Below are positions 1-46,938 of a stretch of 46,938 nucleotides of DNA, one piece after another. This DNA comes from Candidatus Faecimonas gallistercoris (GTDB lineage: Bacteria; Bacillota_I; Bacilli_A; RF39; UBA660): assembly GCA_018712565.1 (NCBI GenBank), contig DVGU01000008.1, positions 1 to 46,938 of the forward strand. Reading direction: 5' to 3'. The notes beneath the pieces were generated by a model. That model worked only from the letters and a program-made list of their open reading frames with translations, had not been told where the DNA came from and did not search any database. Both the position numbers and the translations under genes were made by a program. Numbering within the stretch: position 1 is the first letter of the stretch; each line of letters begins with the position of its first letter.

Positions 1-1
1 A

Positions 2-646
2 TCTGATTTAGGATATGTAAGACCTAGGAATATGTCTTATTTGTGTGATATTTATTCTCATCATGTATTAAAAGGACAAAACTATAGAGAAGATGTAAAA
101 ATCATACAAATAAATTTTAGTTATGGATTAACAGATGATGAGGCATTAAGGATATATTATGTGCAAGATAAAGAAAAGAAGAAGTATGTAGAAAACTTTA
201 TTATATATGAAATTAATATGGAAAAGTATAAGAGTTTTTGGTATACTAATGATGTACAACAAATAGAGAAAAATAAAGAGATTATTATGTTAGATTTAGA
301 ATTAGAAGAGTTAAAATCTTTATCAAAGAAAGATAGGATGGTGGAGAGGTTTATGGAAGAAGTAAAAAGGGTAAACGAAGATCCAGATTTTCATGTATAT
401 ATGAGTGTAGAAGAAGATAATAGAAAGATAGAGAATTCTATTCGAGAAGAGATGATAGAAAAAGGCTTAAAAGAAGGCTTGGAAAAAGGCATGGAAAAAG
501 GAGTTAAGCAAGGAAAAAAAGATGCTAATAAGCAAGTGGTTATTGCCATGTTGGAACAAGGGTTAGATGTAAATACCATTTCAAAATATACAAAATTAGA
601 TTTATATTTTGTAAAGAAGTGTCAAGAAAGTATTAGTAATCATTAA
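2..646 (+). CDS. Rpn/PD-(D/E)XK transposase-like nuclease, 3' part
   Basis: The frame is open from base 2, upstream of the track's first ATG at 32, so this is the C-terminal part of a gene that starts outside the window. The residues YVRPRNMSYLCDIYSHHVLKGQNY, an acidic/basic helical middle and a C-terminal run of EKGLKEGLEKGMEKG-type repeats are typical of the Rpn family of recombination-promoting nucleases (PDDEXK transposase-like). The last 35 residues resemble the small helical domain that ends these proteins. The nuclease catalytic residues usually sit N-terminal of this part and cannot be checked here. Family members occur in many scattered copies in Bacillota genomes and are thought to nick DNA; biological role uncertain. 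It ends in a strong hairpin terminator. Confidence 0.75.
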   Translation, partial: SDLGYVRPRNMSYLCDIYSHHVLKGQNYREDVKIIQINFSYGLTDDEALRIYYVQDKEKKKYVENFIIYEINMEKYKSFWYTNDVQQIEKNKEIIMLDLELEELKSLSKKDRMVERFMEEVKRVNEDPDFHVYMSVEEDNRKIENSIREEMIEKGLKEGLEKGMEKGVKQGKKDANKQVVIAMLEQGLDVNTISKYTKLDLYFVKKCQESISNH

Positions 647-677
647 AAGAGTTCAGTAGTTGAACTCTTTTATAAAT
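645..677. terminator. Bidirectional intrinsic terminator
   Basis: Perfect 11-bp stem AAAAGAGTTCA/TGAACTCTTTT (645-655 and 661-671) with loop GTAGT, lying between the convergent Rpn-like and DUF2624-like genes. A-rich on one side and T-rich on the other, so it can serve both strands. Confidence 0.85.
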
Positions 678-921
678 ATTTATTTTTTTGTTCCTTATAT
701 AGTTTTAGTAGTTGTTGATAAAGATTTGGACTTATTTTATTTTTTAATTCATTAAAACTTGTTTCATTTCCTTCCAAAATTTCGCTATAATTTTTCATAA
801 TAAACTGGTATAATATAGTTGTTTCCGATTCTGTTAGAAGAATTCCTGTTTTTTTTCCATAGTCTTTTATTATATTAGGCGTTAAATTAGGAATCCATTT
901 TTTGATTAATTCTTTATACAT
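670..921 (-). CDS. Small DUF2624-like (YqfT-like) protein
   Basis: An 83-residue minus-strand gene with a good ribosome site (TTAGAGGTGAATTATG in sense direction). The pattern of a 'LTP.I...Y....I.LT..E...I...I' N-terminal half, followed by a helical 'LKNKISP..YQQLLKLY' end, resembles DUF2624, the family of Bacillus YqfT, which is of similar length and unknown function. The protein is probably all-helical and cytoplasmic, without signal peptide or membrane segment. It stands alone between the Rpn gene and the divergent PBP gene. The family call rests on visual similarity only; an unrelated small helical protein is possible. Confidence 0.5.
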   Translation of the reverse strand: MYKELIKKWIPNLTPNIIKDYGKKTGILLTESETTILYQFIMKNYSEILEGNETSFNELKNKISPNLYQQLLKLYKEQKNKYL

Positions 922-1001
922 AATTCACCTCTAATAAAATATATGATATAAGTTCATAAAAATGTGGTAGAATATATATTAGTAGAAAAGAGGGATGACT
1001 T

Positions 1002-3065
1002 TTGAAAAAATTAAACTTGAATCAACAAAAGAAAAAAGTTAATTATAATCAGATTATATCTAAGCGTTTTCTTGTTTTTTTGGTTGTTCTTCTTTTACTG
1101 TTTAGTATTTTGGGTATTAAATTATATTTTGTTATGATTGCTAATAATTCTTATTATAAGGATGAGTTAAAAGAACTTTCTTATACGAAGGTAGAAGGTA
1201 CTAGTGCTCCTAGGGGTAGAATTTATGATAGGAATCATAACATTATTGTTGATAATAAGGCTATTAAAAGTATTACGTATGAGAAGGGGAAAAATACTAC
1301 TAATTCAGAGATGATTGAACTTGCTTATTTAGTTTCTCCTCATTTAGAACTTTCTTATTCAAGTTTGACAGATAGAGCGAAAAGAGAGTTTTTCTTAGCA
1401 AAGTATGGGGATTTATGTAATGAAAAAGTTACAAAAAAAGAACGTGAAAAAGTAAAGACTGGGGAGCTTAGTACTACAGATTTAGAAGAGTTGAAACTAG
1501 AAAGAATTACAACAGAAGAGTTAGCTCAGTTTACAGAGACAGATTTAAAGGCGGCTTATTTATATTATCTTATGAATCGTGGTTATACATATGATGAGAA
1601 GGTTATTAAAGAAGAGGCTACTGATCAAGAGTATGCTTATATTGCGGAACATAATAGTGAATTGGATGGATTTAATACAAAATTAGATTGGGAAAGAGTT
1701 TATCCATATGGTGATACTTTTAGAAGTATTTTAGGTACAGTATCTACTACAACGCAAGGCCTTCCTGCTGAAGAGAAAGAGGAATACTTAGAAGCTGGTT
1801 ATGCCTTAAATGATCGTGTTGGACTTAGTTATATTGAAAAAGAGTATGAAAATTATTTAAAGGGAGAAAAAGCAGAGTATGAGGTAGTAAATTCTCATGA
1901 GTTAAAATTACTTAAAGAAGGTAAAAGAGGCAATGATATTGTTTTGTCTATCGATATAAAACTACAACAAGAAGTAGAACGTATTTTAACAGAGCAAGTT
2001 TTAAAAGCTAAAACAGAGCCTAATACAGAGTATTATGATCATTCTAGTGTTGTTATTCAAGATCCGAATACAGGTGAAATTTTAGCAATGGCTTCTAAGC
2101 GGGTTGTTGGTGATAAGGTTGTTGATAATACCACTAGTATTTTAACATCTCCTGTTACTCCTGGATCTGTTGTTAAAGGTGCTTCGATGCTTGTTGCATA
2201 TAATACTGGTGCTGTTCACATGGGAGAGTATATGGTTGATGAATGTGTTAAAATTGCTGGTGCACCAGAAAAGTGTTCTTCTGTGAATAATCTTGGTACT
2301 ATTGACGATATTACAGCGTTAGCAAAAAGTAGTAATGTTTATCAGTTTAAAGCGGCTATTAGGGTTAATGGACAAGAATATTATAGAGGGATGAAGCTTA
2401 ATTTCAATCAAAAGGCTTTTGATATTTATAGAAATATGTATCATTCTTTTGGACTTGGTGTAAAGACAGAGATTGATTTGCCTGTTGAAAGTTTAGGTTA
2501 TAGTGCAGCACAAGATACGAGCTCTGGTAATTTACTTGATTTTGTAATGGGACAATATGAGACTTATACTCCAATTCAATTATCTCAATATGTCACTACT
2601 ATTGCGAATGGTGGTAGTAGGTTGGTTCCTCATTTGTTAAAAGAAGTTCATGCTTCTACAGAGGATTCTTCTTTAGGAAAGACTATTTTAACTGTCAACA
2701 AGAAAGTTTTAAATAAAATTAATACACAACCTCAATATATGGCTCGTGTTAAAGAAGGGTTTTATGCTGTTATGCATGCCAATGGAGGTTATGGTCGAGG
2801 TTATATTGATGATAAATATGATGCATCTGGGAAAACAGGTACTTCTCAAAGTTTTATTGATACAAATAATGATGGTGTTATTGATACAGAAACAATTACT
2901 TCGTCTTTTATTGGATATGCACCTTCAAATAATCCGGTGATGAGTATTATGGTTACTTCTCCTGATTCTTCTCATCCTAATTCTAATACTGATTATGCGA
3001 GTTTGGTTACTTTACATATTACGAAAGCAGTTACTGATAAGTTTTTTGAATTGTATCATTCTTAA
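1002..3065 (+). CDS. Class B penicillin-binding protein (PBP2/MrdA-like transpeptidase)
   Basis: Membrane-anchored DD-transpeptidase that cross-links peptidoglycan outside the membrane. Residues about 22-50 form one signal-anchor helix; APRGRIYDRN (about 70-79) is the N-terminal dimerisation-domain motif. The transpeptidase domain has the serine motif S389-V-V-K392, the SxN motif S443-S-N445 and K611-T-G613. At 687 residues it is normal for PBP2-type proteins. The start is TTG at 1002, chosen because AGAGGG lies 8-10 bases upstream; an ATG in the spacer is out of frame. The N-terminal part contains a lysine/glutamate-rich insert. Whether it serves elongation (with RodA) or division (with FtsW) cannot be decided, since neither partner is in the window. 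The gene is monocistronic. Confidence 0.92.
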   Translation: MKKLNLNQQKKKVNYNQIISKRFLVFLVVLLLLFSILGIKLYFVMIANNSYYKDELKELSYTKVEGTSAPRGRIYDRNHNIIVDNKAIKSITYEKGKNTTNSEMIELAYLVSPHLELSYSSLTDRAKREFFLAKYGDLCNEKVTKKEREKVKTGELSTTDLEELKLERITTEELAQFTETDLKAAYLYYLMNRGYTYDEKVIKEEATDQEYAYIAEHNSELDGFNTKLDWERVYPYGDTFRSILGTVSTTTQGLPAEEKEEYLEAGYALNDRVGLSYIEKEYENYLKGEKAEYEVVNSHELKLLKEGKRGNDIVLSIDIKLQQEVERILTEQVLKAKTEPNTEYYDHSSVVIQDPNTGEILAMASKRVVGDKVVDNTTSILTSPVTPGSVVKGASMLVAYNTGAVHMGEYMVDECVKIAGAPEKCSSVNNLGTIDDITALAKSSNVYQFKAAIRVNGQEYYRGMKLNFNQKAFDIYRNMYHSFGLGVKTEIDLPVESLGYSAAQDTSSGNLLDFVMGQYETYTPIQLSQYVTTIANGGSRLVPHLLKEVHASTEDSSLGKTILTVNKKVLNKINTQPQYMARVKEGFYAVMHANGGYGRGYIDDKYDASGKTGTSQSFIDTNNDGVIDTETITSSFIGYAPSNNPVMSIMVTSPDSSHPNSNTDYASLVTLHITKAVTDKFFELYHS

Positions 3066-3195
3066 AATAAAAGTAATTGTCTTTTGTTTGTATTTTATCT
3101 AATATTTGGTAGTTAATTTTGATTGGTATTTATTAAGAATATAGAATATAAAAAATGAATAATTATAAGAAAATGATGGTATTCAAAAAAATCTT

Positions 3196-3223
3196 TTGCA
3201 ATTTTTCTATTTTCTGGTATAAT
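3196..3223 (+). promoter_or_regulatory. rpmG promoter
   Basis: Extended -10 TGGTATAAT (hexamer 3218-3223) with TTGCAA-like -35 at 3196-3201, spacing 16, about 28 bases upstream of the rpmG ATG. Typical vegetative sigma-factor promoter. Confidence 0.65.
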
Positions 3224-3251
3224 ACCTATAGGCGTGTAAGGAGGGATTAAA

Positions 3252-3416
3252 ATGGCTAAAGAAGGAAAAAGACAAATGAAGACTCTTGTTTGTACTGAGT
3301 GTAAAGAGGAAAATTATAGAAAACCTAGAAATGTACAAAATACTACAGAACGTCTTTCCATTAATAAATATTGTCCTAAATGTAGAAAACATACAACACA
3401 TAAGGAAAAGAAATAA
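3252..3416 (+). CDS. rpmG: 50S ribosomal protein L33
   Basis: A 54-residue gene too short for the ORF track. The sequence (TLVCTECKEENYRKPRN, ERLSINKYCPKCRKHTTHKE) is classical bacterial L33. Four cysteines at 14, 17, 41 and 44 form the zinc-binding pairs of the 'C+' type of L33, in contrast to the cysteine-free 'C-' paralogue that many Bacillota induce on zinc starvation. Start at ATG 3252 behind AAGGAGGG. It sits alone with its own promoter, directly upstream of efp, giving two translation genes in tandem. A small basic protein of the large subunit near the E site. Confidence 0.96.
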   Translation: MAKEGKRQMKTLVCTECKEENYRKPRNVQNTTERLSINKYCPKCRKHTTHKEKK

Positions 3417-3462
3417 AATAAGTTAACTACTTATTTTTAATTTTATATAGGGAGTGAGTATA

Positions 3463-4020
3463 ATGATTAGTACAAATGATTTAAAAAATGGTATTACTAT
3501 TGAAGTTGAAGGTGCAATTTATGTTGTTATGGATACTCAACATGTAAAACCTGGTAAGGGTGCCGCTATTGTAAAGGCAAAACTTAAAAATTTAAGAACA
3601 GGGGCTATTATTGAAAAGACTTTTAATGCTGGTGTTAAAGTTGCGACTGCTCATATTGATAAGCAATTAATGCAATATCTATATACGATGAGTGATGTTT
3701 ATTATTTCATGAATATGGATACTTATGAACAATTAGAACTATCTAAGGATATTGTTGGAGATAATGCTAAATTTTTAAAAGAAAATCTAGAAGTATATAT
3801 TACTATGTTTGAGGGTGAAGTATTAGGAATTGATTTACCTGATAAAGTAGAGCTTACTGTTACTCGTACTGAAGCTGCTGTTAAAGGTAATACTACAAAT
3901 AATGCTTTGAAGGATGCAGAAGTTGAGACTGGGTATACTGTTCGTGTTCCTTTATTTATTGGTGAGGGAGAAAAAATTATTATTTCTACTAGTGATGGTA
4001 AGTATGTATCAAGAGCTTAA
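3463..4020 (+). CDS. efp: Translation elongation factor P
   Basis: EF-P relieves ribosome stalling at polyproline stretches. The track starts at GTG 3454, but that codon lies inside the ribosome site AGGGAG; ATG 3463 (MISTNDLKNG) is the conserved start, giving 185 residues, the normal length. The KOW-like N domain carries QHVKPGKGAA with Lys32 at the loop tip, the residue modified in other bacteria. In Bacillus this lysine receives a 5-aminopentanol group and YmfF/YmfH are required; both homologues lie 4-6 kb downstream, suggesting the same modification here. OB domains II and III (ending with TSDGKYVSRA) are complete. An intrinsic terminator overlaps the stop codon. Confidence 0.96.
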   Translation: MISTNDLKNGITIEVEGAIYVVMDTQHVKPGKGAAIVKAKLKNLRTGAIIEKTFNAGVKVATAHIDKQLMQYLYTMSDVYYFMNMDTYEQLELSKDIVGDNAKFLKENLEVYITMFEGEVLGIDLPDKVELTVTRTEAAVKGNTTNNALKDAEVETGYTVRVPLFIGEGEKIIISTSDGKYVSRA

Positions 4021-4032
4021 GCTCTTTTTTTT
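4011..4032 (+). terminator. efp intrinsic terminator
   Basis: Palindrome AAGAGCTTAAGCTCTT followed by eight T; the efp stop codon lies in the loop. Confidence 0.85.
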
Positions 4033-4117
4033 GTCTATTTTTTGTCTATTTTTATAAAACTCTATTTTTCTTATCCTGTTTTGTAGTATAATATGTTTGG
4101 ATAGAAGGAGTATTAAT

Positions 4118-6385
4118 ATGGCAAAGAAAAAACGTAAAAAGCAGACAAAAAAAGGTTTTGAATATAAATTAGAAGTGTATGGTCTTGTATTATTTCTTGC
4201 TGCTATTTTGGGTATTGGCAAATTAGGACCTGTGGGAAGACTGATAGCATCTTTTGCTTTGTTTTTAGTTGGGTCTATTTATATGGTTTTATTGGTTGTT
4301 GTTTTTATTGTAGGTGCTTATTTATTAGTAAAGAGAGAATGGCCTGATTTTTTTTCTACTAAATTGATAGGTCTTTATGTATTTACTATGGGATTTTTAA
4401 TTATTATGCATCAGGATTTTGTTTTGCAAAATGATGGTAATATGATGCTTATTTTTAAAGCAACAATAGATCAGTTAGTGGCTGGTTTTAATGGCATTAT
4501 GAATACTGGTATTTTAGAGGATTGGTATGCTGTTGGTGGAGGTATCTTTGGTGGTATATTTGCTATTTTGTTTGATAAGTTATTTTCTTATACTGGTATG
4601 CAAATTATTGCCTGGGTACTTATTATATTAGGTTTTTGTTTGTTTACTGGCTTTTCTATTGTGGATTTTGTTAAAGATAATGTTGAAAAACAAAAGGAAA
4701 AATTTGTCAAAGCAAAAGAAAAGAAAACTGCAAAAGAAAGTAAAAGAGATGTTATTATTAGTAATGGTGATGAGGAAGAAGATAATTCTCTTGATAAGGA
4801 TAAGCATATCAAAATTACTAGCATTGATGAGCTTACTAAAGTTCCAGTCAAAAATTCTAATGTAGATAGTGAACGTGTAGATGATAAGAATAAGGTTTCT
4901 ACGAATCAAGCTTATCAATTACCGCCTCTTAGTTTGTTAAATCAACCTAAGAAGAAACAGAAAGAGACAGATAGTACAGTAATAGAGAAGAATATTGAGA
5001 TATTAGAAAAAGTTTTAAAGGATTTTAAGATTGTAGGTAAAGTTGTTGAAGTTCATATTGGTCCTACAGTTGCGCAATATGAATTAGAAATAGCTAGTGG
5101 TACTAGGGTAAATAAAATTACTAGTATTAATCGTGAGATTGCTTTAGCACTTGCAAAGAAAGATGTTAGAATTGAGGCACCAATTCCTGGTAAGAATACG
5201 GTGGGAATTGAGTTTGCTAATGATGTTGCGACACCAGTTAGTTTTTATGAAATTATTAGTAGTAAGAAGATGATGGATGCTCCTGATAAAAAACTTATGG
5301 TACCACTTGGTAAGAGTATCATGGGGGATATTGGAGTTTGTGAAATTAATAAGATGCCACATATGTTGGTAGCAGGTACGACGGGATCTGGTAAATCTGT
5401 TTGTATTAATGGTATTATTTGTTCTATTTTAATGCGTGCGAAACCTGATGAAGTGAAGCTTGTGATGGTTGATCCTAAGGTTGTTGAATTATCTGTTTAT
5501 AATGGTGTTCCGCATTTAATGTGTCCGGTTGTTTCTGATCCTAAAAAAGCGGCGGTTGCTTTAAGTAAAATGGTTGCTGAGATGGAAAGGCGTTACGAAA
5601 CTTTTAGTGAGACAAAAACTAAAAATATTGAATCTTATAATGCTTATGTTGATAAATGGAATGAGGAACATAAAGAGGATGATGTAAAGAAAGCAAGACT
5701 TCCTTATATTGTTGTTATTATTGATGAGCTTGCTGATTTGATGATGGTTGCGGCAAAAGAGGTGGAGGATTCTATTCTTAGAATTACGCAAAAAGCTCGT
5801 GCTGCTGGAATTCATTTGATAGTTGCAACCCAGAGACCATCTACTGATGTTATTACTGGTTTAATTAAAGCAAATATTCCGTCTCGAATTTCCTTTGCTG
5901 TTGGATCTGGAGTGGATTCTCGTACTATTTTAGATCAAACAGGTGCAGAAAAGTTATTAGGTAAAGGTGATATGCTATTTTTACCAATTGGTGTAAATTC
6001 TCCAACTCGTATTCAAGGATCTTTTATTACTGATGATGAAATTAAGAGAATTATTGATTATACAGTAGAACAACAAAAAGCTCAGTATGATGATGCGTTG
6101 ATGAATTTAGATGCTAGTGATCATAATGTGGCTTCTGCTAGTGGAGTAGAGTTAGGAGATGCTGCTAATGATGAAGATCCTCTTTATAATGATATTGTTC
6201 AGTTTGTTATTGAAAATCAGAAAGCTAGCGCTTCTCTTTTACAAAGGAGATTTAAACTAGGATATAACCGGGCAGCTAGACTTATTGATTTATTGGAAGA
6301 AAGGGGAATTATTGGGCCTAGTAATGGTTCTAAACCTAGGGAAGTATTAGTTCAATTAGATGCGAATAGTGAAGAGGAGGAGTAA
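4118..6385 (+). CDS. ftsK: FtsK/SpoIIIE DNA translocase
   Basis: Septum-located hexameric motor that pumps chromosomal DNA at division. The track start (TTG 4097) precedes the ribosome site; ATG 4118 with AGAAGGAG 7 bases upstream is better and gives 755 residues (MAKKKRKKQ). About four membrane helices occupy residues 20-200, followed by a charged linker. The motor has Walker A GTTGSGKS (420-427), Walker B VVIIDELADLMM and the ATQRPSTDVITG motif; the C-terminal gamma winged helix (ASASLLQRRFKLGYNRAARLIDLLEERGIIG) reads KOPS/SRS-type orientation signals. The membrane helices make it FtsK/SpoIIIE-type rather than soluble SftA. TATAAT at 4087-4092 is the likely -10. Confidence 0.95.
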   Translation: MAKKKRKKQTKKGFEYKLEVYGLVLFLAAILGIGKLGPVGRLIASFALFLVGSIYMVLLVVVFIVGAYLLVKREWPDFFSTKLIGLYVFTMGFLIIMHQDFVLQNDGNMMLIFKATIDQLVAGFNGIMNTGILEDWYAVGGGIFGGIFAILFDKLFSYTGMQIIAWVLIILGFCLFTGFSIVDFVKDNVEKQKEKFVKAKEKKTAKESKRDVIISNGDEEEDNSLDKDKHIKITSIDELTKVPVKNSNVDSERVDDKNKVSTNQAYQLPPLSLLNQPKKKQKETDSTVIEKNIEILEKVLKDFKIVGKVVEVHIGPTVAQYELEIASGTRVNKITSINREIALALAKKDVRIEAPIPGKNTVGIEFANDVATPVSFYEIISSKKMMDAPDKKLMVPLGKSIMGDIGVCEINKMPHMLVAGTTGSGKSVCINGIICSILMRAKPDEVKLVMVDPKVVELSVYNGVPHLMCPVVSDPKKAAVALSKMVAEMERRYETFSETKTKNIESYNAYVDKWNEEHKEDDVKKARLPYIVVIIDELADLMMVAAKEVEDSILRITQKARAAGIHLIVATQRPSTDVITGLIKANIPSRISFAVGSGVDSRTILDQTGAEKLLGKGDMLFLPIGVNSPTRIQGSFITDDEIKRIIDYTVEQQKAQYDDALMNLDASDHNVASASGVELGDAANDEDPLYNDIVQFVIENQKASASLLQRRFKLGYNRAARLIDLLEERGIIGPSNGSKPREVLVQLDANSEEEE

Positions 6386-6399
6386 CTCCTTTTCTTTTG
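6378..6399 (+). terminator. Possible weak ftsK terminator
   Basis: AGGAG/CTCCT around the TAA stop with a three-base loop, followed by TTTCTTTT. Short stem, so only tentative. Confidence 0.35.
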
Positions 6400-6495
6400 T
6401 TCGTGTAACAATATTATTTCTTACTGACAAATTATTTTGTTCTTTGTTTTTTTTCTTATTCTTGGTATAATAATAATGTAGAAAGAAGGTATGTT

Positions 6496-7212
6496 ATGGC
6501 TACGCCACATATAGAGAGTAAATTAGAAGATATTGCAGAAGTAGTTTTAATGCCTGGGGACCCTCTTAGGGCTAAATATATTGCAGAAAATTTTTTGGAG
6601 GATGCCAAACTAGTTAATACTGTTCGAAACATGTTTGGGTATACGGGATATTATAAAGGAAAACGTGTTACAGTGTTTGCTTCTGGTATGGGAGTACCTA
6701 GTATTGGGATTTATTCTTATGAGTTATTTAAATTTTATGATGTTAAAAAAATTATTCGTATTGGTACTAGTGGTTCTTTTCATAAAGATATAAAAATATT
6801 AGATGTAGTATTATCTACAGGAGCTTATTGTAAGAGTTATTTTGATCAATTGCTTGATAATCGTGATATCAATTATATTGAAGCAAGTCATATATTGAAT
6901 CAAAAAATAAAAAAAGTAGCTGATGGTAAGCATATTCCTTTAAAAATTGGCAAAACTATTACTAGTGATGTATTTGATTTGTATGCTGATAATGAAGAGG
7001 TATTTAAAGCTAATTTTCCAGGAAATGACTATTTAGCAGTTGAAATGGAGGCGTTTGGTCTGTTTTATGTTGCACATAAGTTGGGAAGAGAAGCCAGTTG
7101 TTTAATGACCGTTGTTGATTCTTTCTATGATAAACGTAGTCTTTCTAGTGAAGAACGTGAAAAATCTTTGAATCAGATGATAGAGTTAGCATTAGATTCG
7201 GCAGTATTTTAA
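6496..7212 (+). CDS. deoD: Purine-nucleoside phosphorylase, DeoD type
   Basis: Cleaves purine (deoxy)ribonucleosides with phosphate to base plus (deoxy)ribose-1-phosphate in purine salvage; normally a hexamer. The N-terminus MATPHIESKL and VVLMPGDPLRAKYIAENFLEDAKLVN match DeoD closely. Phosphate-site residues G21, R25, R44 and R88 and the ribose-binding VEMEAFG (E183/E185) are present, as is the putative catalytic Asp208. That Asp lies in TVVDSFYD instead of the usual TVSDH, so the local base-contact environment differs from E. coli. Length 238, normal. A TGGTATAAT extended -10 at 6463-6471 gives it its own promoter; ymfF follows 23 bases later and is probably co-transcribed. Confidence 0.95.
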   Translation: MATPHIESKLEDIAEVVLMPGDPLRAKYIAENFLEDAKLVNTVRNMFGYTGYYKGKRVTVFASGMGVPSIGIYSYELFKFYDVKKIIRIGTSGSFHKDIKILDVVLSTGAYCKSYFDQLLDNRDINYIEASHILNQKIKKVADGKHIPLKIGKTITSDVFDLYADNEEVFKANFPGNDYLAVEMEAFGLFYVAHKLGREASCLMTVVDSFYDKRSLSSEEREKSLNQMIELALDSAVF

Positions 7213-7235
7213 AATTATATGGAATGGGGTGAAGT

Positions 7236-8507
7236 ATGGAATACATAAAAAAAGACTTAGGTTCTTATAGATTACATTTAATTAAAACAAAGAAGTTTAA
7301 AACGATAACGGTACGAGTTGCTTTTCGTAGCCCTGTTGTAAAAGAGGAAATTACCATACGAAATGTATTATGTGATATGTTTTTACAGTCTAGTAGAAAG
7401 TATCCTAGTAAAAGAGATTTAACAATAGAAGCTCAAGAATTGTATGCAGCTGATATTCAAACTTATAATTCTAGACTTGGTAATTATAATAATTTGGATA
7501 TTTATTTATCGGTGTTACATGATCGGTATACGGAGGATGGTAATTTTAAAAAGTCTTTGGATTTTTTAAATCAGATTATTTTTCATCCAGATGTTTATGC
7601 TCAGAAGTTTTCAGCAGAAAAGTTAGATGTTGTTAAAAATACTATGAGAAGTAATCTTTCTTCTATTAAAGAGGATGGCGGAAATTATAGTTTATTACGA
7701 TTATTTGAAACTATGGACAAGAATAGAGTATCCTCTTATCGAATGGTAGGATATTTAGATGATTTAGAGAAAGTAACACCAGAATCTTTATACCAATATT
7801 ATCAAAAAATGATACGTAGTGATTTAGTTGATATTTTTGTAATTGGTGATATTGATTTTAAAGAAATTACGGCTTTGATTCGTCAAAAAATTCCTATTAA
7901 AACTGTTAAAAGACAAAGGGTTCCTTATTTACTTGAGGATGTTAGACCTAGGGCTAGAAGATTATTTGCTAGAGAAAGTATAGATACAACTCAGTCTAAA
8001 TTAGCAATAGGTTGTCGTGCTTATGGACTTAGTGATTACGAGAGAAATTATGCACTTACTTTATATAATATCATTTTAGGTGGTAGTGGTGATTCTAAAT
8101 TATTTCAGGAAATAAGAGAAAGTTATTCTTTATGTTATGTTATTAATTCTGTTCCTAATAAATTGGATCGTTTAATCTTAATTCGTGCTGGTATCGATAA
8201 AGAAAATTATACTAAGACATTAGAGCTTATTGATAAAATTTTATTAGATATGCGTAAGGGTAAGTTTTCTGATGAGGATATTAGAATTGCGAAAGAGTAT
8301 TTCTGTACGGCTTTAGATGAAGTACTTGATAGTCCTAATCGAATTATAGATAATTATTATATGATGGAGTTACTTGGTACAGATACCATTGAAGAGAAAC
8401 GTCGTAAGATTATGAATGTTTGTAAGGATGATATTATCAAAGTAGCTAAGAAAGTAAAAATGGATACTGTATTTTTATTAGAGGGGGATGGCAATGAAGA
8501 AAATTGA
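7236..8507 (+). CDS. ymfF: YmfF-like M16 peptidase homologue (zinc site absent)
   Basis: Member of the M16 (insulinase/pitrilysin) family, 423 residues with two tandem M16 half-domains. No HxxEH zinc motif is present: the region where it should be reads VLCDMFLQSSRKYPSKRDLTIEAQELYAADI. It is therefore the non-catalytic partner, as in Bacillus YmfF, while the next gene has the intact site. The two probably form a heterodimer like other bacterial M16A/M16B pairs. In B. subtilis ymfF and ymfH are needed for 5-aminopentanol modification of EF-P; the exact substrate is not clear to me. Ribosome site GGGGTGAA before ATG 7236; the end overlaps ymfH. Confidence 0.85.
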   Translation: MEYIKKDLGSYRLHLIKTKKFKTITVRVAFRSPVVKEEITIRNVLCDMFLQSSRKYPSKRDLTIEAQELYAADIQTYNSRLGNYNNLDIYLSVLHDRYTEDGNFKKSLDFLNQIIFHPDVYAQKFSAEKLDVVKNTMRSNLSSIKEDGGNYSLLRLFETMDKNRVSSYRMVGYLDDLEKVTPESLYQYYQKMIRSDLVDIFVIGDIDFKEITALIRQKIPIKTVKRQRVPYLLEDVRPRARRLFARESIDTTQSKLAIGCRAYGLSDYERNYALTLYNIILGGSGDSKLFQEIRESYSLCYVINSVPNKLDRLILIRAGIDKENYTKTLELIDKILLDMRKGKFSDEDIRIAKEYFCTALDEVLDSPNRIIDNYYMMELLGTDTIEEKRRKIMNVCKDDIIKVAKKVKMDTVFLLEGDGNEEN

Positions 8508-9774
8508 TTTAAAAGGATTAGATTTATGTTGTTATACGGAGACATTATCTAACGGGTTAGATATTATTTTTGTTCCTTTTCTTGATAAGGCTAATTATTT
8601 TATTAGTTATGCTACTAGGTTTGGTAGTGAGGTTACGACATTTATTCCTGATGGTGAAAAAAAGCCTCGTAAAGTACCAGATGGAATTGCTCATTTTTTG
8701 GAACATAAAATGTTTGAACAAGAATCTGGAGAAGATCCATTTGCTTATTTTTCAAAAAGCGGTACTGGTGCGAATGCTTCTACTACTTATAATAGTACTC
8801 AGTATATTTGTTATGGTACAAAGAACTTTTTAGATAACTTACGATATTTAATTCAGTATGTTAATGCTCCTTATTATACGGATTCTAATGTAGAAAAAGA
8901 GAAGGGAATTATTGCTGAAGAGTTAAAGATGTATGCGGATTTACCTGATGTTCAGCTTGAGTCTAGATTACGTAAAAATATTTATCATATTCATCCTAGA
9001 CGTGTTGATATTGGTGGAACTGTAGAAGAGATAAATAAAATTACAAAAGAGGATTTGTATTTGTGTTATAATAATTTTTATAGCCCTAATAATATGTTTT
9101 TACTTGTTGTTGGTAATTTTAATATGGATGAGGCTATGAGGGTAATTCATGAAGAGTTAGATCATAGAGAAAATTTAGTAAAATCTGAGATTGTCCCTAT
9201 AAAAGAAAAAAAGAGTGTTTGTAAAAAAGAAGATAGTTTTGAAGGAAATATTCAGGTGCCTAAAATCGGTGTAGGGTTAAAGATTGCTATTTCTGATTTA
9301 GGAGAGTATGATGATTTGGAACTTGATTTGTATTTGACTATGTTAACAACTATGTTATTTGGTTCTTCTTCTAGTTTTAGAGAAAGAGTTCGTAGTGACA
9401 AGTTACTTAATAATTTTTATACTGATTGGGATAATACAGAACGATATAAGACTTTTATTATATTAGCTTCAACTAATCAGCCTGGTCAGTTAATTAAAGA
9501 AATTAAAAAAGAAATTTCTAATCATGACTTAGATGAAGATATGTTTCAGCGTATGAAAAAGGTTTGGATTGCTAATGAGGTAAAGATGGCTGATTATATT
9601 GATTCTACTGTGAATAATATTTATGATGATATGATTCGTTATCATAAAGTTATTCCTAATAAAGTAGATATTATCAGAAATATGAATATGGAGGTTTTAC
9701 AAGAAATTGTGTCTTCTATAGATTTTGATAATTTAAGTGTTGTTACAATGTTACCTCAAGAGGAAATATTATAA
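8494..9774 (+). CDS. ymfH: YmfH-like M16 zinc metallopeptidase
   Basis: Catalytic M16 peptidase with inverted zinc motif H67-F-L-E-H71 and the distal glutamates in EKEKGIIAEELKMY. The track begins at ATG 8488, but GAGGGGG abuts that codon; ATG 8494 has proper spacing and gives 426 residues (MKKIDLKG). It overlaps the end of ymfF by 14 bases, so the pair is translationally coupled and made in equal amounts. GANASTTYNSTQYICYGT is the usual M16 substrate-strand segment. Cytoplasmic; no signal peptide. In Bacillus the homologue is required for EF-P modification. A hairpin terminator follows directly. Confidence 0.88.
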   Translation: MKKIDLKGLDLCCYTETLSNGLDIIFVPFLDKANYFISYATRFGSEVTTFIPDGEKKPRKVPDGIAHFLEHKMFEQESGEDPFAYFSKSGTGANASTTYNSTQYICYGTKNFLDNLRYLIQYVNAPYYTDSNVEKEKGIIAEELKMYADLPDVQLESRLRKNIYHIHPRRVDIGGTVEEINKITKEDLYLCYNNFYSPNNMFLLVVGNFNMDEAMRVIHEELDHRENLVKSEIVPIKEKKSVCKKEDSFEGNIQVPKIGVGLKIAISDLGEYDDLELDLYLTMLTTMLFGSSSSFRERVRSDKLLNNFYTDWDNTERYKTFIILASTNQPGQLIKEIKKEISNHDLDEDMFQRMKKVWIANEVKMADYIDSTVNNIYDDMIRYHKVIPNKVDIIRNMNMEVLQEIVSSIDFDNLSVVTMLPQEEIL

Positions 9775-9803
9775 ACTCGTTACTTGGCAAGCGAGTTTTT
9801 TTT
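9773..9803 (+). terminator. ymfFH intrinsic terminator
   Basis: Stem AAACTCG/CGAGTTT (9773-9779, 9792-9798), inner CTT/AAG pairing possible, then a run of T. It overlaps the ymfH stop codon. Confidence 0.8.
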
Positions 9804-9835
9804 GGTATGATATAATACTTTTAGAGGAGAGTATT

Positions 9836-10015
9836 ATGAAAAAATATTTTATTATTCATGGTTCTTATGAGAATCCTTATAAGAATTTTATTCCTTGGTT
9901 AAAAAAGAAATTAAGTAAAAGAGGTAAGATGTGTATCGTTTCTCATTTTCCAAGTTTTAAGTTTCAAAGTTATAAAAATTGGGAGAGGAGTTTTAGATAT
10001 AGGTTGTTATCGTGA
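9836..10015 (+). pseudogene. Truncated YdeN/RBBP9-type serine hydrolase
   Basis: ATG 9836 follows AGAGGAGAG and a TATAAT box at 9811-9816, so transcription and translation start signals are intact. The first 50 residues (MKKYFIIHGSYENPYKNFIPWLKKKLSKRGKMCIVSHFP) match the beginning of the RBBP9/YdeN alpha/beta hydrolases, with the HGS oxyanion strand. The frame then stops after 59 residues, before the GHSLG nucleophile elbow, and I find no continuation in other frames up to the next gene. Full-length members are about 180 residues, so this is a decayed or deleted gene. The track's longer version (from 9737) only extends through the upstream terminator. A short expressed peptide cannot be excluded. 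Confidence 0.7.
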
Positions 10016-10086
10016 TGGTGCTTGATTGAAATGAATTGTTTATGAAGGAAAATGGTTATTAGTTTCTCTTTTTTTCTTTTGTTAAG

Positions 10087-10145
10087 TTTAGTTGACAAAT
10101 TTCCATGTTGTTTTGGTAGTGTGCAACTGAAATATTTAATATAAT
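10087..10145 (+). promoter_or_regulatory. Promoter/operator region of the XRE-DUF4097 operon
   Basis: TTGACA at 10092-10097 is a good -35; TAGTGT (10117-10122) or TATAAT (10140-10145) are candidate -10 boxes but neither has ideal spacing. The arms TTTAGTTGACA (10087-10097) and TGTGCAACTGAAA (10120-10132) form an imperfect inverted repeat, a possible operator for the regulator encoded next. Confidence 0.45.
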
Positions 10146-10163
10146 GTTTTTGAGGTGAAGAAG

Positions 10164-10826
10164 ATGAGTTTAGGTGAAAAATTATTAAAACTAAGAAAAA
10201 AGAAAGGACTGTCTCAAGAAGAAGTTGCGGATATTTTGCATGTGACTCGTCAGACGGTATCGAAATGGGAGACGAATCAAAGTATGCCTGATTTCGATAA
10301 AGTGGTTCCTATTTGTAATTTGTATGAGATAAGTACAGAGGAGTTATTTCATGACGGGGTATCTGTTAGTAAGAATGAGGAGAATATTCATATAGAAGAT
10401 ACTATTAGTCAACAAAACTATCATCGTAAAAAGGCACTTTTTACTACTGTTGCTGTTACGTTATATATTTTATCTGTTGTAGTGATTATTTTCTTTTCTA
10501 CTGTATTACGTAGTCCTATTGTAGGTATTTGTGTTTTCTTTCTTGTGATTGCGGTTGCTACTGGATTATTAATTTATATTGAAATGATGAAACCTTTCCT
10601 TAATGAACAAACGAGAAAAAAGGTATTGACTGGAGAAGATAGATTATATAAGCAGATTACTAGTGTATTAGCTCTTCTTGTTTTAGCAATTTATTTAATT
10701 GTTAGTATTCTTACAATGGCTTGGGGAATTACGTGGATTTTATGGATTGTTTATGCTCTTCTTACAGAGATTATTAAATTAAGTTTTTCTTTGAAGGGAG
10801 TGGATATTCATGCAGAAGATGAATAA
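10164..10826 (+). CDS. XRE-family transcriptional regulator with membrane domain
   Basis: Residues 1-60 (GEKLLKLRKKKGLSQEEVADILHVTRQTVSKWETNQSMPDFDKVVPICNLYEISTEELF) form a Cro/CI helix-turn-helix; four hydrophobic helices follow from about residue 80 to 205. Such HTH-plus-membrane proteins usually pair with a membrane partner and respond to envelope conditions. The track start (GTG 10155) lies within the ribosome site GAGGTG; ATG 10164 six bases downstream is preferred, giving 220 residues. It overlaps the DUF4097 gene by 17 bases, a strong sign of a shared operon. It probably represses its own promoter through the inverted repeat upstream (inference). Confidence 0.85.
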   Translation: MSLGEKLLKLRKKKGLSQEEVADILHVTRQTVSKWETNQSMPDFDKVVPICNLYEISTEELFHDGVSVSKNEENIHIEDTISQQNYHRKKALFTTVAVTLYILSVVVIIFFSTVLRSPIVGICVFFLVIAVATGLLIYIEMMKPFLNEQTRKKVLTGEDRLYKQITSVLALLVLAIYLIVSILTMAWGITWILWIVYALLTEIIKLSFSLKGVDIHAEDE

Positions 10827-11652
10827 AACAAAAACGATTGTTTTGATTATTTTGCTATCTATTCTTTGTATTATTTTGATTGGATTGATGATTGCATTTA
10901 TTAGTGGAGTTATTCCTATTTGGAAATTTAATATTGATAACGATAAAGTCAGTAAACACTTAGTTTATGAGAAAGTGTATAACAGTGAACTTCAGTCTAT
11001 TGATATTGATATTATGCTTGGAAATGTTGAAGTGTTACCATCCAGTGATGATAATATTCATCTTTCTATTTATAGTGATTATGAATTATATGAAGTGAGT
11101 GATACTAGTTCTTCTTTGGTTGTTAATTTTCAAGAGGAAGAGGGATTTCATTTTAATTTTTCTAAAGTAGGAGATAAAGTAGAAATTTATATTCCAGAAG
11201 ATAGTGGTATATCATTTGATATTTCTGTCGATAAAGGAGCGGTGGAAGTTGGTAATTTTTTGAATTCTTCTTTTGATATTACTGCTGATATGGGTGATGT
11301 CGATGTTGATGGCGGAAAATTTATTGATGTTAATAGTGATATGGGAGATATTTTTATTGGAAAAGTTAGTAGATTAAATGCAGAGTTAGATTTGGGTGAT
11401 TTGGAGGTTGAGACTGTAACAGAAGCGGTTGATATTAGTTGTGATATGGGAAATGTGTCAATAAATGAAGTACATTTGTTAAAAGATTCAGCTATTACTC
11501 TTTCTTTGGGAGATTTAGATATCAATAATCTTTCTGGTGTATATGTGGATGCTAAAACAGATTTAGGGGACGTTGATGTAAAAGATAATAATAGAAATGC
11601 TTCTTATACATTAACTATTAAAAATGATATGGGAGATATTTCTATTGGATAA
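10810..11652 (+). CDS. DUF4097-family membrane-anchored beta-repeat protein
   Basis: A single membrane helix (about residues 8-32) is followed by an extracytoplasmic domain of repeated short beta strands with the recurring pattern D(M/L)GD(V/I)xI, seen seven or more times (ADMGDVDVDG, SDMGDIFIG, LDLGDLEVE, CDMGNVSIN, LSLGDLDIN, TDLGDVDVK, NDMGDISIG). This is the DUF4097 right-handed solenoid-like fold that accompanies XRE/DUF1700 regulators, known from LiaG-like proteins. Function unknown, envelope-stress related in relatives. The first ATG (10810) has AAGGGAG nine bases upstream. 280 residues. Co-transcribed with the XRE gene; terminator at the stop codon. Confidence 0.85.
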   Translation: MQKMNKTKTIVLIILLSILCIILIGLMIAFISGVIPIWKFNIDNDKVSKHLVYEKVYNSELQSIDIDIMLGNVEVLPSSDDNIHLSIYSDYELYEVSDTSSSLVVNFQEEEGFHFNFSKVGDKVEIYIPEDSGISFDISVDKGAVEVGNFLNSSFDITADMGDVDVDGGKFIDVNSDMGDIFIGKVSRLNAELDLGDLEVETVTEAVDISCDMGNVSINEVHLLKDSAITLSLGDLDINNLSGVYVDAKTDLGDVDVKDNNRNASYTLTIKNDMGDISIG

Positions 11653-11677
11653 ATGTAGTTTGGTGATGTACATTTTT
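11651..11677 (+). terminator. DUF4097 operon terminator
   Basis: Stem AAATGTA/TACATTT (11651-11657, 11669-11675), 11-base loop, ending in TTTTT; overlaps the stop codon. Confidence 0.7.
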
Positions 11678-11712
11678 CCATATAATGGGTATACATAAGT
11701 AATCATTTATGC

Positions 11713-11768
11713 TATACTGTTGTTAGAGAAGCGCTGGTATAGGCTTTTGTCTTTGCTAGCGTCTTTTT
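11713..11768 (+). promoter_or_regulatory. Promoter and leader hairpin before the zinc-ribbon gene
   Basis: TATACT at 11713-11718 is a plausible -10. The transcript would start near 11725 and immediately form GCGCTGG/CTAGCGT (11731-11737, 11756-11762, two G-U pairs) followed by five T at 11764-11768, i.e. a terminator-like hairpin that ends 18 bases before the start codon. It could be an attenuator or the end of a short RNA. An upstream TATAAT (11681-11686) is a second possible -10. Confidence 0.45.
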
Positions 11769-11786
11769 ATGTTAGTAGGTGATAAA

Positions 11787-11951
11787 ATGAAAAAAAGATG
11801 TAAATTTTGTAAGAAAGAGATAGGTATTTTTGTAAAAGAATGTCCTTATTGTTATGAGGATCAGAGCATTTTAAGTATGATTTGGCCTTTTTTACTTATT
11901 TTATTGATAATCATTCTTTTTATAAGCATTTATTTTTTAATAACTATGTAG
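11787..11951 (+). CDS. Small zinc-ribbon membrane protein
   Basis: A 54-residue protein (start ATG 11787 behind AGGTGA; the track's earlier ATG at 11769 precedes the ribosome site). Two CxxC pairs in CKFCKKEIGIFVKECPYC make a small zinc ribbon, followed by one hydrophobic helix (MIWPFLLILLIIILFISIYFLI) that ends the protein. The zinc ribbon would face the cytoplasm. Such zinc-ribbon/TM miniproteins are common in Bacillota and their function is unknown. It lies in front of the GH25 gene but has its own leader with a hairpin. Confidence 0.75.
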   Translation: MKKRCKFCKKEIGIFVKECPYCYEDQSILSMIWPFLLILLIIILFISIYFLITM

Positions 11952-11979
11952 TTTTTTCCCATTATCTGAGTTGTTATGT

Positions 11980-11985
11980 TATAAT
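11980..11985 (+). promoter_or_regulatory. -10 box of the GH25 gene
   Basis: TATAAT 58 bases before the start; no clear -35. AAGGAGG at 12027-12033 is the ribosome site. Confidence 0.45.
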
Positions 11986-12042
11986 AATATATCTAAATGA
12001 GTTAAAATTTTATTATTAACATATCGAAGGAGGAATTGTTTG

Positions 12043-13767
12043 ATGGGAAAGGTTCGTGTTAGAAAGAAAAACTTGGCTATTTTTTTAACAAGTGTTGTGT
12101 TAGTAGGTTCTTTAGGTAAGCTAACTTATAATCGTTTAATTAAAAATAAAGATGAGGTAAAAGTTGAGAATGAGAATGGATATGATAATATTAATCCTAT
12201 ACTAAACTTTACTGTTGATGATGAGGATTTTGTTATTTTAGATATTGGTAATCATCATGAGTATGGTACTTATTTTCAGAATATGAAGATGAAAAAGTGT
12301 AATGATAATGATATTTCTTTAGGAGTTATTATTTCTACGGATGCACAGGATGAAGCGTCTATTTATGATGATGTTGAGTATGTTAAGAGTGTCTTGGCTA
12401 AACATACTGTAGATTTTCCTGTTTATTTAGATATTAATACTTTGATGGAAGATAATACTTTAAATACTGAGATGAAGACGAAAATAGCAAAAGATTTCTT
12501 GGAAAAGTGTGCTTCTAATGATATATATGTAGGAGTTTATGGTACGGATACTAATTTATGTCGTTTTAAGAAGTATTGTAATATTTCTTCTTACGATGCT
12601 TTCTTAGTTATGGATCAGGAAAAAATTCAATATGATGGAACATATTATGTGGTAAAAGATTTAGATGGGAATATTAAAGCTACTACTAACTTAGCAAGTG
12701 TTATTTTAAAAAATGGTAATAATACTAGTGATGGTTTTGTTCAAGATGGTTCGTATACAGTAAAAGAGAATGATGACTTAGTTGATATTGCGTTACAAAG
12801 TGGTATGAGTGTTGATGAATTATTGGAGTTTAATGATATGAGAGAGTCTGATATTGAAAAGGGAAGTATTATTCGCTTTCCTAGTGTTGTAGCCACCAAT
12901 AATAAAGATGGAGATTTTTTATCTTTATCTTCTCCTTTAAGGGGATGTGATTTATCTTATGCTCAAGGAAGTAATATTAATTGGGATAAAATTGATAAAA
13001 ACTTTGATTTTATAATTGTTAGATGTGCACAAGGAACTGTTTTAGATAGTTGTTTTGAAAATAATATTAAAAATTGTAATACTTATGGGATTCCAGTTGG
13101 TGTTTATTGCTATAACGGATTTCATCGTATGAATACATCTTCTATTGATGAGTTTACTTTAAATCAAGAAAAACAGGCTGATTTTGTTTTAGATTCTTTG
13201 AAAAATAAGAAAATTGATTATCCAGTTTATCTTGATGTGGAATTATTAAATGGTACTCGTTGGAAGGATTATTATAATTCTGAGTATGTTTCTAAAATGC
13301 TAGATATCTGGGAGAAAAAGATGAGGGATGCCTCTTATGTTCCGGGACTTTATTGTAATCAGAGTGGATTTCGTTTTTTACAGAGTTGTGTAGATTATGA
13401 TTTATCTGAAAAGTTTGAGTTGTGGGTTGCTGGTGGAGAGCAATATACTGCGGGAAAGCAAGATATTGATCTTGAAAAAGTTTCTTCTCCTTCTGTTTTG
13501 GAAAATAATTCTAATATTTCTATGGCACAAGCAACAGATAGTGCAGTTAATGCTGGTGCTGGTAATAAGCAAGGTCATTTAGATGTTAATTTTTCTTTAA
13601 AAGATTATACAAAAAATATTTCTGATGTAGAAGATGATTTATTTGATATTAAGGAGTTTAGACGTATTCCTACGAAGGGAATTATGTATAATTGTGGTGC
13701 GTTGACTATTGGTCTTTTAGGAGCAAAAATTATTCAAAATAAAGGTAAAAGAAAAGTTAAAAAGTAG
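12043..13767 (+). CDS. Membrane-anchored protein with two GH25 lysozyme-like domains and LysM
   Basis: Predicted cell-wall hydrolase, 574 residues. Residues 9-26 form an N-terminal signal anchor. The first GH25-like domain (about 55-215) has the strand VILDIGNH (D67) and YLDINT, where the catalytic DxE reads D130-I-N132, so it looks inactive. A LysM-like segment (YTVKENDDLVDIALQSGMSVDELLEFNDM, about 236-280) follows. The second domain (about 298-510) has RGCDLSYAQG (D303) and YLDVELL with D398-x-E400, an intact GH25 muramidase signature. The C-terminus has another hydrophobic stretch and a lysine-rich end (GKRKVKK), possibly a second anchor. TTG 12040 is an alternative start. Monocistronic; substrate should be peptidoglycan glycan strands. 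Confidence 0.85.
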   Translation: MGKVRVRKKNLAIFLTSVVLVGSLGKLTYNRLIKNKDEVKVENENGYDNINPILNFTVDDEDFVILDIGNHHEYGTYFQNMKMKKCNDNDISLGVIISTDAQDEASIYDDVEYVKSVLAKHTVDFPVYLDINTLMEDNTLNTEMKTKIAKDFLEKCASNDIYVGVYGTDTNLCRFKKYCNISSYDAFLVMDQEKIQYDGTYYVVKDLDGNIKATTNLASVILKNGNNTSDGFVQDGSYTVKENDDLVDIALQSGMSVDELLEFNDMRESDIEKGSIIRFPSVVATNNKDGDFLSLSSPLRGCDLSYAQGSNINWDKIDKNFDFIIVRCAQGTVLDSCFENNIKNCNTYGIPVGVYCYNGFHRMNTSSIDEFTLNQEKQADFVLDSLKNKKIDYPVYLDVELLNGTRWKDYYNSEYVSKMLDIWEKKMRDASYVPGLYCNQSGFRFLQSCVDYDLSEKFELWVAGGEQYTAGKQDIDLEKVSSPSVLENNSNISMAQATDSAVNAGAGNKQGHLDVNFSLKDYTKNISDVEDDLFDIKEFRRIPTKGIMYNCGALTIGLLGAKIIQNKGKRKVKK

Positions 13768-13797
13768 ATTAGGGGTATATATTTATGAGGTGGTATT

Positions 13798-15030
13798 ATG
13801 CGTAAAGTAGCGATTATAGGAGCAGGAGCTGCAGGAGTGGTGTGTAGTATTTATGCTGCAAGTAATGATTTGGAGGTTGTTTTATTTGATAAAAATAAGA
13901 GAGCTTTAAAAAAACTTTTAGCAACTGGTAATGGTCGTTGTAATTATTGGAATCGTGATCAAGATTTATCTCATTATCATAGTAGGAATGAGGAGTTGAT
14001 TTCATCTATTATTACTCCTCAAGTACAAAAAGAAGTTTTACCCTTTTTTGAAAGTTTAGGTATTGTTCCTAATATAAGAAATGGTTATTATTATCCTTTT
14101 TCTAATCAAGCTAATAGTATTCGTGATATATTGGAAAGTGAAGCTTTGCGAAGAGGGGTTATATTTTCTTTAGCTACGGAGGTTTTAGATATCTATAAAG
14201 AAAAGTCAAAATTTGTGGTTTCTTATGAAGATAAAAAAGAATATTTTGATGATTTGGTAATAGCAACAGGATCTAAAGCTAGTCCTAAAACTGGTTCTAC
14301 GGGAGATGGGTATTTTTTTGCAGAAAGATTTGGTCATAGTGTTGTTACAGTTTATCCTTCCCTGGTACAAATGATTACGGAAGGGAATTTTTTGAATGAC
14401 TGGGCTGGTGTTCGTAGTTTATGTAGTGTTTCTTTATATGAAAATAATCAATTAGTAAAAAAGGAAGAAGGAGAAATACAACTTACTAATTATGGTGTGA
14501 GTGGTATTTGTGTTTTTAATTTGAGTCGTTATGTATCTATTGGTATTGAAAAGAAGAAAGAGATGTTATTAAAGATTAATTTTATGCCTTTTTTAGAGGA
14601 TATGACTAAAGAAGAAGTATGGCAATGGTTTTCTTTTAGAGGCAGAAATTTAGGATTGCTTTCCTTGGTAGAGTTTTTAGAAGGAATTCTTCCTTATAAA
14701 TTATTGATGGTTATTTTAAAAAGGTCTGGGTTATCTTTTAAAAGGACTTGGAATGATTTAGAGGATTTAGAGAAAAAACAACTTATTTCTATGATTTTAG
14801 AGTTTCCATTGTCTGTTTTAGGTACAAAAGATTTTTCGCATTCTCAAGTATGTAGTGGAGGAGTGCCTCTTACTGAGGTTGATTGTTATTTAGAATCTAA
14901 GAAAGTTAAGCATCTATATTTTATTGGTGAAGTTTTAGATGTTGATGGTGACTGTGGAGGATATAATTTAGGCTTTGCTTTTATGTCGGGTATGATTGTT
15001 GGTAAAGCATTACGAGGTGATATGAAATGA
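13798..15030 (+). CDS. HI0933/BaiN-family FAD-dependent oxidoreductase
   Basis: Flavoprotein of 410 residues. The N-terminal Rossmann motif is VAIIGAGAAG (4-13), followed by LLATGNGRCNYWN, the signature of the HI0933/YhiN/BaiN group, and the C-terminal FAD motif YFIGEVLDVDGDCGGYNLGFAFMSG. Members have been linked to NAD(P)H-dependent reductions, including bile-acid 7-dehydroxylation steps for BaiN, but the substrate of most is unknown; a bile-acid role must not be assumed. Ribosome site GAGGTGG before ATG 13798. The stop overlaps the start of the next flavoprotein gene by four bases (ATGA), so the two are translationally coupled and may act on the same pathway. Confidence 0.87.
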   Translation: MRKVAIIGAGAAGVVCSIYAASNDLEVVLFDKNKRALKKLLATGNGRCNYWNRDQDLSHYHSRNEELISSIITPQVQKEVLPFFESLGIVPNIRNGYYYPFSNQANSIRDILESEALRRGVIFSLATEVLDIYKEKSKFVVSYEDKKEYFDDLVIATGSKASPKTGSTGDGYFFAERFGHSVVTVYPSLVQMITEGNFLNDWAGVRSLCSVSLYENNQLVKKEEGEIQLTNYGVSGICVFNLSRYVSIGIEKKKEMLLKINFMPFLEDMTKEEVWQWFSFRGRNLGLLSLVEFLEGILPYKLLMVILKRSGLSFKRTWNDLEDLEKKQLISMILEFPLSVLGTKDFSHSQVCSGGVPLTEVDCYLESKKVKHLYFIGEVLDVDGDCGGYNLGFAFMSGMIVGKALRGDMK

Positions 15031-16613
15031 TTCGTGTACGTCAGGTTAAAGTTTTAGTAGGAGAAGAGAAAAATTTAAAAAGAGCGATTGCTAGAAAAGT
15101 GGGTATTAAAGTTAATGATATATTAGATATTGTTATTCAGAGAAAGTCATTAGATGCTAGGGATAAAAATAATATTCATTATGTTTATGAAGTTGATATA
15201 GAGGTTATGAAAGAAAGTAATATTTTAAAGAGAAAGAAATCTAAAGATATTTTTCTTACCCCTAAGGAAGAATATCAATTTCCAAAGAAAGGTAAAGATC
15301 CACTATCTTCTCGTCCTATTGTGGTAGGGAGTGGACCTGCTGGATTATTTTGTGCTTATATGTTGGCTATGCAAGGATATCGTCCTTTAGTTATTGAAAG
15401 GGGAGAAAAAATAGAAGATAGGGTAGATGCTGTTTTTAAATTTTGGAATACGGGTAAGTTGAATCCTAATTCTAATGTTCAATTTGGTGAAGGAGGTGCG
15501 GGTACTTTTTCTGATGGAAAGTTAAATACTTTAGTCAAAGATAAGTTTTTTCGAGGGAAAAAAGTATTTGAAATTTTTGTAGAACATGGTGTTCCTTATG
15601 AAATTATGTATTTGCAAAAGCCTCATATTGGAACAGATTTGTTACGGGATGTTATTGAAAATATTCGTAATTCTATTATACGTATGGGTGGAGAATTTCG
15701 GTATACTACGTTGCTTACGGATATTATGATAGAAGATGGAAAAGTTGTTGGCATTGAAGTGAATCATAATGAGCATATTCCATGTTCTGTTTTGGTATTG
15801 GCGATAGGTCATAGTGCTAGAGATACTTTTTCTATGTTATATGATAAAGGCGTTTCTATGGCTGCTAAAGCATTTGCTGTTGGGGTGAGAGTTGAACATT
15901 TGCAAGAGATGATTCAGATGAGTCAATATAAGACTTTAGATAAGCGTTTACCTGTTGCTGATTATAAACTTACTTATAAGACAAAGTCTGGTCGAGGAGT
16001 TTATTCTTTTTGTATGTGTCCAGGTGGTTATGTTGTAGATGCTTCTAGTGAATATGGTAGACTTGCAGTTAATGGTATGAGTTATCATGCTAGGGATAGT
16101 AAGAATGCTAATAGTGCGTTGGTAGTAACTGTTGGTCCTGATGATTTTGGACATCACCCTTTGGATGGTGTAGTTTTTCAGCAACAGTTGGAAGAAAAAG
16201 CATTTTTGGTGGGAAATGGTCATATTCCTATACAACTATATAAAGATTTTTTAAAAAAAAGAGTATCTTTTTCTTTTGGAAAATGGACTTCTCAGATGAA
16301 AGGTAACTATCAATTTAGTGATTTAAATCAAGTACTTCCTGATTTTGTTTCGGATGCTATTAAGGAAGCAATGCCTTATTTTGGTAAAAAAATTTCTGGT
16401 TTTGATCAAGGAGATGCTATTTTTTCTGGTGTTGAAAGTAGAACTTCTTCACCAGTTAGAATTTTACGTAATGAGGATGGTGTTTGTAATATTTTAGGAC
16501 TTTATCCTTGTGGAGAAGGAAGTGGCTATGCAGGAGGAATTACTACTGCAGCGATGGATGGAGTTAAGATTAGTGAGTTGATTATAAAAAAATATCAATC
16601 GTTTTCAGATTAA
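15027..16613 (+). CDS. COG2509-family FAD-dependent dehydrogenase
   Basis: A 528-residue flavoprotein. An N-terminal domain of about 95 residues (IRVRQVKVLVGEEKNLKRAIARKVGI, with SLDARDKNNIHYVYEVDIEV) precedes the Rossmann motif PIVVGSGPAGLFCAYMLA; NVQFGEGGAGTFSDGKLNT and the C-terminal GVESRTSSPVRI, LYPCGEGSGYAGGITTAAMDG motifs are diagnostic of the uncharacterised COG2509 dehydrogenases widespread in Bacillota. Electron partner and substrate unknown. It overlaps the preceding flavoprotein gene by ATGA. No clear terminator follows, only a T-rich stretch. Confidence 0.87.
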   Translation: MIRVRQVKVLVGEEKNLKRAIARKVGIKVNDILDIVIQRKSLDARDKNNIHYVYEVDIEVMKESNILKRKKSKDIFLTPKEEYQFPKKGKDPLSSRPIVVGSGPAGLFCAYMLAMQGYRPLVIERGEKIEDRVDAVFKFWNTGKLNPNSNVQFGEGGAGTFSDGKLNTLVKDKFFRGKKVFEIFVEHGVPYEIMYLQKPHIGTDLLRDVIENIRNSIIRMGGEFRYTTLLTDIMIEDGKVVGIEVNHNEHIPCSVLVLAIGHSARDTFSMLYDKGVSMAAKAFAVGVRVEHLQEMIQMSQYKTLDKRLPVADYKLTYKTKSGRGVYSFCMCPGGYVVDASSEYGRLAVNGMSYHARDSKNANSALVVTVGPDDFGHHPLDGVVFQQQLEEKAFLVGNGHIPIQLYKDFLKKRVSFSFGKWTSQMKGNYQFSDLNQVLPDFVSDAIKEAMPYFGKKISGFDQGDAIFSGVESRTSSPVRILRNEDGVCNILGLYPCGEGSGYAGGITTAAMDGVKISELIIKKYQSFSD

Positions 16614-16720
16614 TATTTTACGTCAACTTCTTTTTTTCTCTTTTCTTTTTTTCTATCCTTATATATAATTAGAATAGACGGGGTAGGTTGTTATTTTTTG
16701 TTAAATGACGGAGGGATTTT

Positions 16721-17626
16721 ATGTATGTTCCAGATGATGATAATTATATTGTTGATGGAGAAAACTATGCTCCACCTAGGCCTCCTCAACATGATGAGGA
16801 AAAAAAGAAGTTGCCAGGTAAAGTTATTGTATTAGTTCTTGTAGCAATCGTCTTAGGAGTAGGTGTTTATTTTGTTAGTAGTCTATTTTTTGGAGGGGAT
16901 AATAAGCCAAGGGAAGATGATTCTTTTTCTACAACATTAAGTGTTGATGATCCTGAGGTGAAAAAAATTTATGAGAAAGCAACTTATGGAAGAAATAGTG
17001 GTACTTTAAATAAATATTTAAAAGAACAATTTGTTTCTTTAAAAGATTTTAGTAATGCCGAGAAGTTTAGTTATGCTCTTTATGGGCTTCGAGAAAAAGA
17101 TTTAGAGGAGTCTGATGAAGAAGGACAATACCTTATTTCTGATAGTAGAATGGATGAACTAATGAAAGCATATTTTGGAGATAAAGTTACTTATCTAAAA
17201 CAAGGAACAATTCCTATTACTCTTGGAAAGACTTTAAGAGGAGGAAATAAATTATCACTTACTTATGATGTAAATAAAGAAATGTATACTACTTCTGTTA
17301 CTTCTACCACATTATCTTCTAAGACAATTCCTGTTTATATGGCAATATTAGAAAGTGCATCTAGGGATGAAGATAGGACAGTAACTCTAGTAGAGAGAGT
17401 AATTTATATTACTAGTTCTCAGTCTAATAATGTAGTTAGTTATAATGTATACCGTGATTTTAATCATACGATGTTAATAGATAGTGAAAGTAATGTTTCT
17501 TTAGCAGATTATCAAAAGAGTCCAATTTCTGTAGAAGATTATATTAATCAGGCTAATATTATAACTTATAAATTTAAGGAAAAAGATGGGGAGTATTATT
17601 TTTATCAGAGTTCGATTCAAGAATAA
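16721..17626 (+). CDS. Unknown single-pass membrane protein with extracellular domain
   Basis: 301 residues, family not recognised. A charged, proline-rich cytoplasmic N-terminus (YAPPRPPQHDEEKKK) precedes one membrane helix (about 30-54, VIVLVLVAIVLGVGVYFVSSLFF); the remaining 245 residues would lie outside. Two alpha/beta segments are seen; the second half contains repeated Thr/Ser-rich strands (YTTSVTSTTLSSKTIPVYMAILES). No catalytic or cysteine motif is evident. The type II topology resembles envelope-assembly or regulatory proteins, but no function can be given. Ribosome site GGAGGG before ATG 16721. It ends in a clear terminator that separates it from lepA. Confidence 0.75.
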   Translation: MYVPDDDNYIVDGENYAPPRPPQHDEEKKKLPGKVIVLVLVAIVLGVGVYFVSSLFFGGDNKPREDDSFSTTLSVDDPEVKKIYEKATYGRNSGTLNKYLKEQFVSLKDFSNAEKFSYALYGLREKDLEESDEEGQYLISDSRMDELMKAYFGDKVTYLKQGTIPITLGKTLRGGNKLSLTYDVNKEMYTTSVTSTTLSSKTIPVYMAILESASRDEDRTVTLVERVIYITSSQSNNVVSYNVYRDFNHTMLIDSESNVSLADYQKSPISVEDYINQANIITYKFKEKDGEYYFYQSSIQE

Positions 17627-17631
17627 TTATT

Positions 17632-17660
17632 ACATTACTTTAGGGTAATGTTTTCTTTTA
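17632..17660 (+). terminator. Intrinsic terminator before lepA
   Basis: Stem ACATTAC/GTAATGT (17632-17638, 17645-17651) with loop TTTAGG, followed by TTTCTTTT. Confidence 0.8.
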
Positions 17661-17735
17661 TCCCTAAAAAATAGAAAATATGATATACTAGTATTTGTGA
17701 TGGTTATATTAATTAGTTAAAAAACAGGAGGATTT

Positions 17736-19532
17736 ATGAGGCAGGAGAATATTAGAAATTTTTGTATTATTGCTCATATTGATCATGGGAAAAGTACACT
17801 TGCTGATCGGATTTTAGAGAAAACTGGTGCAATAGAAAAACGTGAATTAAAGAATCAAATGTTGGATTCTATGGATATTGAAAGAGAACGAGGAATTACG
17901 ATTAAGTTAAATGCGGTACAACTTACGTATCATCATGACGGAGAAGAGTATTATTTTCATTTGATAGATACTCCGGGACATGTAGATTTTTCTTATGAGG
18001 TGTCTCGTAGTCTAGCAGCTTGTGAGGGAGCGTTATTGGTCGTTGATGCTACACAAGGAGTAGAAGCACAAACATTAGCTAATTTATATTTGGCACTTGA
18101 TAATAATTTAACAGTTATTCCTGTTGTTAATAAGATTGATTTACCGAGTGCTGATTTACCTAAGGTAGAAGAAGAATTAGAAAATATTGGGTTTTCTAAG
18201 GAGGAAATTATTTTTACTAGTGCAAAAACAGGTGAGGGAATTGATACTTTGTTAGAGGCCATTATTGAAAAGATTCCTGCTCCTACTGGTGATGTTCATA
18301 AGGCTTTAAAAGCATTAATTTTTGATAGTTTATTTGATGCTTATCGTGGTGTAATTATCAGTATTCGTGTGATGGAAGGTGAGGTTAAAGTTGGTGATGT
18401 TATACGGATGATGGCAACAGGAGCAACATATGACGTGGTTGGACTTTCTATTGATACTCCTAAAGAGAAAGCTATATCTTCTTTGAAGGCTGGAGAAGTT
18501 GGTTATCTATCTGCGTCTATTAAGAGCATTAGTGATGTGGAAGTAGGGGATACAATTACGTTGCAATCTGATCCAGCAGCAGAAGCATTACCTGGATATC
18601 AACCGATGAAACCTATGGTTTATTCTGGACTATATCCAATTGATGCTAGTAAATTTGAAGACTTAAGAGATGCTCTTGACAAACTAAAACTAAATGATGC
18701 TTCTTTGACTGCAGAACCGGAGACATCAAAAGCATTAGGATTTGGATTTCGATGTGGTTTTTTGGGACTTTTACATATGGAAGTTATTGAAGAGAGAATA
18801 GAAAGAGAATTTGGAATAGATTTAATTGCTACATCTCCTTCGGTTATTTATGAAGTTTTACTTACTGATGGTTCTAAAGTTATGGTTGATTCTCCTACAA
18901 AAATGCCAAAAAGAGAAGTTGTTTCTAAGACATTTGAACCTTATGTTAAAACTAGTATTTTTACACCTAGTGATTATATAGGTCCAATTATGGAATTGTG
19001 TCAAGATAAGAGGGGGACTTTTATTAATATGGAATATTTGGATCAAATGCGAGTAATGATACATTATGAACTTCCACTTTCTGAAATTGTATATGATTTT
19101 TTTGATAAATTAAAGTCTTTTACCAAAGGATATGCATCTTTTGATTATGAGTTGATTGGCTATAAGGAAAGTAATTTAGTAAAGATGGATATTTTATTAA
19201 ATGGAGAAGTTGTTGATGCTTTATCTGTTATTGTTCATAAAGACTTTGCTTATAATCGTGGTAAAGTCGTAGTAGAAAAATTAAAAGAGATTATTCCAAG
19301 ACAAATGTTTGAAGTTCCTATTCAAGCTGCGATTGGTACTCATGTGATTGCTCGTACTGATATTAAGGCATTACGAAAAAATGTTTTAGCGAAATGTTAT
19401 GGTGGAGATGTTAGTCGTAAGAAAAAACTTTTAGAAAAACAAAAAGAGGGTAAAAAGAGAATGAAAAAAATTGGTAGTGTTGAAGTACCACAAGAAGCAT
19501 TTTTATCTATTTTATCTACAGGAGATAAGTAA
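17736..19532 (+). CDS. lepA: Elongation factor 4 (LepA) GTPase
   Basis: Ribosome-associated translational GTPase that helps translation initiation and can back-translocate stalled ribosomes. 598 residues, the normal length. G1 AHIDHGKST (13-21), G2 region RERGIT, G3 DTPGH, G4 NKIDLP and G5 SAKTGEG are all present, and the C-terminal LepA-specific domain ends with [34 protein letters not shown]. Ribosome site CAGGAGG. TATACT at 17684-17689 is the likely -10. The SpoIIID-like regulator, hemW and an HD gene follow; in many Bacillota lepA is likewise next to hemW. Confidence 0.97.
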
Positions 19533-19545
19533 TTGGTACTTTTTC
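19527..19545 (+). terminator. Possible weak lepA terminator
   Basis: AAGTA/TACTT around ATTGG with four T after; only five base pairs and the stop codon inside the stem, so weak. Confidence 0.35.
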
Positions 19546-19582
19546 TTAACTATTTTTATTATAATTATTAGGAGGATATATA

Positions 19583-20032
19583 ATGAATGAAAAACAAATT
19601 ATAGAAGAAGCAAAATTATATATAAGTAATGATAAAACAATTAGTGATACTGCTTGTGATTTAGGTATTTCGAAGAGAACACTTCAGTTACATATAAAAA
19701 AGTTAGAGGCTATTAATCCTGAATTATATAAACTTGTTTTAGAAAAAAAAGAATCTAATCAAAAAGCTGGTCGACGTATTGGTGGTTCTAAAGGTAAGAA
19801 AGGGGTTACATATACTAGTGAGAAGGCATTAGAGGTTGCTTCAGAAATTGTTTCTCAACATTTAACCTATCAAGGAGCAGAGGCTTTATATGGGATGCCT
19901 AGTTCTACTATATATGATATGGTTCATAGTGATTGTGTACCTTTGGAGGTTCAGGAACAATTAGATTTAACGGCATATGAAAATCAGAGAAGGTCTGTGG
20001 ATGAAGATAGAAAAGGTCATTTTAGAAAATGA
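19583..20032 (+). CDS. SpoIIID-like DNA-binding protein with two helix-turn-helix segments
   Basis: 149 residues. Residues 1-50 (IIEEAKLYISNDKTISDTACDLGISKRTLQLHIKKLEAINPELYKLVLEKKESNQ) resemble SpoIIID, whose core reads '...VRVIAKEFGVSKSTVHKDLTERLPEINPDLANEV'. A basic linker (RRIGGSKGKKG) follows, then a second helix-turn-helix at about 80-115 (ALEVASEIVSQHLTYQGAEALYGMPSSTIYDMVH). SpoIIID itself has only the first unit plus a basic tail and is about 93 residues, so this is a longer variant. It overlaps hemW by four bases (ATGA) and has its own GGAGG ribosome site and a TATAAT-like box. Target genes unknown; sporulation role is inference only. Confidence 0.6.
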   Translation: MNEKQIIEEAKLYISNDKTISDTACDLGISKRTLQLHIKKLEAINPELYKLVLEKKESNQKAGRRIGGSKGKKGVTYTSEKALEVASEIVSQHLTYQGAEALYGMPSSTIYDMVHSDCVPLEVQEQLDLTAYENQRRSVDEDRKGHFRK

Positions 20033-21126
20033 TACGTAGTTGCTACATCCATATTCCTTTTTGTAAAAAAATTTGTAGTTATTGTGATTTTTGTAAATTG
20101 TTTTATGATACAGGATATGTTTTATCTTATTTAGATAGTTTGGATGAAGAGATTTTAAAAAATTATCAAGAAGAAGAATTAAATACTATTTATATAGGTG
20201 GTGGAACACCTAGTTGTTTATCGATTTGTGAACTTAAATATTTATTTTCTATTTTATCTAGATTTAAAAGAAGTAAAGATTGTGAGATTACAATTGAGGC
20301 AAATTTTGATAGTATTACTAAGGAAAAAATAGATTTATTTTTAGAGTTTGGTATTAATCGTATTAGTTTTGGAATGGAAACTACACACGAATGGATTTTA
20401 AAGAAGATGAATCGTAGCCTAGATTTGTCTTATGTTAAAGAAATTATTTGTTATTGTAGAGAAAAAGGACTTACTAATATTAATTTAGATTTAATGTATG
20501 CTTTTCCTGGTGAAAGTATACAGGAAGTAGAAGAAGATGTTTCTTTTCTTTTATCTTTAGATGTTAATCATATTTCTACTTATTCACTTATTTTAGAAGA
20601 GCATACATCATTGTATTTGCAACATTCTTCTTTGGTCGATGAAGATATGGATGCTAGAATGTATCAGAGAATTTGTGAGATGTTAAAAGACTATGTTCAT
20701 TATGAGACTAGTAATTTTGCAAAAGATGGAAAGTATTCTCGTCATAATTTGTGTTATTGGAATAATTGGGAGTATTATGGTTTTGGCCTTGGAGCCAGTG
20801 GATATATTTTAAATATTCGTTATGCTAATACTCGTAGTATGACACATTATTTACAGGGAAATTATCGTTACCAAGAGGAAAAATTGTCTACTTATGATAA
20901 AATGGAATATGAGGTTATTTTAAATCTAAGGACAAAATGGGGAATTTCTAAGAATAAATTTTTTCAATTCTATGGTAAAAACTTAGAAGAAGTTTATCCT
21001 TATCAAAAGTTAATTGATCAGGGATATTTAATTGAAAAAGATGATAATATTATTATTCCTTATTCTTATTGGTATCTTAGTAATGAAATTATAGTTAAAT
21101 TATTGGAGGGATGTTGTTATGAATAA
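20029..21126 (+). CDS. hemW: Radical SAM heme chaperone HemW
   Basis: 365 residues. The N-terminal CxxxCxxC cluster motif is C12-KKI-C16-SY-C19 followed by F21, in YIHIPFCKKICSYCDF, and binds the [4Fe-4S] cluster with SAM. YIGGGTPS, SFGMETT and DLMYAFPGE are HemN/HemW core motifs, and the HNxxYW heme-binding signature is present as RHNLCYWNN, which argues for HemW rather than the oxidase HemN. HemW is thought to insert heme into target proteins. No heme biosynthesis gene is visible in the window. It overlaps the upstream regulator by ATGA and the downstream HD gene by eight bases, so all three should be one operon. Confidence 0.9.
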   Translation: MIRSCYIHIPFCKKICSYCDFCKLFYDTGYVLSYLDSLDEEILKNYQEEELNTIYIGGGTPSCLSICELKYLFSILSRFKRSKDCEITIEANFDSITKEKIDLFLEFGINRISFGMETTHEWILKKMNRSLDLSYVKEIICYCREKGLTNINLDLMYAFPGESIQEVEEDVSFLLSLDVNHISTYSLILEEHTSLYLQHSSLVDEDMDARMYQRICEMLKDYVHYETSNFAKDGKYSRHNLCYWNNWEYYGFGLGASGYILNIRYANTRSMTHYLQGNYRYQEEKLSTYDKMEYEVILNLRTKWGISKNKFFQFYGKNLEEVYPYQKLIDQGYLIEKDDNIIIPYSYWYLSNEIIVKLLEGCCYE

Positions 21127-21700
21127 AGTAGAAGAGTTTGAGGTTGAACTTGGTTATATAAAGGATGAGACTATTTTAGAAGATTGTCGTACGATGATAG
21201 GGGCATTACCTGATTATTTCTTTTTAGTTCCTGCATCTTCTACAGGAAAGTATCATCCTAGTTATTCACTTGGTGAAGGAGGACTTCTTCGTCATACAAA
21301 AGCGACGGTTAGAATTGGTTATGAATTATTACAAGATCCTTGTATTGGTAATAAATATACGGATAATGAAAAAGATATTATGTTAATGGGATTATTACTT
21401 CATGACGGATTAAAACATGGTATTCCTAAAGAACGTTATGTTCGCTTTGATCATCCTCTTTTAATGGCTAATTATATTATGGAACATAAAGCTGATTTAC
21501 TTATGAGTGATGAAGAGTTAGAACTTCTTTGCTCTGTCATTCGAACTCATATGGGGCCATGGACTAAGGATTATAATGGTGAAGAAGTATTAGAAGCTCC
21601 AAAGACAAAGTATCAAAATTTTGTTCATATGTGTGATTATCTAGCAAGTCGTAAGTGTTTACTTGTACCTTTTGATGAAAATAATAGAATAAGTGTTTAA
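21119..21700 (+). CDS. HD-domain phosphohydrolase
   Basis: 193 residues with the HD metal-site pattern: GGLLRHTKATVRI supplies the first His, LLLHDGLKHG the HD pair, and VIRTHMGPW plus FVHMCDYLASR the later His and Asp. Such proteins hydrolyse phosphate esters of nucleotides, but the substrate cannot be told. ATG 21119 follows GGAGGG and lies inside the end of hemW (eight-base overlap). The motif order suggests the COG1418-like/YqeK-adjacent general HD family. A perfect nine-bp hairpin terminator overlaps its stop codon. Confidence 0.8.
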   Translation: MNKVEEFEVELGYIKDETILEDCRTMIGALPDYFFLVPASSTGKYHPSYSLGEGGLLRHTKATVRIGYELLQDPCIGNKYTDNEKDIMLMGLLLHDGLKHGIPKERYVRFDHPLLMANYIMEHKADLLMSDEELELLCSVIRTHMGPWTKDYNGEEVLEAPKTKYQNFVHMCDYLASRKCLLVPFDENNRISV

Positions 21701-21717
21701 TGGTACACTTATTTTTG
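21688..21717 (+). terminator. Intrinsic terminator of the hemW-HD operon
   Basis: Perfect stem AATAAGTGT/ACACTTATT (21688-21696, 21705-21713), loop TTAATGGT, then TTT. Confidence 0.85.
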
Positions 21718-21742
21718 GTTATAAGGGATTTAAAGGTTACTC

Positions 21743-21771
21743 TTGACAAGCGAACAAACGTATTATATAGT
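21743..21771 (+). promoter_or_regulatory. tmk promoter with LexA/DinR-like operator
   Basis: TTGACA (21743-21748), 17-base spacer, TATAGT (21766-21771). The spacer contains CGAACAAACGTATT, matching the Bacillus SOS-box consensus CGAACRNRYGTTYC at 12 of 14 positions. The same spacer recurs at the promoters at 43104 and 46490. Confidence 0.7.
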
Positions 21772-21824
21772 AATTATATTAGGAGAAAAGTTTATTTTGT
21801 ATGTAGATAGAAAGGATTGGTTGT

Positions 21825-22493
21825 ATGAAAGGAAAGATAATTGTTATCGAAGGGACAGATTGTTCAGGAAAAGAAACACAATCTCTTTTGTTAGAAAAAA
21901 AATTAAAAGAAGCTGGAAAAAAATGTATTCGCTTTGGATTTCCTATGTATGATACACCAACTGGTAGAATTGTAGGAGGTCCTTATCTGGGAAATCCAGA
22001 AATTTTACAAGGCTTTTTTCCAGAAGGGGCTGATCATGTTGATCCTCATATTGCGTGTTTATATTATGCTGCAGATAGAAAGTATAATATGGAGAAAATT
22101 CTTCCTTATTTAGAAGATGGTTACTATGTTATTTTAGATCGTTATACTACTTCTAATCTTGCTCATCAGGGTAGTAAGATTCATGATAAGGATGAGAGGT
22201 TTTTAATGTATCAATGGATTGATAAATTAGAATATTGGTTGTTGCAACTTCCAAAGCCTGATCAGACTATTTTTTTACATATGCCATATCAATATTCTTT
22301 AAAATTAAGAGAAACTAGAAAAGTGGTGGATGAACATGAACGTTCTGAGGAGCATTTAAAAAATGCTGAGGAGGCTTATATTGAACTTTCTGAGATGTAT
22401 AATTGGAAAAGAATAGAATGTGTTAAAGATGATAAAATAAGGTCTATTGAAGATATTAATCAAGAGATTATTGATAATTTAATTGAGATTTAA
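21825..22493 (+). CDS. tmk: Thymidylate kinase (dTMP kinase)
   Basis: Phosphorylates dTMP to dTDP for DNA synthesis. 222 residues. P-loop GTDCSGKET (10-18) where the usual GxDGxGKTT has Cys for Gly and Glu-Thr at the end; DRYTTSNLAHQGSK is the DRY/substrate loop. The lid region (KVVDEHERSEEHLKNAEEAY) is long, as in the eukaryote-type and some Mollicutes/Bacilli enzymes. FFPEGADHVDPHIACLYYAADRKYN is characteristic of this subfamily. AAAGGA precedes ATG 21825. The promoter carries an SOS-box-like operator, so expression may rise on DNA damage (inference). Confidence 0.88.
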   Translation: MKGKIIVIEGTDCSGKETQSLLLEKKLKEAGKKCIRFGFPMYDTPTGRIVGGPYLGNPEILQGFFPEGADHVDPHIACLYYAADRKYNMEKILPYLEDGYYVILDRYTTSNLAHQGSKIHDKDERFLMYQWIDKLEYWLLQLPKPDQTIFLHMPYQYSLKLRETRKVVDEHERSEEHLKNAEEAYIELSEMYNWKRIECVKDDKIRSIEDINQEIIDNLIEI

Positions 22494-22504
22494 CTTTTTA
22501 TAAA

Positions 22505-22541
22505 AAAAATCCTCTAATTTTAATTTAGAGGATTTTTCATT
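22505..22541. terminator. Bidirectional terminator between tmk and gspE
   Basis: Perfect 13-bp stem AAAAATCCTCTAA/TTAGAGGATTTTT (22505-22517, 22525-22537), loop TTTTAAT. T-rich in both senses; it lies between two convergent genes. Confidence 0.9.
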
Positions 22542-24262
22542 TATTGACTTGGTAGAACACTTATTGCTTGTGAAACCATTTGTTCAGTTGCTGGTTGTTG
22601 CTCTGCTTTATTAATAATGGTTGGAATAATTGAAGTGGCTTGTTTTTTTTGATTGACTGGTGATTGTGTTTGTTCTGTTGCTGGTTTTTTTGTGGTGGAT
22701 ATTATAGGAATAATCGAAGGTTGAGAAGTGTCAATCTTAGTAATGGTAGGGTTACTGAAAGGGGTTGGTTGTTGTTCTTGTTTGATTGCTGAGGTGATTT
22801 CTGGGGTGTTTTTTTGATTTTCAACTGTGTTTATTTTCTCTAGTGTATTGATTGGTTTGTCTGTTGTTGTTGTTTTCATGGTTGGTTGTGTAGATTCATT
22901 TTGAATAGTCGTTGGAATATTTGTAGGGGTTGCTTTATTTAATGGTACTATTTCTAACTCTTGTTGTGCATTTTCTTCCTGTTCTTTCATTTCTTCTAGT
23001 TTTTCTTGTTCTTCCTTAGCTTTTTCTTTTGCCTTTATTTTTTCAGCAACATCATTTTCAAAGAAATCTTCAGCATCTTCTATTTCTATAACACGTAATA
23101 CTTCTTCGAAGCTTGTACTTCCATCGACTACTTTTCCTAAAGCATCTTGTAACATTGTAATTACTTTATCACTATATACTAATTTTGATAGCTCATCTTT
23201 ACTTATATTTTCATTATTTAATGCATTTCGCATTTCATCATCTAATTCTAGTACTTCTTGTATAGCGACACGTCCTTTATATCCTTTACGGCAGGCATCA
23301 CAACCATCATGGTTAGCATCCCATACTCTATCTATATCTTTTTTTAAGTATTTTTTAAATACCTTTTTTTCAAATTTAGTTGTTCTTCTTTTGACACGAC
23401 ACTTAGTACATATTTTTTTTGCTAGTCTTTGTGAGATGATACCGGTTAGGGCAGTAGATAATAAGTAACGTTCTACGTTCATATCTAGTAGACGTTCTAC
23501 TGTTGATAATGTATTATTGGTATGGATTGTTGATAAAACTAAGTGTCCAGTAATTGCGGCACGAACGGCAATTTGCGCAGTTTCACTATCACGAATCTCT
23601 CCGATTAGAATAACATTAGGGTCTTGACGTAGGATAGAACGAAGTGCTGCGGCAAAGGTCATACCGATTTCGGCATTTACTTGTACTTGATTCATACCTT
23701 CAATATTCATTTCTATAGGATCTTCTACTGTGATAATGTTAGTTTCTTCTTTATTTAATGTTTGTAAAACAGAGTATACAGTGGTTGATTTACCAGATCC
23801 TGTTGCTCCAGTGATTAGAATAATTCCATTAGGCACTTGAATCATACGTTTTAATCTGGCTAAGTTTGATTCGTTAAATCCTAGACTATCTAATCCTTGC
23901 AAACTTCTGGAATAATCTAGAATACGAATAACTATCTTTTCTCCTTCATTTAATGGAAGACATGAAACACGCATATCTAAATAAGTACCACCGAAATTAC
24001 CTTTGATGGCTCCATCTTGAGGAAGACGAGATTCTGTAATGTTCATATTTGCTAGTAATTTTAGTCTGGTAGTAAGATTTCTTTCATACGTTTTTGGTAT
24101 ATATGTAAAATTTTGTAAATCACCATCGATACGAAAACGAACCATCATGCCATCTTCTCTAGGATCAAAGTGTATATCAGAAGCACCTGATTTAGCAGCT
24201 GATATAATTATATAGTCTGCAATCTGGGTAATTGGTGTCTTCGTAAAGTCAAATTTTATCAT
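22541..24262 (-). CDS. gspE: GspE/PilB/ComGA-type assembly ATPase with long C-terminal tail
   Basis: Cytoplasmic hexameric ATPase that drives assembly of type IV pili or competence pseudopili. It lacks the MshEN domain and begins directly with the N2 domain (ASDIHFDPREDGMMVRFRIDG), as in ComGA. Walker A TGATGSGKST (151-160), Asp box ITVEDPIE, Walker B LIGEIRDSETA (219-229), His box STIHTNN, and zinc tetracysteine C285xxC288...C321xxC324 are all intact. The family core ends near residue 405. The last 170 residues are unusual: a charged coiled coil (EKIKAKEKAKEEQEKLEEMKE) and a Thr/Pro/Gln-rich low-complexity tail. It is divergent from the pseudopilin genes and lies about 8.5 kb from gspF and the prepilin peptidase. 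Ribosome site AAAGGGG. Confidence 0.93.
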   Translation of the reverse strand: MIKFDFTKTPITQIADYIIISAAKSGASDIHFDPREDGMMVRFRIDGDLQNFTYIPKTYERNLTTRLKLLANMNITESRLPQDGAIKGNFGGTYLDMRVSCLPLNEGEKIVIRILDYSRSLQGLDSLGFNESNLARLKRMIQVPNGIILITGATGSGKSTTVYSVLQTLNKEETNIITVEDPIEMNIEGMNQVQVNAEIGMTFAAALRSILRQDPNVILIGEIRDSETAQIAVRAAITGHLVLSTIHTNNTLSTVERLLDMNVERYLLSTALTGIISQRLAKKICTKCRVKRRTTKFEKKVFKKYLKKDIDRVWDANHDGCDACRKGYKGRVAIQEVLELDDEMRNALNNENISKDELSKLVYSDKVITMLQDALGKVVDGSTSFEEVLRVIEIEDAEDFFENDVAEKIKAKEKAKEEQEKLEEMKEQEENAQQELEIVPLNKATPTNIPTTIQNESTQPTMKTTTTDKPINTLEKINTVENQKNTPEITSAIKQEQQPTPFSNPTITKIDTSQPSIIPIISTTKKPATEQTQSPVNQKKQATSIIPTIINKAEQQPATEQMVSQAISVLPSQ

Positions 24263-24356
24263 AGTGTCAACCCCTTTTGTTTTTTACTATGGTATTTTAT
24301 CTTATTTTATTATATAATATTTTTAGTATAATAGCAAGAAAGTAGATGGGAAAAAG

Positions 24357-24899
24357 ATGAAAAAAAATAATAAAGGTTTTGTTTTGGTTGAAACATTGGT
24401 TGTTACAGTTTTTGTTATGGCTGTATTTTCTGTTATTTATGTTAATTTTTATCCATTAGTAGGTGAGTATGAAAGAAGAGAGTTTTATGACGATGTAGAT
24501 AGTAAATATGGAGCTTATTGGATTAAGAGATTTATTCAAAGTAGTAGTTATGATTTTTATCGTTCTGGGGGACTGAATGCTAATATTACTAGTAATGGAT
24601 ATGCTAATTTTCAATGTAGTGAGTTAGGGAGCGAGGATAGGAATTTCTGTAGTGAGATGTGGAGTAGGCTAGGTATAAATAAAGTCGTGGTTACTACTTA
24701 TAATATACAGACATTTAAGGATAAAATACAAAGTAATTCTACTGGTTTTACTGAAAATTTTGTCTCTTATATTGAGTATTTACCAAATTTTGAAGTTGCT
24801 TCTGAAAATGGTGCTAAGTTTAGAGTTTTAGTTGAATTCAAACAAACTTCCGAAGATGAAGAATATTATTCTTATGCAAATATGGAGGTGGTTAAATGA
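24357..24899 (+). CDS. Pseudopilin with type III signal (first)
   Basis: 180 residues. MKKNNKG|FVLVETLVVTVFVMAVFSVIYVNF is a classical prepilin leader: short basic peptide, Gly, cleavage before Phe, Glu at position +5 and a hydrophobic helix. The prepilin peptidase at 34307 would cut after the Gly. The mature part (about 170 residues) has a Cys pair (FQCSELGSEDRNFCSE) that could form a disulfide. It is too large and divergent to be recognised as ComGC, so it is probably a minor pilin like ComGD/F. TATAAT 24327-24332 is the likely -10; the weak ribosome site GGGAAAAAG precedes ATG 24357. It overlaps the next pseudopilin gene by four bases. Confidence 0.85.
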   Translation: MKKNNKGFVLVETLVVTVFVMAVFSVIYVNFYPLVGEYERREFYDDVDSKYGAYWIKRFIQSSSYDFYRSGGLNANITSNGYANFQCSELGSEDRNFCSEMWSRLGINKVVVTTYNIQTFKDKIQSNSTGFTENFVSYIEYLPNFEVASENGAKFRVLVEFKQTSEDEEYYSYANMEVVK

Positions 24900-25516
24900 T
24901 ACGAAAATTAAATAATAAAGGAATGACAGCTGTAGAGATTTTAGTTACTTTTGTTATTATTATTGTTATTGTTGTTTCTATGTATAATGGAATTTTGGAT
25001 TTAAAAAATAAAGAGACTATATCTTCTTATAAATTGAGTTTAGTTACTTATAATAATTTGTTAACAAAGGATATTCAAGATGATTTGATTAAGATTGGCC
25101 TATCTACAGTACAAACCAGTGCTTTAGATGGAAACTCTGGTTATCGTATTACTATGGCTTTGAAAGATGGTACGAAGCGAATTTTAGAAATTAAGCAGAT
25201 TTTTGGATGTAGTGCTGTAGATTCTAGTGATGTTAGTACTTTATGTACGCCTTATAATATTCCTGAGAATCGAAGTGATGAATTTTCTATTAGTTATGGT
25301 CCTGAAGGTGATTTAACTGAGTATCCACTTCCTGATTTAGGGCATGAAGAGATTAATAATTCTAGTGGTGGTACGAGAACGATTTATAGTCTTAGAATTA
25401 ATGCAGTAGAGGTTTCTACGGCAAATCAAGTTTTTTCTCTTCATATTATTATGTCACATCCAGATTTAGGAGATAGATATTCTATTGATATTGTTTCACC
25501 AATTAATTATACATAA
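24896..25516 (+). CDS. Pseudopilin with type III signal (second)
   Basis: 206 residues. The leader MIRKLNNKG|MTAVEILVTFVIIIVIVVSMYNGIL has Gly before the cut, Glu at +5 and the long hydrophobic helix of prepilins. The Cys pair FGCSAVDSSDVSTLCTP may form a disulfide. Overlaps the previous gene by ATGA, so both are made together and probably form the tip or initiating complex of a pseudopilus. The 3' end overlaps the convergent ylbJ gene by 21 bases, so no separate terminator fits between the two. No other pilin-like gene is visible in the window. Confidence 0.83.
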   Translation: MIRKLNNKGMTAVEILVTFVIIIVIVVSMYNGILDLKNKETISSYKLSLVTYNNLLTKDIQDDLIKIGLSTVQTSALDGNSGYRITMALKDGTKRILEIKQIFGCSAVDSSDVSTLCTPYNIPENRSDEFSISYGPEGDLTEYPLPDLGHEEINNSSGGTRTIYSLRINAVEVSTANQVFSLHIIMSHPDLGDRYSIDIVSPINYT

Positions 25517-26386
25517 AAATAAAATACTGGCTAATATTATTTGATATATCCTTCCTATAAGGAAATTTTTATAATTTATTTTAGTATCAGCGATGATACT
25601 TTTTGTTTGCATATGAACAGAAATTCCACCTAATGCAAAGAAAAAGATAATGATTAAACTTCGTATTATAGGATTGGAAATTAGACTGGTTAAGAAGACG
25701 CCGTTTGTTAAGTCAAAGATTCCATTTATTAATATGTATTCTATTAGTGGTAATTTTATATATTGATTTATAATAGTAATTATTAAATAAAAGAAAATAG
25801 ATGTTCCATAAATTAGTAAGATGGTTTTTATAGATGAAAATATTGCTTTTGGTAGGATTTTTGGAAAGGAAGGAGTATTTTCTATAAATACTAGGGGATT
25901 ATCTTTTTCTTTCGGTCTTTTTATGAAAGCAATGATTAAATTAGCTAGTATTAAACTAATAAGTATTGTAGTTGCGTATCGTTTCGATGGAAAAAGAACA
26001 GATACAGACCCTAAAATAAATAAGGGATTGGGAAAATGAGTAAAGCTGATTAAATAGTTTGCATCTTTTTCAGTGATTAAGTTTTTTTCTAATAAATCTT
26101 TTGTATATTTACTACCACTAGGGAATCCACTAATTAGGCTCATAATTACTACATAAAAACAGGAACCATTTTTATGTAGTAGATTACTTAGTTTTTCTAC
26201 GGCATTATATTCAATTAATAAAGTTGATAGGGTAAAGAATAAAAAACTTGCTGGAAATAGTTTTTCTATAAATAGTTTTGTATATCTTAGAATTTGGTTT
26301 GTTATTAGGGTGGAGTTTATTAGATATAATATACTTAGACATATTAATACAACTAGAATCAAGTTACTTTTTTTATTTTTTTTCAT
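25496..26386 (-). CDS. ylbJ: YlbJ-like polytopic membrane protein
   Basis: 296 residues with about eight membrane helices. FPASFLFFTLSTLLIEY, then MSLISGFPSGSKYTKDLLEKNLITEKDANYLISFTHFPNPLFILGSVSVLF, closely follow the Bacillus sporulation membrane protein YlbJ ('SGYPIGAKLTARLRKEKQLSKVEAERLVSFTNTSNPLFMFGAVSV'), a member of the nucleoside-recognition/Gate fold. FFFALGGISVHMQTKSIIADTKINYKNFL is the conserved second half. Function: gate-like transport is suspected, substrate unknown; the sporulation link comes from Bacillus. It is divergent from ylbL; in Bacillus ylbJ and ylbL are also neighbours, which supports both identifications. Ribosome site GAGGAAAT. Confidence 0.82.
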   Translation of the reverse strand: MKKNKKSNLILVVLICLSILYLINSTLITNQILRYTKLFIEKLFPASFLFFTLSTLLIEYNAVEKLSNLLHKNGSCFYVVIMSLISGFPSGSKYTKDLLEKNLITEKDANYLISFTHFPNPLFILGSVSVLFPSKRYATTILISLILANLIIAFIKRPKEKDNPLVFIENTPSFPKILPKAIFSSIKTILLIYGTSIFFYLIITIINQYIKLPLIEYILINGIFDLTNGVFLTSLISNPIIRSLIIIFFFALGGISVHMQTKSIIADTKINYKNFLIGRIYQIILASILFLCIINW

Positions 26387-26404
26387 ATTTCCTCATTTCT
26401 TTGT

Positions 26405-26410
26405 TATAAT
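26405..26410 (+). promoter_or_regulatory. -10 box of ylbL
   Basis: TATAAT 20 bases before the ATG 26430, lying in the 43-bp gap between divergent ylbJ and ylbL. Confidence 0.5.
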
Positions 26411-26429
26411 GTATCATGGAGGTAATTGC

Positions 26430-27440
26430 ATGCTTAAGAAATTTTATGAGAAAATTTTGAATTTTATTAAAAGTGAATATAAATATATTTTATTTTTGAT
26501 TGCTTTTTGGGTAGTTTGTTCTTGGCCCGTTAATTATTATATTATTATTGGTGGGGGAATTAGTGATATTAGTAAACGGGTAGTTGTAGAAGATGGATAT
26601 CAGAGTAAGGGTAGTTTTAATTTATCTTATGTTTCTGAATTAAAAGGAACAACGCTTAGTTATTTACTTAGTTATGTTATGCCTAATTGGGAAAAGGTTA
26701 GTATGGATGATTATAAATATACAACGGATGAGGATTATGACGATATTGAATTCCGTAGTGAGCTAGATTTAGAGTATTCTAATAGTAATGCTATTTATTA
26801 TGCGTATAAATTGGCTAATAAAAAATGTAATATTATTGATACTAAAGTTTATGTTATTGTGACTCTGGATGGGTATGATAATCCTCTTGAGGTAGGAGAT
26901 CAACTTATAAGTATTAATGGTAAGGACTGTGATAATTTAGAAGAATTTCAAAATGAGTTGCAACAAATAGAGGATAGTAAAGTTACTGTTACAGTGTTAC
27001 GGGATAAAAAGCGTGTCGATCTTGATTGTAGGTTATATCTAGAAGATGGACGTAAGCTTTTAGGGGTTGCGTTACAATCTGTTAGTAGTTATGATACAGA
27101 TCCTAAGGTAGAATTTCAGTTTGAGCGTAATGAGTCCGGACCTTCTGCTGGTCTTGTTACAACGCTTTCTATTTATGATCAGTTGATAAAAAAAGATTTA
27201 ACGAAGAAAATGAATATTGCTGGAACTGGTACTATTGAGTCTGATGGTACTATTGGAGAGATTGGGGAGGTTGAATATAAATTATTAGGGGCTGTTGATG
27301 GAGGAGCTGATGTCTTTTTAGTTCCAGCGGGTGATAATTATAAAACTTGTTTAAAAGTAAAAAAGGAAAAGAATTTAGATATTAAATTGATTCCTGTTAA
27401 AACTATTTATGATGCTGTAGAAAAATTAGAAAAAATGTAG
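26430..27440 (+). CDS. ylbL: YlbL/SepM-type PDZ and Lon-like serine protease
   Basis: Membrane-anchored protease, 336 residues. The track's start (26310) runs back into ylbJ; ATG 26430 with GGAGG upstream is the proper start. One N-terminal helix (about 14-34), a PDZ domain (about 140-215, PLEVGDQLISINGKDCDNLEEF), and a Lon/S16 domain with the catalytic Ser-Lys dyad (RNESGPSAGLVTTL and GEVEYKLLGA). AGTGTIESDGTIGEIG is the conserved S16 strand. In streptococci SepM matures a competence peptide; in Bacillus YlbL has roles in DNA-damage recovery. Target here unknown. It is followed 18 bases later by a hotdog thioesterase gene. Confidence 0.9.
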   Translation: MLKKFYEKILNFIKSEYKYILFLIAFWVVCSWPVNYYIIIGGGISDISKRVVVEDGYQSKGSFNLSYVSELKGTTLSYLLSYVMPNWEKVSMDDYKYTTDEDYDDIEFRSELDLEYSNSNAIYYAYKLANKKCNIIDTKVYVIVTLDGYDNPLEVGDQLISINGKDCDNLEEFQNELQQIEDSKVTVTVLRDKKRVDLDCRLYLEDGRKLLGVALQSVSSYDTDPKVEFQFERNESGPSAGLVTTLSIYDQLIKKDLTKKMNIAGTGTIESDGTIGEIGEVEYKLLGAVDGGADVFLVPAGDNYKTCLKVKKEKNLDIKLIPVKTIYDAVEKLEKM

Positions 27441-27458
27441 TTAGGAAGGTGTATAATT

Positions 27459-27863
27459 ATGAGTGATAAAGAATTATTAGATTTTGGATTGAAGTATATG
27501 AGTCAAGTAGAAGGTTTTATTAAAAATAATCATTATAAACTAGTTGATTTAAAAGAACATTATTGTGTAATGAAAGCAGAGGTTCGTGATGAAAGTTTAA
27601 ATCCATATGGAATGGTACATGGTGGTTTTTTGTTTGGACTTGCTGATACAGCTGCTGGTATTGCGGCTCGTTCTACTGGTAGAAAAGCTGTTACATTAAA
27701 TGCTAATATTGAATATTTACATGCTGCTTATGGAAGTTATATTAAAGCGGTTGCTAAGGCGATAAAGATTGGAAAAACTATCTCTGTTTATGAAGTTTTA
27801 CTTTATGATGATAAAGAGGTAATGGTAGCAAAAGCGTCAGTTGATTATTTCTTTATTGATTAA
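27459..27863 (+). CDS. PaaI-family hotdog thioesterase
   Basis: 134 residues, a single hotdog fold. NPYGMVHGGFLFGLADTAAGIAA is the PaaI/YdiI motif, with HGG and the acidic residue (Asp in GLAD) that polarise the thioester. Predicted acyl-CoA thioesterase acting on hydroxyphenyl or similar small acyl-CoA; the substrate is not determinable. Ribosome site AGGAAGG. Only 18 bases downstream of ylbL, so co-transcribed. A hairpin plus T run ends the operon. Confidence 0.88.
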   Translation: MSDKELLDFGLKYMSQVEGFIKNNHYKLVDLKEHYCVMKAEVRDESLNPYGMVHGGFLFGLADTAAGIAARSTGRKAVTLNANIEYLHAAYGSYIKAVAKAIKIGKTISVYEVLLYDDKEVMVAKASVDYFFID

Positions 27864-27884
27864 AGATATGGATGTTAATTTATA

Positions 27885-27911
27885 AGAAATTATCAATATT
27901 TCTTTTTTTTT
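27885..27911 (+). terminator. ylbL-thioesterase terminator
   Basis: Stem AGAAAT/ATTTCT (27885-27890, 27898-27903), loop TATCAAT, followed by eight T. Confidence 0.7.
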
Positions 27912-27950
27912 AAATTTTTTTTTGATATAGTTATACTAGAGGTGAGTTAG

Positions 27951-28634
27951 ATGAAGAAGAAAATATTATTTATTCTTGGTATTGTAATTATAGCTTTTAT
28001 AGTTTTTTTAGGTTATAGAAGTTACTTGGTTTATTTTAAATACAAGGTTGTTGTGGATGAATATGTCCCTACTAAGGGAACCTTAGGACTTTCTTCTACT
28101 GAGGAATGTGATTTCCATTTTAAAGGTCTTTCTATTTGTTTACCCGATGGATTTACTAAGGATTTAGATCGGAAAGATAATGATTTTGATGTTTTATACT
28201 CTAATGGTGAAGTAGATATTGCTATGTCATTGATGAAGAATGATTTGAGTAGTAGTATAGAGGATATTGATAAACATATAGATGCAAAAAAAATAATGAA
28301 GAAGTATGATATTTCTACTATGACGGATGTTTTACATTATTTAGATAAGCATGGTAAAGATAAGTTTACGATTTTTTCTAAGCTTTCGGATATTCAATTT
28401 TATTATGTTGCTAGAACATTAGTAGATTTGTTAGTACCTACAGGAGATGTTTATTATTTAGATGGTGATGTAGGTGAAGGTTATATGATAAAACAGAAGA
28501 ATAATTATTTTGTTTATTTATATAATGGTAATAATAAATATGTTATATCTTTCTATCAAGAACAGTTGGATGATGATTATTTTAATGATGATAATGTTTA
28601 TAAAATACTTAGTAGTATACAATTTAGGGACTAG
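27951..28634 (+). CDS. Unknown membrane-anchored extracytoplasmic protein
   Basis: 227 residues, not recognised. MKKKILFILGIVIIAFIVFLGY is a signal anchor without lipobox; the rest is outside. Two cysteines close together (EECDFHFKGLSICLP) could form a disulfide next to the membrane. The domain is mixed alpha/beta with an acidic character and ends YVISFYQEQLDDDYFNDDNVYKILSSIQFRD. Own promoter: TATACT at 27932-27937; ribosome site GAGGTGAG. Terminator overlaps the stop codon. It lies directly before the two-component control region but is separated from it by that terminator, so a joint function is only possible, not shown. Confidence 0.7.
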   Translation: MKKKILFILGIVIIAFIVFLGYRSYLVYFKYKVVVDEYVPTKGTLGLSSTEECDFHFKGLSICLPDGFTKDLDRKDNDFDVLYSNGEVDIAMSLMKNDLSSSIEDIDKHIDAKKIMKKYDISTMTDVLHYLDKHGKDKFTIFSKLSDIQFYYVARTLVDLLVPTGDVYYLDGDVGEGYMIKQKNNYFVYLYNGNNKYVISFYQEQLDDDYFNDDNVYKILSSIQFRD

Positions 28635-28649
28635 TTTTAGTCTTTTTTT
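28629..28649 (+). terminator. Intrinsic terminator
   Basis: Stem GACTA/TAGTC (28629-28633, 28638-28642) with loop GTTT and seven T. Confidence 0.8.
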
Positions 28650-28650
28650 A

Positions 28651-28860
28651 TTCCCATAATTTCCCGTTTTTTTATCAAGTAGTTTTCATAATTGTTTTAT
28701 ATATTTATAGCAAGAAAGGAGGAGAAAAGATAAAAATTCTTTATCGGAAATTATATTCCCATAATTTCCCATAATTATTTAATAATTCTTACACATTTAT
28801 GCGATATAGTTAAATTGTCGAAAGGAGGAAGATAGATAGAAGTTAGTTAAATAGAATGAA
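28651..28860 (+). repeat. Two tandem promoter-like modules upstream of the two-component genes
   Basis: Two modules with a period of 105 bases start at 28651 and 28756. Each begins with the identical TTCCCATAATTTCCC (two TTCCC exactly 10 bases apart), has a TATATT (28700) or TATAGT (28804) box about 35 bases further on, and reaches GAAAGGAGGA at 28714 or 28820 (offset 63/64). The other bases are not conserved. Ten-base direct repeats are typical of OmpR-type regulator sites, and such a regulator is encoded directly downstream. No canonical start codon follows either ribosome-site-like motif at a good distance. Confidence 0.6.
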
Positions 28861-28911
28861 TGATTATTATACCAATTTTTTTATATAGATGAAAGGAGGA
28901 GGATATTTATA

Positions 28912-28962
28912 GTGGAGTCAATATATTTCTTATTAAAGGAGGGGATGCTCATAAGGTTATAG
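28912..28962 (+). CDS. Possible leader peptide of the two-component operon
   Basis: GTG 28912 follows GAAAGGAGGAGG (28891-28902) by nine bases and opens a 16-codon frame ending at TAG 28960, ending 43 bases before the response-regulator start. A second AAAGGAGG lies inside it at 28934. A short leader peptide is possible, but there is nothing to test coding potential. Confidence 0.3.
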   Translation: MESIYFLLKEGMLIRL

Positions 28963-29005
28963 ATGAATTCAGGGAATAGTGTTATACTATTGGTAGGTGG
29001 TTAAT

Positions 29006-29668
29006 ATGTATACAATTTGTTTTGTTGAAGATGAAGTTGACTTATCAAACCTTATTCAGACCTATTTAGAACGTTCTGGTTATCAGGTTATTGCTTTTAC
29101 AAAAGGTCGCGATGCACTTAATTATATAGGTGGAAAAGTTGATTTGTGGATACTGGATATTATGTTAGGAGATGATGTTAATGGCTACGATATAATCAAA
29201 GCTATCCGGGAGCAAGATGAAGATGTACCTGTTATTTTTACTTCCGCACGAGATCAAGACTTAGATAAGATTTTAGGTTTAGAGCTTGGTAGTGATGATT
29301 ATATTACAAAACCATATTCTAGTAAGGAATTAGTATTACGTGTTAATAAAATTTTAAAAAGAGTATATAAAGATACTCAAACACAATATCTTTGTTATGA
29401 TTGTTATAAAATTGACGCAGAAAAGCGAATTGTATTAGGCAATCGTGATAAAGAATTAAAACTTACAACGTTAGAGTTTGACTTGTTGTTACTTCTTTTA
29501 AAAAATAAAAATAAATGTTTTTCTAGGGAAGAAATATTGGATGCTGTTTGGGGAAAAGATTATTTTGGAACTGATCGAGTAGTGGATGATTTGGTTCGAA
29601 GACTTAGAAAAAAGATGCCTAAACTTAATGTCAATGCTGTTTATGGTTATGGGTATCGTTTATCATGA
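29006..29668 (+). CDS. OmpR/PhoB-family response regulator
   Basis: 220 residues from ATG 29006 (the track's GTG 28997 sits in the ribosome site TAGGTGG). Receiver domain 1-115: acidic pair E8/D9, phospho-acceptor D51 in LWILDIML, S80 and K102 in ITKPYSS. DNA-binding winged helix about 125-220 (LTTLEFDLLLLLLKNKNKCFSREEILDAVWG, VVDDLVRRLRKKM, VYGYGYRLS). It probably binds the 10-base phased TTCCC repeats just upstream, controlling itself. The histidine kinase gene overlaps by four bases. A TATACT at 28983-28988 is the nearest -10. Confidence 0.92.
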   Translation: MYTICFVEDEVDLSNLIQTYLERSGYQVIAFTKGRDALNYIGGKVDLWILDIMLGDDVNGYDIIKAIREQDEDVPVIFTSARDQDLDKILGLELGSDDYITKPYSSKELVLRVNKILKRVYKDTQTQYLCYDCYKIDAEKRIVLGNRDKELKLTTLEFDLLLLLLKNKNKCFSREEILDAVWGKDYFGTDRVVDDLVRRLRKKMPKLNVNAVYGYGYRLS

Positions 29669-30939
29669 GATTACGTAAGACAAAACTTAGTCATCAGTTA
29701 CTATTTTTAATCGGTTTGGCTTTTACAATCTTATTTATTTCCATGGGTGTTATTCTTCCAAAAATGTTGATTCCAGTAGCAGAAAAAAATATATATACCT
29801 ATTTAAGCGAACCTTTAAAATTTGTAGGTGATAATCGTATTGATGATTCATTACTTAATACGGAAATTGCATATCTTTATATCGTTGATGATACTATGAT
29901 GACCAGTGAAAATATTCAACAAGTGATTCACATCAAAGATACTAATAAACTATTATCCTATATTAAAGATGATTATGGAAAGTTTCACTATAATCATGAT
30001 ACTTACTACTACTATACAATTACAAAAGATGACATTACAAAAGTTGCTATCTCAAATGATAGTTATATCAACGAAACAAAAGAGACAATTTTAAGCACTA
30101 TCTTTCCAATAGTTTTGAGTACCTGTTTATTAATTGGTCTTTTACTTGTCATTTGGTCTTCTTTTATTGTTAAAAGAATCGAAAAACTAAAAGATAAGAT
30201 TGATCATATTGATAATACAGATTATAATCATAATATTAATTTTGAAATTGATGATGAAATTAAATCACTTGCTTTAGCAATCGAAGATATGAGAATCTCT
30301 CTAATTAATCAAGAAGAATACCGTAATCAAATGTATCAAAATATATCACATGATTTTAAGACACCTCTCACCGTTATAAAATCATATATTGAAGCTGTTG
30401 AAGATAAGGTCGAAGATAGTAATACTGCTCTTCGAGTTATAAAACAGCAAACTGAAAAGTTAGAAAATAAAGTACACTCACTTCTTTACTTGAATAAACT
30501 TGATTATTTAAAAAATACTAAAAATATTGAAAATAAATTAGTCGATATGACGAAAATTATCCAAATTGAAGTTGATAAATTTAAGTTTCATAGAAAAGAA
30601 ATTAATTTTGTTGTAGATGTTGACAAAAAATCTAAATACTATGGTACTATGGAACATTGGGAAACCATTTTTGATAATTTACTTTCGAATTTTATGCGAT
30701 ATGCTAATACTACTATAAAAATTACTGCAAAGCAAAATAAAATAATTTTATATAATGATGGAGAACACATCGATGATGATTTTCTTGAGGGAATTTTTAC
30801 TCCGTTCCGGAAGGGAATCAAAGGAGAGTTTGGATTGGGTCTTTCGATTGTTAAAAAGACTTTAAATATTATGAATTATGATATTACTATTAAAAATGAA
30901 AAAAAAGGTGTATCCTTTATTATTAAGAGAAGCTCTTAA
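29665..30939 (+). CDS. Sensor histidine kinase
   Basis: 424 residues, two membrane helices (about 14-33 and 146-168) bracketing an extracellular sensor of about 110 residues, then HAMP-like linker, H-box YQNISHDFKTPLTVIKS with the phospho-His, N-box NLLSNFMRYANT, G1 LYNDGEHI, F-box IFTPFRKG and G2 GEFGLGLSIV. It resembles the SaeS/PhoR-like group, signal unknown. The start overlaps the regulator by ATGA. Codons look different from neighbours: more A and C (ATC, CTC, TCA, AAC), whereas most + genes here are G/T-rich, hinting at acquisition or inversion. Ends with a strong terminator. Confidence 0.92.
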   Translation: MRLRKTKLSHQLLFLIGLAFTILFISMGVILPKMLIPVAEKNIYTYLSEPLKFVGDNRIDDSLLNTEIAYLYIVDDTMMTSENIQQVIHIKDTNKLLSYIKDDYGKFHYNHDTYYYYTITKDDITKVAISNDSYINETKETILSTIFPIVLSTCLLIGLLLVIWSSFIVKRIEKLKDKIDHIDNTDYNHNINFEIDDEIKSLALAIEDMRISLINQEEYRNQMYQNISHDFKTPLTVIKSYIEAVEDKVEDSNTALRVIKQQTEKLENKVHSLLYLNKLDYLKNTKNIENKLVDMTKIIQIEVDKFKFHRKEINFVVDVDKKSKYYGTMEHWETIFDNLLSNFMRYANTTIKITAKQNKIILYNDGEHIDDDFLEGIFTPFRKGIKGEFGLGLSIVKKTLNIMNYDITIKNEKKGVSFIIKRSS

Positions 30940-30958
30940 GTATAGAGTTTCTTTTTTT
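30929..30958 (+). terminator. Two-component operon terminator
   Basis: Stem GAAGCTCT/AGAGTTTC (30929-30936, 30944-30951, one G-U), loop TAAGTAT, then seven T. Confidence 0.8.
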
Positions 30959-30983
30959 GGTTATTCTAATTATGGGTGGTTTT

Positions 30984-31757
30984 ATGCGTGCTTTAATTAC
31001 AGGGGCTAGTTCTGGTATTGGTTATCAAGTGGGGAAGAAGCTTGCTTTGGAGGGACACTTGGTTTATATGACTTGTAGAAGTGTGAGGGAGGTTTTTCAT
31101 TTACGAAAAAAATTAGAAAAAGAGGGAGTTCATGCTATTTGTTTTAAGATGGATTTAACTTCTGATGATATTAATATTGTCGATCATTTAGATATTGATT
31201 GTTTATTTAATCATGCTGGTTGTGGTACTGCCGGTAGTATATTGTCGATGGATGAGAATAGTTTGAGAGATATTTATGAGGTTAATCTTTTTAGATCTTT
31301 TTTGTTATTGAAGAAAGTTTATCAACATATGGTAGATAAAAAGATTACTGGTAAAATTTTTGTTACTTCTTCTTTAGCTTCTATGTACCCATTTCCTTTT
31401 TTAGGTGTTTATACATCTAGTAAGGCTGCGATATCGCAGCTTGTGAAAACATTGCAACGAGAGAGTAGAGTTTTCGGTAATTCTGTTTGTTTTTGTTTGG
31501 TCGAGCCTGGTGCTTATGCAACAGGATTTAATCAAGCAATGATTGATAAAGTAGAGTTATATCAAGAGTTGAATGATAAGTTTTTATCTATACATAATTA
31601 TCAAAGAAAACTTTTTTCTTTATTAGAATCTAGAAATATTGATAAAATAGCTAATAAAATAGTTAAGGAAATGGTAAAAGAAAAACCGAAGAAGATTCTT
31701 CGGATTCCTTGGGTACAAGGTATTTTTCTAAAGATACATGCTTTCTTTTTCTTGTAG
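30984..31757 (+). CDS. Short-chain dehydrogenase/reductase
   Basis: 257 residues from ATG 30984 (MRALITG; GGGTGG four bases upstream); TTG 30957 and ATG 30972 are alternatives. Classical SDR motifs: cofactor TGASSGIG (6-13), FNHAG in place of NNAG, catalytic Ser in VTSSLAS, and YTSSK for Tyr/Lys. The Arg in MTCRSVRE after beta-2 suggests NADP(H). A C-terminal hydrophobic/basic end (IPWVQGIFLKIHAFFFL) may touch the membrane, as in SDRs acting on lipids. Substrate unknown. Bacillus uses a FabG-like reductase (YmfI) in EF-P modification, but nothing here ties this gene to it. Confidence 0.85.
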   Translation: MRALITGASSGIGYQVGKKLALEGHLVYMTCRSVREVFHLRKKLEKEGVHAICFKMDLTSDDINIVDHLDIDCLFNHAGCGTAGSILSMDENSLRDIYEVNLFRSFLLLKKVYQHMVDKKITGKIFVTSSLASMYPFPFLGVYTSSKAAISQLVKTLQRESRVFGNSVCFCLVEPGAYATGFNQAMIDKVELYQELNDKFLSIHNYQRKLFSLLESRNIDKIANKIVKEMVKEKPKKILRIPWVQGIFLKIHAFFFL

Positions 31758-31763
31758 CTTGAC

Positions 31764-31805
31764 AATAAAAAAGAAGAATGGTTCTTTAGTTCTTTTTATT
31801 TAGAC
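31764..31805. terminator. Convergent terminator between SDR and hypothetical gene
   Basis: AATAAAAAAGAA/TTCTTTTTATT stem (31764-31775, 31790-31800) with one bulge and an inner GAA/TTC pairing; A/U-rich on both sides. Confidence 0.55.
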
Positions 31806-32154
31806 GATGTTTTAAATAAGTTTTTATTTTGCTTTTTGTTGAGGCTATTTGGTGAGTTTGTTTGAATTGTTTAAATTGCTCATCAGTTAAAAATATTGTT
31901 GATAGACTGTGTTCATCATAATATGGTATTTTTTCTCCTTCTTTAGGATGGTTGTTTAACCAATCTACTGCTTCTTCATGAGTATTAGGAGCTTCGCCAG
32001 TATCAAATCGTATTAATCTACCAGAAAAGTTTTGGTAAAATAAAACATTTTTTTCTATTAGAGTAGGTCTAAATTTACTTTCTACTGTTGCATCTTGTAT
32101 ATTTTCTGCAATGATTTCTAAGTTATTTATGTTTCCTCTGTAACATTTTTTCAT
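31786..32154 (-). CDS. Hypothetical small protein
   Basis: 122 residues starting at the ATG complementary to 32152-32154 (ribosome site AAAGGAGAG in sense orientation); the track's start further up is too long. No signal peptide or membrane segment. Acidic/basic mixed, with NTHEEAVDWLNNHPKEGEKIPYYDEHSLSTIFLTDEQFKQF, and a lysine-rich C-terminus (KSKIKTYLKHRLNKKN). Not recognised. Could be a small cytosolic binding protein. Confidence 0.6.
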   Translation of the reverse strand: MKKCYRGNINNLEIIAENIQDATVESKFRPTLIEKNVLFYQNFSGRLIRFDTGEAPNTHEEAVDWLNNHPKEGEKIPYYDEHSLSTIFLTDEQFKQFKQTHQIASTKSKIKTYLKHRLNKKN

Positions 32155-32225
32155 GTAATCTCTCCTTTGTATGTATATTATATCTAAAAAATAGCAATTT
32201 GTATATAACAAAAATAAAAAAGGTA

Positions 32226-32254
32226 TTGAAAAAGTTTTTTTTATCTGTTATAAT
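32226..32254 (+). promoter_or_regulatory. tRNA-Met promoter
   Basis: TTGAAA (32226-32231), 17-base spacer, TATAAT (32249-32254), 18 bases before the tRNA. Confidence 0.8.
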
Positions 32255-32272
32255 CAATTTGTTATGTGAAAT

Positions 32273-32349
32273 GGCGATGTAGCTCAGCTGGCTAGAGCGT
32301 CTGGTTCATACCCAGAAGGTCGGGGGTTCGATTCCCTCCGTCGCTACCA
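32273..32349 (+). tRNA. tRNA-Met (CAT), elongator type
   Basis: 77 bases with encoded CCA. Acceptor arm GGCGATG/CGTCGCT, D loop AGCTCAGCTGGCTAGAGC, anticodon stem TCTGG/CCAGA with loop TTCATAC (anticodon CAT at the centre), variable loop AGGTC, T arm GGGGGTTCGATTCCCTC. It matches the Bacillus elongator tRNA-Met closely. Initiator Met or the lysidine-modified Ile (CAT) tRNA is less likely from body sequence. Confidence 0.95.
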
Positions 32350-32361
32350 AAATAGCATTTT

Positions 32362-32387
32362 ACTCGGAATTTAGTTCCGAGTTTTTT
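32362..32387 (+). terminator. tRNA-Met terminator
   Basis: Stem ACTCGGAA/TTCCGAGT (32362-32369, 32375-32382) with loop TTTAG and six T. Confidence 0.9.
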
Positions 32388-32700
32388 ATATATAAAAGAT
32401 TGGAGAGTTTGATGGGGTGGTTATGTTGGAAGTAGTTGTTGCTGTTGTTTGTTGTTGTGGTGCTTTTTCTTGTGGTGTTTTGGTATCACGGATGGAATCA
32501 GCAATTTTAAATATTGTTTTGGCGTTATTCATAATAGGTTTTATTTGATATACAATGGGAATTGCTTGATTGATAACTCCTAGAGTTTTCTGGGTTCCTT
32601 CTAATAAGCTTGACCATTTTACAGTTTTTATTGCTTGTAGACCTCGAGTTAGTAGACTTGCCTTGGGAGTTAGATTCATTAAATAAGGATTAGGATACAT
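32386..32700 (-). CDS. yqfQ: YqfQ-like (VrrA-type) small protein
   Basis: 104 residues. After MYPNPYLMNLTPKASL, the core WSSLLEGTQKTLGVINQAIPIVYQIKPIMNNAKTIFKIADSI closely follows the YqfQ pattern 'FLxNTQKxLxxxxQxxPxVQQYGPLVKNxPxMWKL'. The C-terminal third (QEKAPQQQTTATTTSNITTPSNSP) is Thr/Gln/Pro-rich and disordered, as in YqfQ/VrrA, where repeats vary. Function unknown. It is divergent from gspF, so the 110-base gap holds promoters for both. Its Thr-rich tail is similar in character to the GspE tail. Confidence 0.6.
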   Translation of the reverse strand: MYPNPYLMNLTPKASLLTRGLQAIKTVKWSSLLEGTQKTLGVINQAIPIVYQIKPIMNNAKTIFKIADSIRDTKTPQEKAPQQQTTATTTSNITTPSNSPIFYI

Positions 32701-32810
32701 ATCATCACCTCTTATTTTAATATATGTAAATTCATTGAAAAAGTTAATTTAATTATTTTCAAAAAAAATATGTTATGTTATACTTAATTAAGAATAGGGA
32801 GTGATGAATA

Positions 32811-34295
32811 GTGGGTATACTATCGAAAGTTGGAAGTGCATTAAAAAAAGACTCTCAAAATTCAAATGCTACAACAGCGGTTGGAGGTAATGTTGCTGCA
32901 GGTCAACCTGTGCCTGATGGTAATAATGTTCTTCCAGCACAAGGGAATGTTGCACCTCCAAAACAAAAAAAATCACTGTTTTCTTTTCAAAAGAAGAAAG
33001 ATAAAAAGACGGATGTCAACTCTGATATGAATGACTTTTCTCCTAAGCCAGGGATACAAAAAAGAGTTGAAAATGCACCAGAGAGACCACTAATTAAGTA
33101 TCGTTACGTAGTTATTAATGCTATGGGTAAAAAGGAAAAGGGAACTTTTGAGGCGGAGAGTGAGTCAGAAGTTAGAAATTTTTTGTTGTCTCAGGATTAT
33201 GAAGTTGTATCTATTACAGTACGAGCAGCTTATGATATAGATATTAATGATCATGCTAAAATGAAGGTTTCTGATTTGTCGTTTTCACTAACTCAGTTAT
33301 CTACGTATATTAAATCTGGTATACCACTTGTTGATGCTGTTAAGATTTTAGCAAAACAAGCTAGTAAGCCAGCATCTAAAAAAGCTTTTCAACGATTAGT
33401 GTATGAATTGTTAAAAGGTGAGAATCTTTCTAATGCAATGTTAAAGCAAGAAACTGTGTTTCCTAAATTATTAGTTAATATGGTAAAAACAGCGGAGATG
33501 ACTGGTGATTTACCTTCTATTTTGGATGATATGGCAGATTATTATACTACAATGGAGAGAACACGTAAACAAATGATTAGTGCTATGACATATCCTTGTG
33601 TTGTATTATCTATTGCTTTTATCGTACTTATTTTTATGCTTACTTATTTAGTTCCACAGTTTGCTAGTATGTTTGAAAGTAATGATGCAGAACTTCCTGC
33701 TATTACACTTGCTGTTTTAGGTGCTAGTAATTTTATTAAAAATAATTATATTGTTCTTATTATAGGAATTATTTTGGTTGTTGGAGGCTTTATTTTCTGT
33801 TTTAAGAAAAATAAAAAATTCCGTACTGCTGTTCAAACATTTTTAATGCATATTCCAGTTTTAAAGAGTATCATTATTTATAATGAGGTTGCTAATTTTA
33901 CAAAGACGTTTGCTTCTCTTTTGAATCATGGAGTTTTTATTACAGATAGTATGGAGATTTTATCTAAGATTACCAATAACGAAGTTTATAAACGTATTAT
34001 TGATAAAACGTTACATAATCTTGGAAAAGGAGATTCTATTTCAGCATCATTCCGTGGAGAATGGGCCTTTCCTGTTGTTGCTTATGAAATGTTAGTTACT
34101 GGTGAATCTACGGGGCAATTAGGTTTGATGATGGAGAAAGTTGCTGAGCACTTTCAAGCTTTGCATAAATCAGTAATTGATCAATTGAAGAGTTTAATGG
34201 AACCATTGATGATTTGTGCCTTGGCGGTAATTGTTGGTATTATCTTATTATCAATTGTTGAGCCTATGTTTAGTATTTATGGACAAATACAGTAA
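32811..34295 (+). CDS. gspF: GspF/PilC-type inner-membrane assembly protein
   Basis: 494 residues, start GTG 32811 with AGGGAG nine bases before; ATG frames nearby are out of frame. The family core begins near residue 90 (KYRYVVINAMGKKEKGTFEAES) and has the duplicated T2SSF domain, LSFSLTQLSTYIKSGIPLVDAV and FTKTFASLLNHGVFITDSM, with three membrane helices; GESTGQLGLMMEKVAEH ends the second. The 90-residue N-terminal extension (NATTAVGGNVAAGQPVPDGNN..., then basic KKKDKKTD) is unusual and disordered. This is the platform on which the GspE-type ATPase acts. The prepilin peptidase gene follows 11 bases later. Confidence 0.93.
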   Translation: MGILSKVGSALKKDSQNSNATTAVGGNVAAGQPVPDGNNVLPAQGNVAPPKQKKSLFSFQKKKDKKTDVNSDMNDFSPKPGIQKRVENAPERPLIKYRYVVINAMGKKEKGTFEAESESEVRNFLLSQDYEVVSITVRAAYDIDINDHAKMKVSDLSFSLTQLSTYIKSGIPLVDAVKILAKQASKPASKKAFQRLVYELLKGENLSNAMLKQETVFPKLLVNMVKTAEMTGDLPSILDDMADYYTTMERTRKQMISAMTYPCVVLSIAFIVLIFMLTYLVPQFASMFESNDAELPAITLAVLGASNFIKNNYIVLIIGIILVVGGFIFCFKKNKKFRTAVQTFLMHIPVLKSIIIYNEVANFTKTFASLLNHGVFITDSMEILSKITNNEVYKRIIDKTLHNLGKGDSISASFRGEWAFPVVAYEMLVTGESTGQLGLMMEKVAEHFQALHKSVIDQLKSLMEPLMICALAVIVGIILLSIVEPMFSIYGQIQ

Positions 34296-34306
34296 GGAGG
34301 ATAATT

Positions 34307-35068
34307 ATGGATATATTATATTTAATTATCTTTTTTATTTTAGGATGCTTTTTTGGAGGATTCTATACAGTTTTGGGAGAGAGATTAGCAACTGAGGATT
34401 ATCATTTTTTTCCTTATCGTTGCAATCATTGTAAACATGCCCTTTCTTTTTTAGATGGGATTCCAATAGTATCTTTTTTGTTTTTGAAAAAAAGGTGTAG
34501 ATATTGTCATCATATTATAGATGTTATGGAACCTCTCATGGAATTTTTTACTGGAATTTTATTTGCTGTTGCTTTTTATAGTTTTGGATTTTCTTATGAG
34601 TTATTAATTGCTTTGGGAATTATTTCATTATTAATTATAGTTACTGTTAGTGATTTAAATTATTTGATTATTCCAGATGAGGTTTTAATTTTCTTTGGTT
34701 TTTATTTTATTGTTGTACAATTTTTTTCTGTTGGAATTGTTAATACTTGTTTTCATGTTTTGACAGGTATCTTCTTATTTCTATTGATGTATTTTATTAT
34801 GTGGTTAGGAGAAAAGATGCTTAAGAAGGAGAGTTTAGGCGGTGGAGATGTTAAAATGATGTTTCTATTTGGTTTAGTATTAGATCCTTTACTTGGTACT
34901 ATAGCAATCTTTTTAGGTAGTATTTTTGCTTTACCTATGTCTTTGTTTTTGCTCTATAAAAATCAAGAAAAAATGATTCCTTTTGGACCTTTTTTACTTA
35001 TTGCCTTTACTTTTTTATATTTTACAAAAATTACACCGGAAATTATTATTTCTTGGTTGAGTTTTTAA
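34307..35068 (+). CDS. pilD: Prepilin peptidase (PilD/ComC type)
   Basis: 253 residues, about eight membrane helices. The N-terminal zinc-binding part has two CxxC pairs (RCNHCKHA and RCRYCHHI). The two catalytic aspartates lie in VTVSDLNYLIIPDE and in SLGGGDVKMMF (GxGDxK). It cleaves prepilin leaders after Gly, as in the two pseudopilins at 24357 and 24896, and methylates the new N-terminus in most relatives. Ribosome site AAGGAGG, 11 bases after gspF, so co-transcribed. No terminator is obvious. Confidence 0.92.
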   Translation: MDILYLIIFFILGCFFGGFYTVLGERLATEDYHFFPYRCNHCKHALSFLDGIPIVSFLFLKKRCRYCHHIIDVMEPLMEFFTGILFAVAFYSFGFSYELLIALGIISLLIIVTVSDLNYLIIPDEVLIFFGFYFIVVQFFSVGIVNTCFHVLTGIFLFLLMYFIMWLGEKMLKKESLGGGDVKMMFLFGLVLDPLLGTIAIFLGSIFALPMSLFLLYKNQEKMIPFGPFLLIAFTFLYFTKITPEIIISWLSF

Positions 35069-35297
35069 GATGAGGTGTTTGGTTTTAATTACTAGTGATA
35101 GATGAAATAATTTGTTGTTTTCTTTTATATAGATGATAGTAATTAGATTAGTATGTAAAAGTGTTAGGGAAAACGGAAGTAATGATAATAATAAAATATG
35201 ATAGAGATTTTTTTGTGGATTGTGTTATAATACTTGGTGAATTAAAAAAGGATTCTTTTTTAGGGTGATTTATTTGGGTTATAAAGTGGGTGATGGA

Positions 35298-36602
35298 ATG
35301 AAGAATAGGACAATATTACCAGCGGATACTTATATTGTTGTTAATAAGACAGTGATTAATGATTCTGATAGAAAACTTATTACGATGTTATATCAACCAA
35401 TTATTGGATATACAGCTGTGTCATTATATTTTACTTTGTTAGATGATTTGAATCGATTTGCGGTTATGAGTCATGATTTAACTCATCATCATTTAATGGC
35501 AACTATGCAATTAAAGTTAGAAGATATTGTTGTTGCTAGAGAAAAATTAGAGGCTTGTGGTCTTTTAAAGACATATTATAAAGAGGGAAATGTCAATCAA
35601 TATGTATATTTAATATATTCTCCTATGTCTGCCCATGAATTTTTTAATCATCCTATTTTAGGGGTTGTTCTTTTTAATAATTTGGGAAAAAAAGAGTATG
35701 AAAGAATTGTGAATTATTTTAAAATACCACATATTAATTTAGGAGAGTATGAAGACATTACTTCTAGTTTTGATGAAGTATTTACTAGTGTTTTGGGAAA
35801 TGTATTAGAAGTTAGACAAGAGATTATAAAAAGAGAAGTAAATCGACCATCTATAGAAAATAGGATTGACTTTAATTTGCTTATTTCTAGTATTCCATCT
35901 AGTATGGTTCATGAAAGATGTTTTTCTAAAGATGTGAAGGAGTTGATTAATTCACTTAGTTATACATATCAGTTAGATACTTTAGCAATGCAGGGTCTTG
36001 TTAGAGATTCTTTAAATGAAAAAGGAATGATTGATAGGAATTTACTTCGTAAGAGTGCTAGGGAATATTATCAATTTGAGCATAATGGTAATTTACCTAC
36101 TGTTATTTATAATAAACAACCTGATTATTTAAAGAAGCCAGCGGGTGATAATTCTAAATGGGCCAAGATGGTTTATGCTTTTGAGAATTTAACTCCTTAT
36201 CAGTTTTTAAAGGCAAAGTATAAAGGAGCAGAACCAACTGATCGGGATAAGCGTTTGATAGAAAATCTACTTATTGATCAAAAACTTAATCCTGGCGTTG
36301 TTAATGTTTTGATTGCTTATGTTTTAAAAATTAATCATGAAAAATTAAAGAAGAGTTATGTAGAAACGATTGCTGGTCAATGGAAAAGACTTAATATAGA
36401 GACAGTAGAAGAAGCTATGAGAATAGCAGAAAAAGAACATAAAAAAATGAAAAAGGTTCTTACTAAGAATAAAACAGTTAAATCTACTTCTTCAAAGAAA
36501 GAGAATAAATTACCAGCTTGGTTTGATAAAGAATTAGAAAATACTGAAACAACAGAAGAGGAAGCAAATGAATTAAATCAAATATTAAAAGAATTGGTAT
36601 AA
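35298..36602 (+). CDS. dnaB: Replication initiation protein DnaB (Bacillus type)
   Basis: 434 residues. ILPADTYIVVNKTVINDSDRKLITMLYQPIIGYTAVSLYFTLLDDLNR and EFFNHPILGVVLFNNLGKKEYERI follow Bacillus DnaB ('DVLPVDPYVVKSRSMLQDIDRQIITQLYQPLIG'). Residues 270-385 include the DnaD-like C-terminal domain (KWAKMVYAFENLTPYQFLKAKYKGAEPT, DQKLNPGVVNVLIAYVLKIN). DnaB with DnaD and DnaI loads the replicative helicase at oriC. Start: ATG 35298 fits the homologue; TTG 35274 (AGGGTGA upstream) and GTG 35265 are possible. Its usual partner dnaI does not follow here. TATAAT 35226-35231 is the likely -10. Confidence 0.88.
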   Translation: MKNRTILPADTYIVVNKTVINDSDRKLITMLYQPIIGYTAVSLYFTLLDDLNRFAVMSHDLTHHHLMATMQLKLEDIVVAREKLEACGLLKTYYKEGNVNQYVYLIYSPMSAHEFFNHPILGVVLFNNLGKKEYERIVNYFKIPHINLGEYEDITSSFDEVFTSVLGNVLEVRQEIIKREVNRPSIENRIDFNLLISSIPSSMVHERCFSKDVKELINSLSYTYQLDTLAMQGLVRDSLNEKGMIDRNLLRKSAREYYQFEHNGNLPTVIYNKQPDYLKKPAGDNSKWAKMVYAFENLTPYQFLKAKYKGAEPTDRDKRLIENLLIDQKLNPGVVNVLIAYVLKINHEKLKKSYVETIAGQWKRLNIETVEEAMRIAEKEHKKMKKVLTKNKTVKSTSSKKENKLPAWFDKELENTETTEEEANELNQILKELV

Positions 36603-36926
36603 TTTTCTATTCTTTTTTTACTTAATTCGATAAATTTGTACTATATTATTTCTATGAAAACCTCTTTTTTTGTTTAGAAATAATTATTATATCAGAGTTT
36701 TTTTGTATTTTGTACATCCGAAACCATATACTATCGGATTTTTCGTTAGTTTGCAAAAAAGTTGGATTTATGATATAGTTTTATTTGTGTGCAGCGTGCG
36801 AATGTCAATTTACATGAAGAAGTATGACCCTTTTTGTACATTTCTTGCTTAGTATTTAGTTTTATGTTATCATGATAGAGTAAGAATTTGCATAAAATAT
36901 ATGGGATATAGAAAAAGGATGTTTAT
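36603..36926. other. 324-bp intergenic region with one hairpin
   Basis: No gene is supported here; the 60-codon ORF at 36670 lacks a ribosome site. ATCCGA/TCGGAT (36716-36721, 36734-36739) forms a hairpin followed by five T, probably the delayed dnaB terminator. TTTTGTACAT occurs twice (36708 and 36833). TTATCATGATAG near 36870 is the likely promoter area of the HD gene. Confidence 0.5.
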
Positions 36927-37427
36927 ATGAATAATTATGTAGATGAAGAATTTGAAAATATTGTTGCTCCTATTTTGGAATTAGAAGAATTTAATCGTTT
37001 AAAATTTATTACACATCATGGTATTACAAGATATGATCATTCTATGCGAGTAGCATATTTATCTTATAAAGTTAGTAAATCGTTAAGATTAGATTATAAA
37101 GAGGTTACAGAGGCAGCTTTATTACATGATTTCTTTTTGGATGAAGTAAATCATGAAAGTAGAATAGAGAGACTTCGTCATCATCCAGAGTGTGCTGTGA
37201 AAAATGCTTCTAAATATTTCGATTTAAGTGATAGACAAAAGGATATTATTAGGACACATATGTTTCCTGTAACTTTTACTCCGCCAAAATATATTGAGAG
37301 TTGGATTGTTGATTTGGTAGATGATATAGCAGCTGTTTATGAAGGATGCTATCGTATGCATTTAGAACTTCGTACAGCCATGTTTATGTTTATGTTTTTC
37401 GTAGTTAATTTTGTTAAAATGAGATAG
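36927..37427 (+). CDS. Small HD-domain hydrolase
   Basis: 166 residues. HHGITRYDHSMRVAYLSYKVSKSL supplies the first His, ALLHDFFLDE the HD pair, RHHPECAVKNA and IIRTHMFPVTFTPPKYIESWIVDLVDDIAAVYEG the later metal and substrate residues. This fits small cytosolic HD hydrolases of the YfbR/metal-dependent nucleotidase kind, but the substrate is not defined. AAAAGGATG precedes ATG 36927. A GAACT hairpin terminator overlaps the stop codon. It is the second HD protein in the window. Confidence 0.82.
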   Translation: MNNYVDEEFENIVAPILELEEFNRLKFITHHGITRYDHSMRVAYLSYKVSKSLRLDYKEVTEAALLHDFFLDEVNHESRIERLRHHPECAVKNASKYFDLSDRQKDIIRTHMFPVTFTPPKYIESWIVDLVDDIAAVYEGCYRMHLELRTAMFMFMFFVVNFVKMR

Positions 37428-37447
37428 TTCTTGTGAACTGTTTTTTT
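37426..37447 (+). terminator. HD gene terminator
   Basis: Stem AGTTC/GAACT (37426-37430, 37435-37439) with loop TTGT, then G and seven T. Confidence 0.7.
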
Positions 37448-37482
37448 AGTTTGTTTTATTGCTTCATTTACACTTATATATT

Positions 37483-37557
37483 AGAGGTATTGGTCCTATT
37501 TTGGTTATTTTATTTTTAATTATTATAAAAGATGATTTTTAATACCTCTTTTTTTTA
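37483..37557 (+). ncRNA. Possible short RNA: long-loop hairpin with T run
   Basis: Perfect nine-bp arms AGAGGTATT (37483-37491) and AATACCTCT (37541-37549) close a 49-base AT-rich loop and end in about ten T. A TATATT box (37477-37482) directly precedes it, but it ends where the hairpin begins, so the start site would fall within the first arm. The ppaC promoter (TATACT 37572-37577) lies downstream, so this is upstream of, not within, the ppaC leader. Confidence 0.35.
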
Positions 37558-37602
37558 TTTGGAATTTATGATATACTTTTGCAAGAAAGAAGTGATAGTA
37601 TT

Positions 37603-39222
37603 ATGGAAAAAACATTTATATTTGGACATAAAAAACCAGATTCAGATTCAGTTATGTCAGCTATTGGGCTTTCTTACTTAAAAAATCAATTAGGTGAGAA
37701 TACAGAGCCTAGAATTTTAGGTAATATTAATAAAGAAACTAAGTATGCGTTAAAATTCTTTGATTTAAAAGAGCCTGAGTATTTAAATGATGTAAAACTT
37801 CAGATTAAGGATGTTAATTATCATAGGGATTTTGTAATTAGTGATACAGACTCTGTTTATGATGGATATCAGATGATGTTAGAAAAGGGGTTAACAGGCG
37901 TTCCAGTAGTTCAAAAAGATAATGATTTTTTAGGGTTAATTACTATTAAGGATTTATCACATATGGTAGTTAATGCTAATTATGAAGAGTTATATACTTC
38001 TTATAGTAATATTATGAAGGTTTTAAAAGGAGAAGAAGTATTAAAGTTTGATGAGGAACTTGCTGGGAAGATTATAGTTGCTGCTTATCGTAGTACTACT
38101 TTTATTAATACTGTTCCTTTGACCAAAAATGATATTTTAATTGTTGGAGATCGTCATAGTGTTATTGAGTATGCCGTAGAATCAGGTGTTAAGTTATTGA
38201 TTTTATCTGGGGATTCTGAAATAAAAGAAAAACATATCAAAATTGCTAGAAAAAATAAAGTAAATATTATTCGTACTCCTTATGATTCTTATCATATTAC
38301 AAGACTTATTCCACTTACTAATTATATTAGAATGATGATACGTAGTTATAATCCAGTAAAGTTTGAAGAAAGTGAATTTGTTGATACTGTTTTAGATATT
38401 AATAATAAATTAAAACATACTAATTATCCTATTGTTAATAAGAAAAATCAATGTTTGGGATTATTACGAATTACAGATCTTAATGAAAAACATCCTAAAA
38501 ATGTTATTTTAGTTGATCATAATGAAAAATTACAAAGTGTAGAAGGTCTTGATGAGGCTAATATATTGGAGATTTTTGATCATCATAATTTAGGTAGTAT
38601 TACGACTAATTCACCAATTAATTTTCGTAATATGGCTGTTGGATCAACTTGTACTATTGTTTATACTTTATATAAAGAAAGAAAAGTGGATATTCCTAAA
38701 GAAATAGCAGGAGCTTTACTTTCTGGTATATTGTCAGATACTTTAATTTTAAAAAGTCCTACTGCAACACCTCGTGATGAAGAGGCAGTTACTGAGTTGG
38801 CTCGTATTGCGGGTGTTAATTATCAAGATTATGGAATGGAGATGTTAGAGGCTGGTACTTCTTTAGAGGGAATGAGTAAAGAAGATGTATTATATAATGA
38901 TTTTAAATTATATACTGTTAATGAGAAGACATTTGCTATTGGACAATTCTTTACTATGAATTTTGATGAGATGAAAGAAGAATTGGATGATTATGTTCAT
39001 GTATTAGATGAGGTTTCTGAAGCTAATCATTATGATTTTCTTGCTTTATATGTTACTGATATCATAAAAAATGGTAGTTATGTAATTTTTAATACAAAAG
39101 GGCAAGAAGTTATGAATGTTGCTTATGAACAAGATATGGTGCCAGAAGGTTATTTTGTAGAGAATTGTGTTTCTCGTAAAAAACATGTTGTTCCATTAAT
39201 AATGGAAATATTTGAAAATTAA
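37603..39222 (+). CDS. ppaC: Manganese-dependent inorganic pyrophosphatase with CBS/DRTGG regulatory insert
   Basis: Family II pyrophosphatase, 539 residues, ATG 37603 (the track's TTG 37579 is upstream of the ribosome site). DHH part: GHKKPDSDSV (8-17), then CBS domain (about 75-130, VPVVQKDNDFLGLITIKDL), a DRTGG-type domain (about 190-245) and a second CBS (about 270-310, YPIVNKKNQCLGLLRITDL); the DHH motif EIFDHHNLGSITT and DHHA2 C-terminus ending SRKKHVVP close the fold. CBS-PPases are inhibited by AMP/ADP and activated by ATP or diadenosine polyphosphates. Hydrolysing PPi drives biosynthesis. uppP follows 13 bases later, likely in one operon. Confidence 0.95.
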   Translation: MEKTFIFGHKKPDSDSVMSAIGLSYLKNQLGENTEPRILGNINKETKYALKFFDLKEPEYLNDVKLQIKDVNYHRDFVISDTDSVYDGYQMMLEKGLTGVPVVQKDNDFLGLITIKDLSHMVVNANYEELYTSYSNIMKVLKGEEVLKFDEELAGKIIVAAYRSTTFINTVPLTKNDILIVGDRHSVIEYAVESGVKLLILSGDSEIKEKHIKIARKNKVNIIRTPYDSYHITRLIPLTNYIRMMIRSYNPVKFEESEFVDTVLDINNKLKHTNYPIVNKKNQCLGLLRITDLNEKHPKNVILVDHNEKLQSVEGLDEANILEIFDHHNLGSITTNSPINFRNMAVGSTCTIVYTLYKERKVDIPKEIAGALLSGILSDTLILKSPTATPRDEEAVTELARIAGVNYQDYGMEMLEAGTSLEGMSKEDVLYNDFKLYTVNEKTFAIGQFFTMNFDEMKEELDDYVHVLDEVSEANHYDFLALYVTDIIKNGSYVIFNTKGQEVMNVAYEQDMVPEGYFVENCVSRKKHVVPLIMEIFEN

Positions 39223-39235
39223 AAGGAGATAACTT

Positions 39236-40051
39236 ATGAGTTTTGTTGAAATATTAATTTTAGGATTTATTCAGGGGATTGCTGAATTTTTGCCAATATC
39301 TTCCTCAGCTCATTTAATTATTTTTCGTGATATTTTTGGAATAGGAGCAGGAATGAGTGCTAATATGGAACTTACTTTTGATATTGCACTTCACTTTGGT
39401 ACTTTACTTGCAATTGGAGTGTTTTTCTTTCATGACTTTATTCGGATGATTTGTAAGGGATTTACAAAAGGTGTTGCTGATAAAGATGGAAAAATATTGT
39501 GGTACTTAGTTGCTGCTACTATACCTGCTGCTATTGTAGGAGTGCTGTTTGAGGAGCCAATTGAAAAGATTATTCGTTCTAATTATATTGTAATTGCTTT
39601 AGCTCTTGCTATTATGGGTGTGATTATTTATTTGGCTGATAAATATAGTAAGCAAACAAAAACTATTCAAAAAATGACTTTATCTGATGCTATTTTAATT
39701 GGTTGTAGTCAAGTATTTGCTTTGATTCCAGGGTTTTCTCGTAGTGGTACTACTATTGCTGCTGGTAGAGTATTAGGACTTGATAGAGAAAGTGCAGCAA
39801 AGTTTTCTTTCTTTTTAAGTGCTCCAGTTGTATTAGGTGCAGTAGTATTACAATTGATTAAAGATAGTGTTTGGGGGGTTATTGCTGCTAATCTAGGAAC
39901 TTTTATTCTTGGTATACTTGTTTCTTTTGTCATTGGACTTTTATGTATTAAATATTTATTAAAATATTTACAAAAACATAATTTTAAAGTTTTTATGATT
40001 TATAGAGTTTTTTTAGCAGTAGTTGTTATATTATATATTATGGTTAGATAG
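39236..40051 (+). CDS. uppP: Undecaprenyl-diphosphatase (UppP/BacA)
   Basis: 271 residues, about eight membrane helices. Recycles the lipid carrier for peptidoglycan by dephosphorylating undecaprenyl-PP; loss gives bacitracin sensitivity. Signature motifs GIAEFLPISSSAHLI (with the conserved Glu and SSSAH) and PGFSRSGTTIAAG are intact. Ribosome site AAAAGGAG. 13 bases behind ppaC; a transporter gene follows 9 bases later, so the whole run 37603-41575 looks like one operon. Confidence 0.95.
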   Translation: MSFVEILILGFIQGIAEFLPISSSAHLIIFRDIFGIGAGMSANMELTFDIALHFGTLLAIGVFFFHDFIRMICKGFTKGVADKDGKILWYLVAATIPAAIVGVLFEEPIEKIIRSNYIVIALALAIMGVIIYLADKYSKQTKTIQKMTLSDAILIGCSQVFALIPGFSRSGTTIAAGRVLGLDRESAAKFSFFLSAPVVLGAVVLQLIKDSVWGVIAANLGTFILGILVSFVIGLLCIKYLLKYLQKHNFKVFMIYRVFLAVVVILYIMVR

Positions 40052-40060
40052 GTGATATTA

Positions 40061-40816
40061 ATGAGTGTAGAAAGCATTGGATTGTTAGTTACATTTTTGT
40101 TAGGAGTTTTTGTTTTAATAGGGGCTATGGTTGCTTTTCTTGCTAATAAAAAACAAAAGATTATAGATTTTTCTTTAGGACTTGCTTTTAGTGTTATTGT
40201 TATGTTAATTATTTTGGATTTGATTCCTGAAGTGATTGAACATTTAGGTCTTAGATATATTTGGTTATTTTTGATATTTGTTGTTTTAGGATATGGATTA
40301 CTTAGAGGATTAGATCATTTTATTCCTGATCATCATGATCATCATAAAATGACTAAAAAAGAGGAGAGTAATAATTTAGCTCATATTGGTATTATTTCTT
40401 CGATTGCTTTAGTTATTCATAATATTATAGAGGGAATGGCAGTTTATTCAACTGTATTAACAGATGTTTCTACAGGATTAATGCTTGCTATTGGAATAGG
40501 ATTTCATAATCTTCCTCTTGGAATGGTTATTGCTACTACTTTTTATCAAGCAAATCAAAAATCTAAAAAAGTATGGTTAGTAATTGGTGGGGTTGCTTTT
40601 TCTACTTTAGTGGGTGGAATTATTTCTCTTTTATTAAATAATCAAGTTGTTCCAGAATGGGTAGTTGGTAGTTTACTTTCTCTTACATTAGGAATGTTAT
40701 TGTTTATATTATTTTCTGAATTATGGCCTAGAATCAAAAAAACAAAGTTTGCTCATGAACGTAATTTGGGACTTTTGATTGGTATTGTTATTATGTTGAT
40801 ATCTCTTGTTATTTAG
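40061..40816 (+). CDS. ZIP-family metal transporter
   Basis: 251 residues from ATG 40061 (GTG 40052 lies in AGGTGA). About eight helices. The metal path is recognised by HNIIEGMAVY in helix IV and FHNLPLGMVI in helix V, where the usual HNxPEG reads HNLPLG. A His-rich cytoplasmic loop (PDHHDHHKMTKK) between helices III and IV is the ZIP metal-binding loop. Expected cargo Zn2+ or Fe/Mn. No metal regulator is near. Overlaps no gene but is tightly packed. Confidence 0.85.
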   Translation: MSVESIGLLVTFLLGVFVLIGAMVAFLANKKQKIIDFSLGLAFSVIVMLIILDLIPEVIEHLGLRYIWLFLIFVVLGYGLLRGLDHFIPDHHDHHKMTKKEESNNLAHIGIISSIALVIHNIIEGMAVYSTVLTDVSTGLMLAIGIGFHNLPLGMVIATTFYQANQKSKKVWLVIGGVAFSTLVGGIISLLLNNQVVPEWVVGSLLSLTLGMLLFILFSELWPRIKKTKFAHERNLGLLIGIVIMLISLVI

Positions 40817-40825
40817 GTGATGTTT

Positions 40826-41575
40826 ATGATATATGTAGTTTGTTCTTGGTTCCTTTTGTTTTTATTATATTCTATGTTTGGATATATTATAGAGGTTATT
40901 TCCGTTAGTATTCATGCGAAGAAATGGGTATTTAATAGAGGCTTTTTAATTGGACCATATTTACCTATTTATGGATTTGGTTCATTGATTATGGTACTTT
41001 TTTTAAATCGATATGAAAATGATTTGCTTGCTTTATTTGTAATGAGTGCGTTTCTTTGTACCTTGCTTGAATATATTACAAGTTTAATTATGGAAAAAAT
41101 TTTTCAACTTCGTTGGTGGGATTATTCAGATAGAAAATTTAATATTAATGGAAGAGTATGTTTAGATAATGCTTTGTTATTTGGTGTAGGTGGAATCTTA
41201 GTTGTTAAAGTGATTCATCCAGCTTTATCCTGGGTTGTTTATCAACCTTCTAGTACGGTTATTATAGTTTTGGCAATTTGCTTGTTTGTTGTTTTCTTAT
41301 TGGATGTTGTTGAGTCTTCTTATATTACTGTTCGATTGAAAATTAATATTAGTCATTATATTCGTAAAGATGCAACAGCTAAGATAAAGAAAGAAGTTTT
41401 AGCGGCTTTACATAAACATATTACCTTAACATCGAGATTATTAAGAGCATTCCCTAATGTTTCATATGATGCTAATAAGAAAGTAAAAGAGTTTTTACAA
41501 TTACTTGATAAAACTAAAAAAGAGATGAAAATTCAAAAGTTAAAGAAAAAAATAAAAAAAGAAAAGAAAAAATGA
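40826..41575 (+). CDS. CmpB-type putative ABC transporter permease
   Basis: 249 residues from ATG 40826 (AGGTGA five bases upstream; the track's GTG 40817 and ATG 40820 overlap the ribosome site). Five or six membrane helices. YSMFGYIIEVI, NRGFLIGPYLPIYGFGSL, TLLEYITSLIMEKIFQLRWWDYSDRKFNINGRVCL and ALLFGVGG are the conserved motifs of PF06541, annotated as putative ABC-transporter type IV (CmpB-like) but without an ATPase gene next to it. The cytoplasmic C-terminus is lysine-rich (KKIKKEKKK). Function unknown. Confidence 0.8.
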   Translation: MIYVVCSWFLLFLLYSMFGYIIEVISVSIHAKKWVFNRGFLIGPYLPIYGFGSLIMVLFLNRYENDLLALFVMSAFLCTLLEYITSLIMEKIFQLRWWDYSDRKFNINGRVCLDNALLFGVGGILVVKVIHPALSWVVYQPSSTVIIVLAICLFVVFLLDVVESSYITVRLKINISHYIRKDATAKIKKEVLAALHKHITLTSRLLRAFPNVSYDANKKVKEFLQLLDKTKKEMKIQKLKKKIKKEKKK

Positions 41576-41591
41576 AATATTGTGTGTTAAT

Positions 41592-41622
41592 AGTAAAGTT
41601 CAATTTTGATCTTTGCTTTTTT
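41592..41622 (+). terminator. ppaC operon terminator
   Basis: AGTAAAGTTCA/TGATCTTTGCT stem (41592-41602, 41607-41617; one G-U, one mismatch), then six T. Confidence 0.6.
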
Positions 41623-41676
41623 CCTTTATTTATCTTTTTGCTTAACTATGTTATACTGGGATTATAGGAGGTTAAT

Positions 41677-43050
41677 ATGAGATATAAAGAAGATATTAAT
41701 AAGAATATATTTAGGGGATATGATATTAGAGGTATCTATCCTAGTGAGATTGATGAGGATACTGCCTATACTATTGGACTTGGGTTTGGTAGTTATGTAC
41801 GTGATTTAGGTAAGAAGACTTGTATTGTTGGTCATGATAATCGTCTTAGTAGTCCTAGTTTGTATGAGGCTTTGACTAAAGGAATTTTAGAAACTGGTGT
41901 TGATATTATTTCTTTAGGTCTTTGTACAACACCAATGTATTATTATGCTTGTATTAAGTTAAAAGTATATAGTGGTATTATGGTTACTGCTAGTCATAAT
42001 CCTAAGGATGATAATGGATTTAAGTTTGCTTTTGATGAGAGTGGTAATTGTAAAGGACAAGAAATTCAAGATTTTTTGGCTTATATTTTGCGTGGAAATT
42101 TTCAAAAAGGAGAAGGAAAGTTATCTACTTATAATATAGAAGATGATTATTTAGAGTTGTTCCGTACTCATTTAAATTTTGGACCACGTCGTGTTAAAGT
42201 GGTTATTGATCCAGGAAATGGTACAACTAGTATTATTGCTAAAAAATTATATGAGATGTTTCCAATGGATTTAGTTGTCATTAATGGAGAAAGTGATGGT
42301 ACTTTTCCAAATCATCATCCTGATCCATGTGTTGAAGAAAATCTTAGTCAATTAAAGAAAAAGGTATTGGAAGTTCATGCAGATGTTGGTCTTGCATTTG
42401 ATGGTGATGGTGATCGTATGGGAATGGTTACTAATTCTGCTAAATTCTTACCAAATGATTTATATATGATATTAATGATTCGTGATATGATTGATAAAGT
42501 ACCAAAAAAAGAATTTTTATATGATGTTAAATGTTCTAAGGCATTGTCTGATGAAATTAGTCGTTTAGGTGGTAAGGGTATTTGTTATCGTACAGGGAAT
42601 TCTTATACGAAAGCAAAAGTTAGAGATGATGATTTGCCATTTGGTGGAGAATTATCTGGTCATGTATATTTTAGAGATCGTTGGTTAGGTTTTGATTCAG
42701 GACTTTATGCAGGACTTCGTATGGTAGAGTTATTGTCTAGATGTAGTGAGTCTGTTGATGAATTAACTAAAGATATTCCGGTATATTATTCTACTTCTGA
42801 ACTTAAATTTTCAGCAAGTGATGATGTGAAGTTTTCTATTGTTGATAAAATAGGTGAGTATGCAGATAGTAAGAATTATGAACATTTAGATATTGATGGA
42901 GTAAAAGTATTATTTGATGATGGATGGGCATTAGTACGTGCTAGTAATACAGGACCAAATATTACAGCGAGATTCGAAGCAAATACTAAGGAAAGATTAG
43001 AAGAGTTACAAAATGAATTTATCACTGTTTTACAAGAGTTATTAAAATAA
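41677..43050 (+). CDS. Phosphomannomutase/phosphoglucomutase
   Basis: Alpha-D-phosphohexomutase, 457 residues with all four domains. FRGYDIRGIYP (domain 1 substrate/base), TASHNP with the phospho-Ser, DGDGDR as Mg site, GGELSGHVYF as sugar-binding loop and RASNTGPNITARFEA as phosphate-binding loop of domain 4. It interconverts hexose-1- and 6-phosphates (Man or Glc) for wall and polysaccharide precursors; sugar preference cannot be settled. TATACT 41652-41657 and AGGAGG before the ATG. Ends in a stem terminator. Confidence 0.93.
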   Translation: MRYKEDINKNIFRGYDIRGIYPSEIDEDTAYTIGLGFGSYVRDLGKKTCIVGHDNRLSSPSLYEALTKGILETGVDIISLGLCTTPMYYYACIKLKVYSGIMVTASHNPKDDNGFKFAFDESGNCKGQEIQDFLAYILRGNFQKGEGKLSTYNIEDDYLELFRTHLNFGPRRVKVVIDPGNGTTSIIAKKLYEMFPMDLVVINGESDGTFPNHHPDPCVEENLSQLKKKVLEVHADVGLAFDGDGDRMGMVTNSAKFLPNDLYMILMIRDMIDKVPKKEFLYDVKCSKALSDEISRLGGKGICYRTGNSYTKAKVRDDDLPFGGELSGHVYFRDRWLGFDSGLYAGLRMVELLSRCSESVDELTKDIPVYYSTSELKFSASDDVKFSIVDKIGEYADSKNYEHLDIDGVKVLFDDGWALVRASNTGPNITARFEANTKERLEELQNEFITVLQELLK

Positions 43051-43062
43051 AGATTAATATAT

Positions 43063-43091
43063 AACCGATACATTTAAGTATTGGTTTTTTT
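43063..43091 (+). terminator. Phosphohexomutase terminator
   Basis: Stem AACCGATAC/GTATTGGTT (43063-43071, 43078-43086; one G-U) with loop ATTTAA and T run. Confidence 0.8.
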
Positions 43092-43103
43092 GTGTAAAAA
43101 TCG

Positions 43104-43132
43104 TTGATATACAAACAAATGTATTATATAAT
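43104..43132 (+). promoter_or_regulatory. Deoxyribosyltransferase-gene promoter with SOS-box-like spacer
   Basis: TTGATA (43104-43109), 17-base spacer, TATAAT (43127-43132). Spacer CAAACAAATGTATT differs from the CGAACAAATGTATT at 46490 at one position only. 11 of 14 match the Bacillus LexA consensus. Confidence 0.6.
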
Positions 43133-43180
43133 ATTATTGTAATATATGATGTAGTATGATAAAAGAAGGAGATATAATAA

Positions 43181-43618
43181 ATGAATTTTTATGTAGGATC
43201 AGGAATGAAAAATTGTGAATTAGTAACTTGTTATGCAGAAAAATTAAAAGAAAAGGGGTGGCATCAAACTTACGATTGGGTAGAGAATGTATGTGATGAT
43301 GAACCGATAGATGATATGATAAATTATGCAAGACGTGAAAAACAAGCTGTTATAGACTCTGATGTTGTAATTATTATATTACCTGCTGGAAGAGGAGCGC
43401 ATATTGAACTAGGAATGGCTCTAGCATTAGATAAAAAACTTTTTCTATGTGCACAGTCAGAAGATGAGTTTAGTATAGATAATACAGTAGCTTTCTATGA
43501 ATTACCTAGTGTAGTAAAATTAATTGGAACAGTTGATGAAAATATTGATAAAATAATGAAGGTAGTAGTAGCAGATAAAAGTAAAGTGAAAGAGATAACA
43601 ATGAAAAACAATAGCTAA
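43181..43618 (+). CDS. Nucleoside 2-deoxyribosyltransferase-like protein
   Basis: 145 residues. NFYVGSGMKNC at the first strand, then VVIIILPAGRGAHIELGMALALDKKLFLC is the hallmark of the nucleoside 2-deoxyribosyltransferase fold, with the nucleophile Glu in HIELG. Enzymes of this fold exchange bases on deoxynucleosides or hydrolyse nucleotide glycosidic bonds; DUF4406 and phage members vary, so the activity here is a family-level call. Ribosome site AGAAGGAG. Monocistronic with an SOS-like promoter also seen at tmk, so a nucleotide-repair link is attractive but inferred. Confidence 0.75.
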   Translation: MNFYVGSGMKNCELVTCYAEKLKEKGWHQTYDWVENVCDDEPIDDMINYARREKQAVIDSDVVIIILPAGRGAHIELGMALALDKKLFLCAQSEDEFSIDNTVAFYELPSVVKLIGTVDENIDKIMKVVVADKSKVKEITMKNNS

Positions 43619-43634
43619 TATTTGTAAAAGTATC

Positions 43635-43663
43635 TTGTAACTAAAGTGGGTTTATGCTATAGT
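43635..43663 (+). promoter_or_regulatory. helD promoter
   Basis: TTGTAA (43635-43640), 17-base spacer, TATAGT (43658-43663). Predicts a leader of about 95 bases before helD. Confidence 0.6.
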
Positions 43664-43701
43664 GGAGTAGACGTTTGCTTTAAAATTATATAGTGTAGGG
43701 T

Positions 43702-43726
43702 AACTGCATATGAATGTAGTTTTTTA
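43702..43726 (+). terminator. Terminator-like hairpin in the helD leader
   Basis: AACTGCAT/ATGTAGTT (43702-43709, 43714-43721; one G-U), loop ATGA, then T run to 43725. Lies between the promoter and helD and could attenuate transcription. Confidence 0.55.
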
Positions 43727-43764
43727 GCGTTGTTTAGTTTTTAGAGAATAAATAAGGAGGTATT

Positions 43765-45795
43765 ATGGCAATTGGTAGAGAGGAGTTAAAAAAAGAAGAT
43801 TTAATATTATCTAAGGTATTAAAATTATTAGGTAATACTTTGGAGGAGTTAGGTGGAGATGTTTATCAAGAGGAAGAGGATTTTACTGAGTTTAAGAAGA
43901 TGATGTGGGAAGATTCTAATAGTTTTGATCAAGCAGAAATTGGGCAAGTTATGGCAGCGACACAGCAAGAGGCAGAAAAGGTTTTAATGAAGAGAAAGTA
44001 TTTTATAAGACTTAATCAAATTAAAAATAAACCTTATTTTGCATCGATTGTTTTTCAAGATGAAGAGGGTAAAAATTATAATATTTATATTTCTTTGACA
44101 TATTTAAAAGATAAAAATCTTAATAATATTTTATATGATTGGCGAAGTCCTATTTGTAGTTTGTTTTATGATTATGAAGTTGGGCCTTGTTCTTATATTG
44201 CTCCTGGAGGAGAATATTTTGGAGAGTTAAAAAGAAAAAGGCAATATAAGATAGAGAATAGGAAGTTAGTTGGTGTTTTTGATAATTCTTTAAATATTGA
44301 TGATGAAGTATTGCAAGAAGTTTTAGCACATGAGGATAGTGATAAGATGAAGAATGTAGTAAATACAATTCAACAAGAACAAAATCAAGTGATTCGTAAT
44401 TTGGAAGATCATAATTTAATTGTCCAGGGGATTGCAGGAAGTGGTAAGACTACGGTTGCTTTACATAGAATTGCATTTTTACTTTATCGCTTAGAAAAAT
44501 TAACTAGTAAAAATATTTTAATATTTTCTCCTAATCCTGTATTTAGCGAGTATATTTCGGATGTATTACCTTCCTTAGGAGAAGAGAATACTTTACAGAC
44601 AACGTTTCATGATTATATGGCATATCAGATTACTGAGTATAAAGAGATAGAGTCATTTACTGATTTTGTAGCGAGATATTATACTTATCAAGTTCCTGAT
44701 ATAGAATTAATTAAATATAAACAAAGTGATGAGATTATTAGTGATATAGATCAGTATTTAGATGAATATATTTCTAAGGCAAAATTTATAGAATCTTTTT
44801 ATGAGGGAGATGTTCATTATGTTTCTTTAGATGATATTAATTTTTTACTTCATCATAAGTATGATAGATTTCCTTTGTTTGAAAGAGTAGAGGAGATTGC
44901 GAAGAAGTTATCTTATGATTTCTATCAAGGTAGTGGTAAGAAGACGGGAGTTTTTCGTAAGTTATTAAGAGAGCATGCTAATTTTAAGAAGAATATAAAG
45001 GAAATTTATAAGGGGTTTTATTCTAGTGTTTATTGTAGGGTTACGTTGACGGATAAAGAGATTAATCAGTTTGTAAGAGGAAGAAAATTGTTTTATGAAG
45101 ATGCTTTATTGTTTTGCTATATAAAGGGAAAGTTAGAAGGCTTTTTGTATGAAGAAAATATTAAGCAAGTTGTTATTGATGAGGCACAAGATTATAATAA
45201 GTTACAATATATGATTATTTCTCGTATTTTTGGGAGAGCAGATTTTACTATTTTAGGAGATGTTAATCAGAATATTAATCCTTATTATCATTATGATTCA
45301 TTAGAGGAGTTGAAAAGCGTATTTACTAAGGATAGTAAGTATATTGAACTTTTAAAGACTTATCGTTGTTCTCCTGAGATTATTGAATATACTAATAAGA
45401 TATTACATCTAAATCATGTTAATGCTATACGTCGTGATAATCAGAAACCTGTTGTTTTTAGGAGACATTTAGAAAATTTAAAAGAAAGTTTATTACATGA
45501 TATAAAAGTACTTAAAGAAGAACATTCTAGTGTTGCAATTATTACAAAAGATGATAATGAGGCAGAAAAGATTTATTCTTTAATTAAAGATAGTGTGAAA
45601 GTTACTTATATTACTTTAGATACTAAAGAATTTTCTAGAGAGTTAGTTTTAGTACCAGCTTATTTAGCGAAGGGATTAGAATTTGATAGTGTTATTTTGT
45701 ATAATGATAGAGAAAATTCTTATAAGGGGAATGAACGTAATTTATTATATGTTGCTTGTACTAGAGCACAACATGAGCTTTATATTTATAATTAA
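43765..45795 (+). CDS. helD: HelD-type RNA polymerase-recycling helicase
   Basis: 676 residues, UvrD-like superfamily 1 ATPase that strips RNA polymerase from DNA and recycles it. N-terminal part 1-130 (SFDQAEIGQVMAATQQEAEKVLMKRKYFIRLNQIKNKPYFASIVFQDE) is the helical HelD region that enters the polymerase secondary channel. LYDWRSPICSLFYDYEVG and GELKRKRQYKIEN are HelD-specific. Walker A GIAGSGKT (222-229), VVIDEAQDYNKLQY Walker B (472-476 DEAQD), motif IV-VI LLKTYRCSPEII, GLEFDSVIL and LLYVACTRAQHELYIY. Shorter than Bacillus HelD (774). A leader with an attenuator-like hairpin precedes it, interesting because HelD proteins are linked to rifamycin tolerance in actinobacteria. Confidence 0.88.
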   Translation: MAIGREELKKEDLILSKVLKLLGNTLEELGGDVYQEEEDFTEFKKMMWEDSNSFDQAEIGQVMAATQQEAEKVLMKRKYFIRLNQIKNKPYFASIVFQDEEGKNYNIYISLTYLKDKNLNNILYDWRSPICSLFYDYEVGPCSYIAPGGEYFGELKRKRQYKIENRKLVGVFDNSLNIDDEVLQEVLAHEDSDKMKNVVNTIQQEQNQVIRNLEDHNLIVQGIAGSGKTTVALHRIAFLLYRLEKLTSKNILIFSPNPVFSEYISDVLPSLGEENTLQTTFHDYMAYQITEYKEIESFTDFVARYYTYQVPDIELIKYKQSDEIISDIDQYLDEYISKAKFIESFYEGDVHYVSLDDINFLLHHKYDRFPLFERVEEIAKKLSYDFYQGSGKKTGVFRKLLREHANFKKNIKEIYKGFYSSVYCRVTLTDKEINQFVRGRKLFYEDALLFCYIKGKLEGFLYEENIKQVVIDEAQDYNKLQYMIISRIFGRADFTILGDVNQNINPYYHYDSLEELKSVFTKDSKYIELLKTYRCSPEIIEYTNKILHLNHVNAIRRDNQKPVVFRRHLENLKESLLHDIKVLKEEHSSVAIITKDDNEAEKIYSLIKDSVKVTYITLDTKEFSRELVLVPAYLAKGLEFDSVILYNDRENSYKGNERNLLYVACTRAQHELYIYN

Positions 45796-45825
45796 TATGA
45801 TATACTATATATTTAAGGTGATTTT

Positions 45826-46395
45826 ATGAATTATGGTTATCCTGGTGTTAGTGATAGTGAAATTATTAAAAATTATAAGGTAATAGATGGTGTTATTGTT
45901 GTTAAGTATTTAGATGGTAGTAGTGATTATTTGTGTTATTCTGATAGTGAGGTTGAAAAAATAGAAGAACAGATGATAGAGCAAGCCATAGATAGAGATA
46001 ATAGTTTAGCTTTTTTTGAATGTAGTGCTAATAAGAAAATTTTATCTGTGAAGATAGCGATAACTATGATGTCGTCTTTAGGTTTTGCTATTGCATCTTA
46101 TTGTAATGATGTTGATTTTTTCTATAGTTGTTTCAGTGGAATTAGTGGTTGTTTAGCTTTTGATAGTATTTCTGAATATTTATCGTATCGTGATGAAGCA
46201 GAAGAACTTAGTAAATATAGAACTTATTTAACTATGATGGATAAACTTGATAGTATAGAGGATCATTCTAGTTTGTATCAAAGTCCTGAGAGACTTACTA
46301 TTCATACTTTAGATGATTTTTCTTCTAAAGAAGTTAAAAATATTTATAAAACTTTGAAGAGTAATTCTACTGGGTATGCTTATGTAAAAAAATAA
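45826..46395 (+). CDS. Hypothetical membrane protein
   Basis: 189 residues, not recognised. An N-terminal soluble part (MNYGYPGVSDSEIIKNYKVIDGVIVVKYLDGSSDYLCYSDSEVEKIEEQMIEQAIDRDNSL) is followed by two hydrophobic stretches (about 73-92, IAITMMSSLGFAIASYC, and 97-117, FFYSCFSGISGCLAFDSI) and a charged helical C-terminus. Cys pairs lie in or beside the hydrophobic helices. AAGGTGAT precedes ATG 45826; TATACT just after helD gives it a possible promoter of its own. Ends in a perfect 12-bp terminator. Confidence 0.6.
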   Translation: MNYGYPGVSDSEIIKNYKVIDGVIVVKYLDGSSDYLCYSDSEVEKIEEQMIEQAIDRDNSLAFFECSANKKILSVKIAITMMSSLGFAIASYCNDVDFFYSCFSGISGCLAFDSISEYLSYRDEAEELSKYRTYLTMMDKLDSIEDHSSLYQSPERLTIHTLDDFSSKEVKNIYKTLKSNSTGYAYVKK

Positions 46396-46397
46396 AA

Positions 46398-46434
46398 AAT
46401 CATAAAGAATTAGTTTTCTTTATGATTCTTTTTT
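46398..46434 (+). terminator. Strong intrinsic terminator
   Basis: Perfect 12-bp stem AATCATAAAGAA/TTCTTTATGATT (46398-46409, 46416-46427), loop TTAGTT, then C and six T. Confidence 0.9.
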
Positions 46435-46444
46435 GTATATTAGG

Positions 46445-46468
46445 AATTTGCTTCTCAAAATGCAAATT
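46445..46468. mobile_element. Possible left-end hairpin of the IS200/IS605 element
   Basis: AATTTGC/GCAAATT (46445-46451, 46462-46468) with a ten-base loop lies 72 bases before tnpB and is not followed by T. Subterminal hairpins mark the ends of IS200/IS605 elements, but the exact cleavage site cannot be placed from one end. Confidence 0.35.
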
Positions 46469-46489
46469 TGAAAACTTGATAAAAAATAG

Positions 46490-46518
46490 TTGACATGCGA
46501 ACAAATGTATTATATAGT
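46490..46518 (+). promoter_or_regulatory. tnpB promoter with SOS-box-like operator
   Basis: TTGACA (46490-46495), 17-base spacer, TATAGT (46513-46518). Spacer contains CGAACAAATGTATT, 12 of 14 to the Bacillus LexA consensus and virtually identical to the tmk promoter spacer. Confidence 0.7.
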
Positions 46519-46539
46519 GTTCTCATCAGGAGGAATATT

Positions 46540-46938
46540 ATGTATAGAGCTTATCGGTTTCGTTTGTATCCTACAACTAATCAAGTAGAGTTAATTCACA
46601 AAACATTTGGTTGTACTAGAGTAGTATATAATCATTATTTAGAAAAGCAAAAATCACTTTATGAAGAGAAAAAAGATTCTTTATCTTGTTTTGATATGAT
46701 AAAAGATTTAAAAAACTTACAAGTAGAACATCCCTTTTTAAAGGAAGTAGATTCTTGTAGCCTAAGATGTAGTTTATTTAATTTAGAGGATGCTTTTAAA
46801 AGATGGTATAAAGGACAAGGAGAATACCCTAAATTTAAGGGAAAATACAACTCTAAAAGAAGTTATAGAACAAACTGTATAAGTAATACTTATAAAGATA
46901 AAACATATCAAAGTATAGAAGTAGATTTAAAAAGACAC
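46540..46938 (+). CDS. tnpB: IS200/IS605-family TnpB (OrfB), 5' part
   Basis: The frame opens at ATG 46540 behind CAGGAGGA and runs off the window after 133 codons; the track omits it because it lacks a stop. MYRAYRFRLYPTTNQVELIHKTFGCTRVVYNHYLEKQKSLYEEKK and LKEVDSCSLRCSLFNLEDAFKRWYKGQGEYPKFKGKYNSKRSYRTNCI are the standard N-terminal OrfB HTH region of TnpB. TnpB is the RNA-guided nuclease ancestral to Cas12; the RuvC-like and zinc-finger parts lie outside. No tnpA is seen upstream. The guide RNA would be made from the 3' end, outside the window. Confidence 0.9.
   Translation, partial: MYRAYRFRLYPTTNQVELIHKTFGCTRVVYNHYLEKQKSLYEEKKDSLSCFDMIKDLKNLQVEHPFLKEVDSCSLRCSLFNLEDAFKRWYKGQGEYPKFKGKYNSKRSYRTNCISNTYKDKTYQSIEVDLKRH

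Follow-up and report, generated by a model that had tools for sequence, protein, structure and literature searches.

A conserved tandem promoter module upstream of a two-component operon in Candidatus Faecimonas gallistercoris and related gut Bacilli

The two-component operon and its leader

The window, that is, the whole stretch of DNA analyzed here, comprises 46,938 nt of Candidatus Faecimonas gallistercoris (GCA_018712565.1, contig DVGU01000008.1, positions 1-46,938, forward strand; GTDB lineage Bacteria; Bacillota_I; Bacilli_A; RF39; UBA660). It harbors the operon of an uncharacterized two-component system, with overlapping genes for a response regulator and a sensor histidine kinase, preceded by a leader. 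The features discussed below are the following.

28651..28665, + strand: box of module 1, an exact match to TTCCCATAATTTCCC (module 32.9 bits, E 3.1e-9, profile R1)
28700..28705, + strand: -10 hexamer TATATT of promoter P1, at +49 from the box start (sequence; conserved spacing)
28714..28723, + strand: first GAAAGGAGGA, Shine-Dalgarno (SD)-like and without a start codon, at the predicted 5' end of the P1 transcript; no ORF follows
28756..28798, + strand: box 2 and its continuation, the four-repeat array TTCCCATAAT TTCCCATAAT TATTTAATAAT TCTTACACATTT, the first two repeats being strong (profile scores, per-column information)
28805..28810, + strand: -10 hexamer TATAGT of promoter P2, at +49 from the box start (TAnnnT at +49 in 76/77 orthologues)
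28820..28829, + strand: second GAAAGGAGGA, beginning near +4 of the P2 transcript as predicted and followed by neither a start codon nor an ORF (sequence; GGA core in orthologues)
28891..28900, + strand: third GAAAGGAGGA, which could serve the 16-codon frame from GTG 28912 (sequence)
28912..28962, + strand: small frame VESIYFLLKEGMLIRL-stop, possibly coding (most of the genus has it at 20-28 codons)
28935..28962, + strand: fourth SD AAAGGAGGGG (AAAGGAGG) and mini-ORF ATG CTC ATA AGG TTA TAG, 28945-28962 (sequence)
28980..28988, + strand: extended -10 TGTTATACT of a regulator-proximal promoter (conserved directly before the regulator)
29006..29668, + strand: OmpR/PhoB-type response regulator, 220 aa (PF00072 6.4e-23, PF00486 1.2e-21)
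29665..30939, + strand: sensor histidine kinase with a small extracytoplasmic domain, 424 aa (PF00512, PF02518)

The regulator had been assigned to the OmpR type by a first-pass annotation, and its Response_reg and Trans_reg_C domains, both above cut-off, make it in fact an OmpR/PhoB-type winged-helix protein. No named subfamily (PhoB, WalR, VanR, others) could be attributed, as the NCBIfam equivalogs considered all stayed well under their cut-offs (181 bits against 270 for the best). Of the two possible start codons, GTG 28997 and ATG 29006, the second appears the better one, since an AGGTGG ribosome-binding site lies at 28995-29000 and the same ATG is found in relatives. The sensor domain of the kinase is predicted to adopt an alpha/beta fold (pLDDT 78); by structure it bears a weak WalK/PhoR-like resemblance, from which no signal was inferred.

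In this genus, the operon is located among type IV pilus/competence-like genes (window 22541-35068), coding for an ATPase, pilin-like and PilC-like proteins and a prepilin peptidase, a neighborhood that is not found in more distant relatives. The gene immediately upstream (27951-28634) encodes a 227-aa membrane-anchored protein with no Pfam or NCBIfam match. Its likely terminator, GACTAGTTTTAGTC followed by a T run at 28629-28650, ends just before box 1; a terminator scan made no call there (too few G-C pairs).

Architecture of the promoter modules

The 15-mer TTCCCATAATTTCCC, not found in the literature searched, occurs exactly at 28651-28665 and 28756-28770, 105 nt apart, and within each copy TTCCC recurs with a 10-base period. 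Each box is followed, 34 nt after its end, by a -10-like hexamer, and GAAAGGAGGA is located at 28714 (+63) and 28820 (+64), the possible regulator starts lying 241 and 250 nt after box 2. The items listed in the first-pass annotation are all found as described. That inventory was, however, incomplete, lacking a third exact GAAAGGAGGA, a fourth SD (AAAGGAGGGG), the extension of box 2 into a 43-bp array of four repeats and the extended -10 element.

The reading of the two boxes as tandem promoter-like modules is borne out by comparison with related genomes. In particular, 39 diverse modules align without gaps over 80 nt, and a TAnnnT hexamer starts exactly at +49 from the box start in 76 of the 77 orthologous main modules. 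The conserved core of this alignment is TCCCATAATTTCCCATA, followed by the weaker ATAATT and CACATTT. Per-column information resolves the conserved columns into four repeats with spacings of 10, 11 and 11, whose consensus reads TTCCCATAAT, TTCCCATAAT, TnTTTnATAAT and TnTTACACAT. As the -10 is fixed at +49, transcription is predicted to start near +61 of the box, which for P2 corresponds to about 28817. On the predicted transcript the array would extend from about -61 to -20, with its strong half at about -61 to -47 and its weak half at about -41 to -20. No recognizable element occupies the -35 position of P1 or P2, where the hexamer is not TTGACA-like; scanning with a promoter consensus gave no more hits than in shuffles, as expected for promoters without a -35.

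Sites for activators of the OmpR/PhoB family, such as the pho boxes, are made of head-to-tail repeats with a period of about one helical turn, several in a row, which cover the position of an absent -35 and keep a constant distance to the -10. The features of such a site are present here, namely direct repeats of 10-11 bp, a fixed phase to the -10 and no -35. In other words, the geometry of the array is that of an OmpR/PhoB-family activator site, matching the domains of the regulator encoded downstream.

The two copies are not equivalent, which corrects the first-pass reading. Box 2 belongs to the conserved strong site (67 bits, E 7.2e-20 with profile R1, against 32.9 bits for module 1), nearly invariant in the genus, whereas most relatives have a degenerate module at box 1, usually GCCCATAATTTTCC-like within the genus. 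Tandem modules are nonetheless found genus-wide at a spacing of about 90-108 nt; one genome has three modules, and further genomes with tandem copies are G071 and G107. Thus the tandem is conserved, and the exact identity of both copies is mostly peculiar to the source genome. A further promoter-like element, TGnTATAnT, lies within 55 nt of the regulator in 77 of 81 orthologues, as compared with 1% of shuffles; its conservation just before the regulator start implies a second, almost leaderless transcript.

Shine-Dalgarno elements of the leader

Compared with the remainder of the loci, the leaders show a 35-fold higher density of strong SD motifs. In the window, six A[AG]AGGAGG octamers occur on both strands of the 46.9 kb, four of them in this leader, and the recurring form GGAGGnnATGnnnATAAG is essentially confined to a single locus in the genus. 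In orthologues, the GGA core of the first SD falls 8-16 nt downstream of the -10, which places it at the very 5' terminus of the predicted RNA; elements 1 and 2 of the window are likewise strong SD sequences near a predicted 5' end with no translation start. Overall, a start codon within reach is lacking for 50 of 153 SD elements, and the others mostly open ORFs of 1-5 codons. In L046, up to six similar tandem SD and mini-ORF units (e.g., AAGGAGGAATGCCTATAAGATAA), spaced by about 80 nt, lie some 50-450 nt upstream of the regulator.

Neither a stable fold of the leader (no better than shuffles, z +1.19) nor an Rfam match besides one tRNA was detected. A search of 38 genomes for the 3' tail of the 16S rRNA returned nothing. 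Two RNase J genes, above the TIGR00649 cut-off, are present in the source genome. The nearest known counterpart is the STAB-SD of cry3A, in which RNase J1 is blocked by a 30S subunit sitting close to the 5' end (PMC4113751; PMC3997798).

Conservation and distribution of the module

Orthologous operons were gathered by searching with the kinase protein, so that the box played no part in their selection, and yielded 82 non-redundant leaders. With a box counted within 350 nt of the regulator at up to two mismatches, 77 of the 82 leaders, which are related to one another and hence not independent, carry it (47 exact, 25 with one mismatch and 5 with two), as opposed to none of 1640 dinucleotide shuffles. 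Absence of the boxes from orthologous operons, the outcome that the first-pass annotation had named as contrary to its reading, was therefore not observed. The box is also kept in a different family (G041, G052), whose regulators are about 46% identical and share the recognition helix DRVVDDLIRRLRKKM. There, the array (L204:3761-3834, L205:3372-3439) has the regulator on one side and, on the other, divergent genes that encode two small membrane proteins, one of them with a thioredoxin domain. The gene neighborhood differs between groups, while box and operon remain together. In other families, with regulators 48-56% identical, the strict box is absent, and within the clade the V/A variation at position 3 of the recognition helix is unrelated to box mismatches.

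A genome-wide search for TTCCCN5TTCCC had been proposed as a means to define a regulon. In the 1.29-Mb source genome the pattern occurs three times, twice in the operon leader and once in antisense orientation inside a large adhesin-like/surface-protein-like coding sequence. When genomes were scanned with profile R2, built on the repeat array alone, the leader array was the only strong site of the source genome (E 2.2e-11) and, likewise, of nearly all relatives with the system (E 1e-6 to 1e-13); the site of G016 is weaker and that of the divergent G023 was found only with R1, weakly. Duplicate modules of the same leader apart, the next-best sites in the scanned genomes had E values of at least 1.6e-3. 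Since no other strong site emerged in any genome, no strict-box regulon exists and the array is essentially a single-locus element. Genomes without the kinase, such as G013 of the same genus, have no box.

A weak second target is tentatively suggested by the promoter of an operon for a MacB/FtsX-like permease and an ATPase in the source genome (contig C28, L199:2313-2381), which reads TTTCAC..TTTCCCAT..TTTCACAAT, TATACT, GAAAGGAGAAATTATG. This promoter of a MacB-like ABC exporter reaches 25-28 bits with R1 in three genomes (G000, G004, G005), its -10 being in register; it is present in some members of the genus, a similar one precedes a related permease in G017, and G008 retains a promoter remnant without the permease. 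With R2 these sites are at chance level (0.01-0.04 per genome), so the exporter is a suggestive target at most.

Probable regulation of the operon and alternative explanations

Some eighty uncultured relatives from the gut have the predicted promoter nearly unchanged ahead of this sensor-regulator operon. The site is conserved before orthologous operons and absent where these are missing, which is the pattern of an autoregulated two-component operon; moreover, the co-encoded regulator is the only tested candidate binder whose distribution matches that of the box. The regulator is probably self-activating, given that the promoter is kept upstream of its own operon and essentially nowhere else, and most likely switches on its own genes through the boxes. 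The analysis shows the sequence elements themselves, their conservation, the fixed spacing, the confinement to a single locus and the co-occurrence with the system; from these we infer binding by the co-encoded regulator, activation rather than repression, the transcription starts and the stabilization of the messenger.

The mechanism that we consider probable as a whole is the following. The boxes would act as the strong half-sites in a promoter module through which the downstream operon regulates itself. The phosphorylated OmpR/PhoB-type regulator would bind the four 10-11-bp repeats head-to-tail as dimers and, standing at about -61 to -20 in place of the missing -35, would bring RNA polymerase to the -10 at its constant +49 position, generating a positive feedback. 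The module would have been duplicated in tandem (P1 and P2; three copies in one relative), adding to a separate, box-free extended -10 promoter beside the regulator gene. Finally, each module would close with a nearly perfect anti-16S sequence, located at the predicted 5' end of the RNA and usually lacking a usable start codon; its likeliest role would be to hold a 30S subunit as a STAB-SD, protecting the inducible messenger against 5'-3' degradation by RNase J.

Other accounts of the boxes have to be weighed against this one. That they are a chance repeat or a recent neutral duplication has next to no probability: the genome is AT-rich and the exact pair exists only in the source genome (one relative, L008, has two near-exact copies), but conservation, spacing and profile scores contradict this explanation, which was rejected because the box is conserved across orthologous operons. 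Binding by MraZ, the regulator of the cell-division cluster, is hardly more credible. E. coli MraZ recognizes TGGGA-N5-TGGGA. The reverse strand of the box, TGGGAAATTATGGGA, also reads TGGGA-N5-TGGGA and mraZ is present in the source genome; given this resemblance, the mraZ promoters of the clade were read. They carry GTGG-N6-GTGG-N6-GTGG instead, clear triple repeats in these Bacilli (L283-L302) that match the Mollicutes MraZ site AAAGTGK N3 (PMC5282649). Moreover, mraZ occurs without the box in G013, G018, G020 and G022, and the box without an mraZ match in G041 (99% complete). MraZ was thus rejected as the binder, its own promoters carrying a different repeat and the two distributions being independent. 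It is improbable, albeit less so, that another response regulator or a repressor controls the operon from outside through the array. Half-sites of OmpR-type proteins do resemble each other, but the array tracks the presence of the operon and sits only there, while a general regulator would have other strong sites and its array would survive loss of the operon. To a similar degree we doubt that the regulator binds the array to repress P1 and P2 in a negative feedback, with basal expression supplied by the extended -10 promoter. The conservation of the latter (77/81) would fit, sites over a -35 can repress, and an autorepressor could occupy -61 to -20; against this, the lack of a recognizable -35 in P1 and P2 and the fixed 49-nt spacing to the -10 are hallmarks of activator-dependent promoters.

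Taken on its own, a function of the SD elements of the leader as STAB-SD-like stabilizers is conceivable and falls somewhat short of an even chance. Rather less likely, they could serve translated leader peptides or minigenes (M-x-I-R/S..., 16-28 codons) coupling expression to translation. An ATG recurs 1-3 nt from GGAGG, with ATAAG 7-8 nt away; a genus frame of 16-28 codons, ending LLKEGMPIRL-stop, is open in most members; and the Onthousia group has a start-stop ATG-TAG, its leaders L067-L079, L103, L110 and L111 showing the first SD followed by ATG-TAG-TAG. Yet several relatives have lost the ATG while GGAGG...ATAAG stays, the 5'-most SDs have no ORF, and variability by codon position in the genus-wide 20-codon frame (9/7/11) gives no clear coding signal. 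More remote still is the idea that the leader constitutes an undescribed RNA control element, in which serial start-less or mini-ORF SDs tied to duplicated promoters load 30S subunits. If this were true, expression of the system would depend on free ribosomes or the translation state in addition to its own phosphorylated regulator.

Significance and comparison with known systems

The sequences point to a real, deeply conserved promoter module of an uncharacterized two-component system, presumably autoregulatory. A candidate operator motif and a promoter layout are now specified for a system of wide occurrence among the uncultured Bacilli of the gut (Onthousia and relatives). With its near-invariant 17-bp core, fixed -10 spacing and single locus, it would represent a clean case of a response regulator having its own promoter as the only strong site. 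In addition, the serial start-less SDs make it possible to ask, in a natural setting, whether autoregulatory promoters have protection of the STAB-SD type built in.

Autoregulation as a principle is known; what is new is the motif, along with the serial layout of promoters and SDs. Like the pho boxes, the array consists of head-to-tail repeats that take the place of a -35, keep a constant distance to the -10 and go with a winged-helix regulator. It differs from them in the half-site TTCCCATAAT, in the strong-strong-weak-weak order, in the confinement of the strict site to one operon per genome with no phosphate genes linked, and in the repetition of whole modules upstream of the regulator's own genes. 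The MraZ box shares the 10-bp-period direct repeats and, on the reverse strand, the E. coli TGGGA-N5-TGGGA; here, however, the box is distributed independently of mraZ, and the mraZ promoters of the clade use GTGG-N6 repeats. As for the cry3A STAB-SD (PMC4113751), RNase J is present here too, but the putative stabilizers form a series of three to four elements, starting with one for each promoter module, and some are followed by mini-ORFs. Finally, the combination of a distal regulated promoter and a proximal basal promoter before regulator-kinase genes recalls autoregulated two-component operons in general, from which this locus is set apart by its two to three tandem box/-10/SD units and by its being the only strong target found.
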